From Eriocheir sinensis (taxonomy: Eukaryota; Arthropoda; Malacostraca; Decapoda; Varunidae), in NCBI RefSeq assembly GCF_024679095.1, contig NC_066531.1:4590858-4654857 (forward strand): a stretch of DNA of 64,000 nucleotides, read 5' to 3'. This document shows positions 1 through 64,000 of this stretch, piece after piece; the first letter of the stretch is position 1, and each line of letters opens with the position of its first letter. The notes below the pieces were generated by a model, which worked only from the letters and a program-made list of their open reading frames with translations, was not told the origin of the DNA and did not search any database. Both the position numbers and the translations under genes were made by a program.

Positions 1-172
1 GAGTGCATGAGGCAAAAAGATGGTGCCACAAAAAACACAAGTCTGTGCCATTACGAATTTGGGCCAGCCACCAAGCCCATCAGTACCATTAAGTAATAGC
101 CTACCTGCGTCGTAGACACGTAAAAAAAAAATATATATATATTTTGTAATGAATTATGAGTAGCCACAGCAC

Positions 173-1045
173 TTACTTGAAGTGAAGATTGACGTATGCA
201 TCCCTGTAGCGCAGACCATCCCGCTGGTTCCGTCCAACAGTAGGTGCTATCTGCACAACGGGTAGAGGCCGTGCACCCTCACCAGCCTCGTCACCCGCAG
301 GATCCTCTTCCTCAGGTAAACCGATGTTCCTTTTCTTGCAATGTTGTGCAGCAAAGCACACACCTCGATTATCCTGCACACATATGCAGGGGACTTAAGC
401 CTTATTTCCCCATGAAGTATGTGAAATCGTCGCTTCCACTGCCCGATGACCCTCTCCACGGTGCATCTGGTCCACTTGTGTGCACTGTAATGCATACAAT
501 GTATACATTATTGCATTATCCTGAAAACTAACTCTACCACAATAATGACTGCTGAGATTAATTAACAAGTGCAACTTCGGCATGGGAGAGTTACCGTTTT
601 ATCTAAGGTGATATGTACACCATTAGATGTGACACTCCATAGTATAAATATTAAGTAAGTGGTGAATTACCTCGTCATTACATTGGTCTATGCTCTGCTC
701 ATGTCTGGCCAATTATCAAGTTAGCATTTTATCATGCATGCAGTGCATATTGCACATAACTTACCTGTTGTAGTTAGTTTGTGGGCCAGGCAGAGGGCGC
801 AGGTATGCTACCTCTGACTAGGATAACCACTTTCCCCCCGGAGAGACGACCTTGTTTCTTGATATTGGGGACGTTAATTCATTTCTTACTAAATCAGTAA
901 CAAACAAAATTCCTCCCCTGCTCAGTCTGTATCTTTTAACAAGTTCTGCGTCACTTAAACTGTTCAATATGTCCTGCCCAGGGTGAAAAGACCTTGGGAT
1001 TCGTGCCATGTTTACCTTGCAGCTGGTTCTTGATCTTAATGTCAA
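173..1045 (-). pseudogene. HARBI1-like (PIF/Harbinger) transposase relic
   Basis: Two separated pieces of a Harbinger-type DDE transposase read on the minus strand. The N-terminal piece (818-1045) has the family's opening region, with a 'DAELVKRYRLSRGGI' helix followed by the 'SRNKVVSPGGKWL' segment. The C-terminal piece (247-495) has '[17 protein letters not shown]' and '[12 protein letters not shown]', the final part of the DDE_Tnp_4 domain, and its last residues shift into another frame (173-379, 'RDAYVNLHF'). The central part, which should carry the first catalytic aspartates, is missing between about 500 and 815. With a frameshift and an internal deletion this copy should be inactive. 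Family assignment is from motif recognition only. Confidence 0.75.
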
Positions 1046-1809
1046 AGGTGACTTGGATCACGCTAAGTGCGTCTGAGCTAAGAACCCAACTTTACCGACG
1101 GCCGATTCTGCGGCTCGAAACTACGCGACTTAGGACGCGGAGCCGCTCCTGCGACTCGGAATACGAGGCTGAGACGGAGTCTTTGCTTTATAAGTATGGG
1201 CCCAGATGCCTTATCATTCTCCAGTAAGTCAACAAGGTATACACAATCATATGTGAAAATTCCATGCCAATCAGATAAATACAAATGTCAAGACATGGAT
1301 AAAACGGAGAAAAATCTTTAGGAGCCAATATCTCTAAAAGTAGTTTTTCAACTTCAACAAATTTCACAAAATCAGGAAAAAGTCTGTCCGACTTTTGTAT
1401 GGTATCAGCTAAAACTACAACTAAAGGGCAAGCTTTTGGATCTATGAAATTTCAAAAATGTAAAAAGAAAACGGGACACAGTACAGAAAAATGTAAGTGA
1501 AAAAAAATTGCATTTTTTTGTTCGAAGACAAAACATATCACAATTTCATAAATACAAAATGTAGATATGTAAACAAAGTTTTTTTTTTCACAGCGGTTAA
1601 CTGAAAAATAAAGGTTGAAACAAACAAACAAAAAAAAAAGTACACTTTATTGGAGTCTCCCCTATACTTCACCCAAATTTCATGAAATTCACAGAATGTC
1701 ATATATTTACAGAAACAAATAACCTACTAATATTTCAACGCTATTGGACGTACAATATTGTCAGGAGGACACCCCTTAGTCGCCACACTTAAGGAATTTT
1801 CACTTAGAC
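1046..1809. other. Intergenic, no gene recognised
   Basis: AT-rich DNA with short A/T runs. A GC-richer stretch at about 1095-1165 shows no convincing reading frame. No inverted repeat or element boundary was identified. Confidence 0.5.
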
Positions 1810-1817
1810 AATCTGAT

Positions 1818-2098
1818 CTATAGGCCAGCTTTAGAAAGTCTATTAAGAACAGCCTCAAGTTTCTGGATATGAGAGTTCATGTCGTTAGAGACAATGATAA
1901 GGTCATCGAGGTATACAAAGAGACCTTTGTGAATAATGCCAGCAAAAAGAGTATTAATCATACGCTGGAAGGTTAGAGGTGCATTACGTAACCCCCTGGG
2001 CAGGCGACAACATTCGTAATGACCCGTGAAGACAGTAATCTCCCGTGATGCTTTGTCCAAGGCTATTTGCTAGAAACCGGATACGAGGTCGTTTAGCG
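1818..2098 (-). pseudogene. Ty3/gypsy reverse transcriptase fragment
   Basis: Minus-strand reading gives contiguous Ty3/gypsy RT motifs: a D-L-x-S-G-F motif near 2090, then 'FTGHYECCRLPRGLRNAP', 'TFQRMIN' and the catalytic box 'FVYLDDLIIVS'. One in-frame stop lies just after the S-G-F motif, and no protease, RNase H or integrase follows. It is an isolated, decayed fragment of an LTR retrotransposon pol gene. Confidence 0.8.
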
Positions 2099-2700
2099 GC
2101 AGCCTAGGCAACTAGATGGAAGCCAAGCATTGTTGCTTGAACGCTCCCGAGACAGAAACCCAGCTTCTCGAGCTGGGCAGTATGGTTCCGTCAAACTGTC
2201 TCTCTAGGCCAATGGACCGTATTGGCTTTCCGTGCAGCGCCGCACTCGGCAGTGTCTAGTGAAAGTGAAGTAAGTGCTTTCATAGCAAAGGTGCAACCCA
2301 CACAAAGAGACAAAACATATATCTGAAGCAGAGTTCCTACAGTCTCTGGATCATCATTGGCAACGACCTTGGTTAAGTTAGGGCAGCTTACTGGAATGTA
2401 TTGGCAGGTAAGTACTGTTTTGCAGTATGTTTGATGCTGCCAGGTTAGGACAACCCTTGTATGTATTATTTTGACTAAGATGGTTGGTAAACTGAAAATT
2501 TGAGTTAAATATTCGTTTGTATAGGTGCCATGCACAACTCGTCAAGTTCAAGCTTGGACCGAGCTCTGGACTATCAAACCACACCACACCCCTCCGTTGA
2601 TACCGAAAAATCATCTTTTTGCCTAAATGCCATTCATTTGTAAAAGAGGCATGTTCTGCTGTGCAAGAAGGAGTTATGTAACAGCGTTCACCGCCTGTAG
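2099..2700. other. Intergenic, no gene recognised
   Basis: Open frames of up to 114 codons exist on the minus strand, but none shows a family motif or a codon pattern distinct from noise. Confidence 0.4.
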
Positions 2701-2716
2701 GCTCAGTTCAGTAAGA

Positions 2717-3014
2717 TTCTCCCCCTTAATAGGGGGACAGGGCCTTTGCTCAAAGGCGGCCCCTGTAAGGGGGGGCGGGCAATTCAAGTCCCTGCGGGTG
2801 TAGGGACGCCTCCGCCGCCGCCACAGCCACGGGTAACAGCCGGTGAGCAGCGACGGAGGCACGGGCCCTCCGGGCAGGCGCCCAGAAGCAACCCGTAGCG
2901 GTACACGGGCGAGCAGCCGACTAGTCGACTTGACTGCAGAGAGGGGGCCCAAAGCGAGGATGACCACGCGGGTCAACCTCGCCGCCGCAGAAGGGCCACC
3001 CGGCTGCTCGCCCA
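2717..3014. other. GC-rich block of nested hairpins
   Basis: This GC island in AT-rich surroundings can fold into several stems. The strongest is a perfect 13-bp stem, GGGCGAGCAGCCG at 2907-2919 with CGGCTGCTCGCCC at 3001-3013. It encloses GCGAGG (2954-2959) pairing with CCTCGC (2977-2982), extended by TGACC (2961-2965) with GGTCA (2971-2975). Upstream, an ACAGGG...CCTTTG arm around 2737-2768 can pair with CAAAGG...CCCTGT. No protein on either strand is convincing. It could be a structured RNA, a retroelement UTR or part of a foldback element. Confidence 0.45.
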
Positions 3015-3839
3015 CGGAGTGCTGGCGTTCCACTGGCCTGTAGGTGTTGCCCTGTGTGCCCCTCAGATAAAGCAGTCTTCCTCTTCTTGGGTGGACATTT
3101 TCTTGTAGTCCCACATTTGGCACCTGGCTCTCCAGCAGTTTCCACACGTCGATCGCTATGTATCTGTCTCTTCTCTGTTAGGAGAACATCTGGAGGTGTC
3201 TGAGTCTTTCTTAGTAATTGAGGTACTGTACTCCCTGGATCCTGCTGTCCCTTGTTCAAAGCTGATAGTCTGTATAATGGCTTATAGGGGAACTTGTTCT
3301 GTTTGTTTCCGCACCCCAGCACTGAATAAAAGAATGGCATTTAGGCAAACAGACGGTCTTTTGGAATCAACGGAGGAGCGCAGTGTGGTTTATTGGTCCT
3401 CCAAAGTTCACTGTACAGAAAGTAACCCTGTTTCTATGTGTGGACAGTTACTCTTGTGCACAGCACCTATGTTGTGGTCCTCCAAGGAATGTTATTGTCA
3501 AAATATTTATTATTCTTAATGATGGGTTATGAACTGACATCATCAGACTTGACAAGCTTAATAGAACTCCCCTAAACCATGGGAAGTGAACATATAACAA
3601 ACATTACCAAAAGATCAATTCCTAACCTTTCACTTCCATCTCAGAAACTTACATTCAGGTTATTTTTATGAATATGAATATTACATTCCTTGTTTGCCAT
3701 GGAACATACATATACCTAAGGCTTGTTTTAGTGTTTTCAAATTTGCCGTTATTCCTTCATTAATATGTTTGCATATAAGTCTGTTAAAAGAATTCTGCAA
3801 TGATCAAAACTTTGGTACTCAAATACTCAAATATTTTAG
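3015..3839. other. Mostly unannotated; possible degraded THAP-like reading on minus strand
   Basis: On the minus strand at about 3160-3340 a reading opens 'MPFFYSVLGCGNKQNK' and continues 'KPLYRLSALNKGQQ', which vaguely recalls the start of animal THAP-type zinc fingers. The later conserved Cys/His pair is not visible. The rest holds no recognisable gene. Confidence 0.2.
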
Positions 3840-3995
3840 GGCGGATGGAGCATGTAGACAAGTGGCTGCAGCACTGTTCGAGATTGAGGACTTCGAGAAG
3901 ACTTCCAGTACCGATGGGCCAGACCTGTGGGTTAGAAGGAGCGGTGGGGTTTGTGGACCTGCCCCAGTAGCTCAACTGAGACTCAGCCCTGTCAA
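3840..3995 (+). CDS. Candidate internal exon: end of SWIM zinc finger, SWIM-YqaJ gene
   Basis: A 156-bp exon bounded by AG at 3838-3839 (after 'atatttt') and donor GTGAGT at 3996. It encodes 'ADGACRQVAAALFEIEDFE', which resembles the second half of a SWIM zinc finger (C-x-H followed by A-A-L-L) although the usual His is Gln here, then a Gly/Pro-rich linker. It ends with two bases of a codon, and the exon at 8204 starts with one base, so the phases agree. Genes combining SWIM and YqaJ domains are common in aquatic invertebrates. The intron between these exons hosts the piggyBac element. Upstream exons were not found, and the Gln substitution suggests decay. Confidence 0.5.
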
Positions 3996-4735
3996 GTGAG
4001 TGCATAATATCCTAATATATGATGATACTTTTAAAGCTAAAGGCAGCATGTCAGCTTCATTCAGCACATGATTTTGATAGGCCAATAATTTGGTTGCTCT
4101 TAACCTCAGATGGATAAATATCTTTCATAGACATATTTTCCGTATCATAAAAACAATGTTTTTATGTTGAGGCATAACGTCAATGAATGATATTATAAAT
4201 TAAATGGAACTTAAGGCCAGCCATCATTTCTAGAGGCTATGTAGATATAAGTTAGGGTGGTGCTTACTGTGCTTTTTAGACTGGTAACCTTATTTTGGAG
4301 CCCTGACTTTGGTAACCTGGGTCCGTGCGGACCCCTCCAATAAAATCCAATTTAAATCACATACACACCTGATTTATTTTCTGCAAATCCTAACCAATGT
4401 GAAGTACATGAAATGAGGAATCTAATGAAACCAAATTTAGAAAAGAAAAAATAAAACTTATTTTTAAAAAAAAATTGAAATTTTTTTTCCAAAAAAAAAG
4501 GTTTTTTTTTGAAAATTTGTCAAAAAAAAAAAAAAGGGCGGGCATCTGGCACCCAAAATAGCTTGAGATGGGATGTTGTACTGGCGTTGGAGCCTCTTGG
4601 TTCGACTGCAGGTCACCATCGGAGGGGTGATTTGTGAAAATGAAAAAGGGCGATTTTAACATACCAGTATGTATAAATTATATATAAAATATATATGTAT
4701 ATGCCTTATATCCATCTATATATCTGTCTGTCAAT

Positions 4736-4959
<224 letters not shown>

Positions 4960-4967
4960 GTTACCTC

Positions 4968-7529
4968 TTAGTCGATGCAATCACTGCACAGCAAGGCAGT
5001 GTGATTGGGGCAGATGGATCTCTGGCATTGCTTGCAGGTGGCTCGTACTTTCGACTGTTTCTTCGACCAGGGGCATAGGGCACACCTCTTCTTCCCGGGA
5101 GGCCTTTGCTGTTCCTCCTCCTCTAAAAATGGCACCTTGAAACACATGCTGATGGTGTTTTGATGCTCCTGCTGACTGTGGGGAATTGCAGCCTATGCCG
5201 TGACCAAGGCATTACCAACTCTGCAGCAAGCTGGTGCATGAAGTGCCGACGCTCAAGGGTACCACCACGAGCTTTGTACATAATGAAAGAATTGATGACT
5301 GCAAGGTTCAGCATGCCATAAAAAATGCAAAGAGGCCAACGATTTGTCTTTCGGCTGGACGAGTACACTGCACACATGCGGTCTAGTACATCCACACCCC
5401 CTTTTGTTGAGTTGTAGTAATGTATGACCTCAGGCTTGTTCTTTTCTCCAATAACTGGTTCATTGTGTTTGGAGGACAGCAGATTCACACATTTGTTCTT
5501 CTTCTGTTTATATGAAACAGCCATCAAATTCTTGTCAAAGAGGAAGATACTTGTCTTGACTTTCCTCCGTTCGTCGTTCTTGAACATTACAGGAGGGATG
5601 TACTTCTTCTTTCTGACTGTGCCCACCATATGTGTGTTGCGGTCCCAAAGCTTTCTACTTAGTGGTCGGCCGGTAAACCAGTTATCTGTGGTCACAGTTC
5701 TACCACAGTCCAGGAAGGGCTCAGTGACTTGAGGGTGTAATATTCACCAACCTGACCTGCAGGAATTTTTGGATTCCTTACTTTGCCTAGGTCAATTTTG
5801 GCACTTAGGAGGTAGTTTTTTTGCATCACAACACATGATTATCTTTATCCCATACTTGGCGGGTTTGTTTCTAATGTAAAACCTGAAGGCGCATTTACCC
5901 CGGAATGCCAGTAGCTGCTCATCAACTGTCAACTTGTCGCCTGGTATATAATTTTCCTGACAGTGTGCAAGAAAGCATTCCCACACATCTTTGATGGCTG
6001 CAGAACGGTCTTGTTTCTCGCGTTCAGGTCTTGTGGTGCGATCATCAAAACGCAGGCAACGTGTAATAAACAGGAATCTTTTTTCACTCATAGCAGCTCT
6101 GTAAAGAGGACATCCATGTTGAGCAGACCACATCTCCGCTGTATCGAGTTTGTTATCCTTCTTGCCCCAGACTGCACTAGAACTCCAATGAAAGCCTTCA
6201 GTTCAACCAGAGTGAGTGGGTTAGTCGTAGCCTTTTGGTCCTTGTACTGTGCACGAAGTTGATCCATCCTTGTGTTGGTGTGGCGGAGTATGTCAGATAA
6301 CATCCCATCATCTAGAAATAGTTGCAGGTATTCAACATGTGATTGTGCCCCCTGGGTTGCTGCTGTTGGACCTTCAGTGTATGGAAGAGGTTGGCGTGGT
6401 GGAGCAGTCGTCCTCAATGGCACCTTTGACCATGCAGTCAAGTCAGATGCACGGCACTGACCAATAGGAACTTGGGCAGTGACATCTGCTACAGGTGGTG
6501 TCTGTGGACGTTGTGAAGCTGCAGGTGGTGTCTGTGGACGTTGTGAAGCTGCAGGTGGTGTCTGTGGACGTGGTGAAGCAGCAGGTGGTGTCTGTGGGCG
6601 TGGTGAAGCTGCAGGTGGTGTCTGTGGACGTGGTGAAGCTGCAGGTGGTGTCTGTGGGCGTGGTGAAGCTGCAGGTGGTGTCTGTGGACGTGGTGAAGCT
6701 GCAGGTGGTGTCTGTGTCTGTAGAAGTGAAGAGGGATCATCAGCAGCAGAATCGATGTCTGGGATGGTTTCTGTGTCAGATGCATCCCCACTTGATATCG
6801 GTGATGGCATATAACTTTTATCACTGTCAGTGTCTGGGTCATTTGGGCTACTGTCCTCGGAATCGTACATTAGCTGTTGTTTGCGAGCAGGCGTAGAAGT
6901 GTGGGGTGTAAATGACTTGTTTCTCTCTCCTCTCCCTCTACCTCTGAAGCCTGATGATCTTGCAACTGCTGGTGGAGATGTAGAAGGTCTAGGGAGAGCT
7001 GGTGGGGTATCTGGGTCACTGTCTGAAGAATAAGCTAGCTGTCGTTTGGGAGGAGGCTTAGAAATGTTGGCTGTGAAAGACTTGCGTTTCCTTCTCCCTA
7101 TACCTGATGGTCCTGCAACTGCTAGTGGAGATGTAGAAGAACCAGGGACAGCTGTTTGTGATGTAGATTGGCCAAGGATAGCTGGTCGTGTAGAAGAGCC
7201 AATGATAGCAGGTTGTGTTGTTGAAGGGCCAGGTACAACTGTCTCACAGGTAATAATCATTTGTCCAGTAGATTTTTCTTGGGGGTAACTATAACTTCCA
7301 TTTCATTTCTCCCCAATGATACCTCTTGACATTCCATGACAACCTCGGGGTCAGAAAGTTGGCTATCTGCAGGGGACGAATGTCCAGGGAGGCGGGTTGG
7401 AAGGGTAATCTCTGAGGGGTTCGACTCGTCTCCATCTTCCGACTCAAAACTAATGTTAGCGCTGAACAGGGACGAGTCTATCAGGTCTTGCAGTTCTTTC
7501 TGGCTCAAATACTTCACTTTCTTTGGCAT
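4968..7529 (-). pseudogene. piggyBac transposase, frame-broken
   Basis: Pieces of one piggyBac transposase follow in order on the minus strand. The N-terminus is at 7257-7529 ('MPKKVKYLSQKELQDL'). A Ser/Pro-rich acidic region with a tandem repeat plus the first DDE_Tnp_1_7 segment is at 6088-7260. The piece at 5792-6133 has 'TVDEQLLAFRG', holding the first catalytic Asp. The piece at 5123-5695 has 'TTDNWFTGRPLSRKL' with the second Asp and 'KGGVDVLDRM' with the third. The C-terminal cysteine-rich domain lies in another frame and ends at 4968-4970, with CxxC pairs 'CALC', 'CKQC' and 'CSDC'. All three catalytic aspartates remain, but frames change at about 7258, 6100, 5700-5790 and 5140. This is a pseudogene unless the breaks are assembly errors. 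Confidence 0.85.
6488..6717 (-). repeat. 30-bp coding minisatellite in piggyBac transposase
   Basis: Seven to eight near-identical 30-bp units encode repeats of the ten residues P-R-P-Q-T-P-P-A-A-S in the N-terminal region of the transposase. The unit length is a multiple of three, so copy-number change keeps frame. Confidence 0.9.
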
Positions 7530-8203
7530 TTTGGTAGTTATTTACGTCTATCTGTAACAAAGAGAGAAACATGGCTAATAATGCCACAATGCAGTTTTCC
7601 AAAATGAGCATTTTACCCCTATACACAAATTTAGTTTTTTATGGTCCGTTAGACTTTTAGAGGGAGTTTTAAGGTGCCAGTGAGTCAAACTAACGTATTT
7701 TTCCAGACTATCACCCCCCAAAAATTTCTACCTCTACCTGGGATACCTGTGGGCTTCGTAACACCTGTCTTACTTGTAACACCTATAACAAAGGTATATC
7801 AAATGTGCCTAATAATATGCCATTGACTTTTCACTGTGTGTGTGGTTTCATTGACATTTGATCTTCAAAATAACACCCTTGTTTTGGCTATTTTCTCCAT
7901 ATAATATATAGTAATTCGTGCATTATATAAGTTTTTGTAAATCCCAGAATTCTCATTACTGGTAACCCTGGGTCCAAGCGGACCTCAGAGTGCGAAATAT
8001 CATATAATAAGCATATAAATCACGACAAACTAACCTTGTCTGGAGAGGCCAACATCAATCAGCTGATTAAAGGGCGTTTGTTTTGATGCAAGGGCTAAGG
8101 GAGGGAAAATATATGGCGGAAAAATTTGAACACACCCCCTAGGGGTCCGGGTTGACCCATGGTTACCATTTAAGGGTTAATAGTTATTATATATTCATTG
8201 CAG

Positions 8204-8313
8204 CGATGCAGATATCCAGAAAGGTTATAAGCCCTTGAACTTCGACCCTCGTCACCCTAGCGACAGAGTGAAGAAGTCAAAAAAGGATATACGACAGTTT
8301 GCAGCAGAATTGC
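8204..8313 (+). CDS. Candidate internal exon of SWIM-YqaJ gene
   Basis: A 110-bp exon between acceptor 'cattgcag' (AG at 8202-8203) and donor GTAAGG at 8314. It encodes 'KPLNFDPRHPSDR' and a Lys-rich helix. It starts 24 bp beyond the TTAA at the piggyBac right end. Its first base completes the codon left open by exon 3840-3995. It ends with one base of a codon. No catalytic motif lies here; it would form the linker between the SWIM finger and the nuclease domain. Confidence 0.5.
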
Positions 8314-8665
8314 GTAAGGTTTGTTCATTGGGGGTTGGCAGGTTCACACCTGTTGAAATGGCTGAAAACCACTCTTGGTGCGGCATATATGAGAGGCAGA
8401 TCCTCCGTAGTCCTCACTCTATGTTTCCCTATTGTTTCATCAACACCAGAGTAGTGCTGCATGCTCTTTTACAACAAATTCTTTCTCTTTCGATAACAAA
8501 CTACATAAATTCAATAAACACATCAGTTTCTCATTTTTTTTCAAAAGGTATTATGCATTCTATCTCTCTCCATAGAGGCTGACCTATCTCTGCTGTGATT
8601 GATAGTCACTCTTCTACCCCTGATTCTATAAACATTGATTGGACAATCGTCTTTGCCTTTTACAG

Positions 8666-9490
8666 GTCAGCCCGGATTCTGGCGTTCTCTATCTGTTAGA
8701 GGATCCCGGAACCCCCAGACATGCAGTCAACGTGCTCTGACCCTGGACTTAGCCTCGCCGAGAAGACAAAGAAAATAATTAGGACAGATAACTCTATTTA
8801 TTACTCTTTCTCATGTAATGCTGTACTTGAATGCTTGAAATATTCTGATGAAGAGATAGCAAGCATTGAAGAAAGCACAAGAGGTCACGCTGACAATCCC
8901 TTATGGCACAAAATGCATTTAGGAATGCTAACAGCATCAAATTTTCATAGATTTAGCACAAGAACTGACACATTAATAAGGAACCGTGAGGCAGATGTAA
9001 CAAAATTGTTAGAGCTAATTTTCACGAAGAAACCCTCTGATATTCAAATGCCCCAATTAGAGTATGGTTTAAAGTCAGAAAGAAAAGCAAGAAAAATGTA
9101 TAGAATAATGTGTAGAAAGAAACATTAAGTTTGCAGTAGGGGAGTTAGGCTTTAAAGTTTCTCAAGAGTATCCTTTTCTTGGATGTTCAGCAGATGGTGT
9201 GATCTCTTGTGCATGTCATGAAAAAAAACTGATTGAGATAAAGAGCCCTTTCAATCTCAAGAACAAACACCCAAAGGAAGCTGCTCTAATGCGAGACTTA
9301 TGTAACTCACAAAAACGAAAGGTCTCTGAAAAAACAGTCAAAGTATTACTATCAAATACAAGGACAGTTAGGTCTTCACAGAATTCAGGTATGTGACCTT
9401 GTTTTTTACACAACAAAAGGAATTCATATTGTACCAGTTTCATATGACCACACATTTTACTCACAACTTGTTTCCAAACTCTCCATCATT
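8666..9490 (+). pseudogene. YqaJ-family exonuclease domain, frame-broken
   Basis: This follows an acceptor 'ccttttacag' ending at 8665. Reading from 8721, 'ESTRGHADNPLWHKMHLGML' and 'TASNFHRF' match the N-terminal signature of YqaJ-like viral-recombinase-type nucleases, and 'LEYGLKSERKARKMY' is the next conserved helix. After a one-base shift near 9128 comes 'CSADGVISC' with the metal-binding Asp and 'KLIEIKSPF' with the E-x-K pair. A second shift near 9330 leads to 'YYYQIQGQLGLHRIQVCD', the conserved late motif. The D...ExK set of the PD-(D/E)XK fold is therefore present, but the frame is broken at least twice. In animals such genes are often transposon-linked. The native substrate is unknown. 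Confidence 0.7.
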
Positions 9491-9603
9491 TTATACGTCA
9501 CATTGCCTGAGAAAGAATTATTAAGCTTAGCATTCAATGAATGCATGCAGTAAGCAAAAGGATAACTAATGGTAAAGTTGGGTGAATAAGCTAAAAACAC
9601 ATG

Positions 9604-9864
9604 TGGCTGTGGTGCTCATTTCCGTACCGTTGGCCCTTTGAGCGTGTGGCGTGTAAGAACCAATCACCCCAAGACACGAGGCCAATGTGCCCTCTGGGTT
9701 ACCACAGTGTACCTTCTCTAGGTGTACCCAGGTACCCATTTAGCAAACAATTCAAAAGGGAAGATAAACAGCTGGGTGAGCTGCATGCTGACTGCCCGGA
9801 TTGGGATTCAAACTTTAGCCCACGGAGTTATACCCAGGCACGGTAACCACTGTTCCATGGAAGA
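9604..9864 (-). mobile_element. tRNA-derived SINE
   Basis: On the minus strand the head (about 9864 down to 9790) has a box A-like TGGTTACCGTGCC and a box B-like AGTTTGAATCC at tRNA-like spacing. The body runs to about 9604 and is shared with a second, headless copy at 43077-43190 (common motifs include TTGGCCCTT, GGGACACAGG/AAGACACGAGG and GGGTTACCACAGT). Pol III promoter boxes plus a repeated body identify a SINE. Confidence 0.7.
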
Positions 9865-10041
9865 GTAAGCAGAAAGGAGTTGGAAAACTGTATATCTTTA
9901 TTAAGTCATGTTTTATTTGTCGGTAGGGATGATATATACTAAAGTCGATTCACCCGAGTCTGAAGTAATCATTATCGTGTAATGGCAACAGATCCACACG
10001 GTGTGTCTGATTTCGTGAATAATGTTTGCTAACCTTCACAA

Positions 10042-10156
10042 AGTAAACAGTCGTCAGTGTCAATAACATGCTGGCAGCAATAACAAACACTGTCACATGA
10101 CTGACAGTATTTGTTTATTACTACCTGCATAGTATTGACATTGACGGCTGCTTACT
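10042..10156. other. Long imperfect hairpin (about 54-bp arms, 6-nt loop)
   Basis: Arm 10042-10095 is complementary to 10102-10156 at about 85% with a few mismatches and one bulge; the loop is about CATGAC. No protein is encoded. A microRNA precursor, a tiny foldback element or a chance palindrome are the options. Confidence 0.6.
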
Positions 10157-11330
10157 ATGCGTAGGCTATCATACAGTCACTATCCACAAAATTGGACACA
10201 CCGCGTGGCTGCAGGTTGCCGTTGGGCGATAATGCACACTTCAGACTTGGGTGAACCAGCTTTAGTCTGTTTCACTTCATCTGTCCACTAGTGAACGTAA
10301 ATGTGGCCCCTGCGTGTTGCTCGTGATTACGCGATCAGCTTTTATTGAGATGCATTATAACCATTTGAGGAGCCATATATCCTTCGGGTACAATCTGACT
10401 GTATTGTTTGATACAAGCTTGTCTTTTGTGCTTGTTGTGGCATATCTATCAATGCACAGGTCAATGTTTGCGATTTTGAAGGACCGAGATTTTATATATT
10501 TTTATTTGTTTGGTTATTGTTTTCTTATGCATTAACATTCCAATATACTATTAAAAAATAAGATTGAATGTCTATCACATTTATCTTCATGTATTCACAA
10601 ACTAGAAATGCGCAGGTGCAACATCTATCAAAATTCCCGTTATGTTAATGGACAAACGAGATGAAACGGGCCTAAGGCTGTGCACATTACTATTATTATC
10701 ATTATTGTTATTGTGAATAGGATTATTAGTGTATTGAAATCTCAACATAGTATCATGAAATTATTGTCATTTATTTAGAATAAAAAACTTTTACACAATT
10801 ATTTTTGGCAGTTTTACCTACCCTTCGACACACCAGCCTCCATTTTTACGTCTTTTTCTGTATGTTTGGTCGTCACAACCTTATTTATCAAGATACCATA
10901 GGATATGGCAAACTCAAATTATAAATCTGAATACAGCTGAACCACAAATACTCTAAATCAAGTACATATGACAGATTTTTTATCTAGCATGTAGATAAGT
11001 GTTATAAATATAAGGTTCATCAAGCAGTTCATATATAAAACCAATGAAAAAGTGATTGCATTTTATATTATTTATTATACATTTATGACACAGCCAATAA
11101 AATATTAATGTAGTATCACATGATGGAAGATAAATATTAGATTAGCTACTAACTAACAAGGAGTACACACCTGGGAGTGCATCACTTCACTCATCTGCTG
11201 CCTCCACTATTTATACTATGAAATGCACAGTAAATGCTATATTGAATGCTGTAAATTTACTTATGTTTGTTGATTTCCTAAAAGCATTGCTTTTGAAGAA
11301 AAAAATTATGGGGGGAGGGACTTTAATTAA
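10157..11330. other. AT-rich intergenic, no gene recognised
   Basis: No ORF with a known motif, splice-bounded exon or element end was seen in this AT-rich stretch. Confidence 0.5.
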
Positions 11331-11442
11331 TATATTTGAACGTCAGATACACTAAGAGGTTAAATACATCAAACTGAAACAAGTCTTGTATCCAAATTGC
11401 ACAAACTTGGACAATGTTGTCCATGATAGGAAGCCTATCAAG

Positions 11443-13045
11443 CAGGGTTGGAGTAATTGTAATTGTAATTTAATTGAAATGTAATTAATTACAGTAAAGT
11501 ATGTAATTGTATTGTTATTGTAATTGGATGTAGAACTTAATGAATTAATTGTAATTATAATTAATTACATTATAAAGTAATTGTAATTTAATTGTAATTG
11601 CGAAAAAAGTAAGTCATACTAAAATTCTGATAATCCTTGTTTTTACTGCTATGGTGGCAAATATGTAAATACTGTATATGATGAAGTATGGCAACCCTTA
11701 CTGGACAACCTACGTATTATACAAGAATCAGACGCGTTCACTTTTTCCTGTTTGGTGGACTGGGACATATTTCATTGCTTCCTAGACCGTCATACGGCAA
11801 AGTCCTCCTCTTGACTTTCTGTTGTAAAGGTAAGAAAGGCATTGTATAGTCATCTGTTCCCTGATGAATGATGATGACTGTAGTAGCTGAGATGGTGATG
11901 ATAGTTCATTGGATGATGTCATGATGAAATGATGGAATAGTGATTAGTGGTGATGGTGACCAGTGTCATAGTAATAGGCTAATTTGTTGGAAAGTTAATC
12001 GCTGTAGGTGTAGGCTTGTGCTGACAGGAAAGTAGTAGTCTAGTAGTGCAGTAAAGTGGTAGTAATGATGGTGAAAGTAATAGCAAGATGGTAATGTTAA
12101 AAAAATAATGATGACGATCATACAGCAGTAACAGGGAAATAATTATGAAAAAAATTGATGATGCTGAATTGCTGATCTGGTGATGCTGGTGATAGTAATG
12201 TTAATAATAATGGTGACAAGTATTATGACTGTGATAGTAGAAGGCATATTTTATTGATAGTGGTGAGTAGTACTTATGATACTACCATACTACTATCTTT
12301 CTTTGTCTATCTGCCCCTCTCTTTGTCTGTCTGTCTGTCATTCTGTCTCCTACCTACCCCCTCATTTCTTCGACGTTCTCTCTCTCTGTCTGTCTGTCTC
12401 TGTGTGTGTCATTATGTCCCTCCCTCTCTTCTCCTTTCTTCCTTCTTTCGACCCACACCCTCTCTTCATCCTTTGCCCTCACCCTATTCCCTCTCTCCAT
12501 TTCCCTTCCCGCCCTTCCTGTTTATCTGTCTGTATGTATAGCACCACTCCCCCAGTCCCCACCACCTACTGTACACTCGGCTATAGAGAGTAGTGTCACA
12601 CTGTCCAGTAAGTTTCGTTCAGAAAGCGACATCTGGCAACCCCTCCACGCGACATTAAAATTATTACATCCTATCGAAATCGTACTGTTGTGGTGATCGG
12701 TGGTCACAGGTGCACTCTCCATAATTTTAAGATAGATATTTATCAAAAGTGCCCGTCGCTAACGCTTAATAAATATTTTTTCTTTAGGCTCTGTCGCTAC
12801 ATTTTGACACGAGCTTTTAGTTTCGGTCAAATTTAGTCAAGAGCAATTCTAAGTTGTTTATCAAACTATGATACATTTAAAAATATACTGCACTTATTAA
12901 GGGAGATTGTTATGCCTTTTAACTTAAAAAATAAATCCCTGACAGCCGAGATCTTGTTCTTTATTTAAAAAATTATATTTAATAATAGGCTATAAACGTT
13001 CACATGATGGCGTCGTCGACCGCAGGCTTTTCCGCGCTCGCACAC

Positions 13046-13096
<51 letters not shown>

Positions 13097-13901
13097 ATTT
13101 ATACTTAGATACTACATAATCTTCACGGAAAAATTATTTTAGATTTTTGATGATCTGAATTGTCTTTGAGGCTTTATAGTGACGGGAATTAAGGCTGCGA
13201 GTTAAACAGACCCTCAAGCCTATTTGCTGTTTGATGGTGAGGAGCATTAGTCACTGCCTGCCACTGTGAAGGACAGCATTGCACACGGTATTATCAAAGT
13301 TTGATAAGAAAAAGTGTTTCAGACTGTTCGTGATGTTTTACCTCGTCGTCATCATCATCATTAAGTAGAAGACATTCAAAATCGCATTTCTAAATTGAAT
13401 TCATGTAATCTGGTATATTTCTAACTAAATTATATTATAATATTATATAATATTATACAATATTATAATTTCACGGTCACACACACACTGTACACATTGA
13501 TACGCGTCACTAACATCACCAGTGAATGCACCACCGTGGTATAGTTGCCAGATACCGCCACCAGGCTAAACATTCTGAAAACCGTGACACTACTCTCTAG
13601 CGTCGACTGTACCTCCCCTTCTCCCTCCCCCTCTGCCTATCCGTTTAGCCTACATCCACCTCTCTCTCTCTCTCTCTTTTCAATAAATGACAACAGCACG
13701 ATGCTAGTGTTTTTCTTTTCAACCAAAGCTTACTGTTGGACGCTGAGTAATTATAATTGTAATTATAATTGACTGTCCCTTGTAGTAATTGTAATTGTAA
13801 TTGAACTTCACATGAGTAATTATAACTAATTGCAATTTAAAGTTTTAAAAATGTAATTGTAATAGTAATTAAGATTCTGAATTGTAATTACTCCAACCCT
13901 G
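11443..13901. mobile_element. Non-autonomous hAT-like element with 8-bp TSD
   Basis: The element starts CAGGGTTGGAGTAATTGTAA at 11443 and ends in its inverted copy (TTACTCCAACCCTG) at 13901. The 8-bp target duplication CTATCAAG is perfect, at 11435-11442 and 13902-13909. Terminal CAGGG and an 8-bp duplication are hAT hallmarks. Both ends are built of AATTGTAATT-type repeats for 150-180 bp. The 2,459-bp interior holds no transposase; it has ATG/GAT-rich low-complexity DNA, pyrimidine tracts and a CA repeat. An inner inverted pair (TAGAGAGTAGTGTCAC at 12589 against its complement near 13590) suggests another nested element. Target: the DDE_Tnp_4 relic. Confidence 0.9.
13046..13094. repeat. (CA)n microsatellite
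   Basis: Uninterrupted CA repeat inside the hAT-like element. Confidence 0.98.
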
Positions 13902-14030
13902 CTATCAAGAGGGATAGTCTGCTGCAATATTCTAAATCTCTTCAGTCTACCGGTAACTCTTTCCACACGGATGCGCGCACTCGCTATTCGTCTAGTTTTT
14001 GTTGTAGCTCCTGTAAGAAGATAAAAGTCT

Positions 14031-14033
<3 letters not shown>

Positions 14034-14076
<43 letters not shown>
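14034..14076. repeat. (CA)n microsatellite
   Basis: CA repeat in the gap between two pieces of the DDE_Tnp_4 relic. Confidence 0.98.
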
Positions 14077-14077
<1 letters not shown>

Positions 14078-14106
14078 CTATGAAATGCACTTTTTACTTA
14101 AAAAAA

Positions 14107-14262
14107 TTTTTTTTTTCTTTTTTACGTTGCTGCCTATTGCGCCGGTAGGCATCTTCCCGGTGGGGCCTGATGGTAGGCCCAAGGCTTCTTCCAGGTGGGG
14201 CCTGATGGTCGGCCCAGCCCGTTCTGGCGCAGGCGAGTGTTTATAGTGGTGCCATCTTGCAT
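14107..14262 (-). mobile_element. Short dispersed repeat, copy A (SINE or LINE tail)
   Basis: Read on the minus strand: GATGGCACCACTATAAACAC, a GC-rich body with the segment GGCCGACCATCAGGCCCCACC present twice in slightly altered form, CCTACCGGCGCAATAGGCAG, then ACGTAAAA and an A-rich end. Copies B (35348-35520) and C (40489-40601) have the same order and A-rich end. The A-tail implies LINE-driven retroposition. Confidence 0.75.
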
Positions 14263-14961
14263 TCCTTACCTACCTGCAGATTGTGTGCTGTATACTGGAA
14301 GAGATAAGTCATGAGTTTACTTTAAAAATGAACAAAATGTTTTCTGATGGCAAGTACATACCTGCTGCCATCTGCCGTCCATGTGAATATGGTGGTATAT
14401 TAAGCGTGCAGCCCCTTGCAGAAACCAAGTCGCGTATTAGGAAGCCACGCTCCGCCATAATGTTGTCACTTACTGACCCTGACCATAACTTAGAAAGGAA
14501 CGTAAAATTTCTCATTTTATCACACGAAACTAATAGCTTGAGTGTGTTACTGTGCCTATAGTTGCTCCATGTTGATCTCTGTGACGAGGGCAAAGTGGGT
14601 TTTTCCGCAGCAAATTCTGTGCAGTCAATGACTGCCCTAGTTTTAGGAGTGTTTGAAAGCCTTTGGGGGATTAGTCTGAATCTAGAAGAGAAAAAAAAGG
14701 TAATAATAAATGGTAAAACACATGAACATATACTTAATGTCAGTATCTATGCAAGCAGGTATGAGTAGTTGATATGTTTGAATGACAGTGTTTTTACCTG
14801 TTGTTTTGTTGGCCACCTCATTAGGAACTCTAATTCATGAGAAAGGAAATTGATCCATGTGAACAACAACATACTACAGTATGACTGGGAAATATCAAAC
14901 ATATCTCCCAAATGGTGCAAGTCATATCCTCTGCGAAGATGCACCAGGCACAGCAGCATCT

Positions 14962-14964
<3 letters not shown>

Positions 14965-15009
<45 letters not shown>

Positions 15010-15034
15010 CAAAGGAGACAGCTCAAGGACAGTT
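14965..15034 (-). mobile_element. 3' tail of jockey-like LINE
   Basis: Minus-strand GAGCTGTCTCCTTTGTTGTA followed by about 40 A. The same tail closes the LINE at 43663-46770 and the fragment at 37880-38105, so this is a severely 5'-truncated copy. Confidence 0.75.
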
Positions 15035-16400
15035 TTCGGTACCTGCCTCGTTTTGTCTGCAAGTAAAACTATTAACTGCGGTAAACTGAAGAAAAGAGAC
15101 TGCTGCCAGTAAATATGTTGAATGCTGTGCTTTAAACCATAAAAAGTAGTATGAGCCATATAATCTAAAGACATATGGGGTAAGATATCTTATAGTATGA
15201 GCTACTCACAAATTACACCCATGTAACATACTTACTTCAACTTCAAGGGTTCTTAAAGCACCCTTCCAGTAATTAAGTTTTTTCTGTACCACTCTTAATC
15301 AAGTTGAAGACAATTGCCAGCAGACTCAGCGTCAACCCTGAAAGTAGATTGCATGAGTTTTCACTTACATACAGCTCTTCATGCCATACCCATGATCTTG
15401 CTTTAAGATAAAGAAATAAAGGTCAGAAGAGTTAATCTTTCCATACCTGTGTAATGTTTGCAACTGTCATCATTCTTTAATATATTCTCCCGGGTGTGTT
15501 TAAGTCTGACAGATGAAAGATTATGAAAGTGATTATCACTATAAGTGCTTAATTCATCTAATGTCACATTAGTTTGGGTTGAAGCATTTTCTTTCTCGTT
15601 TCCTCACCATTCAGTCTGCGTGCACACCTCAACTCTCTGTGCAGTGTTCCCTGGTGTGTCAGTGGAGGCACCCACTGTGTTAGTGCGTGTAAGATAAATC
15701 TCCATTCAGGTAGAATATTTTTCAGCAATATTGCAGCAGTTTTGTTCTGAAAGGAAATCTTCATCAGGTTTAGGATACCTGCTATCCATATCTGACCCTA
15801 TGGCATACCGTTTCTCGCAAATATCTTTCAAACGAAGACTCGGGTCAGCGTGGTACTTTGGCCTCAATTCAATCTTTTATATCTTCACTTCTACTTATCT
15901 CATGTGACTGAATGAAATATGATTGTAAAGTACATACCCTTAAATGTCATTTGCCATTAATGTGAAGACATATAACCAATCCTAAAGCGAGTACGGAATA
16001 TTGAAGTAGGATCACTGCAAACAGATTTTTATAGACAGAGGGAGGAGGGTAGGAGGGAGGGAAAGGAAGGGATGGGAGTAGGGGAAGCCAGGGGTGGAGG
16101 TAGTTGGTGGATACACATCCTGTCTGAATGTGTAAGTGGCTCACAAAGATTTTTGGCATCACAGTCAAGAGTAAATGCCGTAATTAACCGAATCCGCCAA
16201 TGCACAATAGAGTAAAAAATTAGCGGAGTGTGTGAAACAATCTTCGCCAAAGCACCATGCTGATCCGAGTCTTCGTTTGAAAGATATTTCCAAATAAACA
16301 TTATGTCATAGGGTCTGATATGGATAGCAAGAACCCAATGTTATAACATAAAATAAATCCTTTGATTAAAGTTGATGTCACATACTTATTAAATGCACGT
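15035..16400. other. Intergenic, no gene recognised
   Basis: AT-rich with a G-rich purine stretch near 16035-16100. Only short frames without recognisable motifs occur. Confidence 0.5.
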
Positions 16401-16530
16401 TCTTCTTTTTATGGGGTGCGGGTGGAGAGAGGCGAAATCGAGAAAATTCTCCGCCCGCCTGATTGGCTACCACTTAAGCCCCGCCCCTTCGGATCTACCT
16501 TCTCCCCATTGGCTGAAGTACTTGGTCTTT
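16401..16530 (+). promoter_or_regulatory. Promoter-like dispersed repeat, copy 1
   Basis: About 125 bp nearly identical, in opposite orientation, to 29898-30022. It holds two CCAAT boxes in ATTGG orientation (GATTGGCTACC, CATTGGCTG), a GC box GCCCCGCCCC and an A/T-rich TTTTTATGG start. The other copy lies just upstream of the C2H2 gene, so the unit may act as a pol II promoter. Here no downstream gene is recognised. Confidence 0.55.
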
Positions 16531-16545
16531 TGGCTGGAAGTACTT

Positions 16546-17007
16546 GATCTTGATCCTGCAGGTGACCCACAAGCTTCCTCTTTTACTCAGGCACACATAA
16601 TTTTACGTACTACATACGTATATTATAAATAATTATAATAAATATGATCTTGATCCTGCAGGTGACTCACAAGCTTCCTCTTTTACTCAGGCACACAAAA
16701 TTTTACGTACATAAGTATAGTATATCATCCTTTCTAGTCTGATTTTGTATCTCCTTGTGTTCCTCAATCCTTGCTTGCCTCTCCCTGTCTTCCTGGCTGC
16801 CTCTCTTCCTCTCTCTCTTTCCCTGTCTCCCTGGCTGCCTCGATCCCTTCCTCTTTCTCCCTGTCTTCCTGACTGCCTCCCTTCCTCTCTCTCTCTTCCT
16901 GGCTGCCTCCCTTCCTCTCTCTCTCTCTCCCTGTCCGCCTCTCTCCCTACTCCCTACTTTTCGAGCTAACTTCGCATCCTTCATCCTTTCTAGTCTGATT
17001 TTGTATC
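16546..17007. repeat. Direct duplications around a CT-rich tract
   Basis: A segment starting GATCTTGATCCTGCAGGTGA is duplicated at about 16546-16611 and 16648-16712. A second motif, CATCCTTTCTAGTCTGATTT, occurs at about 16728 and 16981 and flanks a 230-bp pyrimidine tract of TCCCTG/CTTCCT units. Confidence 0.8.
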
Positions 17008-17145
17008 TAAGAGTCGTCTTCATTAGTGTTTCCCTAAAAGTACTCCAATCTGTCTCCTCTCAAAGCTTCTATAGCTACATACCTGGGTGCATTCAGTGCC
17101 ATTCTAGCTCCTCTATTCTGGCGTACTTTTAACTTGTCTATTTCA
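16976..17145 (-). pseudogene. Non-LTR retrotransposon RT C-terminal fragment
   Basis: Minus-strand readings give 'NRGARMALNAPRYVAIEALR' and then 'TLRYKIRLERMKDAKLARKV', typical of the thumb/C-terminal end of LINE ORF2 proteins ('ALNAP...ALRGD...K..RL.RM...'). Confidence 0.6.
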
Positions 17146-17559
17146 CTTTTATCCCATGTAGCTAGTAGTAGTAGTGGTGGTATAGTTCACTACATCATTG
17201 TCAAGGTCTGTGAGTGTGAAGTTGTCCATTTATGTCCCACAATAAGTGGAAATTATTCCATGAGCAAACTCCCAAAGAGTATATAGCCCAGAGTCAAGAG
17301 TGTGCCATCTACTCCTCTTCAAATGTGATTGGGATTACTTAACCTGCTAAACATAAAGTGATATTACCAAAACCCAGTTTCAATTTGCATACAATTTATT
17401 TCTTACAGATTAAAGATTTCTTTATTGCACTAGGCACGGACGGCAAGGGTAGGGCAGGGCAAAGCCGGTTCAGACAGGGCAGGGTATACAAGGCATGGAC
17501 AAAAAAGGGTAGGACCGGGTAAGATATGGATGGGAAGGGAAGGCAAGACTTACCCTAAA
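17146..17559. other. Intergenic, no gene recognised
   Basis: A G-rich run of GGGCAGGG/GGGTAGG-like units at about 17440-17555 is the only notable texture. Confidence 0.5.
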
Positions 17560-18780
17560 ATATTAAGAGAACATTTAGACATGAAAATAACGATTAATAC
17601 TGTAAAAGAGATAAAACAAATGTCTCTAATTACAATTTTGGAGTCTGAGGTAAAATCAACATTAAAAAATTTGCAGAATGATAAAGGTTCAGGACCCTAT
17701 GAACTTTAACCTGAACTATATAAATGTCTAATTGAACATATGATACCAACCTAAAATAACTAATTAAATGTTACAACCTGCTAGTATATAACACTATAAT
17801 TCCTGAAGACTGGAAATTATCCATAAAAAAAATAATGTCCATCATGAAGAACAAGATTTAATAACAACTCCTCAACAATGAAGTGAAAGCAACTCAAGCA
17901 GGTTTTACTAAAGCTGGTAGAACAGAAGGCAATCAAATTATGTTACAGTATTGTATGAAATAAAGCTTCTGAAAGAAAAAACACTTAATCGTTACAACGA
18001 TCGATTTTAACAAAGCTTCTGATTCTGTCAAAAAAGATAGTTTGACAAGTGTCTCAAAAATACAAATACCCAACCCAATTGACATAATAACATATATCTA
18101 ACATGATGACAAAACAAAATAATGCTACCAGATAACACCAAGATGAAGATACAGATTTCTAGTGGCATAAGACAAGGATGATCAGGATTTAAGATGTTAA
18201 CATAGTAGGTACTTCATAATCCAGGAACTTGAACAGAAAAATAATGGCTTTCCAAATGAGAGGTTCAACATTACCACATTTTTTTTTTGTGTGTGTGGAT
18301 ACTGTTTTGCAATTACCACAAACAATAGAACAAGCAAAGGAAAATTTTAAATATCTAGTAGAAATTAGTAGGAGCTGTGGGCTCGAAAGCAACAAAAATA
18401 AAAGTAATATAATGAAATACAACATGCAAGACCAGCCACAACAAATAGAAGGTATAAATGTAACATCTACTATTAAATACCTTGGACCTTGGTGTTACTT
18501 TAATAAATGCCCCAAAATATCTTTACCAAACATAAAGAACAGTTGATACAATAAGCAGATAAAATGGCCAACCTCACATACCCTATAAGAGCCAGGAGCT
18601 GTAATAAGATAACAATTGGTAAAACATGTTAGAAGAGTGTGGTATTACGTGCCAGCAATTTTATATGGATCCAACATTATAAACATAAACAAAATTGACA
18701 TAGAAAAGCTACAAAGAATAGAAACACCATCTGATCTGATATGAAGAAATGAGAGGAGAATGTGAGATCTAGGGCAAGCA
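17560..18780 (+). pseudogene. Old non-LTR retrotransposon RT, heavily decayed
   Basis: Plus-strand fragments in several frames follow RT order: 'DKGSGPYEL' then 'PELYKCL' near 17690 (the usual 'PGPDGIPPELYK'), 'IIPEDWK' near 17800, 'QAGFTKAGRTEGNQ' near 17895, 'IDFNKASDSV' near 18003 (palm D), and 'GLESNKNKSNIMKYN' with 'STIKYLG' near 18370-18485. Stops and shifts are frequent. Order and motifs support a LINE ORF2, clade unknown. Confidence 0.7.
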
Positions 18781-18827
18781 AGGAGAGAATAGTACAAGGA
18801 TAGGATGAGTACCTAGATGGAGACTCT

Positions 18828-19695
18828 TCAGTATTGGCTATCCCCAGGGGGGGAGTTCATAGGAACAGGCATCTGAGATAGATCAGATAACCTTTCTCCT
18901 ATCTTTTGTCTCATCTCTTTGCTCGGCTTTGTCAAACCTTGACCTGTGTCCACTCTTTTCCTCTTTGTCGAATACAGCTTTTGTTGTTTATCACAGTGTT
19001 TATTGGCTGGCTCTTTTTTGGTGGCCAAATCCACAGGAAGCATACAATTACTGCTTGCTAAGTTTTTTGCTGCACTTAAAATGGCAACTGCCTTTCGAAT
19101 GTGATCACCTGCAGCTTTAAATGCTTCTTGGTCAGAAATTTCTTTACATTGAGGCAACAGGTTTGAACGAATATACTTAATTAATTGTTCTCCATAGTTT
19201 TGTGGCTGTGAATCCGTGGACAATTTGTTGCATACAATATCTTGGATATATTCTATTTCTTCAGAGGGGGAGTTAGGCATTGCTACTTGTGTTTTACCCT
19301 CCATATGTTGAACAACAGCATGTATGTGCTTACATATATTTCTTGTACCTTTATCATTGTCTTCACAGGTGCACATATACATACATTGACATACATTACA
19401 ATATGTACAGCGTTCTCTACATATGTTACAGGAGAGATCACGTGTTATTACTGTGTATTTCTTCTGTTTAATTGAGGCAGAACTTACAAGAAAATGTCCA
19501 TCATCTTCCACAACGTCAAGATTCTTGCTGTCACGGTGTCTTTCATTTAGTTCATGCCTTCTGGTTCTGTTTTTCATTAAATATATCATTCTTTTATAAG
19601 TCACATCATTCACTAGTTTACCCAAAACATAGAGAGTATAGTCTAACCTCTTTACCTTTTTACCATTCATGTATACATACTTCAGTAGCCTGTGC
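18828..19695 (-). CDS. MULE transposase gene, 3' part with SWIM zinc finger
   Basis: Minus-strand open frame from the target duplication at 19695 to a stop near 18828. It begins 'LLKYVYMNGKKVKRLD', the stretch that follows the 'LESMHR' end of the MULE domain, and has the SWIM finger 'CTCEDND...NICKHIHAV' (CxC...CxH) preceded by a Cys-rich strand. The C-terminal half is basic and low in motifs. SWIM domains follow the MULE domain in Mutator-like transposases. Removing the 3,007-bp insert joins this frame to 22703-23619 without a shift. It is the last coding part of the gene whose earlier exons are at 22703-23619, 25156-25317 and 25874-26041. Confidence 0.8.
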
Positions 19696-20460
19696 CATAG
19701 ACTTCACAACTAGTTGACGGGAAATCTCTTCAGTCTTGGCGCGCTGGCTTCGCGTAAGGGGCCGATTGTTATGGCGACTTTCACTGCGACAACTCAAACA
19801 CACTCTGCGTTCTTACTCCGAATTTAAGTGGAAACAGGACGAAATCTTCAAGTTTTAGTGCATACAAGCAGGCAGGAGTGTCTCTAGAGTGATTTGGTCG
19901 AGGATTCAAGGTAACTTATATAAAATAGCACCATGCGTGCACTTTGAAAACGTTGTGTAAAAAATGGCAAATTTGCGTAACTTTAGGTTGAAATCTTTAC
20001 GTAAAATGAATGATAACTGTAGGATAGTGAAGTCCACAGTTTTACGTATTAGGAAACAAGAAATGTACGTTTAGTTAGTGCCTACATGGCAACTCAGCTC
20101 AGTTCCCGCGTCGCCTAACTCGCCTTAGGCACGCAGTCAGCTGGGCACTTCCCCTCTGTAAAGGATTATCGCTGTCCTGCCTCTGTTTACTCTCCAAGTA
20201 AAGGACCTACAGTTATTCATCGTCTCTGTACCCTTCCCCACAACTGCAAGGATCCAGAGGACGATACAAGAAGACACAGAAGGCAGTGGATCGAGTGGAA
20301 GTGACGGAGGAGACACAAGATATGAGGGTATTAGTGTAGGAGTACACCAGTCTAGAGATGGCTTTTCTTACCCTGACCATTAGAAAGAGCTCCGCATTCT
20401 GAGTAAATTCATCCCCATAAACACCCCTCGGAAATCATTTATAACGGAGGGAGGGAGGCC

Positions 20461-20786
20461 GTTAGGTTAGGTTAGTTTTAGGTTAGTGTTAGGTTAGGTT
20501 AGGTTAGTGTTAGGTTAGTTTTAGGTTAGGTTAGGTTAGGTTAGGTTAGGTTAGGTTAGGTTAGGTTAGGTTAGTGTTAGGTTAGGTTAGTTTTAGGTTA
20601 GGTTAGGTTAGGTTAGGTTAGTTTAGTTTTAGGTTAGGTTAGGTTAGGTTAGGTTAGGTTAGGTTAGGTTAGGTTAGGTTAGTTTTAGGTTAGGTTAGGT
20701 TAGGTTAGGTTAGGTTAGTGTTAGGTTAGTGTTAGGTTAGGTTAGTTTTAGGTTAGGTTAGGTTAGGTTAGGTTAGGTTATGTTAG
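20461..20786. repeat. Interstitial TTAGG telomere-type array
   Basis: About 325 bp of TTAGG units, with variant units TTAGTG and TTAGTTT at irregular intervals. TTAGG is the telomere repeat of most arthropods. The array lies inside the 3-kb element with unique sequence on both sides, so it is not a chromosome end. Confidence 0.95.
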
Positions 20787-20814
20787 GGTTATGTTTAGTT
20801 TAAATGCACCTGTG

Positions 20815-21010
20815 TGGACGAAACTAGTTTTTTCTGGTAGATTTCGGTCTGTTTTGAATGAATGTGCTCTAAATTTTTTATCGCAAATCATTAGTCTCTT
20901 GGTTGGAAGGGGGGGGGGTAAAAAATATAAACGTGATTTGCGATAGAAATGACACGCATATTCATTCAAAACAGGCCGAAAACTACCGAAAAAAACTAGT
21001 TTCGTTCGGA
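20815..21010. repeat. Palindrome with about 70-bp arms
   Basis: Arms at about 20818-20891 and 20935-21008 are inverted copies (shared CGAAACTAGTTTTTT, TGTTTTGAATGAAT, TATCGCAAATCA), separated by about 45 bp including a run of nine G. It lies between the TTAGG array and the GC-rich gene. Confidence 0.85.
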
Positions 21011-21194
21011 AATGCGAGACTGGTGAAGTGCTACAAATTTACCGATATGAGGACGCCGCGACCCCGTGGAGTAAACTGTGGAGGAGCCGTACTACGCCAT
21101 CAGTGCAGTGACTCAGTGTTGTGTGCAGTGCAGTGGTGTGTTCAGTGCAGTGTGGTAGTGAGGGGGCTGTTCACTACGTCCTACGGGGTCGAGT

Positions 21195-22102
21195 ATGTGC
21201 ATGGGGAAGGCCAACTCTGACCCGACTGAGCACTTCGGCAAGCGCCGCACCATGTGCGGCGCCAACTACTGGACGAGCGTGCAGAACTTCATGGTGAGCA
21301 ACAGGTTGGCCCAGCGCCTGCATTTGCTGAAGCTCGTCGGGTTCTTCCCCGGGGACGTGCAGGCCGACCTGGACCGGGCCAAGGCAGAGGAGAAGGAGCA
21401 CGACGAGGTGATCTTGGCCCAGCTTGCCAGGGAGCTGGCCGACGACCAGCCGGACCCGCCGACGGACGAGTTGCTCGCCGCGGTCGGCAACTGCCGGCTA
21501 CCTGGCCAGGAAGGTCCAGGCCAACTCTTCTGTGGCCGAGTGCTGCAAGCAGGAGCTTGCCCAGCAGGAGGAGATGAAGATTACCGTGGAGCTCGAGAGG
21601 GCGACCCGCCCTCTGTGATGTTCGACGCCCTGGTCGAGCTGGTCGACAGGGGAGAGCTGGAGACGGGCCGGGCGGTCCTGAAGCGGCCATCTTCCCAATG
21701 GCCCACATGGCGTCCTTCGGGATGTCGCTGTGGGACTCCCTGATGTGCAGGGAGGACAAGAAGGAGCGCAGGTTGAGGTTCCTCTCCCTTGCCATGCGCC
21801 ACAGGGACGGGTTCAGGCACCTCCTGGAGTTCCTGGCGGCCTCAGACCCGACCTTGCAGGGGTACAGGTGCCAGGAGGGGCACAACCTGGCCAACACCAT
21901 CTTGCCGCACATCAGCAGGTCCCTCTTCAACTGTTTCGGTGCTAATTTCTCCAAGGACGTGACCTCAGAAGCGAGGAAGAACAAGGCCTTGAAGCAGCCG
22001 ACCGGCAGGAAGAGGAGCAGTATCGAGGAGGGCAGGAAGGAGACGGCGAGGAACAGGGACGTGTACAAGTCCAGGAAACTGACCGGGGCCCACAAGTCAT
22101 AG
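21195..22102 (+). pseudogene. GC-rich unidentified gene carried by the 3-kb element
   Basis: The reading opens at 21195 ('MCMGKANSDPTEHF') or 21252 and ends at 22102 ('LTGAHKS'). Codon third positions are almost all G or C, unlike the AT-rich surroundings, which argues for coding on this strand. Protein-like sequence moves between frames at about 21490, 21605 and 21685, so either indels broke it or the assembly has errors. Helical stretches are seen: 'LAQRLHLLKLVGFFPGDVQA', 'MFDALVELVDRGELETG', 'RHRDGFRHLLEFLAASD'. The last two remind me weakly of the late helices of CARD/death-fold domains; this is a guess. The C-terminus is basic. No signal peptide or membrane segment is visible. Function unknown. 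Confidence 0.5.
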
Positions 22103-22702
22103 GCCAAAAGGCTAAAGTGATTGTTCAGGGACGAGGGCCAGATAGCCGGCAAGACGTGCTGCGGCAATAGTGACATCGGAATTCAACCAAAATAAGTTGT
22201 GATTGTATATAGAAAAATGAATATTTTGCTTTTGTTGAGTAAAATTAAGATGTTTCTGCATGCTTTCCTCAAGTATTAAGTTTCTAATGTGAAAATTAAG
22301 TGATTTATTAGATGTTAATAAAAAAAAAATAAGTAGCTATTTCGGGCAAAAACTTATAAGATATGCTAAATATTGCTATTGATTCTGAAAATATAAGTGA
22401 TTATCTCTGCATTTGGTGATGTTTGTGCATCTAGCGTAAAATCTGAGGATTTTATAGCCTTTTTAAGTTTTGTTATAATTATATAAAAAACAATTAATCG
22501 GGATTTTATTAGGGAACGACTTTGAATTTTTTGATACCGCTGCTCATGGAGACTCATATATGCCTAAGGGAGGTGCCTGTTTTAGTTTCAGGTCGCTAGC
22601 TGCTTTGGTTTTGAAAATATTTAAATTTTAAATTTTTGAAAATCGGCCCCCTGCGAATCGGCCCCGCGCCCCGTTTCCCGTCAAGAGATTGTGAAGTCTA
22701 TG

Positions 22703-23619
22703 CCTGTGCATGCTTTCCAGAAAGTTGTTGGTATGGAGGGTAACATCTTTTCTAAAACATTTGGGCCACAGTTTTATCCTGTTTTCATCAAGGTAATTTT
22801 CATTAAAGTAAGTGAGAAACTGCTGATAATTAGCTTTACTCAGATGCATCAGGAATCCCTTGCACTTTTTATGAAATTCATCCTCCTCTGGCTCATCCAT
22901 GAGTGCCCTAACCATTTGGTAAATCTCTTTCTTCTGATGGAGAGGTGCCTTGATTTTAGAACCAATATTTCTCCTGAAAGTGCGATCAGTGTGCCAACTA
23001 CAGTTCAGGTATAAAACCTGTTGAGGCACATCCCCATGCATGATCGCATTCCAAGCATTCCTAAACATGGGATCATCATCGCTCATAAAGATTTTTGCAC
23101 AGAGGGAACCCAAACGCTTTTTTACTTCACAAAGATAAACCTTAAGTATGGCTTCATTTACTGTACTGCTAATAAGAAAGGCCACAGGAAAACCCTGGTT
23201 TAGATCTGTGACAGTCATCAATGTTGTTAATTGGTAACCTTCATACTGGCTAATACAATGGGTCGAGTCCATACAAATCTGAAGCTCTTGACCACTCTCA
23301 AGTTGTTTTGAGAATACCCTTCTTTGTTCCTCTTTTATGAAACCCAGTACAAATTCTTTTTTACCTATTTCAGGATTCTCAGGGTCTATTGAATTTTGAT
23401 CCTTGAAATACAAAAGATCACCTGCCTCCCTATATTCTGTTACAATCAAACGGACACTAGTACTGTCATCTGGATGCCGTTTATGTTCTTGTTTCAGACC
23501 AAATTGTGTAACAATGTTCTTTATATCCTGGCTCTCCAATATTGCAGCTCTACTCTCTCCAGCAGATTTTCGCACTTGTTCCAGAATGTGTTCATGTGAG
23601 ACACCACGAAGAATCATGC
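22703..23619 (-). CDS. MULE transposase gene, catalytic exon
   Basis: Starts after acceptor 'gtattttccag' with phase 1 and runs 917 bp to the insertion point. It includes 'QICMDSTHCISQYEGYQL' with the first catalytic Asp (D-x-T-H), 'IFMSDDDPMF' with the second, 'LNCSWHTDRTFRRNI' (the C-x-x-H block) and 'NNFLESMHR' with the Glu at the end of the MULE domain. The DDE set is complete. The frame is open from exon start to insertion point. The protein would cut and move Mutator-like DNA or be a domesticated relative. The remainder lies at 18828-19695 beyond the inserted 3-kb element. Confidence 0.85.
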
Positions 23620-23779
23620 CTGGAAAATACAAACTTAATTAGTAATGAAACCACTACAGGCTATAAAAATAGTCTGCAACCTATGGTGCCTTCTGCCTTT
23701 GCTAGTATTTGCATGTATAAAACGTATATTAGGTTACAGTGTAGAACCATGCTTCAAAGTTGGTGTACAATTAATGTAA

Positions 23780-23970
23780 TGCAATGCTTTGAAAGCAAGT
23801 CTTATAACGGGTTCCCAACCTTACAACCATGATCCTGTGAAGGCACTTAATACCAAAGGCATCGATTTTCTTCTTCAAGTCACTATTCAGTGTCCATGTC
23901 TCACTTCCATAGAGACAGGGAGCACAAGTGATTTGAAGAGCCGAACATTTGCCTTTCTGCACAGGTATCG
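23780..23970 (-). pseudogene. LINE RT C-terminal fragment
   Basis: Minus-strand reading has 'CLYGSETWTLNSDLKKKI' and 'DAFGIKCLHRIM', the familiar 'LYGSETWTL...+I.AFE...LR+I' end of RTE/jockey-like ORF2 proteins. It lies in the intron between MULE exons 22703-23619 and 25156-25317. Confidence 0.8.
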
Positions 23971-24112
23971 ACAACGCCATGTACTCGAGCTGAAAGAGTC
24001 CGTAACACCATGTGCTATCCCAATCTGTCGCAAGACTTAATGTCATGATCCCAAATACTTGTAAATGCCACTATTGAGACATGAAGTACAATAATATTGT
24101 TGAAACTGATTC

Positions 24113-24655
24113 AATACAGCACATCTCTACTCCACGACCGATCCTTACAAACTGTCCCCTTCTTTCTGTGTTGTTACTGGCGCCTCTTCTCGTGGTAGTG
24201 AGAAATAAGGACGCCCTTCATAACTTAACACTGAATAGGCGTAAATCTTGGTAGTGGGCCCATATGAACCTCCACCACCACACTCCCTCACCTCCAATCA
24301 GTTTCTCTCGTATCTTCACTACTAAGATTTAGTCAAATTTTTCGTGCATATCAGCCAGATACTCATCTGGCAGCAACATTTACAGACTATTTGTTTGAGA
24401 CTTCGAGTACTGGGTAAAGGTTCCATTGTTAACTTACGAGCTAGGGCGAGGAAGCTCAGCGGGCAGTCAGGCTCCAGCCGTCCACCTGTAAACACACTCT
24501 CAAGTATACCCATGGAACGCCCTCTTCGTGTATCATTCTCCTGGACTTACGTAAGTTACAACAGTGGCGACGAGGATCACATGCATGCTACCATGCCGCT
24601 GTTTGGCCACATTGGAGAGTTTGACGAGTCTGACAAGTCTGAATTAGTCCTCTAA
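24113..24655 (+). mobile_element. Gypsy-like LTR end, primer-binding site and gag start
   Basis: TGGCGACGAGGATC at about 24566-24579 looks like the primer-binding site seen just after the 5' LTR of several arthropod gypsy elements. It is followed by a short frame with 'MPLFGHIGEFDESD', like the opening of their Gag proteins, which stops at 24655. The preceding 400 bp may be the LTR, but its 5' border was not found. It lies in the MULE intron. Confidence 0.4.
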
Positions 24656-24789
24656 AAATCAATCAACGATCTTCACTGAGCAGTGAACGATCACCATTGA
24701 GTGATAATTGCACTGAGCAACATGCACCTTAACCCATATACAGGCATATATATACTCATTCTGTCAAAAGGCAGTGGGACTATTAATAC

Positions 24790-24940
24790 AAGAAAGAATA
24801 CAAATCAGTATTACAAGAATAAAGATAATGCACTTCAACCTTACTATCACCATTACAGAATACAAATAAGAATACAAATCAGTATTACAAGAATAAAGTT
24901 AATGCATAACCTTACTATCACCATTACAGTTTGTCAAGCA
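24790..24940. repeat. Tandem duplication, about 75 bp
   Basis: The segment ATACAAATCAGTATTACAAG plus 'aataaag' and CCTTACTATCACCATTACAG recurs once with small differences. Nothing else was recognised in 24656-25155. Confidence 0.8.
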
Positions 24941-25155
24941 TAAAAAAAGAACTTCAAACTTACGCAGTGAAGATGCACCAAACATAGATGCAGCTAGAAC
25001 AAAAGGGGCAAATTATTTAAGTAATGGTAAGTTAAATTATTCATGTACAGTGAAAGCCCTTGTATATGCTGTAATATTATGCAATTGGGATAACGGATAA
25101 GTGAATTTATACCACTGCAACTTCCAGGAACAAAGATGTACACTTCTTACTGTAC

Positions 25156-25317
25156 CTGCAATTTTATCCTTCACGCTGGCAGGAAGAGTCATGTGGACAA
25201 GGCTGTGGAAGTTTATATCATGCTCATGATGCTCCACGTAGTAGGTGACCTGGTCACATCCATTCTGCCTCACTGCCTCAATAGATGATGTGCAGTAGTA
25301 TCCCATTTTACTGGTAC
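25156..25317 (-). CDS. MULE transposase gene, upstream exon
   Basis: A 162-bp exon with acceptor 'tattttgtacag' and donor GTACAG at 25155. It encodes 'MGYYCTSSIEAVRQNGCDQV' followed by a His-rich 'YYVEHHEHDINFHSLVHMTL', typical of the segment after the FAR1/FLYWCH-type finger in MULE transposases ('H.H...L.HL.L'). Both borders are phase 1 and match the neighbouring exons. Confidence 0.65.
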
Positions 25318-25873
25318 CTGTACAAAATATAAATAAACATACAAATTTAGTTCCACAGGTTTATAATTCAGTATATACACTGCGCTTCTCCTTTCTGGAA
25401 AGTGTATTGGTTAATAACTGAACAGACCCACCAATTCTAAATTTTTCCCTGCCTTAGATGACTTAAGCTAACTAACTATGAAGACGTCCCGTCAGCTGCC
25501 GCCATACCAGATTGTCCCTAACAGACAAAACCTGGTGCCATCTATGCAGGTAATATGCCTCAATAGATGGGCAAGCACCTTGCCTGCCACACTCAACAGC
25601 GTAATATCACAGTAAATGCTGCAGTCCTGGCCGTCCCCTTTGCCTTACCAGATAGGGACGACTGGTCCCCTTTTCCAGTCAGGAAGAACAGTACCACTCT
25701 GCCATACGGTAGTCAGGACAGTATGCAACTGCTACATTGCTAACTTACAACTGGAATATTATTCTTAATGACAATGTATAAAACCAAAATTAAACGTGGA
25801 CTTGCATCTTCAACATCCTATACCCAAGCCCTAAATTAAATATGGAAATTTCTTGCAAAGTGTTATAGCTCAC

Positions 25874-26041
25874 CTTGGCTTTTTTCAGCACGCTTGTGGG
25901 TACTCTTTGATGATTTCTGCACACCTGATCTTCGGCAATAGTATATGGTTTTGGTGCTGTCAACTGATTTCTTGTTACCCGTATGAGACGTATAATTTAC
26001 TCCAACCTCCATTTCCAGTGCATCTTTCCATGCCATAAACT
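25874..26041 (-). CDS. MULE transposase gene, FLYWCH/FAR1-like exon
   Basis: A 168-bp exon bounded by acceptor 'atctatacag' and donor GTGAGC. It encodes 'EFMAWKDALEMEVGVNYTSH' and 'TIYYCRRSGVQKSS', the F..W...E...Y.C.RSG pattern of zinc-finger-like N-termini of MULE proteins. It ends with one base of a codon, completed by the next exon's first two bases. An earlier exon carrying the start may exist; an internal ATG at 'MAWKD' is the alternative. Confidence 0.6.
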
Positions 26042-26189
26042 CTGTATAGATATTGTTTATAAGTAAAATACAAACAATCAACCAAATGCATAATTATTGT
26101 AATATGTCCCATATCTTATGGCAGAGCAGGCTTATTCGCACATTGGCTGATTCAGACCATTTAGTGGCCTATTTGACACTTGTCCCCAA

Positions 26190-26310
26190 AACATAACCTA
26201 ATATAACCAAACCAAAAGCTAACCTGATACAACCTAACATTATAACCTACCATAAGTTACCTAGCAGAATGTAACCTAACCTGATATAACCTAACCTAAT
26301 AGTACAAGTT
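26190..26310. repeat. Degenerate CCTAA-type repeats
   Basis: Loose repeats of TAACCTAA/AACCTGATA, the complement of TTAGG. They are far less regular than the 20461-20786 array. Confidence 0.7.
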
Positions 26311-26335
26311 AACATAATATTTTAACATAAGTCCA

Positions 26336-26840
26336 CTAATATCCAAGAAAACTATACCTACCTCCCAACACCAGCCTATAACCACCGCTAACCGCTGCTC
26401 TGTTTCAGGTTTACCAAAATAAAAGTGTATTTTCTAGTAGTGAGCTTATTTGTCTTGTCACAGAATAAGAGTTATGTAAAATAATACTGTAGGTAAGTAT
26501 ACCGCTCAATACCAATATTTGTGCTAGTATTTGATGGCCAGATGTGCAACTATTTTAACATTTACCAACATAATTAAGCTTTTTTTTTTTCGGCCGATTT
26601 TGTTTGAACATACTACAGAGACGAGAAAAAAAAAAAACTTGCACAGTATGTCTTGCTTTCAAGTCACTCCGGCCCACAGTTTTTCCAGCCGCAGGTCACT
26701 CCGGCCTCCCCAACTCTTCCCCCCCCCTGGTCACTCCGGCCTTCCCCCCTGGTCACTCCGGCCTTCCCCCCTGGTCACTCTGGCCTCCTTGTTTACTTTA
26801 TGCTTGCTCCATCTCTCCTGAAGATTTATTTACTCCAGTA

Positions 26841-26899
<59 letters not shown>

Positions 26900-27322
26900 C
26901 GTGGGTATAGGGTTATTTTGTGTTTCGATACTAAACAACCATACAACAGTGGCGTTCGAAATAAATGGTTGTTCACGTCAACACACACACACACACACAC
27001 ACATACACACACACACGTTCATATACCCGCCCACTGCTTTGGGGGGCCGGAGTTACTTGGGTCGATTGTGAAGCAGGCCGGAATCACCAGGGCCGGAAAA
27101 ACTATGGGCCGGTGTGACCAGGGCCGGAAAAACTGTGGGCCGGAGTGACTTGTTACCATGCCTACACACCCACAAACTGTTAGTATTAGACTAATAGGTA
27201 GTATTGAATTGTTACAGCACCATCTATTATAAGAGAAGTCCAGAAATATCCAAGAAAATTATACCTACCCCTTCCCCAACACCACCCTAACCCCTGCACT
27301 GTTTCAGGTTAACCAAATAATA
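26336..27322. repeat. Direct repeat pair flanking a small inverted-repeat element
   Basis: About 80 bp at 26336-26423 and 27243-27322 are similar in the same orientation (TCCAAGAAAACTATACCTAC and CTGTTTCAGGTTTACCAAA-like motifs) and bracket the element at 26660-27153. Confidence 0.7.
26660..27153. mobile_element. 494-bp MITE with GGTCACTCCGGCC subterminal repeats
   Basis: The ends are inverted copies: CAAGTCACTCCGGCCCACAG at 26660 and its complement ending at 27153, continuing through GTTTTTCC-GCC. Inside the left arm GGTCACTCCGGCCT(T/C)CCCC recurs four to five times, and the right arm has inverted GGGCCGGTGTGACCAGGGCC-like copies. The middle is CA repeats at 26842-26896 and 26981-27015. No ORF. 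The target duplication is unclear. Confidence 0.8.
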
Positions 27323-27527
27323 TGTGTGCATGTAGTATATATTTGGTGGTATTATTCGCCTTTAGGTACACCGCACCTTTATAATAAAATAGGGAGAGAG
27401 GTGGATTGAGTCGCTTTCAGAGGTTTCGCCACCTGTAGGTGGTAGTAGGTAGTAGCCAGGTAGGTAGTTTATCCAAGAACAGTAGCTACACAGTGCACAT
27501 GTGACACCGAATCGTCTATAAATCAGT

Positions 27528-27627
<100 letters not shown>

Positions 27628-28212
27628 TATATATATATAGGTATTATTGAGCAAACAGGGACGTATTAATTTTTTGACACTGACTATTTATTTCTAGGCT
27701 AAATATGATGCTTTTTCATTTCGAGATAGTTTTTTTGGGTGCAAACCACAAAAAAGTGTCTTTTTTTTTTATTTTGAAGTTAATTATGAAATGTGGTCAT
27801 TTTGCACCATCTCGAAGGTAAAAACCATCATATCTTGCCCAGAAATAAATAGTCAGTGCCAGTCCAAGCGAAGGATCATCCTGTAGGGCTGACTATACAG
27901 TATACTAACCCTGCGGGGCTGACTAACCTAACCAAACCTGACCTAACCTAACCCTGCGGGGCTGACTAACCTAACCAAACCTGACCTAACCCATGGTCTA
28001 ATAAAGTAGAGGTCAGGCCACGCGCATGTGGGCGGAGCTAAAGTGCGACGCCCTGTGTTGGCCTTATAGTGGGGGGTTTCTCCCCCCTCCCACTCCCGCC
28101 TCCTACCCCTATCGTTCTCTTATTTCAGCGGGAACTAAGTAGTTTTTATCCTTCCAAGGTTTGCTTCTCTGTATGTATGTCTGCATGTATTTCTCTCTCT
28201 CTCTCTCTTCTA

Positions 28213-28216
<4 letters not shown>

Positions 28217-28268
<52 letters not shown>

Positions 28269-28300
28269 ATATATATATATATCTATATATATATATATAT
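28217..28300. repeat. (TA)n microsatellite
   Basis: Interrupted TA/TC repeat downstream of the THAP exon donor on the minus strand. Confidence 0.95.
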
Positions 28301-28360
28301 AGATACACACACACAATATGCACACAAACATAAACACAGCTTCCTTAACTTTTGACTTAC

Positions 28361-28652
28361 CTGTGTTTGTTGGGAGCTGAAGCGTTGGTATTGCATCTGG
28401 CTTAAGCTGCTGTAGATGTCTTGGCACTGGCAATTGTAGAAGATCATATTTCAAGTTTCTTTTATAATCCGTTTCATTGAAATGCAAACTGCAAATTGTT
28501 GCATTTTTAGTATTTAGTTCTTGTCTTTTTTTACCACAAAGAGAGACCCATTTCCTTCTCGTTTCTTCATTGCGAGGAAACCTGTGCCACTTGCCAATTT
28601 TATTTGACTGTGTATTTCTACAGCCATTCACGGAACACTTGCGCACCATCAC
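28361..28652 (-). CDS. THAP zinc-finger exon
   Basis: Opens 'MMVRKCSVNGCRNTQSN' and continues 'KWHRFPRNEETRRKWVSLCG', 'ICSLHFNETDY' and 'LKPDAIPTL'. This gives the complete C2CH set of a THAP domain (C-x4-C, later C-x-x-H) with the conserved P, W, F and a final A-x-P-T. The donor GTAAGT leaves one base of a codon (phase 1), the same phase as in the THAP exon at 58935-59241. THAP domains bind DNA and occur in P-type transposases and in host regulators. Downstream exons were not found before the element's left end. A CRE-like TGACGTCA lies 85 bp upstream. Confidence 0.85.
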
Positions 28653-28736
28653 AAAACTGGGGAAATCTTGAGGTCACGGACGCTCAGGAGATACTGGGGT
28701 ACAATCGCACGTGGAACCCCGTCTCGGGCCACTGCG

Positions 28737-28744
28737 TGACGTCA
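28737..28744. promoter_or_regulatory. CRE-like palindrome upstream of THAP exon
   Basis: TGACGTCA within GCGTGACGTCACTGC, 85 bp upstream of the THAP start. The other THAP gene has the same octamer about 106 bp upstream at 59347-59354. CREB/ATF factors bind this octamer. Confidence 0.45.
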
Positions 28745-29469
28745 CTGCGCCAACCTGACTCATTTTTACCGCCCGGGTGGACTGACCTCTACTTTATTAG
28801 ACCATGACCTAACCTAACCCTGCGGGGCTGACTACGGGGGAGCATGTGTTGCTGCCGCTCCACACTTTAACCACTCCATGAGGTACCACACATTTACATA
28901 TATTACTGATGCTTTTATCGTGTAGATCTCATAATTTCCTTTATTTTGAACCATTGCACGGCATATACAACTCGACTGAATATCTTATTACCGATTTTTA
29001 AAGTTTTAAGTACCATTTCGACTTAGCCTGCAACACCGCTCGGGCGAAACTTTGAAGATAGGAAAATTATAGTTTTTAGTGGCCTGCACCCTTAAAAACT
29101 ATCTGGAAATGATGTAGCATCACATTTTGCCAAGAAATAAACAGTCAGTGTCAGAAAATTAGTACGAACCTAACCTAACCTAACCCTGCGGGGCTGACTA
29201 ACCTAACCAAACCTAACCTGACCTAACCTAACCTAACCCTGCGGGGCTGACTAACCTAGCCCTGCGGGGGCACGGCATATACAACTCGACTAAATATCTT
29301 ATTACCGATTTTTTAAGTTTTAAGTACCATTTCGACTTAGTCTGCAACACTGCATCCTTAAAAACTATCTGGAAATGATGTAGCATCACATTTTGCCTAG
29401 AAATAAACAGTCAGTGTCAGAAAATTTGCACGCCCCTGTTTCCTCAATAATAGCCATATGAACCAACCT

Positions 29470-29834
29470 TCTTCTGAAGCAAACTCATACTGGGCTGTAG
29501 TAGTTTCAATGTTATGAAACTGTTGGAGATGTTGCCTGTAGATGCTTAACCTGGAAAAGTTTACTCCACATTCCTTGCACTGAACAGCTGTAGGTTTGCT
29601 GCACTCTGTTCTCATTGAGTCATGGACTTCACTGGTGTGTCTTTCCTTGGCAAATTTAGATGAAAATGTTTTGTTACAGAGATCACATGTTTTGTTGTTA
29701 TCTGAATTTGATATCACAGGGGGCAACTTTAACCCATGGACGCATTTCAGATGTCGTTTTCTGGATGCAGAGGAAGACAATAGTTTGTCACATATCTCAC
29801 ACATGAAAGTTTGTTTGTCTTTTGTAACCTCCAT
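29470..29834 (-). CDS. Three-finger C2H2 zinc-finger exon
   Basis: From ATG at 29834: 'FMCEICDKLLSSSASRKRHL', then 'KTCDLCNKTFSSKFAKERHT' and 'VQCKECGVNFSRLSIYRQHL'. These are three C2H2 fingers with C-x2-C and H-x3/4-H spacing. The sequence reads on as 'HNIETTTAQYEFASEEG' to a possible donor AAG|GTTGGT around 29468, just before the 27643-29453 element. The promoter-like repeat lies 65-190 bp upstream. It looks like a first exon whose downstream part is lost or farther away. DNA binding is the likely role. Confidence 0.7.
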
Positions 29835-29897
29835 GACGCTTGCACTGCACTTCTCTGCGGAGGGAGCTGCTCAGCATGTAAACAAACGGCGGGAAGA

Positions 29898-30022
29898 CGA
29901 CCAAGTACTTCCAGCCAATGGGGAGAAGGTAGATCCGAAGGGGCGGGGCTTAAGTGGTAGCCAATCAGGCGGGCGGAGAATTTTCTCGATTTCGCCTCTC
30001 TCCACCCGCACCCCTTTTTATG
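29898..30022 (-). promoter_or_regulatory. Promoter-like dispersed repeat, copy 2
   Basis: Minus-strand order towards the C2H2 gene: CCATAAAAAGGGG, GATTGGCTACC, GCCCCGCCCC, CATTGGCTGG, then about 65 bp to the ATG. CCAAT boxes and a GC box are classic animal proximal-promoter elements. The unit is almost identical to 16401-16530. Confidence 0.6.
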
Positions 30023-30221
30023 GGGTGTTCTTTTTTTCTGTGTTGAGTCCACTGGTAGAGTAGAGGCGTTTCTGTAGTCTGACGGGTTGTCCGAGGATGG
30101 ACTTACTTGCCTGCCGGTATGGGACTGGGTCTGGTGATCAGTGCTTCGCCTTGAAAACAGTAAAAAATTTATCTATCTATCTATCTATGATGATGATGAT
30201 AGGTTACAGTATGAGCTACTC

Positions 30222-30223
<2 letters not shown>

Positions 30224-30297
<74 letters not shown>
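30224..30297. repeat. (TA)n microsatellite
   Basis: TA run preceded by (CTAT)n and (GAT)n. No gene was recognised in 30298-30795. Confidence 0.95.
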
Positions 30298-30301
<4 letters not shown>

Positions 30302-30801
30302 CATACTCCAACCTTGAGGGCTCTCGAAGCATCCTTCCATTAATGACTTATTGCACCACTCTTAATAAAGTTGAATATGCACTTTATCATTCTCACTGGT
30401 GGCAGAGTAAGCAACAGTGGTGAGCCACGAGTTTGCGCCACCCATGGCCATACAGGTTCCCTTGCACATTCCATAATCTTATTCACATTTGTTTTGATTT
30501 CTAAACCTTCCTATTGATTTCTGGGAGGGGTAATGGTATCTAGGATACAGATATGACAACAGAAGAGGAGTTGGTTAAGTAGAGAATGAGATATTGGCGC
30601 ATCAATAAAACCATTCTTAATCCTGCTGGTTATTGCAGTGCACTCAAAGATAAGTATATATAATACAACACAGAGAGTCAGCATTGACCTGAAGCGAGAT
30701 GGCTGCCCCTTACTTCAAGATTGTTTAAAAGTGCTGAGAGACAGCAATGGCTTCAATGAATAACCACAAACTTTACTATCTTTAAGTTGCTACCATACTT
30801 A

Positions 30802-31686
30802 GGGGTAGGTCCAATTCGGACCATCTCCAACCCGGACCATTCTGAAATACCAACTCAGACCGTCATCTCAACCAACTCGGACCATTTTGAACGACCAGCT
30901 CTGAGCATTATCTCAACCAACTCGGACCATTCTGAACGACCAACTCGGGCCGTTTTTATTATAATCTTGAACCATCGTGGACAAGTGTTTAGACACAGTG
31001 CGTCCCCGACAGGTGAGATTACAGCTTTCTGTGCAGTCAAGGAAATTAAACAGTTAAGTGTAAATTACTGAACTCTATACAAATTGTGTTCTAGGGTCCG
31101 GCGATTTCATCAAATAACCCTTTTTCATATTCTAGTCTATATTTAGTAGTACTATTCTTGAAGGCAAAGGATGCAGTACAATAAATTAAACAAAATATCA
31201 GGAAAATTTTAAAATATAACTTTTCCGGCACAACTACGCATAACCACATCTGAAAAAAACGTATGGGATAGCCCGCCAAACACTTGCCTCAAAATCGAGT
31301 ATTACTTCTTGAACTTTTAATTGTTCTCCCAGAAGGCAGTTTCTCATTACATTGCTGTGAATGTTATTGTCTTAAGGTTACGCGTGAATTTTATTGTTTC
31401 AAAGCTTTTATACTTTTGTTTTTTTAACTACTACATTTTAATTTTTAATTTCTTAACCTTGTTAAGTTATTGTAATTTTAGGTTTGTTAATAATGAATTG
31501 AAAACAAAATTCTTGGATGCGGGAGCTTTGTTGTTTTAAAGCTTTTGTTTTTACCTTTTGTTCTATTCATTGATATCTAGATCTGGTCCGAGTTGGTCCA
31601 CTATTGTGGTCCGAGTTGGTATCTTGTGGTCCGAGTTGGTGCCGGCCGGTCCAAGTAGGCAATGGTCCGAGTTGGAGGTGAACCCA
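30802..31686. mobile_element. 885-bp MITE with GGACCATT/CCAACTCGG subterminal repeats
   Basis: Flanked by ATACTTA at 30795-30801 and 31687-31693 (8 bp with one mismatch if extended). The left end, GGGGTAGGTCCAATTCGGAC, matches the complement of the right end, TGGGTTCACCTCCAACTCGG, with one indel. CCAACTCGGACCATT recurs about five times near the left end, and its complement ATGGTCCGAGTTGG four to five times near the right end. The interior has no transposase. Terminal plus subterminal repeats and a 7-8 bp duplication suggest a hAT-like non-autonomous element. It inserted next to a THAP-like exon. Confidence 0.85.
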
Positions 31687-31705
31687 ATACTTAATATACA
31701 GTTAT

Positions 31706-31939
31706 TTAGTACTCATCATTACCTCCAACGAAGTGTTTGCTACAGATAAACTTTTGGGCTTTCTTGAACGTCGGAGCCTCCACGCGAGTTGCAAGACCAC
31801 ACAGTCTCCACCACAGGTAGTGTTTGTCTGGGTAGTACTTGCTGGGTGGAAATGGTATGTAATAAACTGGGCTCTCCTGACTTGAAGAACCTGAATTCAC
31901 CCGCCCACAGCCTAAATAAGAGCACCTCTGCACAGGCAT
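31706..31939 (-). CDS. THAP-like zinc-finger exon or fragment
   Basis: Begins 'MPVQRCSYLGCGRVNSG', then 'YYIPFPPSKYYPDKHYLWWR', 'LCG' and 'FKKAQKFICSKHFVGGNDEY', ending at a stop just before the MITE's target duplication. The C-x4-C and late C-x-x-H pair with a central W-W-R-L-C resemble transposon-linked THAP proteins. Downstream coding was probably cut off by the insertion at 31687. Confidence 0.6.
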   Translation of the reverse strand: MPVQRCSYLGCGRVNSGSSSQESPVYYIPFPPSKYYPDKHYLWWRLCGLATRVEAPTFKKAQKFICSKHFVGGNDEY

Positions 31940-31989
31940 TGTCCCACAACGAAGTATGTTGTTGTTTTGGGCCGCGGCGATCTAGTCGC

Positions 31990-32352
31990 TCACATGAGCC
32001 CTGGTGTCGTCCTGTGAGGGCTTCACAGGCGCGTCAGCTGCCCCGTCTTCTTAAGAAAGGGGCCGGTGAGGCGGATGAGAGTCCTGCCGTGAAGGGTGGA
32101 CGCCTGCCGCCGCCAGCAGCGTGGGCAGGTCAAGGGTGGGCACGTCCAGGACGCGGAGGTGGTGTCGGAGCAGCACTCGGTGAGACTGGTGGCGTGGGCA
32201 TTGCAGCAACAGTTGCTCAATGGTGTTCTCGACGGCCCTGCACCAGGGGCAGGGAGGGTCGGGGCCCAGGTGCAGGCGGTGGAGTTGAGCGCCGAGGCGT
32301 GTGTGGTCCAGGCCACATACGCCACATACGTGACTGGAACAGCCTCCCTCAA
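31990..32352 (-). pseudogene. LINE ORF2 C-terminus with zinc-knuckle, copy 1
   Basis: Minus-strand reading: 'HTRLGAQLHRLHLGPDPPCP' and 'WCRAVENTIEQLLLQCPRHQ', the C-x2-C...H/C-type motif that closes many arthropod non-LTR ORF2 proteins, then 'LDLPTLLAAAGVHPSRQ'. The copy at 33360-33520 is related. Confidence 0.75.
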
Positions 32353-32427
32353 CAGATTTTAGACTGCGGTGCAATAGACTCATTCAAAAAACAAATACAT
32401 ACTCACCTGTCACCACAACACACCAAC
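32325..32427 (+). pseudogene. LINE ORF2 extreme C-terminus, second family
   Basis: Plus-strand 'IRDWNSLPQQILDCGAIDSF' followed by 'KKQIHTHL', the 'WN.LP......S...FK..L..HL' end of jockey/CR1-type ORF2. It abuts the minus-strand LINE end at 32352, so two LINE tails meet here head to head. Confidence 0.65.
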
Positions 32428-32559
32428 ACTAACAATTAAACTTGATTCACTTCCCTCCCCTGCACACTCGGCTCCCCCGTCCCCCCAACAGCCAACAAAT
32501 ATGCGTGCTATACACCTATACAGGTGCCCTGCGCATCATTGATCCAGATCCTGATCAAG

Positions 32560-32680
32560 CTGTAGGCAAAGACTATAAAAGAAATATAGAAAAGCTTGTA
32601 TCTAAAAGCGATAAAGAAAATGTGAGATAGATATAGACCAGCAGCGCCATCTGTTGAGCCGACGCCAAACTATATCAAGT
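32560..32680 (+). repeat. Dispersed repeat shared with 35540-35625
   Basis: CAAAGACTATAAAAGAAA and GAGCCGACGCCA occur here and, inverted, at 35540-35625. A TATA-like word inside hints at a retroelement promoter or leader. Confidence 0.5.
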
Positions 32681-32895
32681 ACGTCGTCTGCAGGTGTACG
32701 GTCTCCTCTTCATCTTCTTGTGATCTTATCGCTTTGTAGTTTGTATCATATGCGTAGATCTTATTTTTGACATCATGTATCAACAATAATTATTTTTTCA
32801 TCATTCATTATGATTGTATTATATGATTATTATATGCTATCTTTCATCCGTGGTGGGTGGTATAACCACAAAGACCATAGTTCATGAAGTGTAAT

Positions 32896-32901
<6 letters not shown>

Positions 32902-32939
<38 letters not shown>
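32902..32939. repeat. (CA)n microsatellite
   Basis: CA repeat. The surrounding 32680-33350 is AT-rich with no recognised gene. Confidence 0.95.
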
Positions 32940-32942
<3 letters not shown>

Positions 32943-33359
32943 TTTACTTAACTAATTAGTGTATTTTGGACAAACAAACAATGATATAAAGGTGCAGTTA
33001 AGTTGTATTTGTTTAGACAATTATATACAACAAATATATGCTGGGATGTAGATATATGGCACGCCTTGTGCATTATAGAAAATGCATGAACACAGACACA
33101 CAAGCAAAAATATTGGTCTCATAATTATACACAAAGTAAAGAAAAATAATTGGGCAGTAATGCAAAGGAATACTCTCATGCAATATAGGAATGAGCATAA
33201 TAAAGAAAATTACACAACAAATAGACAAGTACAGTCACTTAGAAAAGTTACATAATACCAAGCCATATAAATTGGTGTATACCTTTCTTACACAAGAACA
33301 TACAGAAGAAGAGTAAAGCAAACATGTATAACAAGCAGAACTTAGAGATTATCTGAACT

Positions 33360-33520
33360 ACACAGTGCAACAGGAGGTGTTTATTGGTCTCCTCGACGGT
33401 CCTGCACCAAGGGCAGTGACTCCTTGGGCGGTGAGGGTCGGGGGCTAGGCGCAGGCGGTGGAGGAGAGCGCTGAGTCGTGTGTGCCCAGGCGGAGGCGTG
33501 TCAGGTACTCCACGTGTCAA
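33360..33520 (-). pseudogene. LINE ORF2 C-terminus with zinc-knuckle, copy 2
   Basis: Minus-strand 'HTRLSALLHRLRLAPDPHRP' then 'CPWCRTVEETNKHLLLHC', after which similarity is lost. It is related to 31990-32352 but truncated. Confidence 0.7.
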
Positions 33521-33835
33521 AGGTAAACAAACAGACTTGGGGTCTTGGTCTTGGTTATTGGTGTCGATATTGTTTCACACTAAACTCTTGGGGTGTTGTG
33601 ACTATTTATTTCAACCTGTTGAAGGTACATCAATTAGCATCGGTCATTGGTACAAATATGCAAAAATAACAATCGGCACTACGCCCAACAAACTAACCGG
33701 ATTAAAGTTGTATTAATGTAAATTGTAGTAGTAAATTACTGAATATTTTCACCTCAACAAAGCCTCTTGAGAACCATTACAAATATACACCACACAAATC
33801 ATGCCCAAAACCCTACATAGGGGCATACAGTAGGA

Positions 33836-34031
33836 AATGTCACAGACACAATTCAACCATTGATGGTGGTCGCAAGGAAACCCTAAATACATACATAAAT
33901 ATCACAACATTGCACTCACATATGGACACAAACATGCCATATGGAATGTCACAGCCACAATTCAACCACTGACAGTGGTCGCTGGGAAACCCTAAATACA
34001 TACATAAATATCACAACATTGCACTTACATT
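33836..34031. repeat. Tandem duplication, about 113-bp period
   Basis: Two copies (33836-33919 and 33949-34031) share CACAATTCAACCA, GGAAACCCTAAATACATACA and ATCACAACATTGCACT, with several substitutions. No gene in 33521-34182. Confidence 0.9.
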
Positions 34032-34182
34032 GTAATGCTCCAGGTTTAGCGTGGAAAACATGCAGCCATCCCTAACCAGAGTCAGCACCGGCAAGTTCAC
34101 CCTGGCCACCTCGACTCAGCCCCTGTAACGTTAACATATATACATAACCCCTATTTCATCATTGCCCTTCTAACATCGTGTA

Positions 34183-35354
34183 TCAAAGACACATCTTATG
34201 CAGCTTATCTCTATCATTTAACAGCTTGAAGCCATGACAATCAGGTGTGTCATGTGTGTTAGTCTCATATAACCAGCACCCGTGCAGTTCACTCGTGTCA
34301 TCCTTCCTCCACTTATTCTTACCATCAGCCAAATTGGATAGTGTCCTGGTCACATTTAACAATTGCTTCTCCATGTTTGACTGACTGACATGCAAATCTT
34401 TAATCATTTGTGCAAATCTGGATCCGGAACTTCCACAGCCAACATACTGTTCACATTTGATTTGTTGTTACCAAAAGTTCTTATTGCTGACCCCATATAC
34501 TCAATCCTACTTCTTCGGGTTCGTAAATACTCTAATAACTTTCCAAAGTCCGCACTACAGCCCGTCTTTTTCTTGACTGTTTCCTCATCCATCACTGCTA
34601 CCCACTCCCTTTTCTGAGTGGGAGGCATCACTCTTTCCACTAGACCCAAGACATTAGTGGAACTCATTTCTGATTGTAAGTCCATCCTTTTCAAATCTAG
34701 AAAACATCTTTCAACTGTCTCTATCGTCTTAATCAAACCTCTGTCATCTCCCTCTGAAACTGGTCTCAATGCACGCAAATCTCCCATTATCAAATCAACT
34801 ACTTTCCTGTGATCCAGTCTCTCATGCATTGCATCATAGTCGTTCTCTAGTCCTCTGACAGCCTGTAATGCATCGCCAGTTAAGCATTGCCTCAACACGT
34901 ATGAATCCTTCCCGTATGTAGGCACAACCAGTCTCTCGTAGTCCTCCTTGAAGTTAGGGAACTCCCTTATGTTACCAGAAAAAGTGGGTGGATCAAGTTT
35001 CTTCACATAAATATTACTAGTGCCTATAGCCCTTCCACTCGCTCTGACTTTCTGACTCTGAGCTTCCTTGGCCACTTCTAGATCAACCTTAACCTTAATC
35101 TTAGATGCTTCTAACTGTGAAATGTATTCATCTGCCTCCTGCGTCAATTTCCCTTCACTTGCATCTTTATACAGGAGTTCGAGGTATCCTTCATTGAGTT
35201 TCTCAACGTCTTTAAAGGCTGAATCCACCTCCTCATAAATACCGTTCAATACAGTGGCCGGAGCTGCGTCGTTGTGTGCTGCCAGGAAAGTGTTGACCTT
35301 CCGGGTGAACTTGCCCTTGGCAACTGCCCGCTTATTCTTATTCTTCCAATGCAA
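34183..35354 (-). pseudogene. BEL/Pao retrotransposon gag fragment
   Basis: A 316-codon frame (34404-35354) has an N-terminal coiled helical region and then 'KKLDPPTFSGNIREFPNFKE', 'DYERLVVPTYGKD' and 'LRQCLTGDALQAV', the DUF1759 Gag-like domain of BEL/Pao elements. A second frame (34183-34407) continues with a zinc-knuckle-like 'CWLYETNTHDTPDCHGF'. The frame change lies near 34405. Short repeat copy B sits directly at the 5' end, and no protease, RT or LTR was found, so it is a fragment. Confidence 0.8.
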
Positions 35355-35520
35355 GATGGCGCCACTATAAACACTCGTCTGCGCCAGAACGGGCTGGGCC
35401 GACCATCAGGCCCCACCTGGAAGAAGCTTTGGGCCGATCATCAGGCCCCACCGGGAAGATGCCTACCGGCGCAATAGGCAACAACGTAAAAAAAAAAAAA
35501 ATAAATAAATAAATAAAAAT
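35348..35520 (+). mobile_element. Short dispersed repeat, copy B
   Basis: Plus-strand GATGGCGCCACTATAAACAC, two GGCC(G)ACCATCAGGCCCCACC-like segments, ACCGGCGCAATAGGCAACAA, then an A-rich tail with ATAA repeats. Same architecture as copies A and C. It begins where the BEL gag frame begins. Confidence 0.8.
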
Positions 35521-35688
35521 CCTCAATGTCTCCGTCCAACCCCATCTAGCGAGCCGACGCCAGCTGCTCACAGAGTTTCGTTCAGCTTTCCTGTCTTTCT
35601 TTTATAGTCTTTGGCTGTGGGACCACGGCCGCTCCGTCAGCCATTATGTGTTTACATACGTAGCCGCTTCTTCTTCTTCTTTAGACCT

Positions 35689-36724
35689 GGGCCCGAATTC
35701 ACAAAGGCTTAGTTCGTAGTTTTGGGCCCTTAGTGCGTGTAGTTTTGAGAACATTGAGATTCACAAAGCTCGCGCGGTAATAACTACCAACTAATCGATG
35801 ACGTCAAGGGTTAGCACACGGGTTTACAAAGCTTTACCGCGCTCTGTGTGACGCTAAATTTGTTGTTAAATAACTACTGCCTCGGGAGTGTAGTAAACGC
35901 TAACAATATTATCATAATTACGTATAAATGCTTATAAATCGCGTTTTTCAACTTGATATATAACTTTGCGCTTAGAGGAAGCCCATTTTTTTATAAAATG
36001 ATGAGATATACACCCTTTGAGAGGTATATGATAAGTGTGGGCGGTATGGCAACACCGACACCCGGCCAGGGGATTGCCAGACCTCCCTCCTCCTTCATCT
36101 TCCTACCTCCTCATCCATTCATCCATCCATCTCTAGATTTGTCCCTCCGTGGAGCGACCATGGACCTTTGTCGGGTGACAGCTAGCCCATGAGTTGGGCT
36201 GCAGATATGGCAAGACAGTCTTAATTTTCCCTCGTTCCTTCCTTCCGTCCTTCGTTCCTGTCTGCCTCAATATCTGTCCCATATTTATATTTGCTTTCTT
36301 CATGCCTCAATCCTCTCCGTATCTTCTTTTTCTTCATCTTAAGCATGTTCGTAGGTAACAAGACATCGAACGGCAAAGTTCCCTTGACGTAAATGTGCAG
36401 CAAACAATGAAATAATTGAATTCGTAGATTACGATTTAGAACAGTTTGCCTTAAAAGGAAGAAAAATGGGAAAAGAGAATGGGTTTCTTGAACCAGCAGC
36501 TGGAGGGGCCTCCCTAGGATTGGCTGACGGTTCTGTAAACGTGCTTGCATTTCGCTGCAAGGCCAATGACGTCATCAACCAATCAGCGGTCTCGCTGACT
36601 TAGCGCGCCTCTAACTACCATCTGAAGTTTGCTTCGTGAATCTGACGCTAATGTCGGTCGCTAAATCAATAGTGCGTAGTTTTGTTAGTTCGTAGTTAGT
36701 GAGTATGTTTGTGGATTCCGCCCC
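35689..36724. mobile_element. Probable MITE with GGGCCCGAATTCACAAA ends
   Basis: Left end GGGCCCGAATTCACAAAGGC; complement of right end GGGGCGGAATCCACAAACAT. Both arms then contain ACTACGAACTA and ACGCACTA-like words within 70 bp. No transposase is encoded. The target duplication is not clear. Confidence 0.55.
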
Positions 36725-37597
36725 TGTATCGCACGCAAGGGGCCTCTGGCGGCGAAGAGGTGAACCAAGGAGACTATAGAACAGGAGAGGGGGCCTCTAT
36801 GGGAGACCGTGGGCGGGTGGTGGTGTATGTCGGTTGCAACAGATGGCGCAGGAGCAGCGTTCTTTACGTCCAGGCGCTTCCCCCCCTCCAGACCCACCCC
36901 AAGCCCCCAGTACCCATCAGCAGTGTTGCTACATGGGATCAAGCAGCAAATGTTGCTACTTTTTGTCTTCAATCTGGATATTTCCCATTTTAAATAAAAA
37001 AATAAAGGTAGATAAATATTAAAATGAACAGTAGGAACTATATATATATTTACTCGGTAGATATAGCCTGACTGCATGCCATGAGTAATCCTATTATTGT
37101 TATATTATTATACCGCAATTATATTACTTTCTCTGCATTTGTGGGAGGCTACCAGTTGTTAGATGTGTTTTATGTGTTTAACCTTTCTGTATACATACTG
37201 GAATGAAACAAGGTTGTAGCCTTACTGCCGTTCTGTTTTTCTTCCAAACTCATTGTTTTAGCACGCACGCTGACTTCCATCAGTAATGAGTTACATTGAA
37301 TCATTGGTTTGTAGGGGGAAAGAGTGGGTAGATATAATTATCTCCATTAACGTATATTGGTTATTAGCGCTATTCGCAGCAATATCTTTCTCTGCTCCGA
37401 TTGCAACGCTGCCTCGTTCAGAAATCATAACACCGCCGCGGCCGCCACGTTTACCAGCCGGAGTCTCAAATCATGTCCCTCTGTGGTGATAAAGAGGACA
37501 CAGCCTGGTGTGAAGCTACATTTATTACGGAAGGATGCCAGCCGGGGGTAAGTGATATATATAAATAATGATAATGTGGAAATTTTAATAATTTTCA
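36725..37597. other. Intergenic, no gene recognised
   Basis: A frame at 36730-37000 is Pro-rich on both strands and unconvincing. A possible donor GTAAGT occurs at 37549, but no exon could be defined. Confidence 0.4.
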
Positions 37598-38105
37598 CGC
37601 TGACAGCTGTTCTGAACTTGCTAACTGCATGCCTCCCCTCCTCCCGCGGCAAGAGGCCAAATGGCCTACACACGGCAGCTCCAGATTCCTCCCCATCACC
37701 ACCTGTCAGCCTCGTCCATGTAGCTATCCAGTCTACTCTTAAAACAAGCTTTCGTCCCTGCACTCACTATGTGATTGCTGAGTCTATTCCATTCCCCCAC
37801 CACCCTATTACTAAACCAATGCCTGCCCATTTCCCTCCTAAATCTACACTTTTCAAATTTAAGTCAATTACTGCATGTTCTATCTTGCCAAACATCTTAT
37901 GCAAAAGTTAACCAGCATCTCCACTCTTTCATCCCTTACACTGATAAACTCTGGAACAACCTTCCATCGTCTGCATTTCCTCCTGCCTATAATTTGACCT
38001 TCAAGAAGAGTGTATCAAGACTCTACTTTTGTCTGTTTGGGAGTGGTGAGTAGTGGGGCTTTTTTTTCTAGTACGCTTTGTTGCCCTTGAGCTGTCTCCT
38101 TTGTT
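37598..38105 (+). mobile_element. Jockey-like LINE 3' end, interrupted
   Basis: CTTGCTAACTGCATGCCTCC (near 37620) matches the LINE at 43663-46770. After about 240 bp of different DNA the match resumes with 'KVNQHLHSFIPYTDKLWNNL' and 'PSSAFPPAYN' (about 37905-38000). The copy ends in the LINE tail GCCCTTGAGCTGTCTCCTTT near 38105. It has a frame change after 'PPAYN'. Confidence 0.75.
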
Positions 38106-38832
38106 TAAAGAAAATAATAATTAAATAAATAGAAGTTGGCTGCCAATGCTTCCAACACATTTTGGTGCCATATCTACAAGTGGCTGGTGACTGTAAGTAT
38201 CTCAGCAACCTGCATGCATCTATGCCATTCCTATCACGGTACATGGAGCAAGCTTCACATAACACTCAGACAGAGACAGTTTAATTATGGTTATATATCA
38301 GACTCAGTTTATTGCTCAGTCTATTAGGTGCAGTGCTGTTAATATTGTTAGTGGTAATATTAGTACAATTGATGTATTTATTTTCATTAATTTATCAATA
38401 TTTATTTATTATATTCTTAGTGTTTGAAAATTCCAATACTAGTATTAAGATAAACAATAATATCAGAAATATATTTATACTCATTAATTATTATTCGTTT
38501 TCTTATTATTACTTCCTTCAATGTCCTGGCACTTTGACATCTAGTGCTTTTCCGTCTAGCAGCCAAATTTGTGGTCTTTCTGAATGTGTATGCCCTAAGT
38601 CTTCATTGGTGTAACTAGCTATATAACATAAAAAACTGCATGTCTCTCCCTTCTCATCCAATTGTCCCCGTACATCCTTTCAGTATTCAAAGAATTTCAA
38701 TTTACATCTTATAATCACTTAACTAATGCAATGCAATCCTCATCTCTGTATTTTACCGTTTGGACATACTCTTTCCTTCCATGTTCCACTGTCGTATGTT
38801 ATTCCACATCTAACACAACCACATCCCAACAG
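38106..38832. other. AT-rich intergenic, no gene recognised
   Basis: Frames of up to 100 codons are TA-rich and show no motif. Confidence 0.5.
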
Positions 38833-39012
38833 ATCCGAACACGTCCGATATCATCCAAGAGAATGTGGCAGCTGAAGGGGAGTGTCCAAGAAAGAGGCCA
38901 AGGGTGAAGACATTTAGCCACCCCCTGAAGTACATGGCAGCATCCAACCCTCTTGCTGAGCTGCAGGAATGTGCTCCCCATTGCAGTGCACCAGCTCCAT
39001 GTACTGATTTTG
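38833..39012 (+). CDS. Candidate orphan internal exon
   Basis: 180 bp open between acceptor 'catcccaacag' and donor GTATGA. It reads 'SDIIQENVAAEGECPRKRPR' with a basic nuclear-localisation-like cluster, then 'FSHPLKYMAASNPLAELQE' and a Cys/Pro-rich end. The length is a multiple of three. No family was recognised and no neighbouring exon was found, so this may be chance. Confidence 0.3.
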
Positions 39013-40250
39013 GTATGAATACTCCATCTAGTGTTTGTTGATTGTTGTGTTATTAATCTAATTATGACTTCACAAAATAGACTGTGCAAGTCATTTAACA
39101 CATGCCCTGCTCAACATTACTTTTAAGTTGTAGAATTCCTTCATATGGATGCTGATTTATGTATCTTGAAATGATTGGATATTGATTGTCTTAACATTTT
39201 TTTTGTCCATGATCACTGAACCATGTTACGGTATGTCTTTGGGTGCAGATCCAGGAAATGAGTTTTTTGGGGGGACGTCAGACTTTTTGCGGGTGGAAGG
39301 AGCGTTAGCATTACTGATTAGCCATTCTCGGCAGTCCTGGTCTTGAAAAACTAGTGGAGTGACCTAAATCAATGGGTATAATGGCCTGGACTTTGTGCCA
39401 AAGCATTGTTTTAGCTGCAGTGCGCTTTTTAGCTAGTTTTCCTTTATCACTCAGGACCATTGGGGGTGCCCGGGACCCCTGGCCCCTCCTTGGATCCACC
39501 AGTGTAGCTACCTGCCGCAAATAATAATCAGCTGTAGTCAACCCTTCCTTTAAAGAACCAATATGGAGGAAGGGGGTGATGTTGTATCCAAAAATCTTTT
39601 ACATCTGAAGTATCCAACCTTTTTGTGTATAATAAACCTTGTTTGTTACATGAACTTAAAAGTTCACAATTTCCATACATGATTCTTTTTTCCTTGTATT
39701 TGATGATTAATCCTGACATGTATTTCCATTATAAGTAGGTAATATGTAGTAACAAGAAAATAATACACATTATAACAATGTATATATTATAGCCCAATGA
39801 GTGCACGAGATCATTTACCTCATCAGTGACGCCAAGTCCGGGAGTCCTTCCCTAAATTCTTTGCCCAACTTTGTCACACCAAGTATAATAACTAGTTTTA
39901 GTGACCATTTGCATCCATTTTTCACTTTGATTAAAAAATTGCCTCTCAACAGGTGTGAACTTGATGGGGTTGGAGGAAACTAGACTCGGCCATCAAGCTC
40001 ACCACAATATAGTAAGGAACCTCTTGTTCTCAGTGATAATTTATCCTCTTTAGTTACTATTCCATGTTGCTTTAATCACAACTAATGTGTTGGAAACGTT
40101 ACAGCTTAATAACATACCTCACATCTCTGCATACAAATTGAGTTCAATATTTAACTGTTACACCAGTAGGCTACATATCTTTAAAAAAAAGGTATGTAAA
40201 AAGGTTGACATTTTGAATGATATATTTAAACTCTTTATTATGTTTCTATG
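39013..40250. other. Intergenic; possible hAT-type MITE end
   Basis: The complement of 39470-39506 reads CACTGGTGGATCCAAGGAGG then GGCC, the style of many animal hAT ends, and GCAGATCCAGG occurs near 39246. No duplication or transposase was found. Confidence 0.3.
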
Positions 40251-40251
40251 G

Positions 40252-40490
40252 CTGTAGTACCGTTACGATTAGTCGAGTGATCAGCATATGGGTCTTATGT
40301 TTTTGATAGCGTAGGTTCAAATTTTGCCATAGGCTGGCAATTGATAGTAACAGTAGTGTCCACAGATACCTACCTGTTTCTTGTTTATCCTGTTCCACTT
40401 TAAACCATGACTGGCCAATCTTTGAAGAGGTAGCATAACCTTGAAGTGCCACTAACAAACCTTTGTCCGTTCTTCTGATGTGATCCTTTT
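40252..40490 (+). mobile_element. Possible tRNA-derived SINE
   Basis: ACGATTAGTCGAGTGATCAG resembles a tRNA 5' half with box A, and GTAGGTTCAAATTTTGCC about 40 bp on resembles box B. A non-tRNA body follows to about 40485. No second copy was found in the window to confirm it. Confidence 0.45.
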
Positions 40491-40601
40491 TTTTTTCCCC
40501 CAACCTGCCTATAGCGCCGGTAGGTTTTCTTCAGGGGCCTGGCGGTCAGCCCAGGCCCGTCATGATGCAGGCAATTTTTTTTATAGTGGTGCCATTTAGT
40601 A
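40489..40601 (-). mobile_element. Short dispersed repeat, copy C
   Basis: Minus-strand AAATGGCACCACTATAAAAA, one GGGCTGACCGCCAGGCCCC-like segment (the second is deleted), CCTACCGGCGCTATAGGCAG, then A-rich. The most diverged of the three copies. Confidence 0.7.
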
Positions 40602-41504
40602 TTGGCTCATGCTGCTGCCCAGAACTGATTCTTGATTCACTTGGATGGTTTAGCAGGGCTTAGGTACGACTGACATTGCAGAAACAGGGAATTTTTAGAT
40701 TTTTAGTGTGTTAACACATTGACAAATGTTTTAGTATGGACTGAACATCAAAGATATATATGGAAAATGGGTGCTTGTAGATCTTGATATTATATCTGTC
40801 AAGAGTCTCCAGTTGTATCCTCTCCCCCATTTCCTGAAAATATTACTCTTGTCAGGCAATCTAAGTGAACCCTTCCATCGAAACTGGCATGCAGACATAA
40901 TGTCAATGCTTAGATTCACTGTCCTTATAGCACTGAAGATAATGCAATTACATGCACATATTTTATTATTTAGAATTGTGATTAATTGTGATTAAATATT
41001 TTTTCATGTATTTTCAGACATGAAAAGTGAAAATTGCTGCACACAGCAGTCTGCCGTCTGCGCCAGGAGGCAAGGCAGCTCAAAGCCCAGGCTGTTACAA
41101 CTCCTGGGCAGTTTTTGCCCAGAGCCAGCAGTTTTTTAGATCCAATAGGGATGGATTTTTTCTGAGGTCAGGTTCAACATGCTGCAAGATGCCAAGATCT
41201 AAGCCTAGTAGGAGATATGGGTTACAAGAGAGGAGGTTTGCTCTGGCCTTATACTATCAAAGTCCAAATGCTAATAGATTTCTAAGCACAGTATTTCACT
41301 TGAATTCAGTTTCAACACTTCACTCATGACTCAGGGGTATTTCAGTACATATTGGCTGGAGCAAACAGACTCTGACAGCCCTGCAGCAAAGAACACAGGA
41401 TTTGTCAAAAGAAGAGATACTTTGTGGGATTTGCCATTATTGAGTATTACTCTTGTTACAGCAAGAATTTTTTTCCATATACTTTGCCAAATATTGCAAG
41501 TAAT
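40602..41504. other. Intergenic, no gene recognised
   Basis: Frames at 41027-41329 and 41326-41532 show no recognisable motif. Confidence 0.45.
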
Positions 41505-41935
41505 GCACCATTATTGGGCTTGCCTGTTATAAATCAGATCTTGTTCAATTAACAAGCTTTGGGTGTCTGCCACTTTCCAGTTGTAATGCAAGGAATCATT
41601 TATCTTCCCTGCCAGATATCACATGTAATGCACCATTGTTGGTTTTGCCTGTTATAAATCAGATCTTGTTCAGTTAACAAGCTTTAGGTGTCTGCCACTT
41701 TCCAATTGTAATGCAAGGAATCCCCTGCCAGATATCGCATGTAATGTACCATTGTTGGTTTTGCCTGTTATAAATCAGATCTTGTTCAGCTCACAAGCTT
41801 TGAATATCTGCCATTGTTTATTTCAGGTGTAATGCTTGGAAGCATTTGTTCTCTTCCCTACCCAACAGTATGCAATGCTTTATTGTGGATTTTGCCTGTC
41901 ATATTTAATCTTGTTCAGGTAACAAGCTTTTGGTG
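41505..41935. repeat. Tandem repeat, about 120-130-bp period
   Basis: About four units share TGTTATAAATCAGATCTTGT, AACAAGCTTT and GGTGTCTGCCA. A further unit at about 42868-43010 is separated by 930 bp and is similar. Confidence 0.9.
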
Positions 41936-42291
41936 TCTGCCTTACCTAATAATGTGCTGCAGTGACACTTGGCTTGGTTTCATGATGTGAAATACAGCAT
42001 GTAATTTCATCACACTAAGTGTCTATCATCACGTGTCTGGCCTCATTAATGTGGCTTCCAGGAGTAATATTGTTTGTATTACAGCATGCAATTTTTTTTC
42101 TGCTTTATATGATATGCATAATCACATAGGTATGATTTTTTTTTGACTGAATGTAATGGCAGTTGATATTCTTGACTAATGCCTCATAAACCTTGTGGAA
42201 AATAATGCTTTTTTGAAGGGGGTGGGGGGGGGGGGGGACGACAGAGAGTGGTTTGTTTGGTTGGCCAGTTCAAGGAGTTCCATATCAAATG

Positions 42292-42440
42292 ATTTTATTA
42301 CATCCAACTTTAATGTGTGCTAAAAACATATATTTTATTACATCCAACTTTAATGTGTGCTAAAAACATATATTTTATTACATCCAACTTTAATGTGTGC
42401 TAAAAACATATATTTTATTACATCCAACTTTAATGTGTGG
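42292..42440. repeat. 40-bp minisatellite
   Basis: Nearly four perfect units built from TTTTATTACATCCAACTTTA and ATGTGTGCTAAAAACATATA. Confidence 0.97.
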
Positions 42441-42867
42441 TTCCTGCAATAAATGCTACATGTTTACTGATGTAGCCTATGAAATACATATCACTCTCTG
42501 CCCTGTAATTTGGTGTGTCACATACTGCAGCATAACTTTCCTGCTATTTTCTTACACTGAGTTGCCTTTTTTGTCTCATTTGCTTTTATCATAATGTGCC
42601 TCCGCTGCATAGTTGTGCCTACTGAGCTTAATATCTTCATGATCCTGACACCAAGGTCAGAGCTTGTGAGATCATACCATGTCCTACATCCCATTTTCAC
42701 CTCCAGGCTCGGCTGTCTCCCAGGACCACCAAGTTATTGCATTCCATTTAAGACAACTCATGTGTTACCTTCTTGATGTCCTCCATCATGTATTTCAGCA
42801 TGTTTTATGATGCTTTGCTCTTATATTGATGCGCCTTGCAACATTTTTATACAGTTTTCATTGTATA

Positions 42868-43010
42868 GAATGCACCATTGTTGGTTTTGCCTGTTATAAA
42901 TCGGGTCATGTTCAGTTAACAAGCTTTGAGTGTCTCCCATTGTTTATTTTTGTTGTAATGCTTAGAAGCTTTTGTTCTCTGCCCTGTCAAGCAGTATGCA
43001 ATGCTTGCCA
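42868..43010. repeat. Isolated unit of the 41505-41935 repeat
   Basis: Shares GTTGGTTTTGCCTGTTATAA and GTTCAGTTAACAAGCTTT with the array upstream. Confidence 0.8.
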
Positions 43011-43076
43011 TTATCTGGCACTTGTACAGTTAGTATGATATTTTTACTCAGCTAAATTTGGGGGCATATGCTGTAG

Positions 43077-43190
43077 CAGCGCGTGGCCTCGGTGCTCATC
43101 TTTGTAACATTGGCCCTTGAGCATGTGGTGTTAGGGAACCCATTACCCTGGGACACAGGACCAGTGTGACATCCGGGTTACCACAGTTGC
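43077..43190 (-). mobile_element. SINE body, headless copy
   Basis: Matches the body of the SINE at 9604-9864 without its tRNA-like head, consistent with 5' truncation. Confidence 0.6.
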
Positions 43191-43264
43191 AAAGGCATTA
43201 TAGTAATCTAGCATGCATAGAATGTTGTATGCTTTGCTTGCATTTAAAGCACTGGATATGTTTG

Positions 43265-43391
<127 letters not shown>

Positions 43392-43798
43392 CAAATGCTT
43401 TCTACACCATATTTTTCCTAAAATAACAATTTGATATAGTGTAGATATTACCTAATAAAACATAAGAACAAATATATTTTTCTTTAACCCATTAGTAAAT
43501 CATTTTACAATAATGAAAAAAATAAGTAAAGGCTGGATAGGGTGCTGTGGCAGGTACTTCAAAAATAGTAAAGCTACCCCTGAAAAGTGACGTTTTTGGT
43601 GGGCTGCAATAGATGGCGCTACTTCCGCACGCCCGAGGAATTACTACATACCACTATCTCTTCGTATTTTTTTTTTTTTTTTTTTTTACAGCAAAGGAGA
43701 CAGCTCAAGGGCACAAAAAAGTAAACATTAATAAAAAAAAAAAAAACCCGCTACTCGCTGCTCCTAAAAAGAATCCAAAGAGGTGGCCGAAAGATAAG

Positions 43799-44230
43799 TC
43801 AGTTTCGGGAGGAGAGGTGTCCTGATACCCTCCTCTTGAAAGAGTTCAAGTCGTAGGCAGGAGGAAATACAGATGAAGGAAGATTGTTCCAGAGTTTACC
43901 AGCGTGAGGGATGAAAGAGTGAAGATGCTGGTTAACTCTTGCATAAGGGGTTTGGACAGTATAGGGATGAGCATGAGTAGAAAGTCGAGTGCAGCGGGGC
44001 AGCGGGAGGGGGGGAGGCATGCAGTTAGCAAGTTCAGAATATAAGTAAGCTTGTAAATATCGATAGAAGATAGAAAGATATGAACCATTTCGGAGGAATT
44101 TAATAGTTAGAAGACTATCAGTATGAGGAGGAGCTGATGAGACGAAGAGCCTTTGCCTCCACTCTGTCCAGAAGAGCTGTGTGAGTGGAGCCCCCCACAT
44201 GAGATGCATACTCCATACGAGGGCGGACAA
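43799..44230 (-). pseudogene. LINE ORF2 C-terminal part, out of frame
   Basis: 'MSALVWSMHLMWGAPLTQLF' and later 'VNQHLHSFIPHAGKLWNNLP' then 'SSVFPPAYDLNSFKRRV' are the C-terminal part of the protein encoded at 44410-46755. One or more indels at about 44100-44480 separate them. Confidence 0.8.
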
Positions 44231-44409
44231 GGCCCCTGTATATGGACAGCAACTGTGCAGGGATGAAGAACTGGCGGAGACGGTACAGAACGCCCAGCCT
44301 CGAGGAAGCTGATTTAGTAAGAGATGAGATATGAAGTTTCCAGTTGAGATTTTGAGTTAAGGATAGACCGAGGATGTTTAGTGTTGAGGAAGGTGATAGC
44401 TGGGTGTTG

Positions 44410-46755
44410 TCAAAGAATAGGGATAGTTGTTTGGAAGATTGTGTCGAGTGGATAGGTGGAGAAACTGTGTTTTGAGGCGTTGAAGGACACCAGGTTCTTC
44501 TTGCCCCAATCGGAAATAATAGTAAGGTCTGAGGCTAAGCGTTCTGCAGCCTCCAGCCTTGAGTCGTTAAGTTCCTGAAGGGTGGGTCTTCTATTAAAAG
44601 AAGTTGAATAATGCAGAGTGGAATCATCGGCGTAGGAATGGATAGGACAGTTCGTTTTGGAAAGAAGATCATCAATGAACAACAGAAAAAGAGTGGGAGA
44701 TAGGACAGAACCCTGTGGGACACCACTGTTAATAGATTTAGGGGAAGAACAGTGACCGTCTACCACGGCAGAAATAGAACGGTCAGAAAGGAAACTGGAG
44801 ATAAAGGTACAGAGAGAAGGATAGAAACCGTAGGAGGGTAGTTTAGAAAGCAAAGATTTGTGCCAGACCCTATCAAAAGCTTTTGATATGTCCAGCGCAA
44901 TAGCAAAAGTTTCACAGAAACGGCTCCGAGAGGATGACCAAGAGTCAGTTAAGAAGGCTAGGAGATCTCCAGTAGAACGCCCCTTGCGGAACCCATACTG
45001 GCGATCAGATAGAAGGTCAGAAGCGGAAAGGTGCTTTTGAATCTTACGGTTAAGGATTGATTCAAAAGCTTTAGATAGACAAGAAAGTAAAGCAATAGGA
45101 CGGTAGTTTGAGGGATTGGAGCGGTCACCCTTCTTAGGTACAGGCTGTGTGAAGGCATACTTCCAGCAAGAAGGAAAGGTAGATGTTGACAGGCAGAGGC
45201 GAAAGAGTTTGACCAGGCAGGGTGACAGCACGGAGGCACAGTTTTTAAGGACAATAGGAGGCACTCCATCAGGTCCATAAGCCTTCTGAGGATTGAGGCC
45301 AGAGAGGGCATAGAAAACATCATTTTGAAGAATCTTTATAACAGGCATAAAGGAGTCAGAGGGGGAATGAGTAGGAGGAATATGCCCAGAATCGTCCAGA
45401 GTGGAGTTTATAGAAAAAGTTTGAGAGAAGAGTTCAGCCTTAGAGATATATGATACGGCAGTGTTTCCGACAGGACTGAGGAGTGGAGGGAAAGAAGAAG
45501 AATAGAAGTTGGAGGAGATGATAATTGCTAGATGCCAGAAGTCACGGGAAGAGTTAGAGAAAGCAAGGTTTTGACATTTTCTATTAATGAAAGAATTTTT
45601 GGTTAGTCGGAGAATAGATTTGGCACGATTTCGGGCAGAAATGTAAAGTTCATAATTAGCATTAGTTTGAAGGCTCTGGTATCTTTTGTGAGCTACCTCT
45701 CTATCATTGACAGCACGAGAACAAGCGTGATTAAACCAAGGCTTTTTAGCGTGAGGAGTAGAGAAAGAACGAGGAATGTATGCCTCCATTCCAGAGACAA
45801 TCACCTCTGTGATGCGCTGAGCACACACAGAGGGGTCTCTATAATGGAAGCAATAATCATTCCACGGGAAATCGGAAAAGTACATCCTCAGGTCGTCCCA
45901 CCGAGCTGAAGCAAAATGCCAGAAGCATCGCCTCTTCGGTGGGTCCAGAGGATGTACAGGAGCGATAGGACAGGATGCAGAAATAAGATTGTGATCGGAG
46001 GAGCCCAACGGAGAGAACAGTTTGACAGAATAAGCAGAAGGGTTTGAGGTAAGGAAGAGGTCTAGAATGTTGGGCCGATCTCCAAGACGGTCAGGAATAC
46101 GTGTAGGGTGCTGGACCAACTGCTCTAGGTCGTTGAGGATAGCAAAGTTGTAGGCTTGTTCTCCAGGATGGTCAGTGAAAGAGGATGAAAGCCAAAGCTG
46201 GTGGTGAACATTGAAATCTCCTAGGATGGAGATTTCAGCGAATGGAGAGTGGGTCAAGATGTGCTCCACTTTAGAATTCAAATAGTCAAAGAATTTTACA
46301 TAGTTGGTAGAGTTAGGTGAGAGATAAACAGCACAGATGTATTTAGTAATAGAATGACAGTGAAGTCTTAACCAGATGGTGGAAAATTCAGAAGAGTCAA
46401 GGTCGTGGGCACGAGAGCAAGTGATGTCGTTGCGCACGTAGGCGCAACATCCAGCTTTGGATTGAAATTTAGGATAGAGATAGTAGGAGGGAACAGAGTA
46501 GAGATTGCTGTCAGTAGCCTCAGAAACCTGTGTTTCGGTAAGGAAGAGAAGGTGAGGTTTAGAGGAGGAGAGATGATGTTCCACAGAATGAAAATTAGAG
46601 CGAAGACCGCGAATGTTGCAGAAATTGAGAAGAAAGAGGTTCGAGGAGTTATCAAGACACCTCTCGGGTCGGCAGCCAGAAGGGGAGTCCTCCCTGGGGG
46701 AATTTGTGGTCCCCCCCCCAGGCGGGGACTCCGAGGCATTGCTTAATTGAGCCAT
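44410..46755 (-). CDS. LINE endonuclease-reverse transcriptase
   Basis: A 781-codon frame. Residues about 40-260 form an exonuclease-endonuclease-phosphatase domain: '[16 protein letters not shown]', 'FLTETQVS', '[11 protein letters not shown]' and '[10 protein letters not shown]', holding the catalytic E, D-x-N and S-D-H. Residues about 480-750 form the RT: '[12 protein letters not shown]', '[16 protein letters not shown]', '[13 protein letters not shown]', '[14 protein letters not shown]' and the 'YADD' box. The last 25 residues are off-frame, so a late frameshift truncates the thumb. It nicks target DNA and reverse-transcribes its RNA in place. Both catalytic centres look intact. Clade assignment to jockey is from overall style only. 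Confidence 0.9.
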
Positions 46756-46770
46756 TTTGAATTTTGAATT

Positions 46771-47900
46771 TTGGAAAAAGGTGTATATGTTATGTGAATG
46801 TAGTGTGGTGTGGATAAAGAGAGGATCTGTCTTTAGAGAGCATGCTGAACTACTCTCCGGTGTTGGTGAGACAATAGGGCTACCGCCCTATAGTCTCTTT
46901 GAGGTGAACTGATAGCCAATACGTCAGAAATTTCTGGAGATCTTCTGAAATTTTGACATTTTGTCAGAATTTAAGAAATTACTGTAAAATCTTCTGAAAT
47001 TTGAACGAATTGTCAGAAATTCTCCAGATTTTTTGCAAGTTATTGTCCGGGTGTCCGCCCAAACTTGACCGCCATCGTCTCGTACCTCAAGGTTACCGAT
47101 GAGACGATAAGACCCAACGATATAATCTAAGGGATAGACAACCTAATTTGGACCCTAGGGGCTGTGTGATCTGGTTTTCTATGTAATTCTAATGTAATTC
47201 GCCGCCACCTGTCAACAGCGTTGCCTCAGGCGAAGCACTCGGACACAGCCAGACGCCAGCCCAGTGACGTCACGGCAGTCGGCGTCCCCTACTCATACGA
47301 CGCATCCATGCACTTCCAAATGTAAGTAACTGTGCCACGATCTTTGTATAAACAGCGGTGAAACCTACTACTGTGCGTGAATTCGCAAAGCCAAGAAACT
47401 GTTCATGATGGCAGGCGGTAGTATCATCCATGTAGTGAGGCAAGTCCGGAGAATGTAGTGGGTGAAAGAAAAGAGGCTGCGAGACGCCATGGCTAGTCAG
47501 TGACATGTTGGCTCTTAATTTACAGTTGGTCTGTTTTCAAAGGGCGGTAGCCCTATAAAAGAATGTGCCGTACTTAGGCAAGAGGGCACCTCCTCTGTAT
47601 AATGGGAGGTAATGAGCCCATCATTAATTGAAACACATGTTTTTTTAAGAGAAGTACAGTAGTAGGATGCCTTGTAAAGCTGTAATATGTTATACACGCT
47701 AAAATGTAGATTACGCCAGGGTCCAAATCTTATTATTTTTTACCTCTACTGCTTCCTGGGATAAAAACGAGTATGGAAATACCACAGGAATGTTGTGCAA
47801 ACACTTATGTTAAGTTTGGTTAGGTTGTTGTCAAGTTGATAAATAATTTTCTGACAATTACCATTTCTTTCAGTGGTGATAGTGATCTGAATAGTCAAAC
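46771..47900. other. Intergenic with possible left arm of hAT element
   Basis: Around 46920-47040 the words GAGATCTTCTGAAATTTT and TTGTCAGAATTT recall, in altered form, the right arm at 48550-48632. GGGCGGTAGCCCTAT near 47541 is the complement of ATAGGGCTACCGCCC near 46876. No gene was recognised. Confidence 0.35.
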
Positions 47901-48569
47901 ATGAGTTCCCAAGGCACATCTGCAGGTGCAAGCGAGCCTAGTACAAGTACCAAAAAGAAAAGATACCACCAAAAGTACAGCTCTGCATGGGAAGTTGAAC
48001 CCGAGTTTCACGGATGGCTTAAAGCAAGTTCTAAAGGATCCTCTTATTATTTTTGCTCTGCATGTAATATTGACCTTTCTTTAAATGCTGGTAGACTAGA
48101 TATACGGAAGCATGCTATGGGAAAAAAACATGTTCAAAACTGCAAAATGTTATCAAGGCAGGTTTCTGTTTTAGATATGCCTTCTGTTAGCAGCAAACAG
48201 ATTATGGGTAAGCAGGTCAAAGAGGGTGAAGTAAGACTGGCATCATTTATATGTGAACATGATATACCCATCAGGGTTGTAGAGCACATGCCTCAGCTGT
48301 TACAAACAATATGCCCAGATTCACAGATAGCTAAACAAATTAAATGTGGTAGAACAAAACTAACATCACTGATCAACAATGTGACTGGGAGAGAGAGCAG
48401 TAAGCAGTTGATAACACATTTGCAGAGCTCTAAGTTCTCTCTTATTGTGGATGAAAGCACAGATAAGGGGTGTATTAAGCATCTATGCATGGTGGCACGG
48501 ACTTTAGTAGATGATGAGGTAAAGGACTGTTTTTTTATGTGCCGCAGCACATTGTCAGAATTTTTTTGA
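47901..48569 (+). pseudogene. hAT-family transposase, C-terminally truncated
   Basis: 222 codons from ATG at 47901. A BED/TTF-like finger is at residues about 50-85 ('YYFCSACNIDLSLNAGR' with 'HAMGKKHVQNC'). Later 'LIVDESTDKGCIKHLCMVAR' is the conserved start of the hAT catalytic region with its first Asp, as in ZBED/ZMYM-like host proteins. After 'VDDEVKDCFFMC' the frame runs into element-end DNA and stops, so the rest of the catalytic domain and the dimerisation region are deleted. An internally deleted element is the likely reading. Confidence 0.8.
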
Positions 48570-48632
48570 AATTTCCAGAAATTTTGGCAACAGATCTCCT
48601 GAAATTTTACCGGGACCATCTGGCAACACTGG
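48552..48632 (+). repeat. Right end of the hAT element
   Basis: The complement reads CAGTGTTGCCAGATGGTCCC, a typical hAT terminus (CAGTGTTGCCA), followed by AATTTCAGGAGATCT-like DNA also seen near 46920. Confidence 0.65.
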
Positions 48633-48867
48633 TCCATTCAGCGGTTCTTAACCTGGGGGTCTGGATCTCCTTGGAACGAGGTGAGTAGTTTTGAGGAATA
48701 TTGGAATTTTTTCGTATGATGTAAGGTTTTCTGCATGTTATACCGTATCAACAACTTCTGTAATAAATTATAAGTGGGAAGAGTTTTACAATCTGTAATA
48801 ACTTGCTAATAAGTCAATGAAGTAGTCAAGACAAATACATTATAATTTTACTGTGTACACTAGCTTA

Positions 48868-49346
48868 TAATGTTGCATTTAGTTAAACCAGACTGTTATT
48901 TTGCATTCATTTACACTAGGCTATTATTTAGCATCTAGGAATAATATGCTATTAATTCGAATTCATGAACACTAGGCTATTTAGGAATACCAAGCAATCA
49001 TTTTGCATTTACGAATACAAAGCTATTATTTTGCATTTGGGAGACTAGGCTATTATTTTGCATTCATGAAACTAGTAGGCTATTATGCATTTAGGAATAC
49101 TAAACTATTATTTTGCATTTAGGAATACTAAACTATTATTTTGCATATAGGAAACTAGTAGGCTATTACGCATCTAGGAATACTAAACTATTATTTTGCA
49201 TTTAGGAAACTAGGCTATTATTTTGCATTTAGGAATACTAAGCTATTATTTTTCATTTAGGAAACCTAAGTATTATTTTGGATTTAGGAAACTAGGCTAT
49301 TATTTTGCATTTAGGAATACTAAGCTATCATTTTGCATTTAGGAAT
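48868..49346. repeat. Minisatellite, about 29-33-bp period
   Basis: About 14 variant units of GCTATTATTTTGCATTTAGG plus AATACTAA. Two further units follow the foldback element at 50680-50725, so the element inserted into or near the array's end. Confidence 0.95.
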
Positions 49347-50106
49347 CTACTATGCATTTCAGCGGTGGACAAACGGTGTTTTTTGCAGATATCTCCTAAA
49401 CGAATCGTTGGATGAGTATGATATTTCAACACACTACCTTGAACATCCGTTCGTAATTTTTGGTTAACATACCACATTGCTATATATGTTATGTGAGGAG
49501 TTTACTCGTGAAAAATAACACAAAGCCGACGAGTCATGTTCACGCATTCGAATGAAAGTGTGCCCCCCCCCACACACCCACCCAAACCATTCCTAACCAC
49601 TACTACGTCTCCCCCGTCTCGGAAGTCCCCCCCCCCGCCTCTTTATCCCTCCTCTCCTCTTCCTTGCTTCTCGCCTCCCTCACTCCTGTGCCCCTCCCTA
49701 CTTCTCCCACTACTGTATTTATACATTATAATGTTCTGTAAGTGTGTATGTATAGATATGATTATTTCCTAAGAGTATGGTACAATTTCATGAAGGCAAG
49801 AAGTGGTTCACGTTGATAATTACTGTACAACAGCACGTTTACGTGTAGTATATAGGAGAGCCATGTTTGCAGTCGTTATGGTCAACCACGTGAACATGAT
49901 GTGCTGGAATTACCTGTGACTTGGACCTTCTACTGTTAGGAAAAGTTGATACTCTTATTGCGTACTGTCTGCCTATTGATCATAAAAAGTGGTCCAGTTT
50001 ATATATAATATTATTTTGTTGACTTGTTTGTTGTATATTCATGTTATCAAAAAATTATAAACTGCATATATTTTTCTTAATCTATACATATGTGTATAAT
50101 GCGTAA

Positions 50107-50153
<47 letters not shown>

Positions 50154-50679
50154 ACAGCGGAATTAGCTATTGCTTTAACGGTCGTTTGACCCAGTCTGGT
50201 TTTCATGTCCACATATACCAGCAATTGTATTAGATAATATTATTAATGTATGATATGTATGTACATACTGACGTATGTAACTATTATACCTATACGTATG
50301 TAATTACAATAGGGAAAAAAATCACAGGTGGAAGGCTGATGGTGTGAGTAGGGGGGGGGGGGGGAAGAGGGTCATGTGATACTGGGGTAGAGAAGGAGTG
50401 GTCTGGGGGTTCTTCAGGGTGGTGGTGGTGGTGGTGGAGGGGTTAGACGAGTACCCCACACTCGTCCGATTCTGTGTAACACCTTTGATATGATTACTGG
50501 ATTAGGCGTAATATCACTCAGTAAACTCCTCACATAACACATATAGCAATATGGTATGTTAACCAAAAATTACGAACGGATGTTCAAGGTAGTGTGCTGA
50601 AATATCATACTCATCCAACGATTAGTTTAGGAGATATCTGCAACAAACACCGTTTGTCTGCCGCTGAAATGCATAGTAG
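49347..50679. mobile_element. Element with 160-bp terminal inverted repeats
   Basis: Arms 49347-49506 and 50520-50679 are inverted copies differing at only a few of 160 positions (outer CTACTATGCATTTCAGCGG; inner TTATGTGAGGAGTTTACT). The interior (about 1 kb) has C-rich and G-rich runs, a GA microsatellite at 50112-50150 and no transposase. It is flanked on both sides by the GCTATTATTTTGCA minisatellite. The exact duplication is masked by the repeat context. Confidence 0.92.
50112..50150. repeat. (GA)n microsatellite
   Basis: GA repeat inside the 160-bp inverted-repeat element. Confidence 0.97.
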
Positions 50680-50725
50680 GCTATTATTTTGCACTTAAGA
50701 ATACTTTATTATTATTTTGCATTTA

Positions 50726-50727
<2 letters not shown>

Positions 50728-50766
<39 letters not shown>
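50728..50766. repeat. (CT)n microsatellite
   Basis: CT repeat at the right edge of the minisatellite. No gene in 50767-51119. Confidence 0.97.
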
Positions 50767-50769
<3 letters not shown>

Positions 50770-51119
50770 CAAGAGTGGCTTTAAAATACAGAAACTGAAC
50801 GGGCAGAAGAGATGTTAGTGTCGTCTTTTAGCGGTGCATAAGTGTTTTGTTTATCTTATTGATACTAACACGAACTGAAATAAAAATGTGACTTCATGGG
50901 TCCATGAGCATTATCAGTGGCAGGCTACATGCAAAATTTAGTGAGGCTAGGACAAAAATAAAGTCATGACGCCTTAGTTTTGTTTTCAGAGTTTGCCCGC
51001 CTAATATTTAGGCGGTTCCGCCGACACCCGTCAAGGATACGGAGTCGATGGTTCAACTCAAAAGTTTTTTTTCAGATAATCATAGAAACGTCAAAGAGAT
51101 ACTACTGGCTACATCTAAG

Positions 51120-51452
51120 GCTGTGTGCTTGCAGCAACACAAGCTGCAGTTTCCTTAAAAGTGGGTGACTTTGTTATGCTTCGAGTCCCAGAGACATTCG
51201 AAGTTGCCCCCTAAATTCGTGGGCCCACGCCAGATAGTTAGACAACTAGGTGGACACAAATTTGAGCTTCATGACCTCATTTTTAATTCGTATGGAATTG
51301 TGCATAGTGATCGTCTCAAAAAGACTGACGCCCAGCCTGAGGTCATTGATTTGACTTTAGTTGAACCCGCGAGAACCGGCTTTTTGCCTCAGCCTGACGA
51401 TGCCTTGTCTATCTTTCCACCGCACGATTATAAACTTCGTCCTCGCCAATAA
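51120..51452 (+). pseudogene. Gypsy integrase C-terminus
   Basis: 'LPPKFVGPRQIVRQLGGHKF' with 'ELHDLIFNSYGIVHSDRLKK' is the C-terminal chromatin-proximal part of Ty3/gypsy integrases (the K-F-x-G-P-F pattern and a late V-H-x-x-R-L-K). The upstream catalytic core is missing or decayed. An in-phase envelope-like region follows, so this is the 3' part of an env-bearing gypsy element. Confidence 0.75.
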
Positions 51453-51476
51453 GAGTTTTTTGCTTGGTTCCAGGAA

Positions 51477-52524
51477 ATGTTGCCCCTCGCCTTCTACTTC
51501 CTTCTGCACTCTGTTCTGGCTGGAGACCCTGCGCACCTCAAGCCGGGAGCCCTCTCTGCTCATTTGGGCCGGGTTTCTCTGGTTGAAGATGTCCTGTCGG
51601 TCCAGTACCCGTTTACTGCTCAGGTAGAAATACCGGGCACTCTGAGGACAATAACGGAACAAGTGACTGAGGTTGTGTTGCAGCTGGATAGGAATGCTCC
51701 TGTAGAGGGTATCACGCGTCTGATGCATGAGCGCATATAGTACTTAAATGACACTCTAACCCTGGCTTTGGGGAACTACGCAGACCTTTCCTTTTCTAAC
51801 CGTACTAAGCGGGGCTTGGTCAATGGGATTGGGCAACTTTCCCGCATGTTGTTTGGAACCGCAATGGATGAGGATGTGGAGGAACTGCGGGATAGGTATA
51901 ACCACTTGACCTCACTTGCTGCTACTCAACACAAAACCATTCAGATGAATTCCTTACACATTTCCAGACTTGAGCATGCGGTACAGGACATTGCTTCTTA
52001 TTCTCGAACCTTAGGGACTTCCCTTAATGAGTTGTATACCGGCATGGGGAATCTGTACGAAATGGCACGTGTTCAACAAACCTTGCCTGCCTTGGAGAGT
52101 GCGGTAAACTCTGTCCTCCATACCAATGCACTAGTAATTCAGAATGTAGTGAATGCAGATTGTGGTAGGGTTACTTTTTCTCTTTTCCTTGTCAGAGATT
52201 TACAAAGGGCTTTAAAAATAGGAGAAGAGGAACGCCAACTAACACCTTTGTTTGATATGCATGCCATACACCACTACTATCCCTTGCTGGAGTCATTCCT
52301 GACGCCGGAAGCTACGTATAGTGATTCACCTTCCCTTCGAGTCAAAGGATGAGTTTGAGGCTTATCAGTTGGAACCTTTCCCTTTCTCTGTCAATGATTC
52401 GGTGATGGTGCTAGACTTACCTGCCACAGTGCTGTTAATTCGTAATGATTTGTCGCTTTATGCAACGGGCCAGACGTCAGACCTGGGGACTTCCAAAACT
52501 GAGTATCACAGTCTCTATTTTTGA
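51477..52524 (+). pseudogene. Envelope-like gene of a gypsy/errantivirus-type element, broken
   Basis: Three consecutive frames (51477-51740, 51768-52352, 52321-52524) together resemble the envelope genes of errantivirus-like insect and crustacean gypsy elements, a group related to baculovirus F proteins. A hydrophobic N-terminal segment suggests a signal peptide. A dibasic R-x-K-R cleavage-type motif near 51795 is followed by a Gly-rich hydrophobic stretch and long heptad-rich helices. Frame changes or stops near 51740 and 52340 break the gene, and no transmembrane anchor was seen before the end, so it is a non-functional old copy. Assignment rests on position after the integrase and on layout. 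Confidence 0.6.
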
Positions 52525-52592
52525 AGGATCAACTTAGAGAGATTGCAGGTCACCTGGCGGTACGGGTGGCTTGTTGCCTACGTTCCGTCAAT

Positions 52593-52949
52593 TTAACGAC
52601 CTTTCCGGAGAAGCTCCATCATGGTGGCCGAAGATATGCCAGCCGTGGCAGGCATGGTGGGCATGGGCAAGCCAGCCGCGGTGGATATGGTGGGCGGGGG
52701 CCTAGACCAGACTGGTTGAGACGCAGTTAGTGGTGTACCGAATGGCAGAGTGGTGGGTGCGTAAGCTGGCGGTGGGGGTCTGTGAAGGGGTGGTGGGTAC
52801 CAGTAGTTGAATGGTGACACGCCCTGCGGTAGTGAGGTGATCAGAGATGCTACGGTTTCGTTCACCCGGTGTGTGAGTGCGGCCACGTCGGGGTTTGGCG
52901 GCTGCTGCGGTGGCGGTGACGGCTGGCTTGCTGGTGTTGCCATGTACAC
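52593..52949 (-). other. Pro-rich open frame of uncertain status
   Basis: 118 codons on the minus strand, opening 'MYMATPASQPSPPPQQPPNP', with 'DVAALTHRVNETVASLITSL' and ending 'ATMMELLRKGR'. It could be the start of a Gag-like protein (Pro-rich linker then 'ELLRKG'), or merely GC-rich sequence. The opposite strand is Gly/Arg-rich and less protein-like. Confidence 0.3.
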
Positions 52950-53021
52950 GGAGCGCGGGAGCCGAGGTGGGGCGGGGCCGACAGGTGTGTGGTCACTGTG
53001 GTGGGCGGTGGTGTACGGGCC

Positions 53022-53191
53022 GCATATTCACGAGAAGTAGCACAGATTTTCAGCCCCGCGCCGCGCTCCTCTCTGATTCCCCGGCTGGCTCTCAAGTTCC
53101 GCCCACCTCCTCTGCGCCTCTCTGCCTCTGCCTCGCTGTCAGTGTCACACACACACACTCGCACACTGTGTGTGTGTAGTCCATGAAACAA

Positions 53192-53262
<71 letters not shown>

Positions 53263-53440
53263 ACACACACACACACACACACACATTCGCATGTGTGTGT
53301 GTGTGTGTGTGTGACACTGACAGCGAGGCAAAGGCCGAGAGGCGCAGAGGAGGTGGGAGGAGCTTGAGAGCCAGCCGGCGAATCAGAGAGGAGCGCGGCG
53401 CGGGGCTGAAAAGTTGTGCTACTTCTTGTGAATATGCATA
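53022..53440. repeat. Palindrome with about 140-bp arms and microsatellite loop
   Basis: Arms 53022-53160 and 53297-53440 are inverted copies (shared CAGCCCCGCGCCGCGCTCCT, CTCTGCGCCTCT, CTCGCTGTCAGTGTCACAC). The loop is (CT)n at 53191-53259, then (CA)n and (TG)n. No protein-coding evidence. Confidence 0.92.
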
Positions 53441-53639
53441 CGGCACAGCAGAGTCGGCCATCCCGTAGGCCAGGGCGGCAGCGCCCAAGTCGTGAAGCGT
53501 GGGGCGAGGCGCGGCCATCACGGCTGCACCAGGCACCTCTCACTGCGCCATAATGTAGATGGAAACGCGTTGTTGGTGCAGAGCGTTTACTAAAGGCTGT
53601 TCACTTAACTCTGAGCCGTGGAGCCGAGCCTCATTTGTA

Positions 53640-54090
53640 ACGAGGCCGCTGATTGGCTGGCTGGCTCTCTCGCTCACCCTGTGTTGAAAGGCTGCATAAT
53701 GAATGCTCGCGTGGCACATGTCTATGTTTTATTCGTTATATTTTGTCTCATACACATAACAGACCATTTTTGTTGGTACCGTTGCACTCAGCAGTGAATG
53801 CAGAAGCTTCGATACTCAGGGAAAAACTATTACTAAGCAATAATAAAGAAGTTTTAGCGAGTTGAAGCGGAAATTTTCTTGCGATATCTTTATAACACTG
53901 TTTATTTATTATCATTTCCTGTGTAAATATTTAAAGGAATGCTGTTATAAACGATTGCGTTTCATAAAAGAATGTCTCCTGAACGGAATGCAATCATCAA
54001 ATTATAGTTAGATGATAATATAAGCGGATTACTGAATTATTTATGAGCATGTGTCACTCGCCGGGAAGAGGGAGCAGCGAGGCAGCACCT
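53640..54090 (+). repeat. Dispersed repeat, copy 1 (about 440 bp)
   Basis: Aligns in the same orientation with 59478-59900 over its whole length at roughly 80%. Shared words include TGATTGGCTGGC, TGTTTTATTCGTTATAT, GATATCTTTATAAC and ATGTCTCCTGAACG. It begins with a CCAAT box. No ORF. Confidence 0.85.
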
Positions 54091-54249
54091 AAGTCTATTT
54101 ATAACAAGTCAAGTCACGCGCAGTTTTGTGGGAGGAGTCACGGCAGAGGCGTGGCTTACTCCTGATGCTGTTTGGTGCCAAACAGAGAATGTAGAATATT
54201 ATGATTTATAGAAAACGAAGAAAGGCGAACTAATTCAAATCGACCCCGG

Positions 54250-54700
54250 TCAACGGCCCCTTATTACTCCAGCAACTTTTCTTCCCTCACATTCATTTCC
54301 CTCCCACACCTTCCATTATACCATCAACATTCTCTCCACATCTCACAATTTCTATCATACCCCATACTTTCCCTTCCATCCCAGTTTCTATCATACCCCA
54401 CACCTTTTACGTCCCATAGTTTCCATCATGCTCCATACTTTCCCTTACATTCCTTAATTTCCATCATGCCCCAGACTTTCCCTTCCATTCCACAGTTTCC
54501 ACCATACCCCACACCTTCCCTTCCATTCCACAGTTTCCATCATACCCCACACCTTCCCTTCCATTCCACAGTTTCCATCATACCCCACACCTTCCCTTCC
54601 GTCCCATAGTTTCCACAATAGCCCACAACTTCTCTTATTATATACCATAATTTCCATCATACTCCACACCTTCCTTCACATCACATAACTTTGTTCTTTC
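54250..54700. repeat. Minisatellite, about 36-38-bp period
   Basis: About ten variant units of CCATCATACCCCACACCTTC plus CCTTCCATTCCACAGTTT. Confidence 0.93.
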
Positions 54701-54930
54701 TCTAAACACCTTCCATTATATATTTTAGTCTCCATCCTCACATTTCTAGGCTGAAAAGTATAACAATCTTGTCCATTTTCACGCTCTATTTTTAGTAGTA
54801 GATATCTTACAATTCTATAACTTGTTGTTGATAATGTAAAAATAAACTCAATTTATTTTTGAAGTTAATATTTTATCAAATTTCATGAAAATACTTAAGG
54901 CTAACAGCAAAAATTAATACACTTTATGTA

Positions 54931-54959
54931 ACACACACCACACACACACACACACACAC

Positions 54960-55054
<95 letters not shown>
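54931..55054. repeat. (CA)n(TA)n microsatellite
   Basis: CA repeat followed by about 94 bp of TA. Confidence 0.97.
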
Positions 55055-55057
<3 letters not shown>

Positions 55058-55479
55058 GTAATTAAGATGATGAAACACTTTGTATTTTTTTTTAGATACA
55101 GCAAGGTTTCTATTCAATATTCTCATTCTAAAGAAAGTACGGCATTTAACATAGAATGTTACCACTTCAGATGGTAGATCTACAAACTCATACATATCCT
55201 GGGCAAGTTTTTTTTATTGCTCCAATGTAGAGCGGCAGCCCGGACCATTGAGATGCAACGAACGAGATAGCAACTGTAACCCCTACTGGTATTTAGGATT
55301 AGACTTGTGAACTGTGAAACTGACCGTCTGCCGAAAATATATGGGTGGCTTACTTAACAAGCACCACTAATTGGTTGTTAGATGTTGGGTCTAGATCCAG
55401 TATATGAGATACCAGATGAAACTAATATATAATATATCTGTGGACTCTCCTGATTATAGAATGACCAGTGACAGACATA

Positions 55480-55800
55480 TTGGAAGGTGGGTACCCCCTG
55501 ACAGACACACTGAAAAGGGGGGTTAATTGGATCTAGATCCAACTTAGGAGATACCAAGTAAAATTTACACTACAATAGCACTGCACATCCTAGAGTACTG
55601 TGGTGGTAATGACAGACATTTTAGTGGGTGGTTACCCCCTGACAGACGCCCCACAACGAGTGGGGAGGGGGAGACAGGATCTAGATCCAACTTAGGAGAT
55701 ACCAAGTAAAAATTACACTACAATAGCACTGCACATCCTAGAGTACTGTGGTGGTAATGACATACATTTTAGTGGGTGGTTACCCCCTGACAGACATTTC
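55480..55800. repeat. Tandem duplication, about 140-bp period
   Basis: Two near-identical units (GATCTAGATCCAACTTAGGA, AGCACTGCACATCCTAGAGT, GTGGGTGGTTACCCCCTGAC) with a third partial unit before them. It lies downstream, in gene sense, of the THAP tandem exons. Confidence 0.92.
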
Positions 55801-56100
55801 ATTTGATTTATTATACACATAGGCTATACCAGGTTCAGTGACTTCGAACATATTATCTCTGATGTATGTCTCCACCAGGCAAGAAAACTCACAAGATATA
55901 ATCACTATGTCTTTCAACCTAACCTTCTGTGTTATTAAATGACTTTATGAAATCAATTTGTATAGAGATTAAACTATACCCACTCTCTATCTCCTGTATG
56001 ATACAAATCAATAAATAATTTGTTTAGAAATTTCAGTATATTCCCCCCCCCCCTCTCTCTCTCTCTCCAAACAAGGTAAAATAATAGTGCCAGTACCCAC

Positions 56101-56184
56101 CTGAATGTGTGCCGCCTTCTTGCACAGGATGAATCACATCAGGTGGAGATCCACATCTTGTGTTAGCCTCTTGATCTGGTGTCC
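56101..56184 (-). CDS. THAP gene tandem exon, 6th from the THAP side
   Basis: 84 bp between acceptor 'ttatctcttacag' and donor GTGGGT, phase 1 at both ends, 28 residues: 'TPDQEANTRCGSPPDV' then 'IHPVQEGGTHSG'. Last copy in gene order. Confidence 0.6.
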
Positions 56185-56267
56185 CTGTAAGAGATAACTT
56201 TTATGAAGTAAATTGGCACAAAACATATGGTATTCTCTCTCCCTCTCTCTTGGTACAAAAATTATGG

Positions 56268-56305
<38 letters not shown>

Positions 56306-56492
56306 TTTTATAAAATTTATGGTATTCTCTCTCTCTCTCTCTCTCTCTCTCTAACTCTCTCTCTCTCTCTCTCTCTCTCTTGGTACAAAAATTATGGTAT
56401 TCTCTCTCTCTCTTGGTATAAAAATTATGGTATTCTCTCTCTCTTGGTATAAAAATTATGGTATTCTCTCTCTTTTGGTATAAAAATTATGG

Positions 56493-56544
<52 letters not shown>

Positions 56545-56630
56545 CTCTCTCTCTTGGTACAAAAATTATTGAATTCTCTCTATCTTCAAAGAACATAAAA
56601 ACAAGAAAAGAAAATAGTCCCAGTACCCAC

Positions 56631-56714
56631 CTGAATGTGTGCCGCCTTCTTGCACAGGATGAATCACATCAGGTGGAGATCCACATCTTGTGTTAGCCTC
56701 TTGATCTGGTGTCC
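56631..56714 (-). CDS. THAP gene tandem exon, 5th
   Basis: Identical by eye to the copy at 56101, with the same acceptor, donor and phase. Confidence 0.6.
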
Positions 56715-56873
56715 CTGTAAGAGATAACTTTTATGAAGTAAATTGGCACAAAACATATGGTATTCTCTCTCCCTCTCTCTTGGTACAAAAATTATGGTTT
56801 TCTCTCTCTCTCTCTCTCTCTCTCTCTTGGTACAAAAATTATGGTATTCTCTCTCTTGGTATAAAAACTATGG

Positions 56874-56930
<57 letters not shown>

Positions 56931-57008
56931 TACAAAAATTATGGTATTCTCTCTCTCTCTTGGTATAAAAATTATGGTATTCTCTCTCTCTTGGTATAAA
57001 AATTATGG

Positions 57009-57051
<43 letters not shown>

Positions 57052-57124
57052 TACAAAAATTATGGTATTCTCTCTCTCTTCAAAGAACATAAAAACAAGA
57101 AAAGAAAATAGTCCCAGTACCCAC

Positions 57125-57208
57125 CTGAATGTGTGCCGCCTTCTTGCACAGGATGAATCACATCAGGTGGAGATCCACATCTTGTGTTAGCCTCTTGATC
57201 TGGTGTCC
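57125..57208 (-). CDS. THAP gene tandem exon, 4th
   Basis: Identical exon and splice sites. The CT tract on its upstream side is shorter than in the 56101 and 56631 units. Confidence 0.6.
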
Positions 57209-57252
57209 CTGTAAGAGATAACTTTATGAAATTAATTGGTCCAAACTTATGG

Positions 57253-57319
<67 letters not shown>

Positions 57320-57372
57320 TACAAGAATTATGGTTCTTTCTCTCTCTCTCTCTCTTGGTACAAAAATTATGG

Positions 57373-57435
<63 letters not shown>

Positions 57436-57513
57436 TACAAAATTATGGTATTCTCTCTCTCTCTCTCTTCAAAGAACATAAAAAAAGAAAAAGAAAATAG
57501 TGCCAGTACCCAC

Positions 57514-57597
57514 CTGAATGTGTGCCGCCTTCTTGCACAGGATGAATCACATCAGGTGGAGATCCACATCTTGTGTTAGCCTCTTGATCTGGTGTCC
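57514..57597 (-). CDS. THAP gene tandem exon, 3rd
   Basis: Identical exon and splice sites. Confidence 0.6.
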
Positions 57598-57642
57598 CTG
57601 TAAGAGATAACTTTATGAAATTAATTGGTACAAAACTTATGG

Positions 57643-57717
<75 letters not shown>

Positions 57718-57770
57718 TACAAGAATTATGGTTCTTTCTCTCTCTCTCTCTCTTGGTACAAAAATTATGG

Positions 57771-57805
<35 letters not shown>

Positions 57806-57883
57806 TATAAAAATTATGGTATTCTCTCTCTCTCTCTCTTCAAAGAACATAAAAAATGAAAAGAAAATAGTGCCAGTACCCAC

Positions 57884-57967
57884 CTGAATGTGTGCCGCCT
57901 TCTTGCACAGGATGAATCACATCAGGTGGAGATCCACATCTTGTGTTAGCCTCTTGATCTGGTGTCC
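57884..57967 (-). CDS. THAP gene tandem exon, 2nd
   Basis: Identical exon and splice sites. Confidence 0.6.
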
Positions 57968-58012
57968 CTGTAAGAGATAACTTTATGAAATTAATTGGTA
58001 CAAAACTTATGG

Positions 58013-58047
<35 letters not shown>

Positions 58048-58123
58048 TACAAAAATTATGGTATTCTCTCTCTCTCTCTTGGTACAAAAATTATGGTCTT
58101 CTCTCTCTCTTGGTACTTGGTAA

Positions 58124-58165
<42 letters not shown>

Positions 58166-58208
58166 AAAGAACATAAATAAAAGAAGAGAAAATAGTGCCA
58201 GTACCCAC

Positions 58209-58292
58209 CTGAATGTGTGCCGCCTTCTTGCACAGGATGAATCACATCAGGTGGATATCCACATCTTGTGTTAGCCTCTTGATCTGGTGTCC
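58209..58292 (-). CDS. THAP gene tandem exon, 1st after THAP exon
   Basis: Same exon with one base change (TCT to TAT in coding sense), Ser to Tyr after 'TRCG'. Splice sites are intact. It is joined in phase 1 to the THAP exon ending at 58935. Confidence 0.6.
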
Positions 58293-58527
58293 CTGTAAGA
58301 GATAACTTTATGAAATTAATTGGTACTGGGGGGGGCTGGGGGGAGCGCTGTAAGCCTTCCCGAGAATTTTCTTTTTATATTGGGCTATTTTATGTGCTTC
58401 CTGAAGCCACATGAGCAAATTATTTCCATAAAAAAAATCCTGTATTCCCACTACTGTTAATGTCATCACTGGTAACTAAGTATATACAGTAAACAGACTA
58501 TGTAACTAAACCAATAAGGATCATGAA

Positions 58528-58744
58528 ACTTGACATGCACTTGCTACCCACATGAATTTAAATCCGAACCTAACCGTCGCCGCCGCCCCCCCCTCTCTCT
58601 CTCTCTCTCGTTTGAATCTATACTAATATTAAAAGTCACCCCCTTCTTTATCTCCTACATGGGGGGGGGGAGAGGAAAGAGGGTGACATGCACTTGCTAC
58701 CCACATGAACTTAAATCCAAACCTAACCGTCGCCGCCCCCCCCC

Positions 58745-58790
<46 letters not shown>
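58528..58790. repeat. Duplication, about 155-bp period, with CT tracts
   Basis: GACATGCACTTGCTACCCAC and AACCTAACCGTCGCCGCC followed by C-run and (CT)n occur twice (58530 and 58685). It lies in the putative first intron of the THAP gene. Confidence 0.9.
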
Positions 58791-58792
<2 letters not shown>

Positions 58793-58934
58793 GTAACTAG
58801 TTTTTTAGATAAGGTTACAAAAAACTACTTTATTGACATATATGGTGCTATTATCATCACCCCGCCAAGTATACACAATACAATATCATGCTATAATGCG
58901 AAAATAATATAATTTTATTAATAATAAAGCTTAC

Positions 58935-59241
58935 CTTGTGTTGAGCGTTGAACCATTGGTACAGCATCAGCATTCAGAGTTCTGCGAGTATATGGTATTG
59001 GAAGGCCTAGCAATTCGTATTTTAAGTGTCTTTCATAGTCACTTGGTTTAAAATGTAAACTGCAGATTCTTGCATTTTTAATGTTCCTATTTTCTAGACT
59101 GCAGGCTGCTATCCACTTCTCTCTCTGAAACTCATTCTTAGGGAAGCGATGCAGCCTGATATTCTCTTGCCGCTTGTAGGCATTAGAACTGCACTCACGC
59201 ACAATACAATAATAAGGCATTTTCTTCCTTAAAGTGGCCAC
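58935..59241 (-). CDS. THAP zinc-finger first exon
   Basis: Starts at ATG 59241 ('MATLRKKMPYYC') or 59220. A complete THAP domain: 'MPYYCIVRECSSNAYK', 'IRLHRFPKNEFQREKWIAAC', 'ICSLHFKPSDYERHL' and 'LNADAVPMV', with C-x4-C, central P and W, and C-x-x-H. Donor GTAAGC follows 'RSTQ' plus one base (phase 1). The next compatible exons on this strand are the six 84-bp copies, all phase 1, which could lengthen the protein by 28 residues each. The domain binds DNA through zinc. No catalytic domain was found downstream, so it is either a host regulator or the N-terminal part of a P-type transposon gene. Confidence 0.85.
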
Positions 59242-59346
59242 TGGCTTGCCTGATCACGCGCCGAAAAAAAAAATCAAGGATGGCGAACACCCTCTATGAC
59301 GCACGTCAGCCCACCACCAGAGCCGCGCGCCAACTGTTGGGCCAAG

Positions 59347-59354
59347 TGACGTCA
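59347..59354. promoter_or_regulatory. CRE-like palindrome upstream of THAP gene
   Basis: TGACGTCA in AAGTGACGTCACTGC, about 106 bp upstream of the first ATG, as at the other THAP exon (28737-28744). Confidence 0.45.
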
Positions 59355-59477
59355 CTGCTGACTCCGCCTGTTGCTCCGCCCATGCGCGCTACTTTCAAAA
59401 ATAAGGAGAAAATTGACTTGACTTAGGGCAGCACGACACAAGGCTGTGTAGGGAGGTGAGGACGGGGGTAAGGAGAG

Positions 59478-59900
59478 CGCTGATTGGCTGGCGGCCTCTC
59501 TCACTCACCTGTTGAGAGGCAGTGTATAATGGTATATGTTTATGTTTTATTCGTTATATCTTGTCTCATGTACGTGACAGATAATTTCTGTTGGTACCTT
59601 TAGACTCGGCAATGAATGGGGAACTTTCGATACTCAGGAAAAAGATAGCAATAAGCAACTATAAAGAAATTTTGGCGAGTTGAAGTGAAAGCTTTCTTCC
59701 GATATCTTTATAACGCTGTTTATTTATCATCATTTCCTGAATAAATATTCAAAGGTATGCTGCTATAAACTATTGCATTTCATTGAGGGATGTCTCCTGA
59801 ACGCAATACAATTGTCAACTTATAGTTAGAAGGTAATGTAAGTGAATTACAAAATAATTTATGGGAAGGTATGACTCGCGGGAAAGGGCGAGCGGCGGAG
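59478..59900 (+). repeat. Dispersed repeat, copy 2
   Basis: See the 53640-54090 copy. Starts CTGATTGGCTGGC and ends near ATGACTCGCGGGAA. Lies upstream of the THAP gene. Confidence 0.85.
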
Positions 59901-60318
59901 TGCGGCCGGCCAGGCGGCAGACTCATGCTGCAGGTGAGGGGGAGGGGAGGCTCAGGCAGTGAAGACAGCACAGCAGTGAGGGGGGAAAGCAGAAAATATA
60001 TAGGCCGGGTGTATTTTACTTACTTGATTTTACTTATAGATACGATGCATCCTTTGGCACAACATGAAAGTAATGGTGCTAATCTGACGATTATTGACAC
60101 TGGATTGATAGTTTTCCTGTGGAACATATAGGTTATATAGCTACATGAAATAAAATCACGCCATGAACACTTTACCCCCCATTTCTTTTCTTAAATGCCT
60201 GGACGGTGTGGTATTGTGAGTAAAACAAAAAAAATGTGTGTAATATAGCCTACCTTGAACCGTGAAATTAGAAAATGCCTCAAAGCATGTCATGTCCCGC
60301 GTTTAGGAAATGCTACTT

Positions 60319-60320
<2 letters not shown>

Positions 60321-60372
<52 letters not shown>
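60321..60372. repeat. (GA)n microsatellite
   Basis: GA repeat in the upstream part of the Tc1/mariner-type element. Confidence 0.97.
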
Positions 60373-60376
<4 letters not shown>

Positions 60377-60859
60377 TATGTATAGGTGAAGTAATAAAGT
60401 CACGGAGTGATCAAAAACAACATGTGACTGGATCCGTAATTAAGTCCAGTTGTGACTGGATACAGGGTGGTTGGGGGGGTAGAAGGATGGGCTAGACTGG
60501 AGTGAAGAAAGTGGGCGTGGCATGATAAGTGACAATTGCTTATGTATTTCACTATTATTCAGTGTATTAATTACAAACCGTCATCCAGACAATACGTTGC
60601 ACATCTTCTCATTGAATTTTATCATATGAAGACATCTACTCATGAACACCTGTTCCATATTTCCTATAAATTAAGTGTGAATGGGTCCGAGAAAACACAA
60701 ATTCAGCGGCAGAGACTCTATTTCGACCACGGAGATAACCTCGCTACTTTTGCGTCCGCACAGACGTCATAAATAGGTCACGACCTTGACATCAGGTGCA
60801 TTCAAGAAATAGCCGCCAGCCTTTGCAGTGTCAACATCTTTACTCGATCCATTATATCG

Positions 60860-61080
60860 GTAAGTCTTGAGTTCCTAAGTGTCTGTTAAATGTTAATGTT
60901 AAGTTGTAAACCTTTGTGTCTATCACAGTGACAGTCATCTCCCATTGTCTGCCAACTTAATGTCAACCTCACAGTGTGAACTATATAATGTCTAAAATTT
61001 AAGAAACGTCACATATTGTCTACCAAACTTTACAATGTCAGTCAACCTAACAGCGGTTTTTTTTTTTTCTTTCTTTTTAG
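60860..61080 (+). other. Putative 5' intron of the transposase gene
   Basis: Donor GGTAAGTC at 60859 and acceptor TTTTTTTCTTTCTTTTTAG ending at 61080, with a strong polypyrimidine tract. Splicing would remove the in-frame upstream extension starting at 61016 and place the first ATG at 61100. Confidence 0.5.
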
Positions 61081-61099
61081 CTGTGCTGGACACCCCATC

Positions 61100-62407
61100 A
61101 TGGCTGAAGGAGGCAGCATTATTGAAGGTATCAGCAAAACATCTGAAGATGGCAGTGAAGCTGAAGGGGGTGATGCAGTTGAACAGACAACTGGAGATGG
61201 CAGTGCAGCTCGTGATGCAGTGCACAGATTTAGAAGTCAGACCAGGAAAATAATACTGAATGTGTACCATTTCTTTCGCGGACAGTGGGGGACAGATTCC
61301 AGCAGTGAAGTAGTGGAGAAAACCTCGAAGGCTACAGTGAAAAGGATTAGGCAAGAGGCAGCTAGACATGGCGGCAGCATCCTCCCTTCACCTGTTCAGC
61401 AAAGCAAGAGAGTGAGACTGAGGGGCAACATCGACAGTTTTGACAAGGACTGCATCAGGAAGGAAATTTTATCTTTCTATGAAAGAGGAGAACTGCCAAC
61501 TTTATCTGCCCTTCTTGAGAAAGTAAAGGAGGAGCCAGTGAATTACCATGGTGGAAAAACAACATTGTGGAAAATTGTGAGAGGGCTTGGATTTCGGCAC
61601 AAAAAAGTGACAAGTGGCAGAGCTATTTTAATGGAGCGAGGTGACATTGTGGCACATAGAACTGAATACTTAAGACTGATTGAAAAAAATAGAAATTGCA
61701 GCCCCTCCACACGCAGACAAGAAGTGTACATTGATGAAACATGGGTAAACCAAAATGAATGTGTGCAACGATGCTGGACAGTGGCTGATGGATCAGTTGG
61801 ACCGAAACTTAAAACTGGTAAAGGCTCAAGATTCATCGTGGTACACGCCGGAAGTGAAGAGGGTTTTGTTCAGGGTGCACTAATGCTGTTTCGGTCAAAG
61901 TTTGGTGCAAAAGGTGATTACCATGATTCCATGGACCATGAAAAATTCAAAATGTGGTTTGAGGAGCAGCTGCTACCAAACATAAATGAAAGATCGCTAA
62001 TAATCATGGACAACGCGTCTTACCACAGCAAAATTGAAAATAAAATTCCAACGTGCAGCAACAGGAAAAGTGAAATTGTTGAATGGCTTTCTGCTAATAA
62101 CGTCCAACACGATCCATCAGTGTCAAAACAGAAACTAATACAAATAGCAAAACTAAACAAAGAAAAGCAGAGATACGTGATTGATGAAATAGCCCGTGCC
62201 AATGGACATCAAGTGCTGCGACTGCCACCTTATTACTGCCAGTTTAATCCAATAGAACTTATTTGGGCACAGGTAAAGAGTGACGTTCGGTCCAAAAACT
62301 CTAATTCAAATCAGTCCCTTAAAATTGTCGATGAACTTACAAGAGCGGCAATAAATAAAGTCACCAAGGAAGACTGGAAAAGTGTATTGCTCATGTTAAG
62401 AAAATAG
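61100..62407 (+). CDS. Tc1/mariner-superfamily transposase with wide D-E spacing
   Basis: 435 codons from ATG 61100, chosen because it directly follows a strong splice acceptor. An acidic N-terminus is followed by HTH regions ('KATVKRIRQEA', 'GGKTTLWKIVRGLGFRHKK') and a DDE_3 catalytic domain: D212 in 'VYIDETWVNQNE', D304 in 'LIIMDNASYHS', E386 in 'YYCQFNPIELIWAQVKSD'. D304 and E386 are 82 apart, far more than the 34-41 usual in Tc1/mariner; this resembles the DD82E (Sailor) group as I recall it. The frame closes at 62407, but a one-base shift near 62382 would give an acidic 45-residue tail ending at 62523, so a single indel is likely. Otherwise the gene looks intact. Confidence 0.85.
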   Translation: MAEGGSIIEGISKTSEDGSEAEGGDAVEQTTGDGSAARDAVHRFRSQTRKIILNVYHFFRGQWGTDSSSEVVEKTSKATVKRIRQEAARHGGSILPSPVQQSKRVRLRGNIDSFDKDCIRKEILSFYERGELPTLSALLEKVKEEPVNYHGGKTTLWKIVRGLGFRHKKVTSGRAILMERGDIVAHRTEYLRLIEKNRNCSPSTRRQEVYIDETWVNQNECVQRCWTVADGSVGPKLKTGKGSRFIVVHAGSEEGFVQGALMLFRSKFGAKGDYHDSMDHEKFKMWFEEQLLPNINERSLIIMDNASYHSKIENKIPTCSNRKSEIVEWLSANNVQHDPSVSKQKLIQIAKLNKEKQRYVIDEIARANGHQVLRLPPYYCQFNPIELIWAQVKSDVRSKNSNSNQSLKIVDELTRAAINKVTKEDWKSVLLMLRK

Positions 62408-62607
62408 AGGATGAATACAGAAGTAAAGACATCGCTAGGGAACATCTTCTTGAAAACTTTGTAGTGAATATCGATGATGAGACCGATGAAACAAGCGAGA
62501 GAAGTGGTGATGAGTTTGTGTAACCTCTTTGTATGCTTGTGAACTCGACGACAGACGCAACACATAATTTCATCTTATTTTCCAGACAATCTTTTGACAT
62601 GGTTTGA

Positions 62608-62608
<1 letters not shown>

Positions 62609-62673
<65 letters not shown>
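62609..62673. repeat. (CT)n microsatellite
   Basis: CT repeat just downstream of the transposase. No gene in 62674-63055. Confidence 0.97.
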
Positions 62674-62674
<1 letters not shown>

Positions 62675-62980
62675 AAGAAGGAAAGACGCAACAAATGTAC
62701 TTGCTTAAGATTAAAGGATAAATATTGGATGAACATTGCCAAACAAAATATTTTCTTAGACTATATTACGTTTATGTGTAAATAAATGAGGAAGATGTAA
62801 ATTTCGTTGTTTTCCTATATTCCTGTAAAGTAATATAAATGAAACCATTGTTGTAAAATGCCAATATAAAGCCTCAGCTATGGTAACTCTTGCCTTATAT
62901 GCACCTATATCACTGGAACCATATCCCACACAACCATGCTTTCCTTTAGAATTATGTAAAGTGGCACCTCCTTCCTAAAG

Positions 62981-62981
<1 letters not shown>

Positions 62982-63023
<42 letters not shown>
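62982..63023. repeat. (GT)n microsatellite
   Basis: GT repeat inside the element next to the right inverted repeat. Confidence 0.97.
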
Positions 63024-63024
<1 letters not shown>

Positions 63025-63359
63025 CCTCGCAAACCTTAGCGGGAAGAAGTCCTATCTTCATGGCGTGATTTTATTTCATGTAGCTATATAACCTATATGT
63101 TCCACAGGAAAAACTATCAATCCAGTGTCAATAATCGTCAGATTAGCACCATTACTTTCATGTTGTGCCAAAGGATGCATCGTATCTATAAGTAAAATCA
63201 AGTAAGTAAAATAATAAATAATGCATGCAGGACACCCGGCCTATATATTTTCTGTTGTGCCAAAGGATGCATCGTATCTATAAGTAAAATCAAGTAAGTA
63301 AAATAATAAATAATGCATGCAGGACACCCGGCCTATATATTTTCTGCTTTCCCCTTTTG

Positions 63360-64000
63360 TTTATAGCTGATCGGAGCTCGGCTGTGCCTATTTCCATAGT
63401 CAACAGATGGGCCTGTGTTAGGCGCTGCAGATCAATCGTATGGTGTGGCCTGGTTCTTGTTGGGTCCTGTTGGAGCCATGCCTTTACTTCCCGTTCATTG
63501 TCTTGGTCATAATGAGCGTTGTCTTCAGGTCTTATTGTGAACACCGACTTCCAGGTTTCTCTGAACTCTTGGGCAATACCCTCGTCATCCTGTATTTTGA
63601 CTCCTCCCTTTTCTAGGTGTCTGCCAGAGGGCTTTTGGGTCCTTGTATTTCTCGGCGAGGCCTTTTATTGTGTTTTTCCAGTGCCTGTTGTATGCTGTTT
63701 TGCACGTATCTTGTAGCGTTCGTTGGAGAACTCTACTTTGTTGATAAAGATCATGCGTCCAGCCGTGCCGCCCGGCGTATCGGAGGATGTTGGTAAAACG
63801 TAGCTGTGCGTCCGTAATCTCTTGGTTGCGGTGGGGGTGTGATAGTGTTTTGTGCCTTGTGAGGGGTATTGCTTGTGCTTGGGCAGTTTTGACAGCGGTA
63901 TACCAGGTGTTGACAGCGGTTTCTATGTCATCTGTGTTTTTCCCCTCTAGATGTAGGTCAGGTAGTTCTGAGTCAATAATGTTCTTATATTGCTCCCAAT
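63360..64000 (-). pseudogene. LINE ORF2, region between endonuclease and RT, partial
   Basis: Enters from the right window edge: 'WEQYKNIIDSELPDLHLEG', 'AVNTWYTAVKTAQAQAIPLT', 'HWKNTIKGLAEKYKDPKALW', then after a one-base shift near 63610 'GIAQEFRETWKSVFTIRPED' and 'MEIGTAELRSAINK'. This is the linker preceding RT motif 0/1 in I/jockey-type ORF2 proteins. The RT itself is absent: the frame is cut by the Tc1/mariner-type element's right arm at about 63355. The endonuclease may lie beyond 64000. Confidence 0.7.

Follow-up and report, generated by a model that had tools for sequence, protein, structure and literature searches.

Six near-identical tandem exons behind a THAP exon in a probable P-element-type transposase gene of the crab Eriocheir sinensis

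Organization of the THAP Locus

The window analyzed here is a 64,000-nucleotide stretch of the Eriocheir sinensis genome (contig NC_066531.1, positions 4,590,858 to 4,654,857), and all coordinates refer to it. On its minus strand lies an exon of 286 nt (58935-59220) that runs from an ATG to a phase-1 donor (gtaagc) and encodes 95 residues. The initial annotation had placed the start of this exon at 59241, a position that corresponds to an upstream in-frame GTG; the phase-1 end that it described was retained, and the start was moved to the ATG at 59220. The product matches the Pfam THAP profile (PF05485) over residues 5-90 with an E-value of 4.9e-17 and a score of 62.9 bits against a cut-off of 23.9, which assigns it to the THAP domain proteins. 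The nearest solved chain is 2d8r_A ('THAP domain-containing protein 2'; E 4.2e-5). Another THAP exon sequence, P0002, closely resembles it (92% across a match of 116 columns that extends into the intron), which indicates either several copies or a close species.

Downstream in the gene sense, beyond an intron of 642 bp (intron 1, 58293-58934), six units of 84 bp follow on the same strand: unit 1 (58209-58292), unit 2 (57884-57967), unit 3 (57514-57597), unit 4 (57125-57208), unit 5 (56631-56714) and unit 6 (56101-56184). Five of them are identical over all 84 nt, and unit 1 differs at a single base that changes a Ser into a Tyr; an exact-pattern scan of the window accordingly returned the five perfect copies. 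The predicted acceptor ...ttatctcttacag and a predicted donor starting with gtgggtac are common to all six, including the last unit. The six segments with AG and GT ends that had been described behind the THAP exon, each running from phase 1 to phase 1, are thus confirmed on the minus strand. The arrangement constitutes a tandem exon duplication, that is, adjacent homologous exons of the same phase, each with its own splice sites as predicted from the sequence, and the THAP exon is presumably joined to unit 1 by splicing. Because each exon measures 84 bp and is bounded by phase 1 on both sides, every copy adds 28 residues and maintains the frame, so that six copies amount to 168 residues. The copies being identical, their openness and phase compatibility represent one independent observation and not six. 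A search of the window for a seventh unit found none: the six units score 153-159, the next-best stretch 37, and the best stretch of one shuffled window 36.

The five introns between the units measure 241, 286, 305, 410 and 446 bp. AG runs make up 37-49% of each, and the read-through frame of each is interrupted by one or more stops. The units are repeated together with their introns as blocks, and adjacent units have flank variants in common: units 5 and 6 on the upstream side, and units 4 and 5 on the downstream side. The evidence supports the very recent expansion proposed earlier, as a tandem and recent multiplication inside introns rich in AG/CT. Among the six units, 1 of the 84 exon columns is variable, against 13 of the 64 columns in the immediate intron flanks (Fisher p 8e-5), a set that takes in a T-rich stretch where the alignment is unsure; when restricted to the nearest flanks, the comparison is 5 of 52 against 1 of 84 (p 0.03). 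The lower variation of the exon would suit either a constraint on the exon or an exchange centred on it.

A Public Isoform Carries Six Units

Protein searches revealed a public protein model of the same species, isoform X14 of LOC126981188 (P0001), with a length of 314 residues. It contains six 28-residue units in a row, with a linker of 46 residues and then a coiled coil behind them. As a public protein model, it lends indirect support to transcripts in which the copies are joined. The first 40 residues of X14 match the window within intron 1, just before unit 1 (58412-58329; from 58341 the match reads straight into the unit), and the N-terminus of this isoform is thus located inside intron 1 and not in the THAP exon. 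X14 and the window are not letter-identical, as the match shifts frame near a C-run and unit 1 of the window differs by the Tyr. The part of X14 following the units finds no match in the window, including the region behind the donor of unit 6.

Three protein searches were performed, admitting lengths of about 115-364, 307-976 and 680-2165 residues. P0001 was the sole carrier of the unit among the 29 proteins from the first two, and the third, with 650 candidates, returned neither a unit-bearing protein nor a longer isoform of LOC126981188. The only unit-bearing product seen carries six units, and the variable repeat number put forward in the initial annotation is not supported by these searches. 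Viral contigs gave no exact match to a 30-base stretch of the unit. Taken together, the annotated isoform supports the reading of the units at this locus as coding exons arranged in tandem behind the DNA-binding THAP domain, as the initial annotation had put forward, and the linker position attributed to the units there is borne out by X14, in which they precede the coiled coil. The public six-unit isoform and the lower variability of the exon relative to its intron flanks place the array above chance; on these two grounds the possibility of open frames arising by chance in a minisatellite was dropped, with the nearest-flank test contributing weakly.

The structure of X14 alone was modeled with AlphaFold2, giving a mean pLDDT of 59.2 and a pTM of 0.45, with the units drawn as a beta-solenoid at pLDDT values of about 61-78. 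None of the 130 PDB matches to the model reached E <= 0.001. Models of the beta-solenoid type are described as a known fault of prediction for perfect repeats (PMC11795689). Given this artefact and the lack of a solved fold at that threshold, the solenoid model carries little weight, and a solenoid fold for the units was set aside. A Pfam LRRCT match to the whole of P0001 (27.8 bits against a curated 20, E 2.8e-6, 16 of 26 profile positions) formally exceeds the cut-off, and was judged spurious as a leucine-rich-repeat cap since no single stretch passes.

Relationship to P-Element-Type Transposases

The coiled coil of X14 connects the array to a second protein, P0009, whose 676 residues comprise the P-element helix-turn-helix (HTH), RNase H N, GTP-binding insertion and RNase H C domains, and which is encoded on a contig of at most 2760 bases. 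Of 46 residues compared between the X14 coil and the N-terminal end of P0009, 41 are the same. Immediately downstream of the array in the gene sense, the minus strand of the window contains a C-terminal stub of a P-type transposase body (55064-55213) that matches residues 625-674 of P0009 with 94% identity, in the order expected for one gene. A frame slip occurs in an A-run just before this stub, and the rest of the P0009 body finds no match in the window near the array. The transposase body is consequently seen in the relative P0009 and is tied to the array through X14, the window itself matching residues 625-674 only. Likewise, the order THAP-units-coil is pieced together from the window (THAP and units) and X14 (units and coil), and no single sequence seen has all three. 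The likeness of the coil to P0009, the stub, and the failure to find the remaining body suggest a P-type transposase gene without its catalytic body. This assignment to the P-element transposase type, and the apparent loss of the catalytic body, are missing from the initial annotation.

Crustacean relatives display the THAP domain in several contexts. A protein of Panulirus (P0007, 858 aa, publicly named 'transposable element P transposase') contains a THAP domain and P-transposase domains without the unit, and in Macrobrachium (P0004) THAP is joined to P-transposase domains, the unit being absent. In Penaeus (P0005), THAP is the sole domain among those listed. A gene model of Chionoecetes opilio (P0016, outside the window) combines a stretch resembling a P-transposase C-terminus with several THAP segments and an imperfect repeat run of its own, and may be a merged model. 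A further idea, that the unit derives from a linker of which Panulirus retains a single copy, was considered and rejected, as the position fits and the statistics do not. Shuffled sequences aligned to the Panulirus linker as well as the unit alone in 1756 of 5000 cases, as the unit with the tail linker in 243 of 5000, and as the tail linker alone in 2320 of 5000. A BLASTP comparison of unit, linker and coil with P0007 gave E 3e-6, calculated for one comparison, in a match that includes the coil.

The search for transposon ends compared 59225-60010 with 52600-55060, allowing up to 2 mismatches in an inverted 14-mer pair and up to 1 in an 8-bp target duplication; within these limits, no terminal inverted repeats with target duplication were found. 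The best inverted BLAST match has an E-value of 1.7, and no terminal repeats of this locus are present among the 25 longest of 793 inverted pairs. The ends of the element may be lost or lie beyond the limits searched. The locus is for this reason called a relic of a P-type gene and not an intact P element. The sole notable repeat flanking the THAP locus is direct and not inverted, with a length of about 443 bp and 79% identity between an upstream copy before the THAP exon (59468-59897) and a downstream copy (53637-54079), both on the minus strand.

Other repeats and transposon-type open frames are present in the window, along with two further THAP ORFs (28359-28649 and 31709-31981, minus strand) behind which none of the 29 proteins showed a transposase body. 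Long inverted repeats (60012-60167 and 63057-63213; 100% identical over 104 and 56 nt) enclose a plus-strand ORF of 472 residues with a DDE_3 domain (60989-62404), an arrangement that looks like a young cut-and-paste element. A minus-strand ORF (6091-7302) encodes a transposase with the Pfam domain DDE_Tnp_1_7, which we take to be of the piggyBac type. Ahead of its catalytic part, about 7.6 tandem 30-bp copies (6488-6716, minus strand) encode QTPPAASPRP and variants, so that the window holds a second transposase with an expanded run of repeats, contained in this case in a single open frame. An open frame of 825 aa on the minus strand (44413-46887) with endonuclease and reverse transcriptase belongs by its domains to a non-LTR retrotransposon, and an interstitial GTTAG array of about 63 copies (89% matches) is located at 20461-20787; GTTAG is the arthropod-type telomere repeat.

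Alternative Explanations

We consider it probable that the locus is a P-element/THAP9-like transposase gene that has been gutted of its catalytic body, and in which the linker exon between the DNA-binding finger and the dimerisation coil has been multiplied in tandem. A competing view is that of a host gene, in which a long intron would separate the array from coil exons located to the left of the window, several alternative THAP first exons might exist, and the stub at 55213 would be unrelated debris. The tail of X14 was not found in the window and, if it belongs to the same locus, would lie more than 55 kb downstream. The two further THAP ORFs (28359-28649 and 31709-31981) lie on the strand of the array, and the first of them ends at a phase-1 gtaagt donor. 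The label X14 implies at least 14 isoforms by its name alone, and transposon ends are lacking within the limits tried. These observations are met by the 94% match to the end of P0009, which follows the array immediately, with the strand and order expected of a single gene, and by the 41 of 46 residues that the coil of X14 shares with the N-terminal end of P0009. A host gene with a very long intron is an unlikely explanation of the locus.

Another view retains the transposon origin and denies the units a role in the protein, the locus being a dead relic in which an exon-bearing minisatellite is left unspliced and is coding only in appearance. Microsatellites in introns can grow arrays without selection; a search of the window did not reveal the catalytic body, the frame slips in the A-run before the stub, and X14 is possibly a computed model. 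The exon columns are, however, less variable than their flanks, and X14 presents the same six units as a protein whose sequence departs from that of the window in unit 1 and close to the C-run, which makes this account rather improbable. That the array was made by the assembler from one real unit seems extremely improbable. Low-complexity AG runs are hard to assemble, and the introns consist of such runs; X14, moreover, might share its assembly with the window. Against this, the introns differ in length and partly in the bases next to the exons, and X14 has six units without being letter-identical to the window, which argues against an assembler-made array.

A Proposed Multiplied Linker in a Probable P-Type Transposase Gene

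The preferred reading, a gutted transposase gene with a multiplied linker exon, comes with a proposed mechanism. A short exon between the THAP finger and the dimerisation coil would have been copied in tandem along with its AG-rich intron, the AG runs and short intron repeats providing the homology for unequal exchange or gap repair. Such homology would explain the spread of the unit, and one of these two processes is the likely route. In relatives that keep the body, a long linker would let the finger reach a distant site while the dimerised body acts. As the catalytic body is apparently lost in the window, this copy alone would make at most a THAP-plus-linker protein.

P-element transposase is organized in the order THAP, dimerisation zipper, HTH and split RNase H (PMC7776569). 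The structure of this transposase leaves the THAP domain and the greater part of the dimerisation region unresolved, and their mobility is offered as the reason why ends of different spacing can pair (PMC7776569). In zebrafish THAP9, an insertion of about 100 residues separates the THAP and dimerisation domains; it was judged disordered and proposed to act as a linker to remote inverted repeats (PMC10983969). The crab units would occupy the same place, and a linker role is on that account their best-supported reading. The crab stretch differs from the zebrafish insertion in its 168 residues encoded by six near-identical exons, the insertion not being described as repetitive in section 5 of that report (PMC10983969).

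More generally, the crab gene resembles the P-element transposases and THAP9 proteins of Drosophila, Anopheles and zebrafish in the THAP domain of the window and in the coiled coil, HTH, and split RNase H with GTP-binding insertion of P0009. It departs from them in the six tandem linker exons between THAP and coil, in a body that was not found in the window, and in the lack of inverted repeats with target duplication within the limits searched. Deleted copies are a further point of likeness, as internally deleted copies are known from Drosophila (PMC7776569) and zebrafish (PMC10983969). Galileo, a member of the P superfamily in Drosophila, also combines a THAP-bearing transposase family with repetition linked to THAP binding, but its tandem repeats lie in the DNA ends and serve there as binding sites (PMC3688188), whereas those of the crab are protein exons. 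Mostly short symmetric exons thought to vary the protein by splicing are described for schistosome micro-exon genes (PMC5825161), and internal tandem repeats that alter gene structure for human paralogs (PMC2812944); these are other genes with other exon sizes, while the crab array belongs to a transposase-type gene and its exons are virtually identical. Literature searches on the subject and on tandem symmetric exons gave no report of this array among the matches listed.

A more far-reaching possibility is that the array serves as a length dial. Splicing or copy number would then set how many units stand between the finger and the dimerising body, and hence the spacing of DNA sites that can be bridged, in a P-type transposase or in a repressor of such origin, with gutted copies acting as long-armed THAP competitors. 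We regard this extension as speculative and quite improbable. Should the finger stay constant while the linker grows in exact steps of 28 residues, the units would provide a natural series with which the spacing idea could be tested directly. The locus would also illustrate cleanly how simple repeats can multiply the exon that they surround within a transposon-type gene.
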